Shown: positions 1 through 64,000 of the stretch, in pieces
Layout: each line of letters opens with the position of its first letter
Numbering within the stretch: position 1 is the first letter of the stretch
Position numbers and translations under genes: made by a program
The notes under the pieces: generated by a model
What the model was told of the DNA's origin: nothing
What the model saw: only the letters and a program-made list of their open reading frames with translations
The model's database searches: none
DNA from: Pseudeuparius sepicola
Taxonomy: Eukaryota; Arthropoda; Insecta; Coleoptera; Anthribidae
Length of the DNA stretch: 64,000 nt
NCBI GenBank assembly: GCA_963920635.1
Contig: OY987304.1
Location: 35,836,365 to 35,900,364, forward strand
Reading direction: 5' to 3'

Positions 1-405
1 GAATAATATTCTGAAACTACTTTATTTCTCATGTTTTTATAAGACGAAGGGAGAACGCAATCGGCGAGCTGGAATTTTTAATGTGCCTACGTCTTGCTAG
101 TTAATTAGGCGTCTGCTAAAATATTCTACGGTATTTTATAGCACTTTATACATATAGATTGCAATATTAAAGTACAAATATCTAATTAATAAGGCCTTAT
201 AGAATTAAGAATCAGAAAGGATTCGTTGAGATAGGGTTTATAATAGTAACCAAATAATTCAACATGTAAATCCCAACGTTTTGCCCATATAAATATATGA
301 AAATACATTTTGTAAATGAAAATTGTTAAAATACTTATATTTTAAGAATACTTACATTATGTTAATAAAATTGGTATTGTCAAAATATATCAGAAATATG
401 AAACA
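1..405. other. AT-rich intergenic DNA
   Basis: No open frame, RNA or clear repeat is visible here. It is simple AT-rich sequence up to the terminal repeat of the element that follows. Confidence 0.6.
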
Positions 406-1027
406 TGGTTGTGTTCAATGCAGGCCCAAGTTTTTTAATCGCTAGGTAGCGCTATCTGTCAACATTTGACAGCGCTGTAATCGCTGCAGTGGTACACTGA
501 GCGATAAATTTTCTTAAGGTGCGTTCGAGTTGACGCTCAAAGTGCTCGGAGCGCTCGAACAATAATATGTTTCTATGGCAACGCTTTGTTGTCAACACTC
601 GGAGTGCCCTCCGAGCGTCAACTCGAACGCACACTTAGAGTTGTCTGTCATCAGATTTTTTTTGTAGGTTATGTTCATGTATTTTTTCGGTATATTATAT
701 TTTCGTTTTCAAAATATAACTTGATTTTCTGCATTTATATGCCGAAAATGTACGAGTTTACCATTTTGGCAGACAAAAAAATAAACCGACGTGACGCCCA
801 ACAAAACTTTCGAGGTTAATAGTTTCAGAGTAACAGAGATAGTTAAAACGATAAAAAAGGATAGAAACATGATAAGTCCGCTATCAAGAAAATCTAACAA
901 AAATGAAATCGCTGTCGAACCGAGGGCAGCGCTAACTAGCGCTATCTGTCATTTCTGCCCGTTCAATGCACATTGACGTAAAGCGCTGGCAGCGATTACC
1001 GATTTAGGGGTGCATTGAACGCAACCA
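406..1027. mobile_element. Non-autonomous TIR element
   Basis: The ends form an inverted repeat: TGGTTGTGTTCAATGCA at 406-422 pairs with TGCATTGAACGCAACCA at 1011-1027, with one mismatch. Just inside both ends are related segments built around AGCGCTATCTGTC (about 443-485 and 925-1000). No transposase is present. No convincing target-site duplication is visible, so the superfamily is unassigned. A second small hairpin is nested at 516-636. Confidence 0.65.
516..636. mobile_element. Small hairpin MITE nested in the TIR element
   Basis: GTGCGTTCGAGTTGACGCTC near 516-538 is repeated in inverse at about 615-636, and inner CGGAGCGCTC/GAGTGCCCTCCGAG segments also pair. The whole 120 bp can fold on itself. 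It has no coding capacity. Confidence 0.65.
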
Positions 1028-4000
1028 ATACAATCACAGACAGATATCAACATTGGTGATATTTAAAAATATTTAAAATACTCTTTTTTCCTCAAAGTTA
1101 CGTAGTAAATTTATAAAAGCTGGAACAAGTGGTGATACCTACTGCAAATGTCCCCACACACATAATGTTTAAACAACCCCATTTTTAAAAACTAGATTTT
1201 TAGAAGAATTTTATGTGACTTTATTTATGAAAAGTATATATCAAAAAGACAAACTTTCTCAGTCATTATAATCAAATTTTAACAATCACTATTATCTACC
1301 CAGAACACCTATTTCATATACATGAATGTGCATAAGAAAAACTTTAATTAACATAAATATTACTTTCTTCAACAACCATAATATTCTTACCGGCAGCAAT
1401 ACAAAATCGTAAAATCGTCTACACAGGGATCAATTTTGACCTGTTGAATTTGTTTTTCCGGTTCTCAAAATATCCTCCAAACATAAAAATAAGCAGAGCG
1501 TGCACGGATAAAAAAAATATATTTTGAAAATAGATGCTCCCACTTCTGGAACCAATTCATACCAATCGATTTATCGCTAAAGACCTCTTTTTAACAAAGA
1601 CTGAACTAAATTTGGCTCCAGTACCTTTATTAAGAACCTGTGCATAGCGCTGTTTCAAGCGATCGCCACTGGCGCTAGACGACGAAAAACAACAATGATG
1701 TTAAAAACATCATTGCTGCGGAATCTTTTATAAAATAAAAATATGCAAATGTGTCTATGTTACAACGAATTTAATATCCAAAATCAAATAAAATGATTAT
1801 TATGTACCATTAATTTCACAAGCTAACAAGGCATATTTCCGTATATTTTCTTAAGAAAAGCCAGTCTAAAAAGCAAGCAAGAGTATTTTGGTACCTTATG
1901 GTTTGAAATGAAGTCTATGGCTAGATGTAGTAAGTAAGTACAGAACGCATTAGATCTTTCAGATTCTTCTTTAAATAGTGCTTCGCTTTGGGGCTTTAAA
2001 CAAATGTTTCTATATGTTCATTCTTGTTTACGTTACAAAATACTCTTCCAAAATATAATATCTAGAATTCCAGCTTCTTCAACTGGTTGAACAGATCATC
2101 CCGTAGTTCCAAAATATAGTGTTGATTTTTCTGCAATTCACGTAATGGTATAATATTATGCATATGATTTTCTTCATGAGCATGTAAATTTCATGTTATC
2201 ACAAACAAATCTACCTATAAAAGCTCTGTTAATGTGATAAAACTGAGAAATATTGACCGCAAAGAGAACTCGTTATCGCAAAAAAGAACGGAAATGGTAA
2301 TAAAGATTCTGGATGTTTAAAATATGGCACATTCTAAACGTCAGAAATTGACATACTTATAACCACAGGACACCCCCATAACCTAGAATAAGTCGCCATT
2401 TTTTTCGTCGAGTAGCGCCGCTCCAGTCCGCAAACAGCAATGAAGTATGACATCATGGTCGAGTATATAATATATATAATAATAAATTGTATTTTCAGTT
2501 GAACACTATAAATCTTTCATAACTCAATATTAAAATGACAGATTTCAGGTCTCATATTTCAATACAGAGTTGAAATGCGTGTTTTTTTTTGCACGCTTTG
2601 ACCATTGTATAGTCTAAGGTTTGACCACAGATTTTGGATGGGTTGACATTACAGTTTTAAAATCTAATATCTAATGTCAATATTTGACAACAGCATTCGT
2701 CACGAGAAAATGTAGGTATAGTATTTCTAAAGTCACTTGGAACAGCATAAAGACCTGTGAATTTTATACGGGTGACTTCGGCTGATAAGTCTGGTATTTT
2801 TACCAGTTGCAGAGCGTGGTAAAAGCTATGAAATAGATCGCGCCTCGTATATCACTGTGTTCTAAGTGAGTTCATTTATATTTTACCAGGGTAGCTCGAG
2901 AACAGGCTCTTCCGGCAATAAAATACGAGTCAAACCACTTTTTTAACCATATTAAACCTCACCTGGTCTTATAAGTAAAAGGAGATGAAGGAGACAGAGA
3001 CGATAGATATTGTAGTAAAAACAATTGACTGCATGCTCGCCTAATATAATATATCACCAATACTTGCATGGGCTACACTGTTCGACCGGCCACTTGTACA
3101 GCGAAATGCGGACAATGCGGTGGATAGGCGTGCGATAATTTCACAGATTTTAGGATATACTTGCGTAAATAGTTGTAATCGATATAGCTTTTTAGAGACC
3201 TTTTGACAATATTGTATGGTGCATTAACCTTTACGTTGTGTTTGACGACAACCTTAAAAGACCCTTAAAACTGAAATATTATGTTGCTTTTAGAATATGT
3301 ATATCTTTAAAAAAACTGCGTGACGCTTATATCCTATATTCAAGTGTTTCAAGTGACTTTAAAAATACTATACTAGATATATTAGATTCATCTCAAAAAA
3401 TTAAATACATATAGTGCCCTATCGCCCTTATACCTGCCTGCCTCAAGTTTTGGTACTAGCTACGGTCCTGGCATGAAGGAGATATTTATGACTCCAGTGG
3501 TCAACTTTACTAGCGCCTAGCACATCTTGTGTGATGACAAAAACAGCACTATACGAAACAGTTATCAGTTATCACTTACTGTGCCAGTCTTATCTTATTA
3601 GGAAAGTTTGGGAAAAAGTGAATGAGCTACAAGAATAATTATTAAAAATGAAAAAATAATAAAAAAATGCCCATCCAACACAAAACTGATTCACACAAAT
3701 AATAAAAAAACGGTAAATTACCTTAATTATGCCAGAAGTCTTTAGGAAAATCAGGCTTGCGGCTTGCACTCTGAGGAATGATAACGTCTTAGTAATTCTT
3801 AAATAGTGAAAATATCACGAATACCTACTGTAACGACCTGTACTGTAATTACTAATGACCTACGAGTGACGCTTCCATTAGTATATATAGAAAATTGATT
3901 CGTCCCAAATGCCATTACGCTATTCTTTATTTGGGGTCATTAATTATTATCGAATATTTCTGGGAATTAGGGAAGACAAATTGGCATAATTAATTTCTTT

Positions 4001-4331
4001 CATAAGGAAAAAAAAAAGATACTTGTCGGATCTTCTTCCATTATATATTAATTATTGTTAGGAAGTATTTGCGTTTTTTATTTGTTCTCTTGACTTATCA
4101 TTAAATTTCCTGGGGCATCTTCGTTGGTATTATTACATAGATCAAACTAAAAGCAACTCAACTTCTTCCATTATTGTTGACAGTTATCGCTAACAGTTAA
4201 TATAATAATTCATAAAATGTAACTTTTAAAAAAGTAATATAAAATTTTTATTGGGCAATTTTACTAAACTCTATTTTAAGATTCTAATGTACCTACCTGA
4301 TTTGTAAAATATTAATTTTACTAAAAGGTAC
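1028..4331. other. Intergenic DNA, no gene seen
   Basis: I see no supported gene or long repeat. A perfect 10-bp-arm hairpin (CAATGATGTT..AACATCATTG) sits at 1696-1718, and short AT runs occur near 2465-2490 and 3640-3680. Nothing here reads as a conserved protein in any frame. Confidence 0.5.
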
Positions 4332-4738
4332 CTAAACTCTATTCAAACTAAACGCAAGTGAAACATAAACACAAGTTGTTGCATGGCTAGAGCGTGATAC
4401 GCACGTGATCGGCTTACTATTGGCTAGTCGGCAATAAAGTCTGTCCCGTCGGGCGAGTGCAGCGAGTCGGTATTTCTTTCGCTGTTTGTTAATTGTTGGA
4501 GCTACGATTTGTGTTAATAGTAGAAATTTGCAGGTAAGTGAATGACTAAGTGTGCCATAACAGTTTGTTTTTAAAGTTCTTAATAGTGCGGGGCATATTA
4601 TTTTAATATTTTATATTATAATATTCCTAGAGATCGTCCTTAATGCGGCCCTGCCTCCGTATTAGCCCTCAGAATTGTTCACGTGCTTCCATCGTGTAAA
4701 TATTTACGGGCCACTTGCATTTAGTTTGAATAGAGTGT
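4332..4738. mobile_element. Short TIR element (MITE-like)
   Basis: About 28 bp at 4332-4360 (CTAAACTCTATTCAAACTAA...) is repeated in inverse at 4712-4738 with two or three mismatches. The inside is somewhat GC-richer and contains a perfect splice-donor-like CAGGTAAGTG at 4531-4540. Because this lies inside an inverted-repeat element, I do not call an exon from it. Confidence 0.55.
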
Positions 4739-5561
4739 AGTAGAATAATATTTTATAAGCAAGTTTTATAATATGTATAATGTTTATTATTAAGCAAAAT
4801 ATCCCAATGTACCATTTAAAATCTAATATTTTAAATCTCCTAAAACAACAATATTTTACACAATAAAGAACAATTTATTATTTTCTAATCAAAAATATGT
4901 TGAAATATAACATAAAATCTCTAATAATTATACAGGAATTTAAAAATGATTATGAAAATTTTTCTCCGTGAAGAAAACGTTCACTTGGACACACATCAAA
5001 CTGAAATTTTCCTGCGTGCCCCCAAGACGCTATCACAAGCAGCTGATTATATCAAAATATTACAATTAAGATTGATAGTATTCATAGTTATTTTTATTTG
5101 CAATGGCATAGTCGTAATTATGGAGGGGTTTTCATTTTATTGTGCCCTTTTTTGTAACACTTTTGCCGTTATAAATCAACAAGTGACGTCATTGACCGGT
5201 TGCAACGCACAGTGTTATACCGATAATTACAGAAATTTGTTAGGGATTTTCGTCGCGAATGTCATCTGACAAAACCCGGATTCTTACAATAATCGGGGTA
5301 TGTACATAATAATGATGATTAGGAATTCTGGAATATAAATAGAAAGATATTCTGTTATAATCTTGTCAGACACTGATGTATGCAATCAATGCCGGGCGCC
5401 GGCTGATTCGACTCGACTTATTTTATCCACAAATTGGTATTGCACAACAAGCCTTTAGTTATAGATACACTGATATAAATACTGATAACGCAAGGCAATA
5501 ACGTCACATTAAGCCAATATAATAACAGGAACATAATATTACACAAGTAGTTTCGACAGAC
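4739..5561 (+). other. Upstream region of the first UGT
   Basis: This is AT-rich sequence. The last about 165 bases (5395-5561) resemble the 165 bases before the second UGT (10371-10537): both contain a GACTTATTT...TATTGCACAACA block and a TGATATAA/CGATATAA-type block before a similar TTCGACA(G/A)ACATG start context. The promoter was probably duplicated with the gene. I do not assign a TATA box or a transcription start. Confidence 0.5.
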
Positions 5562-7571
5562 ATGTCGAGATTGTCGAGTCCGCGTTGCGTGTTTGCACTT
5601 CTGGTTTTGGGCATTTTGTCACAATGCCAGGCTGCCAGGATTCTTACTATTGCCCCAGTGATGTCTCGAAGCCATCACATCTTAGGAAGCAAGCTGTCAA
5701 GGGCATTAGCTGATGACGGACATGCCGTCACGATTATATCACCACACAGGGATGGATATACATCAAAGAAGGGAAGTTACCGTGAAATTGAACTTACTGG
5801 ATTGGTACAGCAAACGCCGGGTAAGGTTTAGCATTTATAACTTTTTTTGTGAAATGAATATTTAAATACTTGACAAACGAAATATTCAGATGTTCATAAT
5901 TTCATTGAGTTCTGAATAAGAAAATGATGAAATATAGAAACATAAAAGCGATTAATAAACATATATTTTCAACTACCAATTTTTGAAATTTCACAAAATT
6001 TTAAATATTAATTATTTATGGTGAACGTATAACCAATGCCTACACGATGAGTACAATTTACAAAAATGAACCTATCAAAATATAATTTTTTTTACTTACA
6101 TCCGAATTTTTTTTTTCAGCCGGTAGCAAAGACAAGAATTTATTCAGCATGGGTGAAATGAATCCGTTTCTGATGATCGCGTTTTATTTGAATATGAATC
6201 TAAACCTCACTGAATTTACTTTAAGCCACCCGAATGTTCAGAAACTAATTCATTCAAACGAGAAATTCGATGTAGTACTTATCGAACAATTTGGAGATGA
6301 AGCTCTGAAAGGTCTAGCTCCTCACTTCGGAGCACACCTAGTCGTCTATGGTGCAGCTGGACAGAATTATTGGATAAGTTCATTGTCTGGAACACCGTCC
6401 TCGCCGTCTTATAATCCAGAATATCTGTTGGGCTTCAGCGCCAAAATGAGCTTCTGCGAAAGGGTACAGAATACACTGGTGAATACAGCGTTATCCCTAG
6501 GGAGTCATTTGTATAGTTATCCAATCCATAGTAAACTAGTTCACAAATATATTTCCCCTGATATCAACATTTACGACGTAATGTACAACGCGTCCTTAGT
6601 TTTAGTAAACACACACGTCAGCGTATCACCAGCTCTTCCAAGGAGCCCGAATATGGTATTCATTGGAGGTTTTCACCTTGAAGAGCGAAAACCACTTCCA
6701 AAATATTTGCAACAACTTCTAGACACATCTAACGAAGGAGTTGTGCTCTTCAGCATGGGATCTGTTCTCAGAAGTAAAGAACTACCGGAAGAGAAACGTG
6801 ATGCTCTTCTCAGAGTTCTTGCAAATTTAAAAAAAAACAGTTCTATGGAAGTACGAAAATGACACGTTGCCTGGAATTCCAAGGAACATCAAGATTATGA
6901 AGTGGTTACCGCAAACAGACCTACTTGGTAACAAATTATATTTTCTAAACCAGAGTTTATATTTGAGTATTAAAAGTTATTTGCAGCGCATCCCAACTTG
7001 AAATTATTTATCACACATGGTGGATATGGCAGCACCACTGAAACTATTTACCATGGTACACCAGCTATTGCAATGCCGGTATTTGGGGACCAGCACTTAA
7101 ATGCGAAGATAATAGAAGATATTGGAATAGGCTTGAGTTTGCCTCTTGCCGATTTCACCGAAGAAAAATTATCGCCACTAATATCTGAAGTCCTCGATAA
7201 TCCCAGGTTAAATAGTTCAACATTCACGTAATCCTTGATTTCTATATACTTTTTACTTATTTCTCTAGCTACTCTAAAAATGCAAAACGGTTTCCGCTGT
7301 ATATAGAGACAGACAAGTGAAGCCTATCGATGAGGTATTGTACTGGATCAATTATGTAGTTAAACATAACGGAGCTGCTCACTTGAGATCAGTTACTCTG
7401 GGCTTGCCTTGGTACCAGTTGTACTTACTTGACGTTGCGGCCTTCTTCTTGATAGTTACGTTTGGTTCAGTATTTGTAATTAGAAAATTGTGTTGCTGCT
7501 GTAAGCAGACTTGGAGACACTTCCGTGCTAAAAAACAGGATAAGAAAAACGCCCACAAGAAGAGAGAGTAG
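5562..7571 (+). pseudogene. UDP-glycosyltransferase, frameshifted copy (UGT-1)
   Basis: UGTs are ER-membrane enzymes that move a sugar from a UDP-sugar to small lipophilic molecules. Four exons are inferred from GT-AG sites and the match to the downstream copy: 5562-5820, 6120-6927, 6987-7206 and 7269-7571. Exon 1 encodes a signal peptide ending near CQA and the SHH segment with the family's catalytic His. Exon 3 encodes the UDP-sugar signature (THGGYGST ... GDQ). Exon 4 encodes the C-terminal membrane span, a CCCC cluster and a Lys-rich cytosolic tail. Two lesions break it. An A8 run at 6830-6837 has one base more than UGT-2 and leads to a TGA near 6860. Exon 4 lacks one base near 7288-7306 and hits a stop just before KPIDEVLYW. 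The two shifts cancel in length (1590 nt total), but stops intervene. The exon 3 donor, GTTAAA, is also weaker than in UGT-2. Homopolymer sequencing error could explain the first lesion, but not easily both. Confidence 0.88.
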
Positions 7572-9689
7572 ACAGTATAGAAGAGACTCTAGTTTAATAA
7601 AAAATTTGTATTTACCTATAATAAAAAAATAATAACTAATTAATCAAAAACTTGATATATTATTATGTCTTTATATTTGACAGTATTCACAGAATATCAA
7701 ATCTATTGGTAATTCAAATTAAGATCTCAGAGCCAAGTGACCATCAGTTGAACTAATCTTGATGACATTGCTTCTTAACATTATTTTTTCGGTCGTCGAT
7801 TATTAAAAATTTTGTGAGTTTCTTGTTGATCTGTTGTTATTTCATGTATTTATTTGTTGTTATTAATTTTGTTGAGATAGGTTCATAAAACCACTAGTGT
7901 TTATATAGGTTGTTTCTAAGGGCGCAGGTACGTATTGAATTAATATTTGAATTAGGAATTTTTCCAGTCTTTGGGGACTTTTAGGACAAAAATGACTCAG
8001 ATATCCCTTTGCCTTGTACATTATATAACGTATATTGGTGGCAATATTAAGTCTAGGTCATTAGTTGAATAACTTAATGTATGGCACATTACCTTGCAGG
8101 GCAAAACTGAATGTATAATTGCTAGAATAATTATCGGTGACTTAAAACTTTTCCATGGCACTGACATAAACAAATGAATTTTTTATGCAAAGCCCGAGCT
8201 GGGGGCGATGCAAACATATTTCGGCTTTTCTAAAGACTATTGAATAACTCCAATAATAATTAATGCGCAGAGTAATTTACCTTTCGGCTTTCCAATCCGA
8301 AGTTTTAGCATCCAGGCTTTTCTCCATTAACTCGTCTCTTCCCATATAAAAGTTTCAACCTCAACATAAACCATTCCTGCGTTTAACTTTCTCTCAGCAT
8401 TCTTTTTGGAACATGAATTGCACTAGAGTACACAACAATAACTGTCGCTATGTTCCTTAGCTTCGTCTTCCTTTATTAAAACTCAGGTAAAACCAAATTA
8501 CAATCACAAACGTGTCAAATTATACAAAATAAAACAAAAACTTAACGCAGCACAACAAAAACAAGAAAAAACAACAATAAAAACGCGATAAAAACTATGA
8601 AATTGACGGTCGGCAAAATGTAAACACCTGAGATACGGAAAAACAAATGTCATCAAGACTATTTCTGCATTTGGCCGTTAGGTGGCGTATCGCTTAGCTT
8701 GAAATCCCAATAAGTATTTTGATATATTTACTGCCATATCCTGTCAAACGGAGCTTCTGTCCAAAACGCAGCATTGTGCGTTATATGATGTATAAGTATG
8801 TACGACAAGGGGATGAAGCCTACCCCTGGAATAGAATAATTATTATTATCCAAGCCATGAGTAAACTCGTTCAAAATATACATATCGAATCATCCAGACT
8901 ATGCGTGTGTCGTTTTCTCTTATTTTTCCTCTAGCTAAGCGTGCGGAGAACATAAAAACAGATTTACCCCTTGCTTCTGGACAGTACCTACTCGTTTGTC
9001 CTAATTTAGTTAATTAACGATTTTATTTAGCACTTTAACTTTAGCTGCAATGCGATTCCCAACTTTATAGATTATTTAAAATATTTACCCTCTGCCTATG
9101 CACAAGTAATTCTCAAATAATTAGCAACCATTAACTTTTGATCTTCTTCTTCTACAAAATTATAAGTTCCTTCTCTATAACCAACATTTAAACAGAATGA
9201 TGTTGGTGAATGGTGAATTATTAAAAACAGAACAAAAAACGACTTTTGCATTACTTTTTTGTATTTATTGGTTGTCATCTAGTGACAGAACTATTTTTTA
9301 TTAATTGCAGTAAATTTGATTTAAGCAAGTATAGGAAGATTGTGTAGTAGAAATTATTATGAACATATAAATAACATGAATTCTACAATTATGGCACTAA
9401 AAATATATCGTAGTTCGCCTTGGCTTTTTTAAGTAAAATGGTAGGATACGTCCTTGAAGAATAGTTTTAGATGCCTTATGGTTAAAAAAAAGATCAAAAT
9501 TTGACAACTACACATCTTATGTGTGTCTACAATATAACCAAAAACTAAGTGCATATAGTTTTTGACAGTTTTTGCATTCAACAAAATTGAGTCATAACAT
9601 TTATAATTGGGTGACATTTTTGAGGCGTCGTTATAAGTTAATTCAGATAACTAGGAATCTACCTATGTATTATTTGGTTCGTATGTCGA
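7572..9689. other. Spacer between the UGT copies
   Basis: AT-rich spacer. I see no gene, only short frames in low-complexity sequence. A possible poly(A) signal (AATAAA) for UGT-1 occurs at 7595-7600, about 25 bases after its stop. Confidence 0.5.
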
Positions 9690-10000
9690 TGTGCACAGCG
9701 CGATATAATAATAATAATTTTCACCCTCACGATACTCCAAACTAGGAGTACCCCAGAAGCAAACATGCTTGTGCGGGGGAGGGGGGCAATTACTATTATT
9801 TTGTCTTCGTTGCCATTTGCGGCTAGGGCCGACTTTTTTCCCGATAGAACTAGGATAGCATTCGCTCAAGTACTACGGAAAACCCTAGAAAACCGTAGTA
9901 ATTCCAGTGAGTGTAGGACAATTAGTGAATCACACGGATACAGCTATTTAGGAGCAATACCGTGAACCCACATTTGTCCAGCGCTCTTGGCCATAGCGGT
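9690..10000. repeat. Dispersed repeat, copy 1
   Basis: Matches 16800-17110 in the same orientation, including CATTTGCGGCTA(TA)GGGCC, ...GGAAAACCCTAGAAA and CCACATTT(T)GTCCA blocks. The two copies are diverged by many substitutions and small indels. There is no coding potential shared by both copies, so it is an interspersed repeat of unknown class. Confidence 0.75.
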
Positions 10001-10537
10001 GCATGTGCCTGCCTCGAACCAAGTTCGATCGAAGGCCGAAAAACATGCAGCCTAAAAAGTCAGCGCGTGTATGAGCGACGCCACTGCGGCCCCATGAATA
10101 TGAATATTGAATAGTAGCGATTTACGTAACATTTCCAGGATAAGGTCCAGTCGTGGAAGTCTGTAACGGAAGAGAGTATGATGCACTTTCCGAAATTGGT
10201 GGCAGGCATTAACTAAAATAAAATCAGAACTGTGGAGTATAAAAAATAGATTCGGTATAATCTTATCGATACTTATGGTTTACTACATTATGTAAATAAC
10301 AAAGCCATTTTAAATTCGATTAAAATGTAACTTTAATAAAATATGTAAAATAATCTGTAGAAATCAGCAACGTTTTCAATCGACTTATTTCGCCCACAGA
10401 TAGTCTATTGCACAACATTATACTCCTTATAGATATCATGCCGATATAACTGCTGATAAAACAACGTAACTACTATACACTTCACACCAACTAAATATAA
10501 TGCAGCGGATATAGTATCACACATAGGTTCGACAAAC
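10001..10537 (+). other. Upstream region of the second UGT
   Basis: Intergenic DNA. The part from about 10371 is homologous to the region before UGT-1 and probably holds the promoter. No other feature is seen. Confidence 0.5.
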
Positions 10538-12632
10538 ATGTTGACCCCGCGTAATGTGTCCGTATTTTTGATCGTGAGCATTTTTTCACAATGCCAAGCC
10601 GCCAGGATTCTCACTATTTCCCCTGTGATGTCTAAAAGCCACCACATATTGGGCAGTAAGCTGTCAATTGCATTAGCTGAAGACGGACACGACGTCACGC
10701 TCATATCATCATTCAAGGATGGATATACGCCCAAGAAGGGAAGTTACCGTGAAATTGAACTTACTGGCTTCGTAGAGCAGATGTCCGGTAAGTCCGTATA
10801 CCAATGTTTCAGATTGACCTCATTGAGAAGGTACGGGCTTGATTTTACGATTTTTTTATTGGCACCCAAACCAAAGTCCGTCTGAGACCATGTAAATTTA
10901 CGCTGCCACTGTGCTCACGGAAAGTAATGCATAAAAAGAGTCCCATAGAAAGGAAACTTAACAAAAAAAAAGTTGCAATTAAAAAATACTTGCAGCAAGA
11001 ATTTGCACGATCTCAAGCGGACCACATTTCCTATTCTGAGTATGAGTAGAAATAAGATGTGATTTCATGGATAATTGGCGAAGATATGCATTCGATTAAT
11101 AATAGTGCTATAATTTATATCTGTTAAGAAACATAAAAAATAAAACATTCATTGGTAAAATTTCTCTTAACGTGTGATATTTTTTTAGCCATGAGCAAAG
11201 ATATTAACTTCTTCACAATGGGTAAAATGAGTCCCTTCATAATGGTGCCGATTTTCTTAAATATGAATTTAAACTTCACCGAGACAATTTTGAGCCATCC
11301 GAATGTTCAGGAGCTTATTCATTCAAATGAGAAATTCGATGTTGTACTTATGGAGCAGTTCGGAGACGACGCTGTGAAAGCTCTTGCCCCTTACTTTGGA
11401 GCACACTTAGTCATCTATAGTGCAGCTGGACAGAGTTATTGGATAAATTCATTTTCTGGGACACCGTCTTTGCCGTCCTATGATCCAGAATTTTTGTTAG
11501 GTTACACCGCCAACATGAGCTTCTATGAAAGACTACAAAATACATTAGTGAATATGATGTTTACTTTAGGAAGTCATTTGTATTCTTATCCCCGCCAGAG
11601 TAAACTAGTTTACAAATATATTTCTCCCGATATAAACCTGTACGATGTAATGTATAACAATTCCTTAATTTTTGTAAACACGCATGCCAGCGTATCTCCG
11701 GCCCTTCCAAGGGTTCCGAATATGATATTCATTGGAGGTTTTCATATTGAGGAGCCAAAGCCTCTTCCGAAGGATTTGAAACAACTTTTGGATACATCTA
11801 AGGAAGGAGTAGTGCTATTTAGCATGGGATCTGTTCTTAGAAGTAAAGACTTACCAGAAGAAAAACGTAACGCTCTTCTTAAAGTACTAGGAAAATTGAA
11901 ACAAACAGTTTTGTGGAAGTATGAAAATGACACCTTGCCTGGAATTCCAAAGAATGTCAAGATTATGAAGTGGCTACCGCAAGCAGACCTACTAGGTAAA
12001 TAAACATAGGTGTTTCCTTTTTAGATTTTCTATTTATTTTTTAAATGCTTTGAAGCTCATCCCAACTTGAAGTTATTTATCACACATTGTGGATATGGCA
12101 GCACTGCTGAAATTATTTACCATGGTACACCAACCATTGCAATGCCCGTATTTGGTGACCAATACTTCAATGCAAAGGCGATAGAAGATTTTGGAATAAG
12201 TCTCAGTTTGCCTTTTCCAGACTTTACCGAAGAAAAGTTGAGTCTACTCATATCTGAGGTTCTGGATAATCCCAGGTAAAATAATTCCACATACTTGCAA
12301 GACTCAATGCTTATTTTTTATTCCTCTATAGCTATGCTGAAAATGGAAAACGGATTTCTTCAATATATAAAGACAGACAAGTGAAACCTATTGATGAAGT
12401 ATTGTACTGGATAGATTATATTCTTAAACATAACGGAGCTGCTCACTTAAGATCAGTTACTCTTGGCTTGCCTTGGTACCAATTGTACCTGCTTGATGTT
12501 GCGGCCTTCTTCTTGGTGGTTACATTGGGTTCAATATTTGTAATTAAAAAAGTATGTTGCTGCTGCAAGTCTTGGAAAATCTGCTGTGATAAGAAACAGA
12601 AAAAGAAAGACACGAAAGAGAAGAAACAGTAG
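10538..12632 (+). CDS. UDP-glycosyltransferase (UGT-2), four exons
   Basis: Predicted ER-membrane UGT that conjugates small lipophilic substrates with a sugar from a UDP-sugar. Exons 10538-10787, 11189-11995, 12056-12275 and 12332-12632 have GT-AG borders in consistent phase and total 1578 nt, or 525 residues, a normal UGT length. Residues 1-21 look like a signal peptide (ends CQA/A). The SHH at 34-36 holds the expected catalytic His. The UDP-sugar signature runs from about residue 359 (FITH) to GDQ at 386-388. A membrane span lies at about 477-497, followed by CCCC at 500-503 and a Lys-rich cytosolic tail typical of ER retention. The signature has Cys (THCG) where UGT-1 and most UGTs have Gly (THGG). 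It is the intact partner of the upstream broken copy, with the same intron phases. Substrate unknown; detoxification is the usual role of insect UGT clusters, but that is inference. Confidence 0.93.
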
Positions 12633-13599
12633 GTTATATTGTATATCAAATAAAAAAACTAATAAAATTAATAACACCATTTTGCTTGCGTTGATATATC
12701 AGAAACATACATACTTACCTATAACAAATTATAATGTTAGGAACAAAGATGGTATTTTAGCTGCTTGGAGCGTAAGGTAGATTAAGAATTTGGAGCAAGA
12801 GCAATGTTTTGTTGTTAAATAATGATCAACCTTCCAATACTCCAAACGATTAACATAATTAGTTTTAGATAGCATGAATAATTACTAAGAGACAATTTCT
12901 TTTACCTAATTATGTATATTTCTACTTTGGAAAGAAGGAAGTGAAGCTTATCGAATAAATAATAACATTAAGTAGAGTACTAATTATTAATGATTATAAG
13001 CATAAGAGAAGTTATTCTTGGCTTCTCTGGAACTGTACTGATCGTGAGCGTTCTCGCGTGAGGTTTTTGCCTTCTCTTGAGGATTGTCTTAGGTTCAATG
13101 ATTTAAAAAATAGCTTTAACATAATAATCTGAAAAAAATATCTATTGAAACCGCTTGTAGAAAGTCAACACTACCCACCTATATAGGTCTACAAATCAAA
13201 GTTCTAGAGTCGTTATTGAAAGCCTATGAATGCTCTACAGGGAAACACCAAAACAAAGCATATAGTTAAACGAGGTCCCGGGGACTGTAAAATAATAAAG
13301 TTGTAAGGGAAAATGCCTCCACGTACTAATCTAAATGTGACAAAACTGAAAGTATAATTTATGTGTCTTACTCATGATGTGATGACCTTCTTAGAAACAA
13401 TTTTGGAGTATTTAGTTTAATTTTTAGTGGAAACATATCAGAATCAAAATGTTGTAAATCCTCGTAATCTACTCCCAGCCTCACACTGGTGTTTGTAGTG
13501 ATTAGCAAGGCGGCATATAGGATTCAGTCCTGCGATCGATTTCTAGACGAAGCTGAGATATATTTTCTAAAATCTATTTGTGGCGCAAACAGATCCACT
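12633..13599. other. Intergenic DNA, no gene seen
   Basis: AT-rich sequence after UGT-2; an ATCAAATAAAAAAAC poly(A)-signal-like stretch lies at 12645-12660. Nothing else is supported up to the inverted arm of the Penelope-like element. Confidence 0.5.
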
Positions 13600-14038
13600 G
13601 AATTTTTAATTGGGTTTTTCGCCACTAAACTTGTTAAAAGACAGCTTTTCAAGTTGCCTGGAAAATTAATAAATTCTTAACAGTAAATGAACGAAACTTT
13701 GAACGTGTAACTCAAAAATAACTTCAAAAAATTTGTTTTCTGACTTTTCTGAGAATAAATCTTCCTCCTTTCTCAAAGATCATGTTACCACATAACACCT
13801 AATGTCATGTGAAAGTGAAATGACAGATTAATAAATTTCAGGTTAAAATGTCATGACAACAGAAACAATAGCCTAGCCACCTGCCTGATATTGTACCCTG
13901 TGTTACCCTAATTATCTATAATAACTTCTCTTTGAATAAGTGGCAATAATATTTTACTGAATTCCACTGAACATTCAGCAACACAGTTGTCCGTATTTCC
14001 TAGAATAAATGCTGATTCTTTAATGTTTCGTCTATTTC

Positions 14039-14413
14039 CTATTTCTTCTTTGAGAATTGGTTTGGACCTACCCCACAAAATCCTATGATTGTTATTAAGT
14101 GTTCACATATTTTCGACTTCGACATTTTATTTTGCCTGATATAATTTTTATGTTCTTTTAAACGAACATTAGGGGGCCTACAAGTCTCCCCAACATATGT
14201 AGAACTTTCCACATTCGCAAGGAATTTTGAAATTTTATAAATGCAATTTTTTGAGCTTTGTACCTCATTAAATGGTTTCGTTTTAACTAACATCGATCTT
14301 AATGTATTTATTTTTTGTTTTAAATACTGTTCTGACACAATCAAAATAAGGAAAAAAATACCAATTGGACAATGGTCAAAACAGCATTGGTTTTCTTGAA
14401 ATAGGGTGTTCAA
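14039..14413 (-). pseudogene. GIY-YIG endonuclease fragment of Penelope-like element
   Basis: The reverse strand reads about 124 residues without a stop. The second half has the hallmark of the Penelope-like endonuclease: CIYKI, then YVGETCRP, VRLKEHK, and a following CEHL. This is the YIG-like motif with the Arg/His-containing helix that cuts target DNA. The N-terminal part (residues 1-60) matches only loosely. The frame has no link to the RT part because other repeat DNA lies between them. It cannot make a functional protein alone. Confidence 0.8.
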
Positions 14414-14996
14414 CTTTTGTTAAATTCGATCCTTTCCATTTTGAAAGCTAATAAGTTTTGGTACATTGTTCATAGGAATTTTTTTCTCAGTTTAAATGGT
14501 ATAGTCGGTGTGTAACGTTTGAAATCGGTAGGTTAAAATTTTATGTTTCGAATGTTGAAGTTAATAGGTGTTTTGGGGCACGTTTTGCCAATTTCAACGC
14601 AAACGGTTGATTTTATCGTTATGAAACAAGAGTATACTTTTGTTACAAAATGAAAAGATACACTGAAATGATGGACCTGCAAGACCAAAAAGATAACCCC
14701 AAAAATGTTTGAGCAAAAAAATTAATAGGGGCTATTAGTTTTTATCCTTTCTTAGGGCACTGTGTAAATGAATAAACTACCCTAAGGCGTCTTCCAGTAA
14801 GTAGATATCACATACCAAATTTCAAATTTTTAAGTAGCGCCGTTATTGAGATATAAATGAAAAAAATATACTTTTGGGTCACCCTATAGACCCGAATAAC
14901 TTGGCAAGGAAAGCCCAAATCGAAAAATTTTATATGAAAGACCACCTGCCGAATACCCCTTTAAAGTATTTACTATACATTCTGACTCACCCTGTA
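14414..14996. mobile_element. Repeat DNA inserted in the Penelope-like element
   Basis: This composite separates the RT and endonuclease parts. It ends CACCCTGTA|TA at 14996 and has another CACCCTATA end near 14880-14888. The part at 14440-14700 is related to the arms of the snapback element at 57459-58502 (shared CGTTTGC-type, AAACAAGAGT and GGACCTGCAAGACCAAAAAG blocks). It belongs to the TACAGGGTG-ended family found across the window. Borders are approximate. Confidence 0.6.
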
Positions 14997-15103
14997 TATT
15001 TAATTTCCTCCTCAAATTTTGTTTTATATAAATGTTTAAAATTATACAAATTTTGTGTTATTAGAATAAATCGTTTTAGCCCTGTCACATAAACTTTTGA
15101 TTA

Positions 15104-15501
15104 CTAATGTTTTAACACTAATATAATGATTGGAGTTAAAATCGAGATATCTATTAGTATGTGTTGGTTCTCTATAGACACTAGTTTCAGTATAGAAACA
15201 TCTAAGAAATGTAATTGATTATTATTTTCAATTTCTAAGGTAAACTTAATAGAAGGTTCTTGTGAGTTTATAAAATTTAATAATGAATTTAAAAGATCTA
15301 CTCCATATGTTCTCATTTAACAAATATATCATCTCCATATCTCCACCAAACATTAGGTTGTTGAACATATCTAGTCAACTCATTTTGTTCAAAACCTTCC
15401 ATGTATAAATTGCTTATGAATGGTGATAAAGGAGACCCCATAGCCATTCCAAATTCCTGCTGGTGAAATTCATTTCCTAGTTGAAAATAAGTGGTTAACA
15501 C
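15104..15501 (-). pseudogene. Reverse transcriptase fragment of Penelope-like element
   Basis: Two adjoining - strand frames (15501-15313 and 15316-15104) carry Penelope-type RT motifs. The first has GMAMGSPLSPF followed by ISNLYMEGFE and the catalytic RYGDDIFV. The second continues with a LHFLDVSI-type segment. They are in different frames, so there is a shift near 15313. The rest of the RT and thumb is missing. The catalytic YxDD-type motif survives as YGDD. This is a dead fragment. Confidence 0.85.
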
Positions 15502-15910
15502 AGTGTTAAGTTATTAATTTATTAAGTTATTTTCGAGTTACACGTTCAAAGTTTCGTTCATTTACTGTTAAGATTTTATTAATTTTTCAGGCAACTTGAT
15601 AAAGTTGTTCTTTAACAAGTTTAGTGGTGAAAAACTCAATTAAAAAATTCAATAGAAGCTGAGATATTATGAATAAAACTATATAAAATAACCATCTTTG
15701 GTTTCTGCTTGCATTTCAGTTTCATAGATACCCTGACTATTTTCCCTCTAACGTTCAAATTAACAATATCAAATCAGCTTTGGCAGCAGTTTATTGCAAT
15801 TTGAATGGTTCAATTAATAATTATTGGAAATAATAAAAAATATTCTCACAGTCCACAGAAAAACTCACATTGACTAGAATCATAAATTTCTGTGTGTGCT
15901 ATAGAGAGAT

Positions 15911-16334
15911 CACGTAAAGGTTGGAATAAATTCGGTAAAATGTTGTACTGTTCGAATGAAAATTAAGCCTGCTTAAAAATGGAACTGCGCAAAAAATAAC
16001 CACTAAAATGTAGGTACAGTCGTCTTATAAAGAAATGTCTATAAACTTATAATTTATGTTAAATTTAAAATTTATGAAATTTTTTTATGTAATATATTAT
16101 TATTATTTGCTTACCGATACAAGGAAAGTGCGTTCTTTTAAATGACGCTATCAAAACTAGTGGTTGCCATTTAAAAAATATATAGATGACGTCATAGCTT
16201 GGTTAGTAATGACGTCAGAAAAACGACAAATATATCAAAATATGCGCCTTTCAAAATTATGTTGGACGTGTCGAAGCGTTTTTTTTTAATCGCACAGTAC
16301 AACATTTTACCGAATTTATTCCAACCTTTACGTG
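15911..16334. mobile_element. MITE with 40-bp perfect TIRs
   Basis: Bases 15911-15950 (CACGTAAAGGTTGGAATAAA...) are exactly inverted at 16295-16334. The 424-bp body is AT-rich and non-coding, with two GACGTCA-like sites inside (about 16189 and 16212). No clear target-site duplication is visible. Confidence 0.85.
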
Positions 16335-16799
16335 CTTACTGTATATTTAAAGTTCGTATAACACATAAGTGTTGACAAGAGATAAGTGCTTATCTGTCTA
16401 TGAGCCTTCAAAAATATTCGTACTCAAATAAATCTATATATTAATTCCATTATGTGATTGTGATAATAAAAATAGTAACTATTCGGTTATTCATAACTTT
16501 TTAGTCAACTGATATGTGAATATAGGTATGCGAAAAACTTCAAGTACAGAGGATTTGACCGGAGAAGTAGGAACTTTCTAATGCGTCTGCATTGGTATGT
16601 CAAACTAGTGCCGCCAATTGCGAAATTATATCTTAAATATGCAAAGGTAGAGAAAGCAATGAGAATAACGGAGAAGCAGTTGTAAACTGGTTTAAATTTT
16701 TGTCAAAAAGCACCTCCAAATTGAATCTTATACAAGCACCTCCAAAAATAATTCTACCTACATACTTAGTACATTATAATTCCAAAACAACAATGAATT
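16335..16799. other. Intergenic DNA, no gene seen
   Basis: AT-rich sequence with no supported feature. Confidence 0.5.
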
Positions 16800-17110
16800 G
16801 CATGTTCTGTTCGCCTGGAGATTCAAAATAATCATAATATTTCTCTCCCCGAAAATTCTCGAAATTATAAATATCTCGGAAGCAACCACACACCTACTTG
16901 TGTGGGGAAATTGTGGCAATAACTATGATGTCGGCTTCATTGCCGTTTGCGGCTATAGGGCCAATTTTTGTTTCCACAGAACTATAGGATAACATTTGTT
17001 CAAGTAGTATGGAAAACCCTAGAAACCCGTATAATAATAGTGAGATTAAGACATTAATAAATCGCACAAAGCTCTTAAGCAGCAATAACATAAATCCACA
17101 TTTTGTCCAT
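16800..17110. repeat. Dispersed repeat, copy 2
   Basis: Second copy of the 9690-10000 repeat, in the same orientation. Shared blocks include the TTGCGGCTA..GGGCC segment and the ACCCTAGAAA segment. This copy lacks the G-rich stretch at 9775-9786. Confidence 0.75.
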
Positions 17111-18819
17111 GAATGAACATAAATGAACATAAATTCAAAATGTGATAGCTGCCGCCGGGGCCGCCATCTTGGTAAAATGGCAGCAAAAGTCAATTTGTCA
17201 GTTTTACGTCTGCTCAATTTAATGAGAATTGTCTGAAATAATATTCTTGTGATTTAGGGACAAAATGTTTTTTCATAGCTCAAATAAAGTAGATTTTACT
17301 TGTCTGCTTCTCATCAATGTATGCAATACCGGTTTCCACACCTATGGCATGTTTTTTATTGCGAGGTTGTCCCGTATGGGCCAGGTATGCCACGCTTACT
17401 GCGTCACTTCAGATAGTTGATGTCGAAGGATAAAATCGCTGTAGGATTTTACCCTTTCCTGGCTTCAAAAAATAAACATTTTGACAAGCAGCACCCAAAG
17501 TAGTTAGGAGAACTATTATAGAATTTTGTAGGTCTCTACGTTTACTGCACATTTATGGAGCTATGAGAAGCAGATAAATAAAAACTTTTTTTGAGGCTTT
17601 TCAACACATTTTGTTCCTTTGCGAATGCTTTTAAGAGAACTTGATATCCAACTGCATAGTTCGTAACTACAGTCTGTAAACAGTAGACAGAAACCATTTG
17701 CACCGTAGACGACAAGCCTAATTACAATAACAAAAGTAATAATAATTGTACCAGAAAGCTCCATCGATAATCGTGTTGAAATAACTAATTAATTGAACTT
17801 ACTAATTGGGAATTGTTAAGATTGTATTGTAATTTGTAATATTTTTTTACATGAGACACAAAGCATAGACAACGACAATTCAATACTGTAGGATATCTCT
17901 TTAAATCCTCTCTTAAAATCTTTCATGTGGCTTACATCTGGAAATTTTCACTGGCAAATATTGTACCGAAAAAATCTGCAAAGTTGTTATCTACTGCGTC
18001 CTTTCACCCTGGCCGTATCTCGTCCGCCCCCGTCCTGCGAAAAATCGAGGACCACCCCCACTCCGTCGCCCTCTTTGTTTCCGTCAAATCCGCCGTTAAT
18101 TATGTACGAAGCCTTATCAAACAATGCCCCAGATGGGGTGGAAGCGGCGGCACGACAAAGGCAGTGAAAAATTATGAAACACCCTCGGCAGGAAGGACCT
18201 AATAAACCTTTGGATCAACCTTTGACTCTGCGGAGGCGGAGGGCTTGCTACGTGTTTCTTAACAACTTTCAGCACATTCATGCTGCACGTGTAAAAGGTT
18301 GACTCTTTTATTTATATTATAATATTATATTTTGTAACCCTAAAAGAAAGTACTTTTAAAAGTAGTGACCTTAGTTTCTAGAAATTCAAACTTATAAAGG
18401 AAAGGTAATGCACCTTTTTTAAATGCCGTTGGGCCGAAAGTTTTATATCAAAATCGCTGGCAAGAAAATAATCCCAGCAAATTTCTGCTCTCTTATACAG
18501 TGCCTATATTGACTAATGACTTACCAGCAAAATACACATACCTACTGTGATGTGGAAGAAACTGATGGAAGTTTTCTAACAGTCAGAATCAGCTTCTCCG
18601 TGTCTCCGTGAACAACGGGCCCTAAACTATCTAATAGATTTTTATTGAAACTTAACACTATATTTATTCGGAATTCTGGCGCAGTCTTTAATGATAAATA
18701 ATGATGGAATCTGGTCTGTTCCGTTGTTAAATTTGGGCCACCCTATTCACAAAAATTCTGAAGCTAATAGTGATTAGTAGAATTTTACATTATTTTATAT
18801 TTTGTCTAGGGTTTCACAA
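17111..18819. other. Intergenic DNA, no gene seen
   Basis: A GC-richer patch lies at about 18000-18240 with two overlapping short open frames, but neither resembles a known protein. The rest is AT-rich. Confidence 0.45.
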
Positions 18820-20510
18820 TTTTCAAGAAACGTCTTGGTCTTGACTTGATCTTGACTTGAATTCAAGAAGTTTTCAAGTCAAGAAATCTGAAACTGTTTC
18901 CAAGACAAGTCAAGATTTTCTATTTCAAGATCAAGATTTCTTGTCAAAAAACCAAGAAATTCTTGAAATTAAGTTTTATTAGTAGAGACTGGATAAAAAA
19001 GCACAAAAAAATTGAAAGAAAGTGCTTAAAAAACAAAAAAAATTACAAAAAAAGCATCAAATAAACAAATTGAGCAAAAATAAATGTTTAAAATTATACA
19101 AATTGTAAAACATCTTAAACGGTTTCTGGTCGAAAAATCTCCCTACAGCCTGAACGGATTTTATAGCTTCTTATAAAATTATTCTACTGGTAGACACATA
19201 ATGTATGCCTGTGTTTAATTTTAACTTTACTACTTTAATTTTGTAATGTATCGTATATGAATGTTTTTTTTTGTATCTCTTGTGACGGATCCTATACAAT
19301 CCAAAAGGAATAAGTAATAATAAATAAATAGAACATACGTGAAAAAGATCAAATAAGCACAAATGGAAAAAAAGCATAAAACCTCAAAAAAAGCAAAAAA
19401 TAAATAAAAACAGCTATCGCAATATACTTAGTTCTGTGTAATTCGTGATGCTAGAGACTGGGAAAAAAACTGCCGCAATATACTTACAGTTTTGCATAAT
19501 TCGTCTAGATTGATTATAAAATTCAGCAATAAGCACAATGCTTAAGGCTCAATGTACAGCACGTATGTGGTGATTTAACATTTTGACCCATAAAATGGCT
19601 TTTTTCAATCTGTAGCGAGTAACACGCAAAATTTTAAATTTTTGTCAATACAAATTTTAATCTAAGTAATTACTCACATTTTGAGACAAAAATTATTTAA
19701 AAATATTTATCACAATGGCCCTTATTAGGCTTTTTGCGCAAATGCTAATAACGGTCATTGTGATAAAGATTTTTTAATAATTTTTGTCTCAAAATGTGAG
19801 TAATTACTTAGATTAAAATTTGTATTGACAAAAATTTAAAATTTTGCGTGTTACTCGCTACAGATCGAAAAAAGCCATTTTATGGGTAAAAATGTTGAAT
19901 CACCACGCACGTGCTGTACATTATGTCTTAAAATCCGGTCACTAATAAATTATTAGTGACTATAAAATAATAATTGCTATGGGTAACTTCCTATAATAAT
20001 TTACTTATGTGCATACTTTAGTTATTAATATGAATAAAAAACACGTCTAGAAAGCATACAAAAATTTATTAATCATAAATAAAAATCTATGATTATGATA
20101 AACAAAACAATATGAATGTTATAACCCAAAGCAAAAAAATAATAATGAACTTAATAAAAATACAACAAGCAAAACAATATTCTTTTTAACACAAAACAAA
20201 AAATAAAAATTAACTTAAAAAATATAACACAGAAATAATAATACCTACTACTTGGACGTATCCAAGTTGGATACGTCGGGATTTGAGAGCCAACACATTA
20301 AACTTGACGCGCCGATTCTTTTCAAATAATTTCAAGAAATTTCAAGAAATCTTGAATTCAAGTCGAGACTTTTGCTTTCAGGAAACCGTCGGCTCAAGAC
20401 ATATTTAATTTCCTGATCTTGAATTTCAAGTCAAGTCAAGAAATTATGTTCAAGTCAAGATTTCTCGACTTGATGAAATCTTAATTTTGTCGTCCTCATC
20501 AAAGCTTCGA
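18820..20510. mobile_element. Element with CTTGA-rich subterminal repeats
   Basis: Both flanks are packed with short iterations of CAAGTCAAG/CTTGACTTGA: about 18825-18970 in one orientation mix and 20320-20480 in the other. Dense subterminal iterations like these are typical of transposase-binding regions in hAT-like DNA transposons. The inside is AT-rich with a nested TTAA-flanked palindrome (19542-19931) and a GACGTATCCA/TGGATACGTC hairpin at 20255-20277. No transposase is present. Exact ends are not resolved. Confidence 0.5.
19542..19931. mobile_element. TTAA-flanked snapback element
   Basis: Arms at about 19550-19725 and 19755-19925 are almost perfect inverse copies (AATGTACAGCACGT... 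to ...ACGTGCTGTACATT). Both outer ends lie next to TTAA (19542-19545 and 19928-19931), which suggests piggyBac-type target use. There is no coding capacity. Confidence 0.8.
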
Positions 20511-22433
20511 GTTTTCTGCTCCTCCAAAAATTATTTCTTCGCAAGTGTTGCTCAAGCTCCTGTTCTATAAAAATCTGGTATAGGTAGGTACATAATAACA
20601 TAAGGGACAAATAATGATCATCACTCATCACATATATAGGTGTTTAAGGTGTGACAAGAAATAAATATGGATTGTTACAGAATCCTTTAGATATAGACCA
20701 AATTAATTATTTTTCTCCTTCTCTTCTCAAATGAGTGATATTCTAGGGCACTGCCTTGCCACCACCCTTCCCAAAGCAACCCAGTTCCCACTAGGCATTC
20801 CCCCGCGTTCCTTGATTTATACTGGCCACCCCCTCCGGAAGCTTTTAATTCGTCAAAGGGGGCGCTGCGCCCCCTGCCTCTCCCCCCATCCAGGGGACGT
20901 AAGCGAGGATTAAGAGGTGTCGACGTGGATTTAAGAGCCCCGCGGTTAACTGCTCCTACGGACATGCCTAATTAGCACCCGGTTTAGTAGTTTATAGTGT
21001 TGGGCCGGTGTGCGGTTCGCCAGGGTTTTAAATGGGGCTGTTAAGGGGGCGAGTAGATAATGATGAGGAAACAAGGGTTGGACGTGATGCAAGACCCAGG
21101 CGGTTAGTTGCATTTACTATAGCTGGTAAGAATGCATGCATATTTTATGGCATCCTTATAATAATATACCTACGAACTTCGTACGTATTGTAATAATAAT
21201 AAAAGGTTTGATTTTAATTAATTTATTTTTAAGAATCGGATGTTTGTGAGCGGCTTAAATTTTCCTTTTAATAACGTAGTTGTTAATTAAAATTTTTAAT
21301 GTACAAGCCTTGATTTGTGACATTACATAGCCGGACTGCTCGGGGTTTCTAGCATAAAAGGAGTGGTGCAGGTAATTAAAGGGTATTTTTAACTCAAAAG
21401 GTTGTGGGCGCCATCTGCATAGACACAGAAAACAAGAAAGATAAATTTTAAATTGTAATAAGTTAAAAATTGAAAATTTACATAAATGAAAATCGAAGTA
21501 ACTTTCAAAACTGAGATTCTAATCAAAATAAAAGATAGATTTTCTTTAACCCAACTAAATATACGGGGTGTTTCTAAATTATGGTGCCAACGTAATAAGA
21601 CAGGTAGAAAATGTCTTTTTGAACAAAAAGTTTCTTATAAACATGGGTCCGAAAATAATAAAAAAGTTACAGGGTGATACATGTACACTATGTACAGTAT
21701 AAAAAACACATTTTTCGCAAAAACTTCTACAACAGTTATGCAATTTAACTTAAACTTGGTGCAGTCCATTAGTGGCTGAAGTGCCACAATTTCGTGTAAA
21801 AACAATTTATTCCCATCACCCAGAGGCGGAGGGGCGGGGTAGCGAAATGGGTTTTATACTCGTAACTTTTTTGAGGTTATCTTTTTGCTCTTGCAGGATC
21901 GTCATTTTAGTGCATCTTTTCATTTCGCAACAAAAGTGTACTCTTGTTAACAAGGGCCTACCGGCTCCGCCGGACCCATAGGACCTTGCTTTGGCTCCTA
22001 GTGCTGGGTAGTAATAGGTGTGCATACTTTATCGTCTACAGGTCGCAGTTTTCGATTTTTCGAGCCCAAATTTGGCGTACGGCCGACCGAGCTGATGGGC
22101 AAGAGGCCTTTTGATGGGCGTCCGAATCGGAAGAGCCGTTCGGCCCCTGGAAAATTTTCTTCCCATTTTTTTCGATTTTTTTGGGAAATATGGCTAGGGA
22201 TTCGAACGGAAAGCGCCGGTCGAGTTCAGTTTTCGCGTGGTGCCGCGGAGGGATATGGGCCTCCCTCCTGAGAAAGAGCCCCCCCGATCGAAAAAGCCGT
22301 TCGGCCGTTTGGTTCCCTTTTGGGCCGCTTTTTTTCGCGATTTGGCAAGGTCCGCGGGATCATACTGTATTTTTATGTAAAATCTCGTAGAATGATGACA
22401 CGGCTAACTAACTACAATCGAACATTTTTCCAG
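20511..22433. other. Intergenic DNA with GC-richer patches and repeat fragments
   Basis: GC-rich patches lie at about 20760-20960 and 22030-22370. In the second, a unit around AGCCGTTCGGCC occurs twice (about 22125-22190 and 22285-22350). Fragments of TACAGGGTG-family repeats occur at 21560-21690 and 21860-21960; the latter matches part of the snapback at 57459. No gene is supported. Confidence 0.45.
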
Positions 22434-22509
22434 TGGCGAAGTATAGCGCGGTGGCAGCGTTCTGGGCTCATAACCCAGAGGTCCGGCGTTCGAAACCGCG
22501 CTCTGGGGC
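22434..22509 (+). pseudogene. tRNA-Met(CAT)-like sequence, probably pseudo or SINE head
   Basis: A good anticodon arm (CTGGG-CTCATAA-CCCAG, anticodon CAT at 22469-22471), a D stem GCGC/GCGT and a TTCGAAA T loop are present, as are A-box (TAGCGCGGTGG) and B-box-like elements. However, the T stem has two mismatches and the acceptor stem pairs at only about three of seven positions. A T-rich run follows at 22512. It is therefore a decayed tRNA gene or the tRNA-derived head of a SINE, not a working tRNA. Confidence 0.6.
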
Positions 22510-23429
22510 AAGCTTTTTTATTTATTTATTTTTTCTAAAGTATTTTTAAAAACTATTTAGAGTTAAATATTGTACCGTGGTATGGAACCCTTCGTGTACG
22601 AGTTCGACTCGCACTTGGCCGATTTTTAACTTTAAGTATACCTACTTTTGTATTGTAATAGATAGTTGCAGTATTTGGCACTGCAGGAACATGCCGCAGA
22701 GACGAGTTACAGAAATTACCATTAAATGATATTATAACTACATGGATTCTATCATAACTGTGAAAATTCCCGATAGCAAGACAAACAAACCTGGATCATT
22801 ATTTGTAATAAGCCGTAAAATTAGAAGTTTTAATTTTTATAACGGAAAATGCTTCATTCAACCTGTTGGTATAAATACTTTTGGTAAAATTTCAATTTCT
22901 AAAAAAAACTGAAAAAGCTGCTCAAATTCTGGAAGGTGAACCAAGTACCAATACCGGAAACTTCACAAAAATTCGAAAAATAGTTTTAAGTGAAGAACCT
23001 GAGACTTTCACAGGCAATGAAGAAAACAAAATTCAAAAAAATACTGGAAATGAAGTTTGCCCATCGACTGCGTCTCGAGCTGAAAACTTCATGCCTCCTG
23101 CAACAAATATACACTTTTTGCGCTAGTTACACAAATAACTATTTTTCTAAGTGAATTGTGTTTTTGCAAAGCAAAAAGAGAAACTTCTTCAGGGTATATT
23201 AGGTGTCTCAAATAAAGTCCGATTATATCCTCAGTTTTTGAAATAAAAAGCCCAGCTTAAAACCAGAATGATGCAGTTTTCTCTCGAGAATCCTAATCTA
23301 GCTTCAGAATTTATATACAGGGTGTTCTCGAAAAGTTAAGGACAAAAATACAGGGTGTCTATTTATGAAGGGCCACTCGAGAAAATCTTGACAAATATGC
23401 ACTTTTCTGAGAACTTTATTTGAAAAAAA
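22510..23429. other. Intergenic DNA, no gene seen
   Basis: At 22575-22625 there is a repeat-like segment with a GAGTTCGACTCGCAC palindrome. TACAGGGTG ends occur near 23317 and 23340. A short open frame at 22881-23126 is not recognisable. Confidence 0.4.
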
Positions 23430-24035
23430 AAATTGCTTTTTCTTGAAATCGGCAGTAAAGTGTCCCAAAATCGTCATTAAAAGCACACAAATCGTACAAT
23501 AATGGGCTACAATATTGTACGATTTTTTCAATAAGTAGGCCTTGGCGAGATGTAAACATCAAACTTCAGATGGGGAGCAATCGCCCCTCAAAAGTGACCA
23601 AATATTCAAAACCCGGCCGATAAAGGCCCATTTAACTTTTCGTACACATTGCGAAATTGTTTCCTATAGAAGCGCAATCCTTCAGTATACATATTTTAGT
23701 AGGTTTGAATATCAATAGCTTTGTTGTGGAGGCTGCACAAGAAGCAGCAGTTTGGTTTTTCTGTATGAAGGTGCCGTGTCTTGTCTTACTTGACCTGGGT
23801 AGAGTGATCGTCAAAGTCAAGCAACGGCGCGCGTAGTCAGTTCATGGACGGGTGATCCCTTATTATTATTTTCTTGCCTAATAAAACATTTTTTTTCCGA
23901 TTTCAAAAAAAATATAATATGTACCGCGGCACTGAAGTTCCTTTTATGACTCATGTGGTTTATTTGCCTCGGCCAGAGGCCTCGGCAACTAAATTCCACA
24001 TGAGTCATAAAAAGTTGAACTTCAGTGCCTTGGTA
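23430..24035. repeat. Dispersed 600-bp repeat, copy 1 (THAP-element leader)
   Basis: Nearly collinear with 60845-61448, sharing long blocks such as TGTACGATTTTTTCAATAAG, GGCGAGATGTAAACATCAAA and TTCATGGACGGGTGAT. It ends in a strong hairpin (23921-24035: GACTCATGTGG/CCACATGAGTC arms around GCCTCGGCCAGAGGC). In the other copy, a THAP-domain start codon follows this hairpin; here it does not. Confidence 0.85.
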
Positions 24036-24086
24036 CATAAATAACTATTTTGATAAGCTAACTTTGCGTTCCATAGCCTACTTTCC

Positions 24087-24626
24087 AAGATATTTTTCAA
24101 AATCCCGAAAATCGTCGAAATTTCTTCAGCATGTAACTTTTTTGTTTCAAGAGTTACCGAAAAAAATTGTAATAAAATTTGTGGGCAAAACTGATTGCTT
24201 TAAACCTAGTTTATCAGAATTTGGAAAAAAAACATGGTTTGTTGTGTGCTCTCCATTTTTTTTATTTATAGCTGTCATGCATACTAGAAAATTTTAAAAA
24301 TGTGAAAAATGCGCAAGATACCGATACCTCGCAAGACATTTCCAAGATTTCCAATGTAGTATGTTGAGAAAAAAATACCTAAAACATGAAGAAGGTACAG
24401 GATTCGAGGCCACGGCTCGCTACAATAAAAAGGTCACATTTTTCGGTGGGTACTAAGAGAGCACCCATTAAACCGTGGCATTGTTTTAAATTCTGATAAA
24501 GTAGGCTTAAAGCAATTAGTTTTGCCCACAAATGACATTGGGGAAATTTTTTCGGTAACTCTTGAAACAAAAAAGTTACAGACCGAAGAAATTTCGGTAG
24601 TTTTCGAGTTTTTCAAAAATATCTCT
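24087..24626. mobile_element. Snapback element
   Basis: About 168 bases at 24087-24254 recur in inverse at 24457-24626 (for example AGTTACCGAAAAAA / TTTTTTCGGTAACT and GGGCAAAACTGATTGCTTTAA / TTAAAGCAATTAGTTTTGCCC) around a 200-bp loop. Open frames on both strands are by-products of the palindrome. Confidence 0.75.
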
Positions 24627-24800
24627 GAGAGTGGTATTTTCTCAATTCGTCCGTCGCATTTCGGGCGTGCTCAAAAATCTACCTAAATCCGTCGCAACTC
24701 GGGCGTCTCGAAAAAGACTATACCTAATAGTTCGCAATTCGGGCATAATATTGAAGGGTTACACTGTACCCTGAATCATGAAATAATTTTATGGTAAATG

Positions 24801-24914
24801 TACAGTCCTGACAGTTATTGCCACCATGCACTTTTAAAATTAAATGCCAAAAATAAAAAAGAACTACTTATACCATGACGAATTAGGTGTACGTTTTTTT
24901 TTAACAGGACTGTA
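24801..24914. mobile_element. Tiny Tc1/mariner-type MITE
   Basis: 114 bp bounded by TACAGTCCTGACA and its inverse TAACAGGACTGTA. The ends lie on TA, fitting Tc1/mariner target choice. Non-coding. Confidence 0.6.
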
Positions 24915-25296
24915 TGTATGCCAACAATAGTCAGTAATCCAAAAATACCTACATGTTTTTGTATATATGTCGCAGCCAACTAGCTTAATCAGCCGTTCAG
25001 TTAACAGCCTAGCCGTTTCACTAAACGACATAAGACTGAGGAAATTCTTTTTATAATAATTTTGAGAAATAATTTTCTTTTATTGTAGTCGATTTTTTAG
25101 TTTTACTTTTTAAGATTAAATGTTAAATTTCAGTTTTTATTAAATAAAAATCGCCAACCCTGATTGATATAATCTTTCTTAATATAATATTTAAATATCA
25201 TTTGAAAATTCCAATTACCTGCTCATCCCTAACGACCTAACAGATATAAATTGCGGCAAAAAATCATTTTATCTTATTTTCGATCAAGATTTTGAA

Positions 25297-26683
25297 GTGA
25301 GAGTGTTGCCATTTGTATCTACAGCAATGGACGTCCAAGTAGTGGAAACTCAACGTGGTCAGCCCGCAGTTTTACATTCGGGATATAAATATTCGCTGAA
25401 GTGCGTAAACAAAAACACAACTCGACGCTGGATCTGCATAAAGCGACCGTGTCCAGGTTCCATCACAACAAGTGATTGCTACAAACTTTTGGGGCAAAAA
25501 GCTCATTCCTGTGTTCCTAGTGTTGCCAGAAATGAAGTTGAAGTAAGCTTATTTAAAGCAAAAAAGCGTGCCCGTGAAGAAATTACTCCAGTGCCACAAA
25601 TTTTTAGACAAGAAGTAACGAACATTCAAGACGCAGGGCTCGATTTAATTGTTGAGATTCCAACATTCCTATCTTTTAAAGATACAATGTATAGACAGAG
25701 ACACAAGGGCCTAGGAATTGCATTACCTACATCTAGGAAAGAAATACGACTTCCCGATTCAGTCCAAGAGTACGTAGTGGCAGACGCCCAAGAAGATGGA
25801 GAACGTATCATCGTTTTTGCCGATAAAGGACGACACCTCCTTACAGAAGGGACTGAATTTTTTGTGGATGGCACATTTAAAAGTTGCTGCCCACTCTTTG
25901 ATCAACTATATTCACTACACGTAGATCTAGGTAGCACTGACCAATCAACAGTAATTGTTCCTGCGGCATATGCTTTGCTGCCAGATAGAAAGCAAAGTAC
26001 TTACAGAAGGCTCTTCCGAATGATCCGATAGAATGTGCCCAGATTAACACCAAAAAAAATTCATATTGATTATGAGCAAGCAGTCATTAATGCTATTAGA
26101 GAAGTGTTCCCAGAGACAACAATAAAGGGGTGCAACGTTCACTTTAATCAAGCTTTATGGCGAAAAGTACAAGAACTTGGACTGGTTACAGTATACCGAG
26201 AAAACCAAAATGTTAGAAACCACATTCGCATGTGTGCACTGTGCAGCCCTTGCACATTTGCCAGAAGGCGTGTTACCAGACGCGTGGCTGAACATAATGG
26301 AGACTGCACCAGATAACACACAAGTGAAAAAATTCAACGACTACTTTGTTGATCAATGGCTGGACAATGATTTATTATGGGTAGTCCACAAGGAGAGGCA
26401 TAGAACCACTAATTCAGCAGAAGGCTGGTATAATAGATTTAATAGAAGAGTTGGTAAGGCCAATCCAAATATCTACGAGCTAATCAAAGTCATTGAAGAA
26501 GAAATCAGGTGTTAGAATGTAGCAGAAAAACAAGTAAGCCTACACATAAATACTCCCAAGAGGTCCAGAAAATATATTCTTCTTGATCGGCAGTTAAATG
26601 ATATTGTTGAAGATTTGTCAAAAGGGAAGATAAGCTTAAGAAGTACGCTAGAAAAGTTAAGGCATGTTATAAAATTTGATTAA
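25297..26683 (+). pseudogene. FLYWCH/MULE-type transposase, broken
   Basis: The N-terminal about 80 residues are FLYWCH-like (YKYSLKCVNKN, RRWICIKRPCPGS, then a His-containing segment). The central part has the MULE DDE core: FVDGTFK with the first Asp, HIDYEQA with the second Asp followed by GCNVHFNQAL, and NSAEGWYNRF with the terminal Glu. The frame is interrupted by an in-frame TAG at 26029-26031, a one-base shift near 26234-26250, and a second in-frame TAG at 26513-26515. Residues continue to a stop at 26681-26683. A start at 25327 is as plausible as 25297. This copy cannot encode a full transposase, but all three catalytic acids are still readable. Family: eukaryotic FLYWCH-containing Mutator-like elements, by motif recognition. 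Confidence 0.85.
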
Positions 26684-26757
26684 TTTAATTTAATTTAATT
26701 TTTCTGTCTTTGTATAGTAATAAATCATTTTAGTTTACAAATTGTTTATGTTGCTTA

Positions 26758-27060
26758 TACAGGGTGATCCACTTTTTTGTAGCAGGACTTTAACAGTCGA
26801 AAGAAAGAAAAAAAAGACGAAAATTTCATATCAACGTAGGTCCTTAAATGCTTCGTTTTAAACAAACAAGGTGTTAAAAGTTTAAAAAAAAAAGATTATT
26901 TTTGATAGTGTCCCAACAACATTTTAACCAAAAAAAATTAATGGAATGGAAACCCGACAACTCCGCCACTGGTTGTTTGTGGGCTTTCATTGCACCTTGT
27001 TTGTTTAACACGAAGCGTTTACGGACCTATGTTGCTCGTTTAAAATATACAGAATTCCAA
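26758..27060. repeat. TACAGGGTG-type repeat with inverted arms
   Basis: It begins TACAGGGTGATCCAC at 26758. The segment at 26834-26876 (GTAGGTCC...AAACAAACAAGGTG) is inverted at 26993-27038. Its right border is unclear. It lies inside the MULE-like element. Confidence 0.55.
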
Positions 27061-27280
27061 AGTTGAAATTTATACCATAAAAATATCATACACATTTTGT
27101 GTGCATCTGAGCATGGATTTGCATCTTTAATGAGGGTGGCAACAGGAACCGATCTCTCTACGCCCCAATTGCGAAAGACAAATACCTACCTAGCAACCTT
27201 ATGCCCGAGATGCGAAGGATAACTGATTCCGCTCGAGTTGCGACGCACGAATCGCGAATAAATCCTGAGAGTACCAAGGC

Positions 27281-28073
27281 CATGGATCTCAAATGTTACA
27301 CAAAGTTACCCTATCAAAAAAGCAATCCTTATTTCAAATAAAGTTCTCAGAAAAATAAATGGTAAGATTTATTGGGGGATTTGTTGGACGAAAATTGTTA
27401 TTTGTAAAACAGGCTTTAATAAATGGAGTATTGTGTATAGGCGCTTGTAAGCCTGCCATGGTTTCAGGACTTTCACAACTGGGCACTCCTCAAGTTGGTG
27501 GCGCTCCGAGGTCTGTACTTGTTCCATTGCGATAAAATCAACCGTTTGCGTTGAAATTAGCAAAATGTGCCCCAAAACACCTCTTGACTCCAAAGTTTGA
27601 AAAATAAAATTATAAATAAAGCAAGTGAAAAAATAGCAAAAATAGCCTTAGTAATAAGTTTAATAATGAGGCAAGATAAAGGCAAAATTTACAAGTAGTG
27701 ATAAACTTCAAAAGCAACAAAGTAAATGCTGGCAAACCTTATCCGGCAAAATCTCATAGTATCATCACTAAATAACTTGAATGTACAATATCTAAACATA
27801 TATCTGAATTAAACTGAGGCATTTCAAGCCCAATAAACTAAAATAGATATAACATACGTTTCCACACAACCAACCTTCTCTCGATTACCGAAAAAAATCT
27901 CCTACAGTGACTAGTAAACGGCAACAGTACTGTAGTATCACTGACATAGAGGCAACAGTGGTCGGCACCATAAAAACACACCTTCTATAACCACAAACTG
28001 GACGAAATTTGGGATCACCCGATATCACATCAACAATATAATATATTTGAAACAGACTGGCAAATTGAATGTG
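27281..28073. other. Intergenic DNA with a repeat fragment
   Basis: 27530-27600 matches the arm of the 57459-58502 element (GCGATAAAATCAACCGTTTG...). Otherwise nothing is supported. Confidence 0.45.
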
Positions 28074-28416
28074 AAGAGGGGGTTGCCGACAGCGAAAGTG
28101 ACGTTAGATTTCGTATTTTTGTAAGTTGTATAGCATAACATTTAATAACATTTTACCTGGCAAAAATTTAGTACAACCATCTCTGTCTTCATTTTAATCA
28201 TAAGATCTTACAAGCAGTGTTTTGTTTTATTGGTTGTGAAAACCTTGGGAAAAATAATAATTCCAGTGAATATGCTTTTAAGATCTTATGATTAAAATAA
28301 AGACAGAGATGTTTGTACTAAATTTTTGCCAGGTAAAATGTTATTATATTTTATGCTATACAACTTAAAAAAAATACGAAATCTAACGTCACTTTCGCTG
28401 TCGGCAACCCCCTCTT
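28074..28416. mobile_element. Snapback MITE with about 140-bp arms
   Basis: AAGAGGGGGTTGCCGACAGC... (28074-28218) and its inverse ending ...CGGCAACCCCCTCTT (28273-28416) are nearly identical. The loop is about 55 bp. No coding capacity. Confidence 0.9.
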
Positions 28417-28426
28417 GAGCGACTGA

Positions 28427-28483
28427 GCGAGTTTGAGTCTGAGTTTGAGTCCGAGATTAAGTTTGAGTCTGAGTTTGAGCCTA
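28427..28483. repeat. GAGTTT/GAGTCT tandem repeat
   Basis: A run of six-base units alternating GAGTTT and GAGTCT directly follows the snapback MITE. It creates a false open frame on the - strand. Confidence 0.8.
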
Positions 28484-30527
28484 CGACAATAGAAAAATTC
28501 GGCATAAATACCTTTCATAAAAGACAATAATTTATACAAGAAAAATATGCAAAATAATAACAAAAGTATATCACCGATACTTCTTGTGCGGACTCTCGGT
28601 TTGGCTGGATCTGAATCAACGAGTATTCGTAAACTGCTGGAGTTAAATAATATTTTTTTGGTATAAAAAAATCTTAGGACGTCACAACACAGACCAAGAT
28701 AAAGGAAGGCAGAGAGAAAATCGATATTCTTTGGTTCTGCACTACAGTGTAGCATCAGTGATATAAAAATGTTAAAGTAAAGCATAAACTGAATAGAAAA
28801 GTGATAAATGAGTTCTTGAGACAAGAGTGAAACTTGATTAACAGATTCAATGGGAAATTTAAGAAAATAATGAAAATAATACATTGTTCCGGATAAACTG
28901 GATCAGTGCCGAACAATATTTGAACACAGATATCAATAATTATCGACCAAGGATCATTTGAACGTCAGAGCTATACCAACTGTCAGAAATAAAATTAAAC
29001 GAGACCCTAGACACGTGCCAAAATAAAAATTGCAGAAAAACTTCGATAAAGAATGCGGTCAGTGTTTGAGACGGCGAAATATACCTGAATTAAACCAAAA
29101 ATTTGTCAAATGTGAAACTTGAACCTATGTATAAAAAAACGCCGAAATTAAATTACGTTTGAATTTAGGAGTTAACATTTTTATGATTCACCAAATTGTT
29201 ACTTGCTATTAAGTTTTAATGGAAATAACAATATTTCCGTTACAGCATGAACAAAAACAACTGGATCTTCCAATTTGCTATGAATCTAAAACAAACGTTT
29301 TAGTAAGACTAATTGTAACTACTATTTGCAATGAACTGTAAATAAAAAAGCGACATTTTAATGAACTAACGAGCATTTGACCTCACAGTAGGCTGTGATA
29401 GTCAATAAGTATATCTGCCTGATTTATTTCATTATAAAACGGAAGACGACTGAACACTTTTAAACGTGATGTCCCGAAGTAACTGTTCTTGAAATTCCCG
29501 GTAGCAGTGTTGTCTAGAATACTTCCAATGCCCGTCAACTTTCCCTCCGTTTTCAAAATATGACCATCAGAAACGTTTTTTGTTGTCGAGTAAACACCAT
29601 TCTAGCACAGAAATTTGATTTCGAACAACAAAAGGTGAGATTGCAAAACATCGTAACCTATCAACGACATATAAAATTTGAATTCCCAACGCCAACCTAA
29701 TGTGAAATTATTTTAATGAACGCTCGATGTGAACAAAAATGTATTTGGGCATACGTTGGCCGTACCTACATTAATTTCGAGATGATTTCTTCTGTTTCGT
29801 TTGACGTCAATTGTACCATGCAACGAGCATGATAGCTACATCGTTTTTCAAATAAGCAGTGACCTTCAGAAATATGATTTTTTTATTGTGGGATATACAT
29901 TGGGTATGTTCTGAAACCAAAATAGGGCCCGAAAAACTTCATGCGGATATCGTGGTGTACGAGGGGGATTCAAAAACTTAAAAGGGGCACAGCAGTAAAG
30001 TACCTACCCTTATTTTGCGTTCTAGAGAATAATTGTATAAGAGAAAGTTCTTTGTAGTGAAAAATATACAGAAATACAAAGTAGCAGCCTTCTATTAAAA
30101 AAGAATTTTTTTATCATTAGTTAAAAACAAAAAAAAAACGGGCCTAAGTGATCGATTATCGATTTAATTTAAAATACCGTACCAAGCATATTCTGCAGAC
30201 ACTTGTTCATAAAAAGCCATTCACAAAATCTGTTGTTGTGAAACATATAGACACTATTTTGCGTCAGCGGAACAAAAAATTGTTTGTTCCAACATGTTAT
30301 CAGCGTTTTTCATATTCCCACTTATAGAATATGGTGGCGTAAAATTTCCTTCATAGACAAATGACAAAACAAATTGTAAAAAAAATAATAGAAGGCCATG
30401 AATATAGCCCGATAGTCCAGTATTTTCTATTTCGGTTCAAATTAAAAACAAAACATTTGTTGCGTATATTCTGCCAGTTATACTATAGGTACCTACACAT
30501 AAATATGTGTATAAATCTGTATAAATA
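28484..30527. other. Intergenic DNA, no gene seen
   Basis: AT-rich, with short poly(A) stretches. No open frame resembles a known protein and no clear repeats are seen. Confidence 0.5.
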
Positions 30528-32615
30528 TACAGGGTGGTGAAAATTTCGATGCCCACCAATGGTATCTCGGTTGTGGTTGCTCGAAATTTAGGGGGCCTAG
30601 AAAATTTCTGAAACTAGCATGGAGTTGGCCATGACCACGCAATAAACATTTTGTGGGTACTTGAAGTCACAATAAGTTATATAAAAGTTTTATAACAGTA
30701 GTAGCGGAATAAGTAACCCCAAGTGTTTAAAGTTATATATCGGTAACAATAATAACTAATCACTGAGTTGTTCATCACCTGTCTTGTGGAACCTTCAGTT
30801 CTCATTACTATAGGTTATATAAACTAGTTATATAGCATTGTTGGGAACTTGCTTCAAACACCAATAGATCATAGTTATATAAAGGATACTATGAACACTT
30901 CTTTGTTACTAAGTATATGAGATTTTAGGAACTATTAGGATCCTTTAGGTTGCACAAATACCTTTTAGTTCTCTACAAGAGCCTTTAGAGCTTTCCGTTA
31001 ACTTTATATTACTAAGAGTGTCTACCTGTCAAGAAAAGCATAATAACATAAACCGAATAAAATAGTGTTACACAGAGTGAGGTATATTTATTTGTATTTT
31101 TTTGTATCAACTTATATTTAAATTATGATCGTGATATATATTTTTTTTATTTCTTGGCCAGCACAACACTTTTTCGTTTTCCCAAGCACAAGGAACAATC
31201 GAAAGATGCATCCCTGCCTGGTTCTTCCGTTTGCACTATTTTAAATGACATTGCAGCACACTCCTTTGTTTACAAACTGAAAACTAAAACAAAATTTTGT
31301 AAGGTTAGGATCACAGACATCATAACCACAGGTTATATAAGAGTGTTAGTTATCACTAAAAGTAATAGTCGCTACCTCTGGTCATGTATAGGTAACAGTG
31401 AAGACTATAAGGTTCACCAAAGGTTCTCAATAGATGTAGAAGTTACCTGGGTTATATAAATGGCCTGGGATGTGTTATAAACTTTATAGTAATAATCATT
31501 ACTAAAATATTATATATATATTTTATATGTTGAGTAGACTTTTTAGGTTAGGAATTGGAAATATTATTTTCTTTAAATAAACTGATTAGGTCTCAAAAAG
31601 TACAATACCTTTTCTTGATTTTGGTATAGAAAGGGCACCTCTCTTTAGTTTAATATTTATTTTTGTGTCAATTAATAACAAAGTCAACAACAAATTTTAT
31701 AGATTTATAAAAGAGAGTTCAAAAAACACTTATATGCGAAGCCCAAGCATTTTCTGAAGGCAAAATAAAATTTTACACGGTGCAGCAAAAATGGCATAAA
31801 ACGTTGATACTTACCTGTGACAGAAATGTGTTTTTCCTGTTAGAGGTATCGAACCACTACTATATATGTCATGCACACGCTGCAATAAGATCAGCCACAT
31901 TCCTGTTTCACAAAGTGCAAAATCGAAAGAGACACTATAATACATGCATCTTAAATAATTATTTGATCCTCCTTCAGTAAAAAAGATAAAGATGGAATAA
32001 TATAATAAAATAAATGTGACAAAGACAAAAGAGAAGCTATAATATGCGCGTGCGCATATATGAGCCTTATCCGCGTTTCCAACTGGTAACCACAAACATT
32101 ATATAACTTATGATTCCTCGCCTATTTAGGTAACGGTGACAGTTATATCAAGTTTTATAGGAGTAATTCAGAAGGTTATATACATATAGAGGTGTCCGTA
32201 AGGAGATCGGTATCTACTAATGGTGACGAACTCTAGGTAATATTGGTCACCTTTGCAGCAGTAATAAACTCCACCGTTTAAGGCCTGTAAGGGTTACATA
32301 ATTGTAACCAACCATTGACCATTACTATTTTCAAGAACTATTAGTAACAAAATTTGGTTGTGGTAAAGTTCCTGCAACCTTTACAAAACCAAAAATGTTT
32401 ATTGGGCAAGAACATAAAACTACCAAGGTTCATTAAATTCGGGTAACCGATGTGGAAGATACAAAGTTTTGAAAAAATATAATTTTGCCATTTGGTTAAT
32501 AACAGGATATTGTAGAGGGTATAATAGCGCAACTTCTGTCTAATTTGACCGATGTTGTATCTTTTACAGTTTCCGAGACACCAATGGTGGGCATCGAAAT
32601 TGTCACCACCGTGTA
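30528..32615. mobile_element. 2.1-kb TIR element, TACAGGGTG end, TA target
   Basis: About 45 bp at each end are inverted copies (TACAGGGTGGTGAAAATTTC... and the inverse of ...ATTGTCACCACCGTGTA), flanked by TA at 30526-30527 and 32616-32617. The body contains a frame at 31154-31459 (about 101 residues) that I do not recognise. It also has about ten copies of a GGTTATATAA-like motif scattered through both halves. No transposase motif is visible, so it is probably non-autonomous. Confidence 0.8.
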
Positions 32616-32689
32616 TATTAAGTACTGTGCATGGTATATTTCCAAATATTTACGGTTAGCCCGATGAAGTGATTTTTTCTATAGGTACC

Positions 32690-33020
32690 CACCCCGTCTA
32701 GCCCCACTGATTACTATCGCGAACCGCGCACAAATCAGCGGGAATAGTTCGCAGGTGGCGGCTGCCCGCGCGCGCCGGCCGCCCGCCGCGGTATATGAAG
32801 ACGCGGCTTCGTCGTAAATCGGCGCGGATTAGCGAATTAATTTGATGGCTATCTTTTTGTGCGCCCCAAGGGGCGGTATATCACGGGCGGGCCGACGGGC
32901 CCGCCGGCGGGCCATATCTCGGGGCCGATGTCTTCATACATCTGGGAGAAGAATGGAGGCGCCGCGCGGCGGCTTGAATTCGTTACAGAGGAAAGTACAA
33001 TAATTGAACTGGGTCGTGGG
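32690..33020. other. GC-rich, CpG-dense island
   Basis: A sharp composition change from the AT-rich surroundings. It holds runs such as GCGCGCGCCGGCCGCCCGCC and inverted GC blocks (GGGCGGGCCGAC / GGGCCCGCCGGCGGGCC). A homeodomain-like GCGAATTAATTTGATGGC lies between. No open frame is recognisable. It could be a promoter or enhancer of a gene outside the window. Confidence 0.5.
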
Positions 33021-34434
33021 GGTGGCGGGTGGTTGTAATGTTTCTATTCCTGAAACAGGGAGAAGTCCCTTTCATTTAATTTTCACTGTATAGTTAGTTA
33101 TCGCAAGACGAAGCGGATGAACCCTCGTCCGGGACTAGTCAAGTATGAATGCGACATCTCTAATCCGCAAATAATAATTTTACAAATAATTGTACACGCG
33201 CGGCCTCATAAATCGTTCCACTAGTCATGAGAAATAAGCAAGAAATCAAGAATTTCGGGTAAGTGCGGCAACGTTGCGCCAATTGAACGGCTTCTATAAT
33301 CAACAACTTCCCCTACATTCCTTCATACCGACTCGCTCCTCCCCGTAGAAAAAAAATTGCGTTAACTGACGTATTAACACGCCAGTCAACGAAAATAGGT
33401 TAATAAATCGCGGCATTATCATTATAATAAAGTGGATTTAAAGTTTTACACAGTTTTGAGATTCACGTAACGTGAAATTACTCGGATTTCTTTGATTGTC
33501 AAAGTGGTATTAGTTAAATAAGGCATAATATCTAAATTGTGTTATTATAGAAGAATCTCTCGTAGTGGTTTTTTACATTTATTACACTTCTTTATCTTAA
33601 CCGCGAACCAAATCTTTGGTTTATTTCAATTTTTAAAGCTTCCCTGGAGTCTTCGGGTGAGGTTCTGATGCTTCCCGGGCCCCCGAAAAATCGAGAAATG
33701 AGAAAAAACAAGCAATTTCCAATAGTGGTTTTAGAGGATTTTCCGTCGGTTTCGTGAATCGGTAATTTCTCTTAGATATCGGATTTTCTAGGTTCTTTTT
33801 GGTATCGGAAGAAAGTACGACATCCAATTAAGAGATTTACCACCTTCTTCGATTTTTACAACGGCTCTATTCGAGGTTGTCGAAAGACTTTTGCGAAAAA
33901 AGCCGCCAATGTCCGTGGGCAGGGTTATAAGATTTTCCACTATTATTCAGGCAATCGCCGAATTTACTGTTTTTTGCACTGTGACTGGCAATGTCACGTA
34001 AGGTAATGTCGCGTAATAAGATGTTAGATTTGCCGTCACTTATTAGGCTTTTAAGGTTATCGCTGGCTTTCAAACCGCGATAGAGGGGAGGGGTTGTCAG
34101 TCGAACGCCTTTGCGTCCGCACCTATTGGAACGATTTCAAGGGCCGCGCGTGTACTTTATAACTTCCTGACCTACCTGTTAAAAGACCTGATATGTATAG
34201 CACCTGATATGTATAGGATACACATTATTAATTTAGAGAATAATGATATTTTTGAATAACAACCAATGAAAAATACATCTTTCCAAAGTAAAATGTATGA
34301 GAATAAATGGCGAAAATATTTTTTCTAAAAAACAGTTTCTCTAAAAAAATTAGTTGCAGGAAAATCGGCATCCTTGCGAGAATATTGGAAAATCCTATAA
34401 AATGTTCGAAAATAAGTGTACTTTATATTAATAT
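33021..34434. other. Intergenic DNA, no gene seen
   Basis: A mixed-composition stretch. 33100-33320 and 34080-34160 are GC-richer, but I see no gene. Confidence 0.45.
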
Positions 34435-35312
34435 ACATATCCATATCCATAGGTATGGAATAATGCTTATATCTTCTTAAAAAATATATTTAGAAAAAAA
34501 TGGTTTAAATAAAACTTACAGTGTGACCTATTCTGCATAATCCTAACAAGTCGATTTTGCTTTACCTCTCATAATGTGGTTGCTAGGGCAACGAACTTTT
34601 TTTTTTTTCAAATGGGATCATATCATTTTTAATCGATTTTTGGAATCAGCTACTTATTCTGCATACAACGGCATAAAAAAATCTATAGGTTACATAAGGA
34701 AAATTTTGAGAAATAAATTATTTTTATTTTTTCCGATTTAATAGTGGACGTTATCAGTAAACTCGATGGAGGCAAAAAATATGCTACATTAAAATTGTTT
34801 GATGGTTTTGCTTCTTTTCTTTTTGCTTTTCTTATAAAAAAATTCTCATTGGTCGATAAATTTAATCAGTAGGTGTTTTATGTCCTGCAAGTTAAAATGG
34901 TACATTTAACTGAATTCGAAAGATTTACCATTCTCATTATGACAGAACCATCAAACAATTTTATTGTAACATATTTTTTGCCTCCATCGAGTTTTCTGAT
35001 CGTCCACTATTAAATCGGAAAAAATAAAAATAATTTATTTCTCAAAATTTTCCTTATGTAACCTATAGATTTTTTTATGCTGTTGTATGCAGAATAAGTA
35101 GCTGATTCCAAAAATCGATTAAAAATGATATGATCCCAGTTGAAAAAAAAAGTTCGTTGCCATAGCAACCACATTATGAGAGGTAAAACAAAATCGACTT
35201 GATAGGATTATGCAGAAGAGGTCACACTGTAAGTTTTATTTAAACCATTTTTTTCTAAATATATTTTTTAAGAAGATATAAGCATTATTCCATACATATG
35301 GGGCACCCTGTA
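34435..35312. mobile_element. Large snapback element ending CACCCTGTA
   Basis: Arms of about 360 bp (34451-34812 and 34946-35300) are inverse copies with few mismatches, around a 130-bp loop. The right end is GGGCACCCTGTA next to TA; the left end is decayed. Member of the TACAGGGTG-ended family. Confidence 0.85.
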
Positions 35313-35785
35313 TAATAGGTATTTTCTCACTTTCAGTTGCACAATGTATCGAAAATTTCTTGCATTTTTACATTTTCACAGGAAACCCAAAAAAATTAGA
35401 AATATTGGGAAAATCCTAAAAGATCCATATTTTTTTGTGGTTTTTAAATTTTTAGGGAACCATTTTTCGGGTAAGACCATCAAAATATCAATGTCCAAAA
35501 ATGAGTTGAGCATCAATTAGAACTTCGCACCAAATGTACATACAAAAGAACTAGTCAGTTACTGTTTACAGGAATTTTTAAAAAATGCGGCCATCAACTT
35601 TACTACACAAACTAAATAACACACAAGTTTATTCTATCCGTGAGCCTTACAACTTCCCAACTTCACAAAATATATATATATATATTTCCTTTATCATTTT
35701 CAAAAATGTCTACTACCAAAGTTCAAAAACATGCTAAGCAAAGGTTTTAAGAGTTAGTCTGCTGTTCCAATGTGTGACTTTTTCA

Positions 35786-36330
35786 TATTTTGAAAAATAA
35801 TTGCATACACTTTTAATCAATTTGATTTCAAGACGGAGGACATTGTTGTTTGTTTGATAGCAAATAAATTCTTAAGAGTAGCTTCCATTTTACGTATTTT
35901 TTAGACTTTGAAGTATAAATTTCTCAAATCAGGGAGAAACTAACAACGAATTTTGACCATGTATGGCATATTTTCCCTATTAAAAGATAACGCTACGGAA
36001 AAAAAAGAATAAGCGTAATTTTTGGTTATTTTTGGTACTTTGTTTGCGCATGCGTATTTTACAGATTTTTACAGTTATTATTTTGAAAAATAATTGCATA
36101 CACTTTTAATCAATTTGATTTCAAGACGGAGGACATCGTTGTTTGTTTGACAGCAAATAAATTCTTAAGTGTAAGCTTCCATTTTACGTATTTCTAGACT
36201 TTGAAGTATTAATTTCTCAAATCAGGGAAAAACTAACAACGAATTTTGATCATGTATAGGCATATTTTCCCCATTAAAAGATAACGCTATTAAAAAGACA
36301 GACAGCGTTATTTTCAGTTATTTTTGTAGA
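35786..36330. repeat. Direct tandem duplication, period about 293 bp
   Basis: TTTTGAAAAATAATTGCATA... starts at about 35788 and again at about 36081. Both copies continue collinearly for about 240 bases to ...AAAAGATAACGCTA with a few substitutions. Non-coding. The preceding 35313-35785 is AT-rich with no feature seen. Confidence 0.85.
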
Positions 36331-38989
36331 GATTCGTCAATTTCTTCGTATACTTCGTACCCTTCCCAATTATTATCAGGGTTGTATCGAATACGGTATT
36401 ACGCACTGTTTGCACTTCCACTTCCTCTGGAATGTCAATATGTCCAATATCTGGAACGCCCTGTGACACAACCTTGCTAGGGGAAGATTAGTAAAATTCG
36501 AAATTAAATTGGTATAACAACTAACCCATTGTCGGTGGAGTGGCGTAAGTAAAACTTCTAAATATAAAAATAATCTAGCAACAAATATTATTTGAGCGCC
36601 ACGCGTTTTCTAATCTAATGGCCCTAAGAGTCAAACCATTTGTTTGTTTTTCTATATGAAAACGGGAAACACCAACAGTAAAACTGATATACCTACCAAA
36701 ATAATAGGTACCTAATTGAATAATAAAATAATCGACCCTTTTATTAAAGCTTAAGTATTCTATAACCCTGGGTTTCTTTCTTTATGTAAAATGGAGAAAA
36801 ATATAAAATTTATTGATGGTTTTCACTGATGGGTCTTATTAAAAATACTATTAATAAGTTACGAGTAAGTATTTAATTGAGAACAAGTAAAAGAAGGGGC
36901 TGGATATAGTACATTATATACTTGATTGAACAAATCGTTGATTATTTTGTCTTTGGTAATAATATAAGTAAGAAAAACTGGTGATTGAAAAGGTAATAAT
37001 GAACGATAAGTCTTTGTGGACTTTAGACAACAAGGAGGTAGGTATAAATTAAGCGAAATAGGCAAAATGAATATAGGAAGAAATAACGAGGATCGGACTT
37101 GCCGGTAATCTAGCATCGTACGGGTTCCAGGTAAGCCATAAGCTTTGGTATTTCCACCAACAGAAATGATCTCAAGCTCTACTACAGCTTCAGGGAGCTC
37201 TAAGGTGATTAAGGCTTCAACGTCAGGTATACAGCCAAGCATTATTATTATTATTATTATTATTACGCCGCTGGGGACTAATAACAATGAATAATTTACA
37301 TTCACAAAAAATTGCCAAATTGAATTTTAAAACACTTGTTAAGTCATAAGTGCTTTCTCGCCAAATTTTGAAGGAAGTCTAAAACTTACTAAGTAATTAC
37401 GTAAATATTATTTTTAGTAATAGTAATTGCATACGGTCCTATTTCATTTTAATATCTAGCTGAACGCTAAACCTCACATCAAGCAGCAATTTGTAAGAAA
37501 AGGTGGCGCTCAGAATAATTGAAAACCACGAAACTGTTTTAACTAACAACATAGAAGTAACATGAACAACCTATGAAATCTGTTACGATTTTTATGAAAC
37601 TTAAAGTATCCATAACAGTCCCCCTATAGACCTAGGGACCATACCCATAGTATATGGACAAGTTGTGCAATTTTTAACACAAAAACTGTATTCAATTATC
37701 TCAGAAGATGATATGGGGCAACATTTCATATAGATAATTTACCATTTACGTAAGTATCGTCTGAGATCGTCATCAAAAATGCGCACCCTGAAAAATTTCG
37801 CAGTGTCCGCTGTTGACCGCCGACCCTGACCCAGTTATTCACCGGGCAATATAAGGCGAAGCAATAAAAAAGAGGGGGAGCAGTAAAAGTGAAAATCCCG
37901 CCTACACGGGAGATAAGTGTGTAAGGGATGCCGGGCAATTGCTGAGTGGTGGCGTGTGCGTTTGTAGGTTGTCGGTGGAGAGGGGTGGGGCGGTGAAACA
38001 GAGATTTCGATGCGAAAGGGAAGTGGGGATGTTCTCGGAATAAAAGTGCTTCCAAGCGGGTGTCAAGTGCCTGATTCTTGAATTCTAGGGAAAGTAGATT
38101 TTCTCTTTACAGGTAGCTTCGAATCGTGAACCGATTGATTCTTTCTGCGAAGTAGTGGGTATGAATGCTATTTTCGGAAAGAGTGGTTCTGAAAATTAGC
38201 TCATGCTGATCAGACTTTCAGAGTAAAAACACATTTACCAGTATAGTAATATATTGATATTATCTTATTTAGAAGGTATAAGGTACGTTGTTATACTTAG
38301 AGCGACTTTCTATGTATTTTTGCTAATTATGTGCTACTAGAATCATTTGAAATAATTCCCTGGGTTTACACTTTTTGCTCATATGCGCATTGAACCATAT
38401 TATTGACATTGTATTATTTATGCAAAACTATTTGCATTATAATTTTTGACTGTTTGCCTAAACTCTTCCAATAAAGGAACCCTAATTTATACCGTGGTAA
38501 CTACACTTAGGCTGGACCGAAAAAACTTTTTTTATACGATTTTATAGGGGTAGTCAAAAAGAGTTGTCTTACCGTCATGAAAAACTACCTAATATAAAAT
38601 AAAATATAACCTCCCTCATCCTCCCCTAAACGGGTGATTTTTTAAAAATAAAAAAATCCCATTGGGGTAGTTAGCAAAACATTGCATTTGCTCTACAGAA
38701 TACAGAAAAAAAACTAAACGGTATATTTTGAATTTTAGCTGCGCCCCTGTGCGCTTAAAGATTCCCGCAACGCATAAAACCGTCTTATTTTTTATTTGGG
38801 TCTGAACATTTACTTAATTCCTACCTTAAAAACATTCAAAAAATTACCAAAAAAATTAGGTAGCCGTTTGTTATCGATCAGAGAAGTGACCTGAATATGT
38901 AAATTGGGCCGATTGATCGGGTAGTAACCAAAAAAACTTCAAAACAAGTTATAAAGACAAGCCAAGCAATCGGAGCCGACCAGGAAATA
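36331..38989. other. Intergenic DNA with an ATT microsatellite
   Basis: An (ATT)n run lies at 37240-37265. A - strand frame crosses it but is not recognisable. 37780-38060 is GC-richer without a recognisable protein. No gene is supported. Confidence 0.45.
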
Positions 38990-40612
38990 GAAAACCCTAA
39001 ACCAAGTACTAGTGGCATAAAATAGTTAGTTCAAAGAGTGGTTTCCCCATCGACTTTTGTGACGATAGCACTAATAGCAGTTCAGATGAAAGCAATACAG
39101 ATTTTGAATGTCCAAACATTTTAAAATCAAAGCAACCTAATCTAGATAATCTGTCATCTGAAATGAGAATTTCATTAGTTTAAACAGCCAAAGTTGCGGA
39201 TTTAACAGGAGTTTCGAGTCGAGCTGTCGCAAAAATCACAACTGATGTGCTAGAAGATATGAATGTCGTTTCAGCTCGACCCTTGCAAAGTCATTGACAA
39301 AAATAAAATTCGCGGGCAAATAGAAAAAAAAAACAGAAAGCATTAGTTAGTCGAAAGTAGTTTTTCCGGCAAAAAGACTATAAGAGGTATTTTGAGGGTT
39401 GTAAAGATTAAACAATTGAATATCTGGATGGAAAACGCACTGTTAGATGTTAGGTCCGAAGAAAATATTGCACTTATTGAAGAACCAAACAGTATGTATT
39501 TTGGTCATTTGTCTTTACTGCCTCTAGCGAAAGCAGTTGATTTAGTTATTATGAGCTTATTAAAAGATCGCAATATTAACACACAAGAGCTTCAGGTCAT
39601 TGGAAGTGAAGGCACAAATGTTAATACGGGGTGGAAAGGGGGAGTGACATGGCACATTGAAACCTTTACAATAATGGAAGATATGACTATTACCCGCCAG
39701 AGAATTACCTATTTGTCATTTGTTGCAACATTTGGATGGCCACACAAGGTCCGCATCTATAGCCTTTCTGGACCTATTGGTAAGTTACTGAATGATTGCG
39801 AATTGAAACCTCTTGAGAACTTTCAAATCGTTGACACAAAATTGCCTGGATTTGACAAAAATGATCTTAGCACCTATTAAAAATATCTATTTGATAGATA
39901 TTTGTAAAGCTATACAAAGTGTAAGATGTCCTGACAACCTAGCCAAGAAAAATCCAGGAAAAATGGCTCATTCCAGGTGGTTGGCGACAGCTAATAGGAT
40001 TCTTATACTTTATATTTCCACTATCAGAAAATTTTCAAATCCTGGAGGAATTTATATAATAAAAGTATAGGGGGGCGCATGTGGTTTAAAATAAAATCAA
40101 AACCATTTGTTCAAGACGGCGCTGGGAGCTAGACATTTGTAGAACACAGTACGCCTTTCTAGACCGTTTCCAGACCATGTTAGTCCAATTATATACAAAG
40201 TTTTAGAAGGCAATGCATACTTTGGGCACCCTGAAAATATATCAATTGCGATGATGACAGATGAAACGCAACTCATTGGGATCTTATCAATTATAAGAAT
40301 ACTTAAGATTAGAAGAAATTCAACGGAATCTCCAGTTATTACAGTTTTTAAATTGCCAATACACTGGAATCAAATCGATATTTTTGAGCCACCTTTAAAA
40401 ATGACTGTTACTGAGGCCGACCTGTTCAAATTTGTTCAAACTGGAGAAAAGTTCCAACTGGACAACTTTCCCTGCCACACGCAGGGCGTATAAAGGATGG
40501 TTAAAATTGTCACAGACGCATCGGCAACTGTTTGTGGTCAAGAATCGCGTGACGGTTACATAAGAGACAAGCTTGAAGCTAGGGAGAATTTGCCATTTTT
40601 TTATATAGTTTT
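38990..40612 (+). pseudogene. Decayed transposon-like coding region, family not named
   Basis: Fragments of one long protein can be followed through three frames. An N-terminal part is broken by several stops (about 39175-39390). A 162-residue frame (39392-39880) contains an IGSEGTNVNTG motif and a later SGPIGKLLNDCE motif. In the next frame follow YLIDICKAI and KMAHSRWLATANRI (39870-40010). Then 40251-40493 contains a DE-rich segment and FPCHTQGV, and 40494-40612 continues with DASATVCG and SRDGYIRDKLEAREN. The order and style match a repeated family of uncharacterised, transposon-derived insect proteins I have seen without a firm name. I assign no activity. Multiple stops and shifts make it dead. 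Confidence 0.6.
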
Positions 40613-40857
40613 CTGCATCGGTAAGACAAATTAGTTTATTACCCCCTCTAGGTAATCTGAAAAAACTTGTTTTGCCTTTTTTAAACAGGTGGTGAAAACC
40701 TTATTTTAACAAATATATTATACCTACAATAACTAATTTGGCCCTATTAATGGCAAATAAAAACCAAATTATTTTTCCGTATTAGTGCGTCATGTGCAGT
40801 GATAACTAACTAAAAGGTACTAATCTTTTTGGACGCAACTCTACTTTCCGAGAAACG

Positions 40858-41110
40858 AGTCACACTGGCTGCAATCTTGACATTTCGCAGAAGTTATCTT
40901 TCCCATGTCGCGATCGTGTACTCTCCCAGGAGATCCATTTCGAGGAAATTAATTGCAGGTCGTATTTCGTCTCGTGAGGTCTGGGGGCAATAAACAAACA
41001 CCCTGCGCCCTACGGACGGCGAGCATCTGTCTTAGGCAGGGCCCTTAATACCGGAATGTGCTGAGTGTGCTGTTTAATTTTCACCTAAATAATTAAAATT
41101 GTAGTACAAG
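40858..41110. other. Putative conserved non-coding segment A
   Basis: GC-richer than its surroundings and clearly similar to 57045-57310 in the same orientation. Shared blocks in order are TCCCAGG, GAGGAAATTAATTGC, CGTATTTCGTC, CAATAAACAAAC, CCCTG, CTTTAA/CTTAATA, CGGAATGTG, GAGTGT and CTGTTT. TTAATTGC is a homeodomain-like core and TAAACAAAC a forkhead-like core. No open frame is shared. It is either a duplicated regulatory element or an old dispersed repeat. Confidence 0.6.
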
Positions 41111-43462
41111 AAGATTTTCATGAGACAAAAAACAGTGATTTCCAGCGGGCTCAATAAATTGGCCATTAAATACTTTTGTTTTCTTCCTAGTAGTTATAGA
41201 GTAATAATTCAAATATTTGAATTAAATACTTTGGTTAAGTTGTAACACTTATAGCAGCGAAGCTTTCTCAAGAGGTATCCAAAGGCTGTGAGCTGACCTC
41301 GAATAAGTTATATCTGGGTCATTCCAAACCCGCAGAAAGTGTATACTTTCCCTAATACAATTTTAGAAAATGAAAACTTCAAAACCTAAAAAACGTGAAA
41401 CGTTCAACCAGAAATAGGTAAATATAGGTATACCTTATTTATCGGATGTAAGCATCGTAAGCGAACAAGATACCTGATATAGTGGAGTCAACGTAGACGA
41501 AAAATGGTGTTAATTAGGAATTAATTAGGGACATGGATTTGGATAAAACCTTTTGAAACACCTTCAAACATACTTTAATTTAAAAGTCCGCAGGTTGAAA
41601 AAGTGCGCTTTTTATTTTAAAAATAAAAAAATCAAATATCCATCATTCACCGAAATTTCTCAAAAATCGTCTACAATTAATTGTAGAATCATTATTTTTC
41701 AATGAAGATGTAGATTTTTATGTTTTTTTTTGAGATGCTGATTATGAATATGAAGTAAAAAAAAAGAAAAATAAAATGACGCCTAGTAAAAATGAAGTTG
41801 AATGCAAGAATAATCGAATTTTAAATTTTAAATTTTTTTTCCGAGATAATTTCATATCAATACGACAGGTAAGGTAAGTAAATTAGAAATACGTTTAAGG
41901 GAATAAAAAGTGAAAATCTAGCTATTTACGAAAAGCTCAAGCAGATTTTTATTTATGTATTTCATGGCATGCTTGACCACGAAAATCTTACTTTCTTCTT
42001 TCAACTAATATGTTAATATTTATTCTTTTGGCGATAACTCCGAAACCAATGAAGATATCACAATACCACAGTATTTTTTGTTGTAAATGTAATCTACTTT
42101 TCGATTATAACATAATAAATGTCATTGAATTTAAAATTTCGGAGAAAATTGTAATAAAAGGGAAATTTTTCGAATTGCGCCCTCTAGCGGTGACCACGAA
42201 ATTCGAAATGATCTTACTGGACAATCATTTGATAGAATAAGGAAATCTCTCTTCAGCAAGCCCAAATTTAACCAATTCGGTTAACCCAAACCGGAGTTAG
42301 CAGCATTTTTTTTAAGTCAATGTTTATCCGCCCGTCTCACCTCTATTTGAAGAGCAAGAGCAAAAAATCCTCAACGAAAATTATTGTTCAGTATTTGCTG
42401 AAGAGTGCAATACAATTATTTTTGATATTTATTAGATATTTTTTTGAGAAAACTCATTTTTCAAATTTACTGTTGCGAATACGCCCCCTAGCGGCCGACC
42501 TACAAACTTAAATATAATTCCCAGCGATTTTTCGTGACCATATTAGGTACTTAAGAAGATTTTTCCCCAAAGCTCCAGGACTATTAATTCCTGAGATATG
42601 GTACCTCTTCACCCTTAATAAAACACCTTGTATATAGCTTGGATTTTCGGGGGGGGGATATATATTTAAGCTGTGCTATTCGCCCCCACGTCAATACAAG
42701 CTGTGCTCCAAGGGAACAGAATGACATCTGCCGACTACCTGCCGACTAACACGCCTCAAAAATACACGCACATACATTCACACATACAAACGCATGTTCT
42801 CAGTGGATCGAAAATGGGGACTATAGTAGTATACAAACATGTATGAAGTATTTACGAGAAAGAAAGTGGAAATTATTATATTTATTATTGAATTCGTATT
42901 ATTGTATGAAAGCTGAGAACACATAAAAATAGTTTTTTTTCCAAAAGCTGATAATCACGAGCGGAAATTATGTAGAAAAAATCTTTTGACTAAGAAATCG
43001 GAAGTTTAAAACGTGTACATTCACTTAGGATTGGTCTCATCCCAGTAAGAAACCTCCTTCGGCTTGATTCTTGGATTTAAAAATAAGAAAAATTGAGTTC
43101 TGCATTTTGGGACATTAATTATAACGCGGTTTACTGCAAAAATAAACGAGAAAAAAGAGAAATACATTAAAATAACTTATGCTATCAAAAAGAAAACGTT
43201 TTAAGCTTCAAGAAGTCACCTATTGAGTTTCAATATCTAATTTTATGCGGATATTATGAGCGTTTGAAATAAATATTAAAGATACGATAGCAAGAATTTA
43301 TGAAAAATCTCTATGTTCAAAGTGAAAAAAAAAAAAACAAACGAGGTTTGCTATCGTAATCTTATATTGCTCATTCAAAACTACATACATTTAGTAGATA
43401 CATTCTGTAATATTGCTCAAAAATATTACAAATTGACCATGTAACGTCAATTATTGTGAAAA
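41111..43462. other. Intergenic DNA with repeat fragments
   Basis: Around 42170-42190 and 42480-42500 the motif CGCCC(T/C)CTAGCGG recurs, spaced about 310 bp, suggesting a degraded tandem or dispersed repeat. A CTACAATTAATTGTAG palindrome lies near 41670. No gene is supported. Confidence 0.45.
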
Positions 43463-43466
43463 TGCA

Positions 43467-43878
43467 TGTTATATCCGACCTCAAGCATCACCTTGATCAT
43501 AACCTTGTTTTTACCCTTGATTCTGTTTACTGTTGGATATTATGTTCTCATTCTCTATTGTTCAAGATGCTTACTACAAAGATATCATTTTCCATTGTAT
43601 ATTGTTCTAGAATGTTTACTAGAACATATCATATTCCTTTTGAGTATTGTTAAAACTTGCTTACTGCAAGAATTGCAGAATTTGATCTTCCCTTTGTCTT
43701 TATATTCTTTTCCCATGAGAACCACAACACCTCAGCATAACAGATCTGTATAAATAGGACCTAGTAAAGTAAGAGTGTTAATTCTAGTCTTGTCTGTAGT
43801 CTAAGCCGAAACTCTGTAACTCGCGTTACTCAAATAAAAGTTTTTTAAAAAGTCTTCGTCTTCACGTCGCCCGTAACA
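43467..43878 (+). repeat. 5' LTR
   Basis: 412 bp, starting TGTTATATCC and ending CGCCCGTAACA. It holds a TATA box (TATAAATA, 43749-43756) and a poly(A) signal (AATAAA, 43833-43838), giving an approximate U3-R-U5 layout. Confidence 0.95.
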
Positions 43879-43881
43879 ATT

Positions 43882-43899
43882 TGGTGTCAGAAGTGGGAT
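43882..43899 (+). other. Primer-binding site (tRNA-Leu type)
   Basis: TGGTGTCAGAAGTGGGAT, three bases after the LTR, complements the 3' end typical of eukaryotic tRNA-Leu (CCA end and T-arm side). It would prime minus-strand DNA synthesis. Confidence 0.8.
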
Positions 43900-44218
43900 C
43901 CTCGATAAAAGGGTCTTCAACGAGGGAGATCCGGAGGCACTTAGAAGGACAGTCTCCTCGGGGGTCACCACACCACTACGATTGGAGCCAGCTGAAAAGG
44001 GTCTTCGACAGGAAGATCCGGAGGCACTAAGAAGGACAGTCTCCTGAGGCCAGCATCCAGCAACAACAGCAGCATCAACGACATCCAGCGAGCATGAAGT
44101 TACTTCTATTGTAAGTGAAAAACTTGAAGTGAATTTTATTTGTGATTTTTTTTTGAACTTTCTACGTTGCTATTATTGAACTTTCTACGTTATAACGATA
44201 TTACCTTTTCATTTCAAC
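43900..44218 (+). other. Retroelement leader with imperfect duplication
   Basis: A segment containing AAAGGGTCTTC, GAGATCCGGAGGCACT and AGAAGGACAGTCTCCT occurs at about 43908-43963 and again at about 43996-44055. This untranslated leader lies between the PBS and gag and may contain packaging signals (inference). Confidence 0.7.
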
Positions 44219-45415
44219 ATGCCGAATAACGAAGCTATAAACTCTAATGTAAACAATGAAGCAAACGCTTCAAATAACGACGAAGTACCATTTAAATTAA
44301 GCGAAATATTTTCTATCATCCCTGAATACGATGGGGATCAAATCAATTTAAATACTTTTATCATTGCATGTGATAGGGCCATGCAAATGACTGTTGGCGA
44401 CCAAGCCATTTTACTTGTTATAAAAATTAAAAATCAATTAAAGGGACGTGCAGCCCAACTCATTAATTCAAGAGATTTGAGTACCTGGCGCGAAATCAAA
44501 CAATTACTTAACGTTCATTTCGGAGATCCTCGCGATCTAACTTCATTAATTCAAGATTTACAAAGAATGTGTCAATCCCAAAATGAAAATGCTTTGACTT
44601 TTGTAGGCAGAGTTCAAACTCACTGCTCGAAAATGTATGCCGCAATAGGAAAACAAAGCCTTCTCACTAGGGAACAAAAAGAATCGCAAGCTACATTAAT
44701 CGATAGCATGTGTTTAAATACAGTTTTGACAGGTTTAGAACCAAGAATAGGGCAACTAATTCGTGCTAGCAATCCACCAAACATGATGGATGCTATAGCT
44801 TTAATTAAGAGAGAATTGCAACTTTCTTATTTTGAAAATCAAAAATTTCAGAGGCAAAATCGTGTACCAGTCTTCAATAATAATGTTAAGAGAACAAATA
44901 ATAGTTTTCCAAAATTTTGTAATTATTGCAAAAGAAATGGACATACTATCAATGAATGTCGAACAAAAAATCAAAATAATTATTACAGAAATGGTCCAAA
45001 TCCTTCTAGCTTCTCTAACAATTTCCAAAATAACTCCCAAAGAAATAATTTCTCCCAAAATAGGTTCCATCAAAGACCATCTTTTCCTCAGCAAAATAAT
45101 TTTCAAACTCCTTCTTTCCAACCTAGGAACCACCCTCAAAACTTCCAACCAAGAAATCAACCTCCTAGAAATTTTTCTAATAATATTCCTAGAAACAATT
45201 TCCCAAGAACTTTTAATAATAATTCAGGTTTCCAGCCTTCTAATCAAAATTTTACTCCTAGATTCCCAAATTCAAATCCAATTAACCAAAATAGAACTCC
45301 CCAACAACATTATCTGGGCCAAAGCGAAAATTTTCAATTAACAGCCTCGGACCAGAATCCTATTCCCAACTTCAAGAATCTTGGTATGACCAATACGGAC
45401 CAAACGTTTGCATAA
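44219..45415 (+). CDS. gag: Retroelement gag protein
   Basis: 398 residues, intact. Residues about 25-210 form the helical capsid-like region of gypsy gag (Thr/Leu-rich, with a GRAAQLI motif and a later conserved LTGLEPRI segment). A single CCHC zinc knuckle (C234-x2-C237-x4-H242-x4-C247) identifies the nucleocapsid part. The tail from about 250 is very rich in Asn, Gln, Phe and Pro with many RN repeats, consistent with RNA binding or condensation. The gene stops at 45413-45415, while pol is already open in the -1 frame from 45244, so Pol is expected as a Gag-Pol fusion by frameshifting. The gag start at 44219 follows the leader directly and is the first good ATG. Confidence 0.93.
   Translation: MPNNEAINSNVNNEANASNNDEVPFKLSEIFSIIPEYDGDQINLNTFIIACDRAMQMTVGDQAILLVIKIKNQLKGRAAQLINSRDLSTWREIKQLLNVHFGDPRDLTSLIQDLQRMCQSQNENALTFVGRVQTHCSKMYAAIGKQSLLTREQKESQATLIDSMCLNTVLTGLEPRIGQLIRASNPPNMMDAIALIKRELQLSYFENQKFQRQNRVPVFNNNVKRTNNSFPKFCNYCKRNGHTINECRTKNQNNYYRNGPNPSSFSNNFQNNSQRNNFSQNRFHQRPSFPQQNNFQTPSFQPRNHPQNFQPRNQPPRNFSNNIPRNNFPRTFNNNSGFQPSNQNFTPRFPNSNPINQNRTPQQHYLGQSENFQLTASDQNPIPNFKNLGMTNTDQTFA
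45328..45334 (+). promoter_or_regulatory. Candidate -1 ribosomal frameshift site
   Basis: In the gag frame the heptamer reads A AAT TTT, the X XXY YYZ type. A slip here enters the pol frame, which is open to beyond the nested transposon. A downstream stimulatory structure was not evaluated. Confidence 0.5.
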
Positions 45416-48050
45416 ATACCGTTGACAATAGCAATCTATATTATATTAAAGATAATACCGATAAGTACAAAATTTTAATTGACACAGGAGCTGGTATTTC
45501 AATTTTCAAACCAGAGACGGTTCAGCAATTTTTAAATCGATGTCCAGAAAATTTTCAAATTAAAGGTATTTCTGGCCAATCAATTCCTATTACTGAAGCG
45601 GTATTTGTTTCTTTTACGGGTCCTCTTTCTCCCCATAAAGTTTATATTTGCGATCTAGATATAGGATTCGACGGAATTTTAGGCGCTGACTTTTTAGAAA
45701 GGTACGGTGCAGTAGTAGATTTTAGGAATAAACAATTAATTACGTACTATAAGGTACACGAATTACTCAAAGACGGAGATGAATTAAACGAGTTAACGAA
45801 TAATAATGATAATAATAATCGAGTTGTTTATAAAAGACAAGTTAATGTTGACGAAAGATACGATAGCCTTCATATAAACGCTTATGAACGAAATAATAAT
45901 AATAATAACGATTACACGGAAAATATAAATAATTTTGAAAGCGAAAATACGAGTTATAATATAAATCAGGTTACGATAGAACCGCGTTGCGAAAAAATAT
46001 GCAAGTTTCATACGAATAGATATACGAATAAAGAAATGATTTTATGCGCACAACGAGTAGAAAAGGTATACGTGCCAAATGCTATAGAAAAAATAAACGA
46101 AGACGCTAATTTTTATACGACAATATTAAACGCTAATGCCATAACAAAGGATATTTGTTTCGAAGAATTTGAATTTGAGCCTTACATTAAAGAAACGAAC
46201 GCTAGTGCTAATATTATTTGTAATTTTAATAAAACGAAAAGCAGAGTAGAAGAAATAAAAGAATCATTAAGGCTAGAACATTTAAACGAAGAAGAAAAAG
46301 AATTAATTACTAATTTATGCTTGAATTTTGAAGATATATTTTACTTTGACGGAGATTTCCTAAGTTTCACTAATGAAATAAAACATACTATCGATACAGG
46401 CGACGCTAAGCCAATTTTTACTAAATCTTATCGATATCCACAAGTTCACAAGGAAGAAGTAAAAACACAAATTAATAAAATGCTTTCTCAAGGAATAATT
46501 AGACCTTCTGTTTCACCATGGTCGTCCCCAGTATGGGTCGTTCCAAAAAAATTAGACGCTTCAGGCAAACAAAAATGGAGAATCGTAATTGATTATAGGA
46601 AATTAAATGAATTAACAGTTAATGACAGGTATCCACTGCCTAATATTTCAGATATATTAGATCAGTTGGGTAATTGCCATTATTTTACTACTTTAGATTT
46701 GGCTTCTGGTTTTCAACAAATTGAAATGAATCCAGAAGACCTTTCGAAAACTGCTTTTTCCGTTGAAAATGGACATTTCGAATATTTACGTATGCCCTTT
46801 GGCCTTTGTAATGCGCCCTCAACCTTTCAGAGGGTTATGGATAATATACTAATGGGGATACAAAACGAAAAGTGCTTAGTTTACATGGACGACATTATTA
46901 TTTATTCTTCCACAATTAATGAGCATATCTCTCGTGTTACTGAAGTTTTTCAAAGATTAAGAAATTCAAATCTAAAAATACAGCCAGATAAGTGTGAATT
47001 CTTACGAAAAGAAGTAATTTATTTAGGACATGTTATTACACCTGAAGGGGTTAAACCAAATCCACAAAAAGTACAAGCTGTTATCGATTTTCCTCAACCT
47101 GCCAATACTAAACAAATTAAACAATTTTTGGGTCTTACTGGTTACTACAGGAAGTTTATTCCAAATTTCGCAAAAATGACAAAGCCTTTAACTCGACTTT
47201 TAAGAAAAGACGTACCATTTATTTTTGATAAAGATTGTCGTGAATCTTTCGAACAACTTAAAAATGCATTAATAACTTCACCAATTCTAATATATCCTAA
47301 TTTTGAAAAAGAATGTGTTTTAACTACAGATGCAAGCGCTTTTGCTGTAGGCGCGGTACTTTCGCAAGGACCTGTTGGAAATGATCTTCCCATAGCATAC
47401 TTTTCAAGAACCTTAAGTCCAGCAGAAATGAAATATAGCGTTATAGAGAAAGAACTTTTGGCAATAATTGCTGCCGTAAAAAACTATAGACCTTATCTTT
47501 TCGGACGAAAATTCTTATTGGTTACAGATCATAGACCTTTAACCTGGCTTTTCTCAATAAAAGATCCCGGTAGTCGTTTAGCACGTTGGCGACTTAAATT
47601 AGAAGAATATAATTATCAAATAATTTCTAAACCTGGAAAAATTAATCGAAATGCCGACGCTTTATCTCGAATCAAAATCAATCATATAAAAGAAGCTGTT
47701 TCCTTTCATACTTCCCTAGACGAACCATCTACTTCCCATGATAATCCTCAAGACATTGACCCGCCTATTGACAATAATGAGACTGACGAAATTGCTATAA
47801 TCTGTAATGAATTTGACAGATTTTTTGATCTATACAAGACGACTTCAATGATCGACTATTCTAAAATCCAATATACAAATAATCAACTTTTAGACAAAAC
47901 ACACAAGGACATTGTACTAATTTTTCAACAAGACAAATTAACAGACCTTCACGAAAAAGTTATTAATGATTTACTTGAGCTAAATCCTGATTTTAACTAT
48001 AATAAAGCAAATGTTCTTTCCAGTCAAACCGTAGCTAAAAGAAAATATTA
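45335..48050 (+). CDS. pol: Retroelement pol, 5' part: protease, reverse transcriptase, RNase H
   Basis: Read in the -1 frame relative to gag. The aspartic protease motif DTGA starts at 45481 and its partner ILGADFL lies at 45676-45696. An Asn-rich linker follows (about 45790-46000). Counting from the internal ATG at 46036, RT has LDLASG with D221 and the catalytic YMDD at 283-286. RNase H has TDAS with D432, E471, D498 (TDHRPL) and D541. All catalytic acids are present. The copy is cut off by the nested transposon after 48050, leaving the integrase on the far side. The two pol flanks are not in register across the TA duplication, so at least one small further change has occurred. The protein would replicate the element by reverse transcription in gag particles. 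Confidence 0.92.
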
Positions 48051-48653
48051 TACAGGGTTAACTATGACTTAGTACAAAAATTTTTACCACGTGCGCAGGG
48101 TGGCTTAAGAAAACATAGAAAAATATTTTTAGATTTTTTTTACGATCTTTAAAAAAACGGGTAAAGACCCCTATTTTCCCTGTAAATCCCCGCCTTTAAT
48201 GACGTCATCCAATTTGGCTTCTGAAGGTACTGACAGCTGAAGTGATTTTCCGCGGTGTTGCCGTTGATTTAGGAACGGTGAAAATACCTTTTTACTCAAA
48301 CAAATTTAAAAAATACATAAATAACAATCGATTTGAATCTGTACAGATGCAGCGCTATTAGATTCCCCTTACCTTAGCTCGTATCCGGACCGGTTCCTAC
48401 TCTCGCGGAAAGCTCATTACCGCGACACCACAAGCCGTCTCCCTTAATACCCCCGGAGCTCCTCTGATGAATTCTTGTCCACCATCTAACCTCTTCTGAA
48501 GCATAGATAAAGGATTTATTGTTCTGAAGCCTCGGCGGTATGAATTAAGCGACGTATCGGCCCGGTCGAGTCTATGAAACGTTTTTTCGACTGCTCCGCG
48601 TTGCCCCGTTCGTCATTTCATAACTTCCTAGCTAGGCAACTAACTGTACATAC

Positions 48654-49634
48654 AAGGTTTATTCCAACAGGGCCAATAACCGTGCTCAAGCACGTTCAGC
48701 GCATGCGCACTACCCCACTGGCTGTTCCAACTGAATTATGTACCTACCGACACGGGACGATACACGCACTGTTCCAGCCGATTTATGGATCATTTGTGTA
48801 TCGTCCTTGTACGATAAAAACGGTGCCTGGTCTAAAGCAATAACCGCGTGTACTGACATGCGCAGTGTATGGTCGTGTGACAGAGATAAACATTAACATC
48901 ATATTTTTGTTTTTACGTAGATAGGTTTAAATCGATGGCTGGGATCGTGTTTTTTATTTCTTGTTGGTTTTTGGCTTGTTGGGTAGGGCGGGGAATCGTT
49001 GAACAATTTTTCCGTTCCATCTGAAATTTTCTTTGGGATCATTTGTTCCAACTCGAATTTACGTACCGTCACAGAACTGCACATGAACTAGATGATAACC
49101 CTTAAAGAACGCATGCGCTAGTTTTGCACCGTTCATGTGCGATCCCAAAGAAAATTTCAGATGGAACGGATTGTGAATCAAATCGACCAAATCACGTTTT
49201 GCGACCGCACCTAACCTGCGTGTTTAATATGTGGCTAACCGAATGTTCGGTGGGCTAACCTCACTCTTCACTCTAAAAAATTATTGTTCAACGATTCCCC
49301 GCCCTACCCAACAAGCCAAAAACCAACAAGAAATAAAAAACACGATCCCAGCCATCGATTTAAAACCATCTACGTAAAAACAAAAATATGAGGTTATTGT
49401 TTATCTCTGTCACATGACTACATTGCGCATGTCAGTACACGCGGTTATTGCTTTAGACCAGGCACCGTTTTTATCGTACAAGGACGATACACAAATGATC
49501 CATAAATCGGCTGGAACAGTGCGTGTATCGTCCCGTGTCGGTAGGTACATAATTCAGTTGGAACAGCCAGCGGGGTAGTGCGCATGCGCTGAACGTGCTT
49601 GAGCACGGTTATTGGCCCTGTTGGAACAAACCTT
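48654..49634. mobile_element. 981-bp foldback element
   Basis: Left arm (48654 to about 49007) and right arm (about 49278-49634) are nearly identical inverse copies, starting AAGGTTTATTCCAACAGGGC. A second, inner inverted pair (TTTCCGTTCCATCTG... at 49007-49040 and its inverse at 49141-49171) lies off-centre between them. Open frames seen on opposite strands are just the two arms. No target duplication is evident. It lies in the 5' region of the nested transposon. Confidence 0.85.
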
Positions 49635-49741
49635 TTCAAGTTTGGCTAGTAGCCGACGGAGGGCATTTGCGAATGTAACATGGCGTTATTTCCCAGTTTT
49701 GTCTTGATTTTCGCGGCAAATCGTTCAGCGTCTTTGTGAAA

Positions 49742-51046
49742 ATGCCGGAGTATTCGAACGCCGAGTTAACGGACATGGTTATAATGTACGGGAGATGCGA
49801 TGAAAGTGCACATCGAGCTGCAGCAGAATACCGTATTCGTTTTCCTAACAGGGCAAATATGCCTAACCCACGTACTTTCGTGAACATTGTACAACGTATG
49901 CGAAACACTGGTGTTTTGCAAGCTCGAAGGGGTGGACCTGGAGGGCAAATGAACATGGACGATGTTGAGTCAGTGCTTGATTTGGTGGAAGAGCAACCTT
50001 CCATAAGCACTACAGCTATTGCAAGGAGATTGGGAATATCTCAGAACAAGGCAAGTAAAATAAAACCAATAAAACTGACTTCTACCAAAGACTATCCCAT
50101 GTGATGGGATTGTCTTTGCTTGCACCTAATACCTACATAAAATTTAAAATGTAACAATACAATTATTTACAGGCATGGAGGATTCTAAGGGAAAACGGCC
50201 TTCACCCTTATCACATACAAAAGGTCCAAGCATTAGAAGCAAATGATTTTCCGGTGAGAATGACCTACTGCACTTGGCTACGTGATCGAATTGCCCAAGA
50301 CCCAAACTTTGTTTTCAACATTCTTTGGACAGACGAATGCTGCTTCACACGTGCTGGGGTTTTAAACACGTATGTAAATTTTTACTTACTTATAGCTTTC
50401 TCTCCTCCATATTATCTTTTTTATTTATTATAAAATTGGCTATGTCAATCCTAACGCCTTCGCCAAAATTGTGAATATTTCTAATTTTTGTTTTTTTTTT
50501 TTAGACACAACAGCCATATTTGGTCCGATGAGAACCCACATGCTGTTCGGCGGTTTAATTTCCAACGTCGGTTTTCCATCAATGTTTGGGCTGGAGTTTA
50601 TGGAGATCGATTAATTGGACCATACATTCTACCGGAAAATTTAAACGCTGAACGATACTTGTATTTTCTGACAAATGTTTTGTTTGATAATTTGCCACTA
50701 CAAGTACTGCATGACATGTGGTTTATGCACGATGGTGCACCAGCCCATTTTGCGAGACCTGTTCGTGCACTTTTAGACGACCAATGCCCCAACCGTTGGA
50801 TCGGAAGAGGAGGGCCCATTGCATGGCCGCCGCGATCACCAGACTTTTTGTATTTGGGGATTCATGAAGGCGATTGTGTACGAGCAGGAAATCGACAACG
50901 AGCAGCAGTTACGTGAACGAATTGAAGGTGCAGCTGTCCAAATCCGGAATAATCATGGACTTTTTGCACGTATCCGGACTTCTTTAGTTAACCGAGTGAA
51001 TTTGTGCATCGAAGTTAACGGCGGCCTCTTTGAACAGCTACTGTAG
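49742..51046 (+). pseudogene. DDE transposase of the nested transposon, broken
   Basis: Three exons can be inferred. Exon 1, 49742-50050, is a DUF4817-type helix-turn-helix with an NPRTFVNIVQRMR segment. Exon 2, 50173-50369, contains ILWTDE with the first catalytic Asp at 50332-50334. Exon 3 begins at 50505 (HNSHIWSDENPH) and contains MHDGAPAHF with the second Asp at 50731-50733. Intron 1 (50051-50172) has a GC donor (AAG|GCAAGT) with an AG acceptor; intron 2 (50370-50504) is GT-AG. Around 50845-50848, right after PPRSPDF, the segment that normally carries the third acid is deleted and the frame shifts; the C-terminal part resumes in another frame (WGFMKAIVYEQEI...) to the stop at 51046. The protein is therefore catalytically dead in this copy. 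IS630/Tc1-mariner superfamily by motif and TA target. Confidence 0.85.
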
Positions 51047-51621
51047 TGCTTTGCATGTGCATTTGTGCAATGTGTGCTAGTGCAGTTGTGATTTTTCGGT
51101 TACCCTTCGGGGTTTTCCTGGCGGAGGGGATCTACCTCGTCGTGGTCGTCAGGCTGAGTACCTCGCTTCAAACAAAAGGAATAGCAGAGGGAAACCAAGA
51201 GATCCCCAACAGATTTAAAAAATGTGAATGTTGTGTTGTGTGACTTTTAATGTAAAAAAGCAAGAAAACAGAAAATGGTGCAAACAATCCTGGAAATGTC
51301 AGTAAGGTAGGTGTTTCATAGGCATTCTACATGTTCCTCAGAAAGTAATCGTTTTTAAAAGGAAATCGAAATTTTGTGGTGAATCCTCGGATAAATTGAT
51401 AGACGTGGCAACGCGGCGCTATTGACATATGCGAAATTTTTAGACATGTCGCGCGGGCGTCCATAGGCGGCGTTTTTTGAGGGGTTTAATGCAATTTGAA
51501 AAAAAATTTTTTTAGGCTTAAGACAAATGTTAGAAAATTTTTGAAAATTTATTTTAGCAAGTCTAATTTTTCTTTATCTGCCATAAAAATTTTTGTACTA
51601 AGTGATAGTTAACCCTGTATA

Positions 51622-53359
51622 ATTCCTGTTCCTTTTAATTTTGAAACCGCAATACAAGTACTCTTCATATCTCTTTATTACAGTAAAGATATATTCGAAG
51701 AAAATAAAACTTATTACATTGCAAACAATCCAGATTTTCCAATTTTAGAAATGTTTAATTTTTTTGTTCTCAGATAAAAATTTCCAACTAACAATTTGTC
51801 AGAACATTGTGACTATACCAGACGAAGACCAAATACCTATAATAATAGATCAATTTCATTCAGGCAAGACAAACTTACATCGAGGAATAAACGAAACAAT
51901 TAGACGTATTAAACAAAAATATAATTGGACAGGACTAACTAAAGACGTTGAAACCTTTATTCGACAGTGCGAAATCTGCCAAAAGACAAAAATTTGTAGA
52001 CAAAACTTGGACAGTCCCTTAGTTATTACCGAAACTCCTAAAACTCCTTTCGAAAGAATAAATATCGATATCCTAGAAATCCCAGTAAAAAATAATATCC
52101 TTACCATAAGAGACGAACTAACAAAATTTACCCAAGCTTATGCACTTCCTAATAAAACAGCGAGATCTGTAGTAGACGCTCTTTTACTCTATTTTCAACA
52201 TTTTGGAACTCCCTTAAGAATCCATTGCGATGTAGGTAAAGAATTTAATAATCAATTAATGAAAGATCTTTGTAAATTATACAATATAAAATTAACTTTC
52301 TCTAGTGTTAGTCATCCGCAATCAAATGGCTCCTTAGAAAGATTTCATGCCACCTTAACTGAAATGATACGCGCATGTAGTACAGAAAATCCTAACGAAC
52401 ACCCATTTCAAATGCTTCCTTACGCTTGTATAGCATATAACAATTCTATAAATAAAACACACGGCTTTACTCCTTACGAATTGCTATTCGGTCACACCTC
52501 GTCTCGACCTCCAGAAGTTTTGTATAATCAGCAAGAATTAATCTCTAAGTACGTTCGCGATTTAAACAATAAAATAAAGCATTATTATGAAGTGGCAAGA
52601 AAGCGTACGGATATGCGCAAACAAAAGGCGAAACAGCGATTTGATACACACGTTTCGGAGCAGCGACAATTTCTCGTAGGAGAAAAGGTTTATGTCAAGG
52701 AGTCCCAAATAAAAAATAAACTAGCTAACAAATTTAATGGACCCTATAAAATTAAAGAAATTTATACGAATTCAGCTTTGCTACATAACCCAATTACTAA
52801 CCAAACTACAAAAATGAATTTTGATATGCTAAAGAAATGTCACGAATTACAGGAAGAAGAACTAACGGTTAAAGAATTCTTTTATACTCTAGATCGAAAA
52901 ATCCCTATTGAAAATAATAACGTTTCCATTGAACTGGGCAATTTATTTGATGCCCCTGAAAATATTTCCTTAGCCCACTGTGTATCTAAAGATTTAGAAA
53001 TGAATGCAGGAATTGCAAAAGAATTTAAGAATAAATTTGGACACGTAGATGAACTAAAAAATCAAAATAAGTCAATTGGTGAAATAGCAGTACTTCAACT
53101 TCCGACAAGAAATATTTATTATTTAATAACTAAAGATTTTTTCTATTATAAACCAACTTATGCTAATTTATTTAATTGCTTGAAGGAATTACGAACAAAT
53201 TGTCTCGAGAGCACTGATGAAAAAGATAAAATTATAGCTATACCCAAGTTAGCTTGTGGATTAGACAAATTAGATTGGGATACAGTTCTCCCTATGATCA
53301 AATATATTTTCAAAAATACTGATATTAAAATAATTTGTTATATCGAACCAAGTTCCTAA
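51622..53359 (+). CDS. pol: Retroelement pol, 3' part: integrase fused to macro domain
   Basis: Resumes after the nested transposon. A short part (51622-51758) is in one frame and, after a one-base shift in the T7 run at 51759-51765, the rest is open from 51749 to the stop at 53357-53359. Numbering from 51764, the integrase HHCC zinc finger uses H32, H39, C69 and C72. The catalytic triad is D102, D156 and E192 (35 residues between the last two). A GPY/F module lies at about 306-330 (KFNGPYKI). After a linker, residues about 387-527 form a TARG1-like macro domain (separate entry). No stop, intron or repeat border separates integrase from macro domain, so they are made as one polyprotein; whether the protease separates them is unknown. 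The end overlaps the env frame by 25 bases. Confidence 0.9.
52922..53344 (+). other. TARG1/OARD1-like macro domain in pol
   Basis: About 141 residues downstream of the integrase. Matches the family of small ADP-ribosyl-glutamate hydrolases (TARG1/OARD1): GNLFDAPENISLAHCVS at the start, NAGIAKEFKNKFG (the loop that binds the distal ribose), IYYLITK, KPTYANL and ACGLDKLDW. The positions equivalent to the human TARG1 catalytic Lys84 and Asp125 are K457 (codon at 53132-53134) and D501 (53264-53266); both are kept. The domain is complete, ending at ...IKIICYIE. Known TARG1 proteins remove ADP-ribose from proteins and hydrolyse O-acetyl-ADP-ribose; the same activity here is inference. Several animal RNA viruses carry other macro domains, but a TARG1-type domain within a retroelement pol is not something I know as standard. 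Confidence 0.92.
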
Positions 53360-55249
53360 TTCTGAAACTTCGTTACAGATTTTCTTTGTTCGCTACCGCT
53401 ATGGCACAATATACACTGCGACCAATTAATAACACCATAGGCGTGTTCTATCAAGAGCAATCCGGACCCAAAATTTCTAATGACAAGTGGAGTTTATTGG
53501 TGTATAAAGACATTTCATCTCTAAAAACAACATTCGAAAATAATAATAAAATTTTAGAAAATATGCAGTTTATAATTCAACCAAAAGACGTACGAATGGC
53601 CGCCTTTCTAAGCGAAGTTAAGTCACATCTCACTTTACTAAATCAACTTTCCGAAAACATTGCGCTCAAATTTGAAGAATTAGCTATTGATGTAAGAAGA
53701 TATAAAAGAGGTTTAATTAATGGTTTAGGGTCAGTTTGGAAATTTATTACCGGAAATTTAGACGCTTCAGACGGACAGTATTATAACGATTGTATCGACA
53801 AAATTAACAGAGACGAACACGAATTAGAAAAATTAATGAAAAAACAAATTTTAGTAACTACTTCAGTTATCAAAAACTTTAACGACTCTATCAACAAATT
53901 ACAAATTGATGAAATTACTTTTAATAATGACATAAAACAAATCGAAAATTACATTTATAACATTTCTGATAATTTTAATTATTACACTGCAAAATTACAA
54001 GTTTTAGAGATGGCCGAAAGACTCCTAGAATCCTATACCTTTATCGAAAGCAATTTAAATGACATTCTAAACTCTATTACTTTTGCAAAGTTACATATTA
54101 TTCACACGTCAGTTATAACTCCTGAAGACCTGGTTCATCATTTGCAAATAATCGCTCAAACTTTAAACAAAAATAATTTACCCTTAACTCCTCAACTTCA
54201 AAATGTTGCAACTTATCTTGATTTTATAGAACTAAAAGTTTTTCAAACAGAAAATAGACTTGTTTTTATATTAGATATTCCTTTAGTAGAACCTCAATGG
54301 TATACTCTATAGAATTTATCCTATTCCAATTTTCGACAATAAAACTGGATTTTATCACATGGTATCCACTGATACTAAATTTGTAGCAAAAAGCGATGAC
54401 CCAACTCTCTATGTAATTCTCTATGATATAAAAAATTGTAAAGAACTAGCATTTGATTTAATAATGTGCAAGGATTTATATCCTACTCCTATTGACTCAC
54501 ATTCAAGATGTGAAGCTCAATTATTAGAGGTAAAAACCCATTTACCTAATACTTGTGACATAGTCACAATTTTAATTGAAAGTTACAATGTACAATTGAT
54601 TCAAGAGAATCAATGGTTAATAATTTTAAGTGAAATATTTCCTATAACTATTAAGTGTAAAAATCAAAATCCTTTGACTATAATGCTAGACAAAACTTCA
54701 ATTTTAACGTTAAAATCCGAATGCATTGCCTATATTGGAAGTACTAAAATTCAAACGAAAAATTTAAATAAATCTAATCAAACCTATAAATTTCACCCAA
54801 TTAATATACCATTTGAATGTTGCAAAGAAACTCCAAATAAACTAAAATATCCTGACTTAAAACCTTTACAACTAAATAAATTTAATTATGACGATTTAAA
54901 TGTCGCAAAGCATAAATTAGACGAATATGCAAAGGATCTTGATAATATTATTAACGAACCAACTGTAAATAAGTATACGCCAATATTGACATATCTATCC
55001 ATTGCTTTAATCATACTTTTAATTATTGTGTACTTTTATTTTAAATGTAAAAAGTCTAGGAACATTAAAATAGGTATTATTACTACTAACAACGGAGACG
55101 ATCCTCCACAACCTCCTAGAACTCGAAATCACGTTTTTCAAAATTTAAGAAAATTTGTTACTGTCAAAAGAAGACCTTCGTATAGATTGGACGAACCTCG
55201 CGAAGAAGAAGAAATTGAACTAAATTCTAATACTAAAACATATGCCTAA
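53335..55249 (+). pseudogene. env: Errantivirus-like envelope gene, frameshifted
   Basis: Two frames make one envelope-like protein: 53335-54312 and, one base out of register, about 54302-55249. Features are a possible N-terminal hydrophobic start (residues 5-24), a furin-like RRYKR at residues 121-125 (from 53695) followed by a Gly-rich fusion-peptide-like segment, coiled-coil-prone helices, Cys residues in the second half, one C-terminal membrane span (second frame, about residues 207-229) and a charged tail. This is the layout of insect errantivirus envelope proteins, which are related to baculovirus F proteins. The single-base shift near 54300-54312 breaks this copy. The start is uncertain (53335 or 53401) because errantivirus env is usually translated from a spliced RNA. 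Confidence 0.85.
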
Positions 55250-55286
55250 TTTAATGTCAAAATTTGTTAACACAAATTTTTAATAT

Positions 55287-55297
55287 AAGGGGGAAGG
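55287..55297 (+). other. Polypurine tract
   Basis: AAGGGGGAAGG abuts the 3' LTR and is the expected plus-strand primer site. Confidence 0.85.
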
Positions 55298-55709
55298 TGT
55301 TATATCCGACCTCAAGCATCACCTTGATCATAACCTTGTTTTTACCCTTGATTCTGTTTACTGTTGGATATTATGTTCTCATTCTCTATTGTTCAAGATG
55401 CTTACTACAAAGATATCATTTTCCATTGTATATTGTTCTAGAATGATTACTAGAACATATCATATTCCTTTTGAGTATTGTTAAAACTTGCTTACTGCAA
55501 GAATTGCAGAATTTGATCTTCCCTTTGTCTTTATATTCTTTTCCCATGAGAACCACAACACCTCAGCATAACAGATCTGTATAAATAGGACCTAGTAAAG
55601 TAAGAGTGTTAATTCTAGTCTTGTCTGTAGTCTAAGCCGAAACTCTGTAACTCGCGTTACTCAAATAAAAGTTTTTTAAAAAGTCTTCGTCTTCACGTCG
55701 CCCGTAACA
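55298..55709 (+). repeat. 3' LTR
   Basis: 412 bp, identical by eye to the 5' LTR except at 55446 (A, versus T at 43615). The poly(A) signal is at 55664-55669. Followed by the TGCA duplication. Confidence 0.95.
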
Positions 55710-55713
55710 TGCA

Positions 55714-56257
55714 TGAAATTTTGATCAATGGCAACTTTACAATAATATGTCAGGCGTATCCTTTCATGGAAATTAATGCTACAAGATTTTTTAAATTGCT
55801 TTACGATGTCACTTTCCAATAAACTTTGTTGCACATGAATTAGTTGTGTGTGTAAAAAGTTATTACTGTTTAACTGTCTCGCGCTCCACGCGCCGCTCTC
55901 AATTTCGGCTGTCTCTTAAATACGAGGAAGCATGAAAACGTATGATCTTAAAAAAAATTCTCATTCATTACTTAATTATTTTACAAAAAATATGTATATA
56001 CATTTTTTTGAGAAATTGCCTGCTCTTTCGAATGGTCTTACTTAAATTCCATAAAAACGCTTATTAAATAAGTTATTAACAAAAACCTATATTTTTGAGA
56101 GTTATTGTCAAATAAAAAAAATCGCACACTATTTTGCGCTGCGGACTCTTCGGATTTTGTTTCAAGACATCAAAACGAACACATTCCAACAAAATCTAAA
56201 ACTCCCGGAATTTCTTCGAAGTTATTTTCCTAGTTGACTCCACTAATATAGATAATC
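55714..56257. other. Intergenic DNA, no gene seen
   Basis: AT-rich flank of the retroelement; no feature is supported. Confidence 0.5.
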
Positions 56258-56970
56258 TACTGGGTGTAAATGAAAAGTGCGAAAAAATTCAAATGGTGAA
56301 TCTTTGAGTGATTCTAAGACGAAAAGTTTATATAAACATAGGTCCGGTAATGCTCCCTTTTCAAGAAACACGGTGTCAAACTCTTCTTAAAAAAAATCGC
56401 TTTTTCGTAAATATCTTAAAAAACTTTTAGCCGATTTTATTGAAATTTGGCAGTGTTATTTATGGTAGAAAGGGGCTAATTTAGCCCCTACTATATTAAA
56501 ATTATTAAGTACAGTGGCGTCCCGAGGGCACCTTAACCAATAATTTTGTATAAAAAATGTGCGCCACTGACTTTTTAAGACCTTTATTTCTTTTTTCACA
56601 TTCAGCAACTAAAAATACAACTTTTTTGTCTCTTGAATTATTCTCGTATCTCGCTTCGTTTTTGAGAAAAAAAAAATCACTTTATTGCATAACTCCGGGA
56701 CAACGAAATAAAAAATTAAAACTACCGATTAACAAAAACTAGGGTATACTCGATATTTTTTCCATATTCTAGTCCTAAAAATTGCTATAAACGGTAATGC
56801 TAGCTATAAAAACTTTTTGTTTTATTGTAATAATTATTAAAAAATGTTTGACACCCTGTATTTTGAAAACTAAGCAATAGCGCACCTATGTTTATATAGA
56901 CTTTTGGTCTCAGAATCACTCAAAGATTCACCCCTTGAATTTTTTCGCACTTATTCATTTACACCCTGTA
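56258..56970. mobile_element. TIR element of the TACAGGGTG family
   Basis: About 85 bp at the left end (ACTGGGTGTAAATGAAAAGTGCGAAAAAATTC...) is inverted at the right end, which finishes ACACCCTGTA|TA at 56970. The left TA has decayed. The interior is non-coding and contains a further CACCCTGTA near 56855. Confidence 0.8.
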
Positions 56971-57044
56971 TAAAAATCGAAGTGGTTTAAAATTATATTT
57001 GTAGGATTGAGGACAGTTTCAGTTCCAGGGCAATAAAGTTCTTC

Positions 57045-57310
57045 TGATGTGTGGACACACTGGGCACACAACCTCTAACCTTGGCTTCCCGCAAGTTATT
57101 CACCTCGTCTCGGGGTCGCATGTATTCCCAGGCGATTCATTCTGGAGGAAATTAATTGCGAAACGTATTTCGTCCGGAGAAGGCCGAAGACAATAAACAA
57201 ACGTCCCTGGAACGCATGTGTCTCCCGAATGGCCTTTAAGGTCGGAATGTGTCGAGTGTTCTGTTTTCGTTTCCACCAAGACGATAATTAAGATTATGGT
57301 GTGGGTCGGC
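57045..57310. other. Putative conserved non-coding segment B
   Basis: Partner of 40858-41110, same orientation and same order of blocks (CCCAGG, GAGGAAATTAATTGC, CGTATTTCGTC, CAATAAACAAAC, CCCTGG, CTTTAAGGTCGGAATGTG, GAGTGTTCTGTTTT). The spacing between blocks differs by about 10 bases in the middle. No shared reading frame. Confidence 0.6.
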
Positions 57311-57458
57311 TCTCTAAGGGCCATTAGAATGAAGAGAAACAATGCTAGTCCCAGACTATTAGGAATTTATGCCTTTATTAGTTCCGATGATTATAAACAG
57401 CATAATATAGTTCCTAACGTCTTTGAAGTGTTACATCTTAGAAATAGGGATTTGTATA

Positions 57459-58502
57459 TGCAGGGTGTCCCAGAAAAGAAGGCCAATCTCTCGGATTTAT
57501 ACAGATCTTAAAATAACATCACAAGTCCCTATAAAAATTTTCCCCAGAGGGCCCCCCTACGGAGGTGTTGAATAAGTTCTTTTTTTTTAAATAAAATTGC
57601 GGCTATATCTCCCAAAATAATCAAGCCACTAAACTGAAATTTGACACTGTTGTGTTTTTGGGGATGGAGAATAAGCCGAAGATATCAATTTTTACGTATC
57701 TCACAGAGGGCGTCACTTGTGATGTTTTTTGATCGTGCCTTTACTTGTAACTTTTTAAAGTTATACGTTTTTTGTCTTGCAGACCCATCATATTAGTGCA
57801 CCTTTTCATTTTGCAACAAAAGTGTACTCTTGTTTCATAACGATAAAATAAACCTTTTGCGTTGAAATTCGTAAAACGTGCCTCAAAACACCTGTTAACT
57901 TCAACATTAGAAACATAAAATCTTTACCTACCGCTTTCAAGTGTTACGGATCGATTGTACCATTTAAACTGAGAAAAAAATCCTTATGAACAATGTACCA
58001 ATAATTATTAGCTTGATTGAATTTGACAGAATTTCAAGAAAACCAATAGTCTTTTGACCAATGTCCATTTTGTATTTTTTTCTTCATTTTGAATGTACAG
58101 TTGATCTGTAACATTTGAAAGCGGCAGGAGAAAGTTTTATGTTTCGAATGTTGAAATTAACAGGTGTTTTAGGTCACGTTTCGCCAATTTCAACGAAAAC
58201 GGTTGATTTTATCGTTACGAAACAAGAGTCCACTTCTGTTGCAAAATGAAAGATGCACTAAACTGATGGACCTGCAAGACCAAAAAGGTAACCTCAAAAA
58301 AGTTACGGGCAATAACACGATCCAAAAATAGTGCAAGTGGCGCCCTCTGTGAGATACGCCTGCAGCTTATTCTCTATCCCCAAAAACACAACATTGCCAA
58401 ATTTCAGTTCAGTAGAAGTTTTTTTATAGGAACTTGTCATGTTATTTTAACGTCCCCTGTATAAATCTCAGAGATTGGCCTTCTTTTCTGGAACACCCTG
58501 TA
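57459..58502. mobile_element. 1-kb snapback element of the TACAGGGTG family
   Basis: The left end (T(G)CAGGGTGTCCCAGAAAAG...) is inverted at the right end (...CTTTTCTGGAACACCCTGTA). Both sides are flanked by TA (57457-57458, 58503-58504). The arms extend about 400-480 bp inwards with moderate divergence. Pieces of the same arm occur at 14440-14700, 21860-21960 and 27530-27600. Confidence 0.85.
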
Positions 58503-58989
58503 TAGTTATTATTCTTAATCCCGAATATCTACTATGACTTAGATTGGTCAAAAATGATGCATTGCAACCGTCCAAATAGAGAGAAGCGCAGTTGTTTCAG
58601 TTTCAGAATATGTATATGTACTTTCAGGCGCAGTACAGTCAAATCAAAATATTAAACATCATTTGCGAAACAAAAAGGGTTCGGAAAGGACACTAGTTTT
58701 AACATCCTAGAGGGGCAACTAACATCGCTTTAAAGCAATTTTCCTCCAAGCAAGGAACAATAATTACAGAAGTTATTCTCTCAAATCTATCAATCAATTT
58801 TCAAGATGTACCTAAACAGGCAGGCATGAATGACTTATATTGTTTAAAAAAACATAACCTTTCGATCAGTCTGATATCTCTGATAGTTTTAAGTGAAAAA
58901 GTAACTTCTGGGATATTTGAAAAAGCATTCTTATAAGTCGTAAAATAGTATACCTAAGTGTAAGGTTTGACTGTGATGTCAACAATTCA
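58503..58989. other. Intergenic DNA, no gene seen
   Basis: No supported feature. Confidence 0.5.
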
Positions 58990-59489
58990 TTGTTTATGGC
59001 CTCTCTCGCTTACGAGACCTACGAAAAAGACAGGCCATGGCGCATGAAAATCACGTGACCATGTTCGTCCGACGTTACATGTCATTTACGCATAATGAAA
59101 GTGTCAGCTTGTGTTTTAAGAAGTTTTAAGTGTTGAAAGTAGTATTAAGTGTCTTAGTTAATATTTTAGAAACAAGTTTATCCTTAGTACGTCTATTTAT
59201 AGTATCTAGAGGTGAGTTTTCATTTTTAAAAAATGACCTAAATACAAAATTTTGCGTCAGTTACAGTATAAATTGTGAAATAAATATTCAATCCAAACTA
59301 GGTAAATTAATCGTGCAACATAGGTACCTATATAAATAAATTCCATAATTAATGTTGTTTAAGTTCTATTTTTGATTTTTGAAGAAGGTCCACTTAAGAA
59401 AAAGAACTCACTTGTATTCTTGAATATTTGCTCGTTTTACCTGCAGCTGTCACCTGCTTTTTACTGGTATATTTTACATAAAAATGTCA

Positions 59490-60789
59490 TACACCCAGAG
59501 AAATATCTATTAACCATTAATAAAAATCTATTAATCTCAGCAAAATATCCGCTTTGAATAGGCCTCAATTAATTAGATTACCTATCTGTGATTAATAAAA
59601 ACACTTTGCTAAAAAGAGCCTATTTGCAATTAATAGACAAAAGCATTGTGACTACTAATAAGTTACTAATTTGTTGTTAATATATCCTTTATTTCTGGCT
59701 AATACATTGACTTATTATTTTTTTCAGAGTTAATAGAAACTTTTATTAAACTTGTTGCAGCGAATGGGAAAATATATTAAATTTGCTGTTGCTGCTGGAG
59801 GAACTTGTTATAGTTAATAGATTTATCTACCTTATGTACCTAATGTACAATATTATTATTTTTTTACAGTCGACACTCTTTAGTTTGACACTTTTTCCAA
59901 CAATCAAAATTCTCTAGTAAAGGGGGTATTTTCTGGCCGGTCGGTGTTAAAAAAAAAACAGGGTTATTGGTAATTCGATACATTCCATTGGAGATGTGAT
60001 AGAGGAGGAGGTAAGGAGCAAATTTAATCCTATATGCATTATCAAAACTCATTTTTTTAAAATTATTTAACTTTTTATTTAAAATTTTCCCGTGATCTAA
60101 ATGTTTCCGGACTTTTTTCATTCCAAACATAAGACCATAGTGTTGGGCAAGTAATCCAGTTGAAAAGTTAAACAAAAGTTCTGTAGATATTTTTGTGTCT
60201 ACTAAGAAAAATTGAAATATCTCAAAAACTATTGAGTTTTGCATAATGCATATTGGGATTAAATCTACTCCTTACCTCCTCACCTATCATATCTCCAAAG
60301 GAATGTATGGAATTACCAATAACCCTGTATATTGTAGTACATTATTCGATCGACAACATTACAGGCGGAACGACAACTATCACAGGTTGACTTGGAACTG
60401 AAAACTGCGAACGGTAACGCACGGGATAAATGCATAAAACGCATGCGCAAAACCAAGAAGTAAATAAACTACCTATTTGTACCAGGAAGGTTCATATTTG
60501 TGGTTCATAGGGCTTGTTTTGTTACAAATAGTTTCCCTATTTGCGGCAAGTAGAATATCTTAGCAAAGCTTACCTTTTTGTAATAAATATAAATTTTGCA
60601 ATAGCAAATAGGTTCATTTATTTTTTTTATTTGCCTCAAATAGATATCTAATTGTGACAACAAAATGATCTTAGCAAGATATTTTTGCTGGCGCAGCAAG
60701 TTCGACTTTCTGTAGTAAACAGAAATCTTTTAACAACAAATAGATTTTTCTTAGCAAAATACTTTATTTGGTCCATTTTCCTCAGTGTA
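59490..60789. mobile_element. 1.3-kb element with iterated TCTTAGCAA motifs
   Basis: The ends TACACCCAGAGAAATA and the inverse of ATTTTCCTCAGTGTA are related and lie on TA. Near both ends the motif (T)CTTAGCAAAATA or its inverse recurs (59533, 59611, 60554, 60670, 60750). This suggests subterminal protein-binding repeats. Non-coding, with a nested element at 59957-60329. Confidence 0.65.
59957..60329. mobile_element. Nested CAGGGTTATTGG-ended TIR element
   Basis: CAGGGTTATTGGTAATTC... at 59959 is inverted at 60293-60327 (...GAATTACCAATAACCCTG). Arms continue with TACATTCC(A/T)TTGGAGAT and GTAAGGAG blocks. Non-coding. Confidence 0.8.
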
Positions 60790-60844
60790 TTGATTTCATA
60801 TTATGTAGTTGTATTAAATAACTGTGAACATTTTATCATTGAAT

Positions 60845-61448
60845 AAATTGTTTTTTCTTGAAATCTGCAGTAAAGTGTCGCAAAATCGTCATTAAAGGCT
60901 CAGAAATCGGCACTGAAGTAACCCATTATTGTACGATTTTTTCAATAAGTAGGCCAGGCTTTGGCGAGATGTAAACATCAAACGTCAGACGCTGAGCCAT
61001 CGCCCGTCAAAAGTGACCAAATATTCAAAACCCAGCCGATAAAAGCCCATTTAACTATTCGTACACATTGCGAAATTGTTACCTATAGCAGGGCAATCTA
61101 TCAGTATAAATATTTTAGTAGGTTTGAATATCAATAGATTTATTATGGAGGCGGCACAACAAGCAGCAGTTTTTCTGTTCGAAGCCGCCGTGTCTTTGTC
61201 TTACTTGACCTAGGTAGAGCGATCGTCAAATTCAATCAACGCCGCGCGTATAGTCGGTTCATGGACGGGTGATTATTATTTATTATTATTTTCTTACCTA
61301 ATAAAACATTTTTTTACGATTTCAAAAAAATATATAATATGTACCTCGGCACTGAAGTTCTTTTTATGACTCATGTGGTTTATTTGCCTCGGCCAGAGGC
61401 CTCGTCAACTAAATTCCACATGAGTCATAAAAAGTTGAAGTTCAGTGT
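60845..61448 (+). repeat. Dispersed 600-bp repeat, copy 2 (THAP-element leader)
   Basis: Collinear with 23430-24035, ending in the same hairpin (61341-61448). Here the hairpin is followed ten bases later by the THAP start codon. The repeat may be the promoter/leader of that element. Confidence 0.85.
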
Positions 61449-61457
61449 CAGTGTAAA

Positions 61458-61592
61458 ATGCCTCGACACTGTAGTGTTGTAGGATGTAAAACATATTACA
61501 AAAGCCATAGGAAGAAAATATTTGCTTTGCCCCGGGATGGAAATTTGCGACAAAAATTGATTCGTCAACTTCCAACTGAGATTTCATTCTAA
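61458..61592 (+). pseudogene. THAP-domain N-terminal fragment
   Basis: A short frame of 44 residues begins MPRHCSVVGC, the classic start of a THAP C2CH zinc finger (Met-Pro, then two Cys), followed by KIFALPRD (the FxxPxD region) and an Arg/Lys stretch. A TAA stop at 61590-61592 cuts the domain before the second Cys-His pair. THAP fingers are DNA-binding domains of P-element-like transposases and related host proteins. Later sequence to about 62300 holds only weak remnants in other frames, so this is a broken copy. Confidence 0.7.
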
Positions 61593-62559
61593 TGTGTGAC
61601 TAACACTGTGGCGACAACCCGATATATTATTTTAATTTTTTATATTTTCCTTATTGTTACATATTTTATATCTCTTCAAGTCAGTTTATTTGTCAAGTTT
61701 ATTGCCATTTGCATAATTGTATTAACGACCAACGTCCCAAGCAGCTAAATAATTATGATTCTGTAAATCCAAAATATCAGGACACCAAAGAGCGTGGACT
61801 AGACGTCAGTTGTAGTCAGCGTTTGAAGAATCAACCTAGAGTAAATCGGCGCGCTCAATATTATTCTTTCTTTACTTGTACGTGTATCAATTTTCTAACT
61901 TTCTCGTTCTTGTGTATTTGCAATAAATAATTCGGTAGTTCAGACATCTACACCTACGCATTTCTTCCCACAAGACATTTTCAAGAAAGTGAAATAATTA
62001 AAGTGGACAAGTGTGTTGTGGGGGATAATGTAGAGAGTATCTTAGAAAAATACCTGAACTAAAGGAAGGTGCTGTCCCAACAATTTTTAAGAATGTGTGT
62101 GCGAAAATATTTAAGGGCAATGCCGTTTAACTCTAAGCCTAAACGGATGAAGCATGTGGGACACAAGCAATTAATTAGACAGAGCCTATGGATACACAAA
62201 ACCAATAATATAATAGACGAGAGAAAACTCGCCAACAACACAACATGTATTTATGAAATTTGTTTTCTCTACTTATCTCCAAAAATACAGTTTATTATAT
62301 AGGACTAAGTTGGTTACGTGACACGCGATTCTGCGCGTCAGCGCCATGGCCTGTCTGTCGTTGGCCTCGTCTCGCTTACAAGTTACGTTGCAATACTTAA
62401 ATACACAGGAACTCTACCTGCTACTAAAGTATATACCTGAAACCAAACTTAAACCTAACTTTAAAAAACTGACATGATGAAGGTTTAATAAAGAATCTTG
62501 TCATTCTTGAATAAATATAGACTTCCCAACGAATATCGGCCATGCACCCGACAAGCCGG

Positions 62560-62960
62560 AAGTGCATCCCGCCATTCTTCCGGGCGCGCACCGACCAATA
62601 AGAAGAGGGCATGATTTAGAGCGGCCCTTTCTCGCACGCGGGGCCCCCATAAACATCCAGCGCCGATACGGGGCAAAAACGGGGCCGGGTCTGGGCGCGC
62701 CCCTGTCGGAGAATAAATTTCTGTGGGAATTATAAATCGCTCATGGCGTTCCTTGTTGCCAAAAAAAATCGGTGTGGGTCGACGCTGACGTGACGGGTTA
62801 AGTTGTGAGATCGAGGTTAAGCGGCAGTAGCGGCACCGAATACGTATAGCCATAGAAAGTTCACCTTCCGAATACGCCCAAGCAGTCCGTCCGCCGTTGC
62901 CCCTTGCCTCTCGACCCCGCTGAAATACATGCAAGATGCGGTACATTTTCAAGAAGTTGC
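62560..62960. other. GC-rich island
   Basis: Sharp GC-rich patch with many CpGs, including an AT-containing core GGGAATTATAAATCGCTCATGGCG near 62733-62757. A - strand frame spans it, but it looks like a composition effect. Possible promoter, enhancer or repeat end. Confidence 0.4.
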
Positions 62961-63179
62961 GTCGCCGAGATCAAGGTGCTGCCGCCAAGTGACCCTTCTA
63001 AGGTTATTTATCAATGTTCGGTGGTAGCAGCACCGCCATAATAACTAACCCAACCGTACGGCGATGCATCATGAGAGTTGTGAATTATTTCCGTGTTTCT
63101 GTGGACTTATAAAGTACTTTGTGGTGCTTTAAACCTTTACTTAATTTCATTGAACGCGAGACTTTGCTAGTGGGGCATA

Positions 63180-63345
63180 GTGTTTCACAAGACAAGATTT
63201 CTTGTCTTGTAAGGCCCATTCTTGTCTTGTCTTGCAAAGCAAGAAAATTCATTCTTGTCTTGCACGACTCTTGCTGGAAAAAATCTTGTCTTGCAAGCAA
63301 GATTTCTTGCAATTTCTTGTTCTTGCATTTTTTGTCAAGGCCTAC
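63180..63345. repeat. TTCTTGTCTTG-type iterated repeat
   Basis: About ten near-copies of TCTTGTCTTGCAA or its inverse. Same flavour as the CTTGA-rich ends at 18825-18970 and 20320-20480. Confidence 0.75.
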
Positions 63346-63515
63346 TATAAAGACAGACCCTGGCGCACAAAAATCACGTGACCATCTTAGGCCGACGTTA
63401 CATGTCATTTGTCACATAACTGAAAGCGGCAGCTTGGGTTTTGAGAAGTTTTAAATGTTTAAATTCTTTTTAAACGTCTTAGTTTATATTTTAGAAACAA
63501 GTTTGTGTCTAGTGC
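63346..63515. repeat. Second copy of the 59030-59200 repeat
   Basis: Shares AAAATCACGTGACCAT, CCGACGTTACATGTCATTT, GAGAAGTTTTAA-like and TTAGAAACAAGTTT blocks with 59045-59180 in the same orientation. Confidence 0.8.
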
Positions 63516-63960
63516 GCGTGTGTCCTGGCGGAGGGGAACCGCCCAGGTGTTATTATGGCCTCTGGGTGGAAGTCGTGCCGTCCAAGAATATTGGTGCCGC
63601 CGCACCGACGCGTGAGCGCTGTAAAGGGGAATTCTCCCCCGAACCACAAAATAGGGAGCCCGAAATTCCGGAATGGACTATTATGGACATGGACCGTATT
63701 GGACAGTGGAGCCTGATTCACAGAGGGGTGAACTGCTTACGGGAGATCCGCGAGTTCAGACGGTCCGGGTGGCAGGAAGCCGTTCCCGTTGACCACGTTC
63801 GGGTTTGTGTATTTATTGTATTCACCATTCACCTTGCGTGAAATAAATCAGTGTTGTAACGTACTCGAGAACTTTCGTTGTCGACCCACGACCTGATACG
63901 GTTTCTATTCGGTCTTTCACGCTGCCGAACAACTGAGACCTCGTCAATATTTTCAGTATA
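63516..63960. other. GC-rich segment absent from the other repeat copy
   Basis: Relative to the copy at 59180-59230, about 440 bp are inserted here before the shared GAGGT(G/T)AGTTTTCATTTTT. It contains an open frame to 63841 that I do not recognise and an AATAAA at 63842-63847. It could be a solo LTR, an exon of the element or a lost segment in the other copy. Confidence 0.4.
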
Positions 63961-64000
63961 CCTACTGAGGTTAGTTTTCATTTTTATTTCGTAAAAAATA

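What the first reader, a model, noticed from the sequence alone, without database searches (positions are those of the whole stretch)
52922..53344. TARG1-like macro domain fused to the integrase of an endogenous retrovirus pol
Seen: one uninterrupted frame runs from the integrase DDE core and GPY/F module straight into a complete macro domain. Known: macro domains of the TARG1/OARD1 type reverse protein ADP-ribosylation, and unrelated macro domains in animal RNA viruses act on the same modification. Inference: the retroelement captured a host TARG1-type domain to act on ADP-ribosylation during its cycle, for example at integration sites where host PARPs act, or against a host response. The domain sits where a released or integrase-linked accessory would be made with every Pol. 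I cannot search literature, so novelty is unverified.
Basis: partly seen in the sequence, partly recalled or inferred. Interest (0 to 1): 0.95.

Follow-up and report, generated by a model that had tools for sequence, protein, structure and literature searches.

The report
Retroelement carrying ADP-ribose eraser domain
A virus-like jumping element that is abundant in this insect-type genome carries, joined to its integrase, a relative of a cellular enzyme domain that removes ADP-ribose tags, and related elements carry the same kind of domain at other places in the same polyprotein, which suggests that these elements need to erase a host tag.

The parts
43467..43878 (+). 5' LTR (TGTT...AACA), 412 nt
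   Evidence: pairs with 55298-55709, one mismatch, at LTR position 149
55298..55709 (+). 3' LTR
43463..43466 (.). target-site duplication TGCA, left copy
   Evidence: same 4 bases at 55710-55713
55710..55713 (.). target-site duplication TGCA, right copy
44180..45412 (+). gag frame
   Evidence: Retrotrans_gag weak, 0.0051, below its cut-off
45295..48069 (+). pol frame, first part: protease, RT (46543-47037), RNase H (47299-47610)
   Evidence: RVT_1 3.8e-40, RT_RNaseH 2e-36; protease match weak, 0.032
48051..51619 (+). nested DNA transposon with inverted ends and TA flanks (ends approximate); splits pol between RNase H and integrase
   Evidence: inverted ends; HTH DUF4817 4.7e-10
51749..53359 (+). 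pol frame, second part: integrase + macro domain + stop
51824..51991 (+). integrase zinc-binding domain
   Evidence: PF17921 1.9e-16
52043..52318 (+). integrase core as matched by Pfam; triad D 52067, D 52229, E 52337 (the E lies just beyond the match)
   Evidence: PF00665 9.2e-11
52733..52753 (+). GPY motif (FNGPYKI)
   Evidence: motif name recalled
52934..53341 (+). TARG1/OARD1-type macro domain
   Evidence: PDB sequence match 1.7e-36; Pfam Macro; model pLDDT 93.9; Foldseek and VIA
53132..53134 (+). codon equivalent to TARG1 catalytic Lys84
   Evidence: numbering from passages of PMC9411070
53264..53266 (+). codon equivalent to TARG1 catalytic Asp125
53329..54312 (+). env frame, N-terminal part
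   Evidence: Baculo_F 1.6e-18
54290..55249 (+). env frame, C-terminal part; in another frame in this copy
   Evidence: Baculo_F 4.1e-14

Best explanation
A TARG1-type mono-ADP-ribosyl hydrolase has been built into Pol of an env-bearing Ty3-type element of an arthropod, here at the C end of integrase. Shown by sequence: the fold (model), the in-frame junction, the kept catalytic pair, presence throughout the examined copies of a young high-copy family, and related domains at other Pol positions in related families. Inferred: the domain is made with every Pol, enters the particle with RT and integrase, and removes ADP-ribose that host transferases place on the element's proteins, RNA or cDNA, so that reverse transcription, nuclear steps or integration are not blocked. 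Because the position in Pol varies while the catalytic pair hardly does, the need is for the activity inside the Pol-containing particle rather than for a special contact with integrase.
For: TARG1 match by sequence and fold. Lys84 and Asp125 equivalents in 69 of 69 aligned TARG1-type domains, retroelement and cellular. In the loci held from this genome the Lys is present in 94 of 94 readable and the Asp in 92 of 94 (a few loci are the same place fetched twice). Three Pol positions in one genome. Reciprocal presence and absence between the window family and its sister, sisters by RT-RNase H (99/98). dN/dS between macro domains below 0.25 in 8 of the 11 pairs that gave a value, 13 pairs tried (NG86). 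TARG1 removes ADP-ribose from acidic residues and from terminal phosphates of DNA and RNA (passages of PMC8053099). Arthropod viruses carry close structural matches.
Against: No enzymatic, expression or particle data. Nothing found shows a host ADP-ribosylation defence against retroelements in insects; the one paper search for it showed no direct case in its listing. Single copies have lost the Asp (L056 to His; L086 by a deletion) and one env-chosen copy has lost most of the domain (L090), as expected of decaying copies but not proof of constraint. Three of 11 dN/dS values are 0.31, 0.41 and 0.58, and several pairs are close to saturation.
Confidence: 0.6

Rival explanations
1. The domain works at the DNA: it clears ADP-ribose from cDNA ends or from nicks at the integration site, as a partner of integrase.
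For: In the window family the domain is attached to integrase. TARG1 and DarG reverse thymidine-linked DNA ADP-ribosylation (passages of PMC9411070), and TARG1 clears 5' or 3' terminal phosphates of DNA (passages of PMC8053099). A TARG1-type domain is also found inside a LIG3-type DNA ligase (P0091).
Against: Related families carry it away from the integrase C end, some of them between protease and RT. A dsRNA virus carries it too (Kadipiro virus VP8; lineage).
Confidence: 0.22
2. The domain is a reader, not an eraser: it binds ADP-ribose to steer the particle or integrase to PARP-active chromatin, or acts on free ADP-ribose derivatives.
For: Macro domains often bind ADP-ribose without cleaving it (established knowledge). 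The integrase C end is where targeting modules such as chromodomains sit, and P0066 has chromodomain then macro.
Against: Both catalytic residues are kept in 69 of 69 rows; a pure reader need not keep them. The other Pol positions do not fit a targeting tail.
Confidence: 0.13
3. A passenger: the domain was captured by accident, is carried without use, and spread with the success of the family.
For: The window family is young (LTRs 1 of 412 different), so its uniformity alone shows little; single copies have lost the Asp or most of the domain.
Against: Open domains with the catalytic pair in families at about 45-65% protein identity, present at different positions in sister families, and in records of three insect orders.
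Confidence: 0.04
4. Chimeric assembly or chance resemblance.
For: None found.
Against: The 150 best-scored copies, on 11 contigs, all match the macro query over its length. All 29 other loci fetched there are colinear with the window over the macro domain and the adjoining parts of integrase and env. Sequence and fold match TARG1.
Confidence: 0.01

Closest known systems
Human TARG1 / OARD1 / C6orf130 (PDB 4j5r, 4j5s)
   Same: macro fold, 46-47% identity to the crystal structures, Lys84 and Asp125 equivalents
   Different: cellular protein of one domain; here a Pol domain of a retroelement
Teleost epsilon-like endogenous retroviruses with macro-domain ORFs (Basta et al. 2009, known here only through a sentence in PMC4977317; the paper itself is not held)
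   Same: retrovirus-type elements with a macro-domain protein
   Different: described there as additional ORFs in fish retroviruses; here an in-frame Pol domain of Ty3-type elements, at several positions. The macro type of the fish elements was not compared
Errantivirus-like, Baculo_F-env-bearing Ty3 (Metaviridae) elements
   Same: LTRs, 4-bp TSD, gag, pol, Baculo_F env
   Different: macro domain in Pol; no held paper has both 'macro domain' and 'errantivirus'
Bacterial DarG macro domain
   Different: antitoxin; keeps only the Lys of the Lys/Asp pair (passages of PMC9411070)
Macro domains of animal RNA viruses (alphavirus nsP3, coronavirus nsp3)
   Same: fold; act on ADP-ribosylation (established knowledge)

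Membership tests
TARG1/OARD1-type macro domain | macro fold | tested here: met
TARG1/OARD1-type macro domain | closest solved relative is TARG1, above DarG and viral types | tested here: met
TARG1/OARD1-type macro domain | catalytic Lys84 and Asp125 | tested here: met
   residue roles from passages of PMC9411070
TARG1/OARD1-type macro domain | ADP-ribosyl hydrolase activity | not testable with these tools
   needs protein
Ty3/Metaviridae LTR element | paired LTRs with TSD | tested here: met
   412-nt LTRs, 1 difference, TSD TGCA
Ty3/Metaviridae LTR element | Pol order protease-RT-RNase H-integrase | tested here: met
   the protease match is weak in the window
Ty3/Metaviridae LTR element | primer binding site matching a host tRNA | tested here: inconclusive
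   candidate stretch starts at 43879; no tRNA was matched to it
Errantivirus-like (env-bearing) | Baculo_F-type env after pol | tested here: met
Errantivirus-like (env-bearing) | RT placed with reference errantiviruses | not tested
   no reference errantivirus RT was put in the tree
Errantivirus-like (env-bearing) | env from spliced RNA, infectious particles | not testable with these tools
   no expression data

The most novel reading that the evidence does not exclude
Insect endogenous retroviruses have repeatedly turned a TARG1-type ADP-ribose eraser into a movable Pol module, lost at one place and regained at another, because insects restrict retroelements and viruses by an ADP-ribosylation defence that has not been recognised.
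Probability: 0.4. Interest if true: 0.92.

Novelty: new variant of a known kind. Interest (0 to 1): 0.8.

Why it matters
If the activity is confirmed, it points to host ADP-ribosylation as a barrier that insect retroelements must overcome, and gives a defined enzyme domain with which to find the tagged molecule. It also shows one accessory domain held at three different places in Pol in related families of one genome, a natural record of how retroelement polyproteins gain, lose and replace parts.

Tried and rejected
Chimeric assembly: rejected. Chance match: rejected. A macro-plus-esterase module shared by the RNase H-macro-integrase families and P0003, suggested by hit lengths: not upheld, Pfam finds no esterase in the L062 and L063 pieces. 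One single origin of the retroelement macro domains, suggested by the first tree (16 rows, 93/84): not upheld once more rows were added; two Ty3 proteins fall with the insect macro proteins taken for a cellular gene (98/92). Origin of the window family's domain from another lineage than its sister's: the macro tree puts it with P0002, P0013, P0073 and P0076 (96/87), but the AU test rejects a grouping with the rows B, B2, B3 and H only marginally (p 0.0405) and does not reject a grouping with the wider B-E set (p 0.336), and the groups were named after the trees were seen; it stays a likelihood. Viral contig collection: no relative with the single protein, 5 loci with a profile, not examined further. 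Host OARD1 or tandem-macro gene in this genome: not settled; the search with the snail protein is flooded by element copies, and the search with the second domain did not complete. The tree left out P0016 and P0054. The tree used 38 of the 43 proteins (not P0056, P0071, P0093, P0095, P0097) and 19 of the 51. The tree used 16 of the 19 RT-, RNase H- or integrase-bearing proteins (not P0066, P0070, P0095) and 6 rows of this genome and window. Loci L071-L076 were used only. Within-family counts of silent and changing differences are not used: the copies were chosen by macro score or by absence from the macro list, and one search aligned only 18 of 32 loci. The model of the integrase tail plus macro is poor in the integrase part and is not used. 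One search failed (script error) and was mended.

Full report

THE ELEMENT. LTRs of 412 nt at 43467 and 55298 differ at one position and are flanked by TGCA on both sides. Between them lie gag, protease-RT-RNase H, integrase-macro and an env of the Baculo_F type (the gag and protease matches are weak). In this copy a DNA transposon of about 3.6 kb with inverted ends and TA flanks sits between RNase H and integrase, and env is in two frames, so the copy is broken; the integrase-macro frame itself is not. Of four contig ends looked at, two are (CCTAA)n, one is not and one reads N; this repeat fits an arthropod (established knowledge). The species is not known.

NOT A CHIMERA. The genome holding the window could be searched. 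With the macro piece as query, 917 candidates were seen and the best 150 scored: all 150 match at 98-100% over the query (one lacks the last residue) with no stop inside, and open frames of about 1498 residues recur among them. The 29 other loci fetched there are colinear with the window over the macro domain and the adjoining parts of integrase and env; several have gaps or rearranged parts further out. A second search chose copies by env instead: 130 scored, of which 85 have a macro match or 34 at the expected distance; of the other 45, 20 were fetched (from the upper part of the list, not at random), and 19 carry the domain in place, 7 of these with indels, while 1 keeps only the last 119 bases before env. 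25 were not examined.

OTHER FAMILIES IN THE SAME GENOME. A snail OARD1 query and a second macro query brought up further families. By tblastn with window domains and by Pfam: family B (L043-L054 and L056, with the related B2, L064) has protease-macro-RT-RNase H-integrase; its full-length RT matches are 81-83% identical to the window's (no RT was seen in L048). Family C (L031-L036, L070) has gag-protease-macro-RT, with RT 46-47% identical in L031-L034. Families D and E (L055, L057-L060, L062, L063) have RNase H-macro-integrase, with RT 67-69% identical where it was seen and integrase core 36-41%. L066 and L067 keep protease, macro and env close together without RT or integrase in the stretch read. 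L065 was not placed; L069 belongs to C by its macro domain (92%). Macro domains of the window family and of B are 47-51% identical, although their RTs are about 82% identical.

RECIPROCAL ABSENCE. Aligned piece by piece, the window family and B2 (L064) agree on both sides of the protease-RT spacer, where B2 has the domain and the window family has none; at the integrase end, B (L061) stops soon after the shared NFDMLK stretch, where the window family runs on into its macro domain. By RT-RNase H the window family and B are sisters (99/98). So between sisters the domain was lost at one place and gained at another, or moved (inference). The macro tree places the window's domain with P0002, P0013, P0073 and P0076 (96/87) and B's with D and E (99/85), which favours replacement from another lineage; the AU test is marginal against a grouping with B, B2, B3 and H rows (p 0.0405) and does not reject a grouping with the whole B-E set (p 0.336).

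OTHER SPECIES. Three protein searches were made. The last gave 43 proteins; 19 of 43 show RT, RNase H or integrase pieces by blast: in 17 the domain follows RNase H or precedes integrase, in 1 it lies between protease and RT (P0069), and in 1 after integrase and a chromodomain (P0066). Two more are tied to retroelements by Pfam: P0096 (protease, macro, Baculo_F env) and P0093 (a reverse transcriptase match, macro at the C end; kind of element unknown). Named records among the 19 are Athalia rosae (sawfly; lineage), Leptinotarsa decemlineata (beetle) and Uroleucon formosanum (aphid); the rest are unnamed. P0013 of Rhamnusium bicolor begins with a typical RNase H end motif (by eye) before its macro domain. 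P0003 and P0079 join the domain to a GDSL esterase; I read them as LINE ORF1 proteins of CR1 type from recall, not from a test (the PHD match of P0003 is below its cut-off), and P0085 as LINE-like by eye only. Eleven proteins, seven from named insects and four unnamed, share a further region beside the domain; I take them for a cellular insect gene, by inference.

SELECTION. The Lys and Asp positions are kept in 69 of 69 rows, cellular and retroelement. Among the loci held from this genome, 94 could be read at these positions: Lys in 94, Asp in 92 (L056 has His, L086 a deletion); some loci are the same place fetched twice. Of 13 macro pairs, 11 gave dN/dS (NG86), from 0.08 to 0.58, 8 of them below 0.25; 2 were saturated and others are near it; the pairs are not independent. 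Single copies carry their own decay, which raises the ratio; one locus of family C has a stop in the domain (L035).

HOW IT LIKELY WORKS. TARG1 removes mono-ADP-ribose from acidic residues and from terminal phosphates of DNA and RNA (passages of PMC8053099), and reverses thymidine-linked ADP-ribosylation of DNA (passages of PMC9411070). The element would deliver this activity with Pol in its particle. That the place in Pol varies while the catalytic pair hardly does speaks for an activity needed in the particle or pre-integration complex. Among the best viral structure matches are Kadipiro virus VP8 (44% identity; a seadornavirus), thrips flavi-like and virga-like viruses and iridescent viruses. 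RNA viruses do not integrate, so a general answer to host ADP-ribosylation fits better than a task at integration alone. This is inference; no activity was measured.

WHAT IS KNOWN. Ten paper searches were made. Those joining macro domain or macrodomain to errantivirus, integrase and retrotransposon, gypsy, Ty3 or LTR retrotransposon listed no paper on such insect elements. One review passage says that epsilon-like sequences of ray-finned fish occasionally include additional ORFs, for example for macro domain proteins, citing Basta et al. 2009 (PMC4977317), which is not held. PMC12992720 on insect endogenous retroviruses, searched for terms only, has no occurrence of macro or ADP-ribos. The library lacks most subscription papers, so novelty is provisional. 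I rate it a new variant of a known kind: retroviruses with macro-domain genes are on record, but a TARG1-type domain built into Pol, at several places, in Ty3-type elements of several insects was not found described.

Noticed in passing
window 48051-51619: DNA transposon with inverted ends and TA flanks nested in pol, with a frame that matches the HTH domain DUF4817 and an inner inverted repeat (48662-48722 with 49568-49626).
   Followed up: partly
P0091 (protein): A LIG3-type DNA ligase with BRCT domain carries an internal TARG1-type macro domain; 46 member sequences, source ENA, organism unknown.
   Followed up: partly
P0055, P0057, P0059-P0062, P0065, P0067, P0068, P0071, P0075 (proteins): Proteins (seven from named insects, four unnamed) with a TARG1-type macro domain and a shared further region that looks by eye like a second, degenerate macro domain; possible cellular donors.
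   Followed up: partly
P0003, P0079 (proteins): TARG1-type macro domain joined to a GDSL esterase, P0003 also with a weak PHD match; perhaps LINE ORF1 proteins.
   Followed up: partly
P0066 (protein): Integrase, chromodomain and macro domain, then a weak rhabdovirus-glycoprotein-like match.
   Followed up: no
L062:3040-3969, L063:3431-4390: About 310 residues without a Pfam match, alike in both, between macro and integrase in families D and E.
   Followed up: no
L066, L067: Copies that keep protease, macro and env close together with RT and integrase missing from the stretch read.
   Followed up: no
Foldseek against BFVD: TARG1-like domains in viruses of arthropods: Kadipiro virus VP8, thrips flavi-like and virga-like viruses, iridescent viruses, and a weaker match in an entomopoxvirus.
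   Followed up: no
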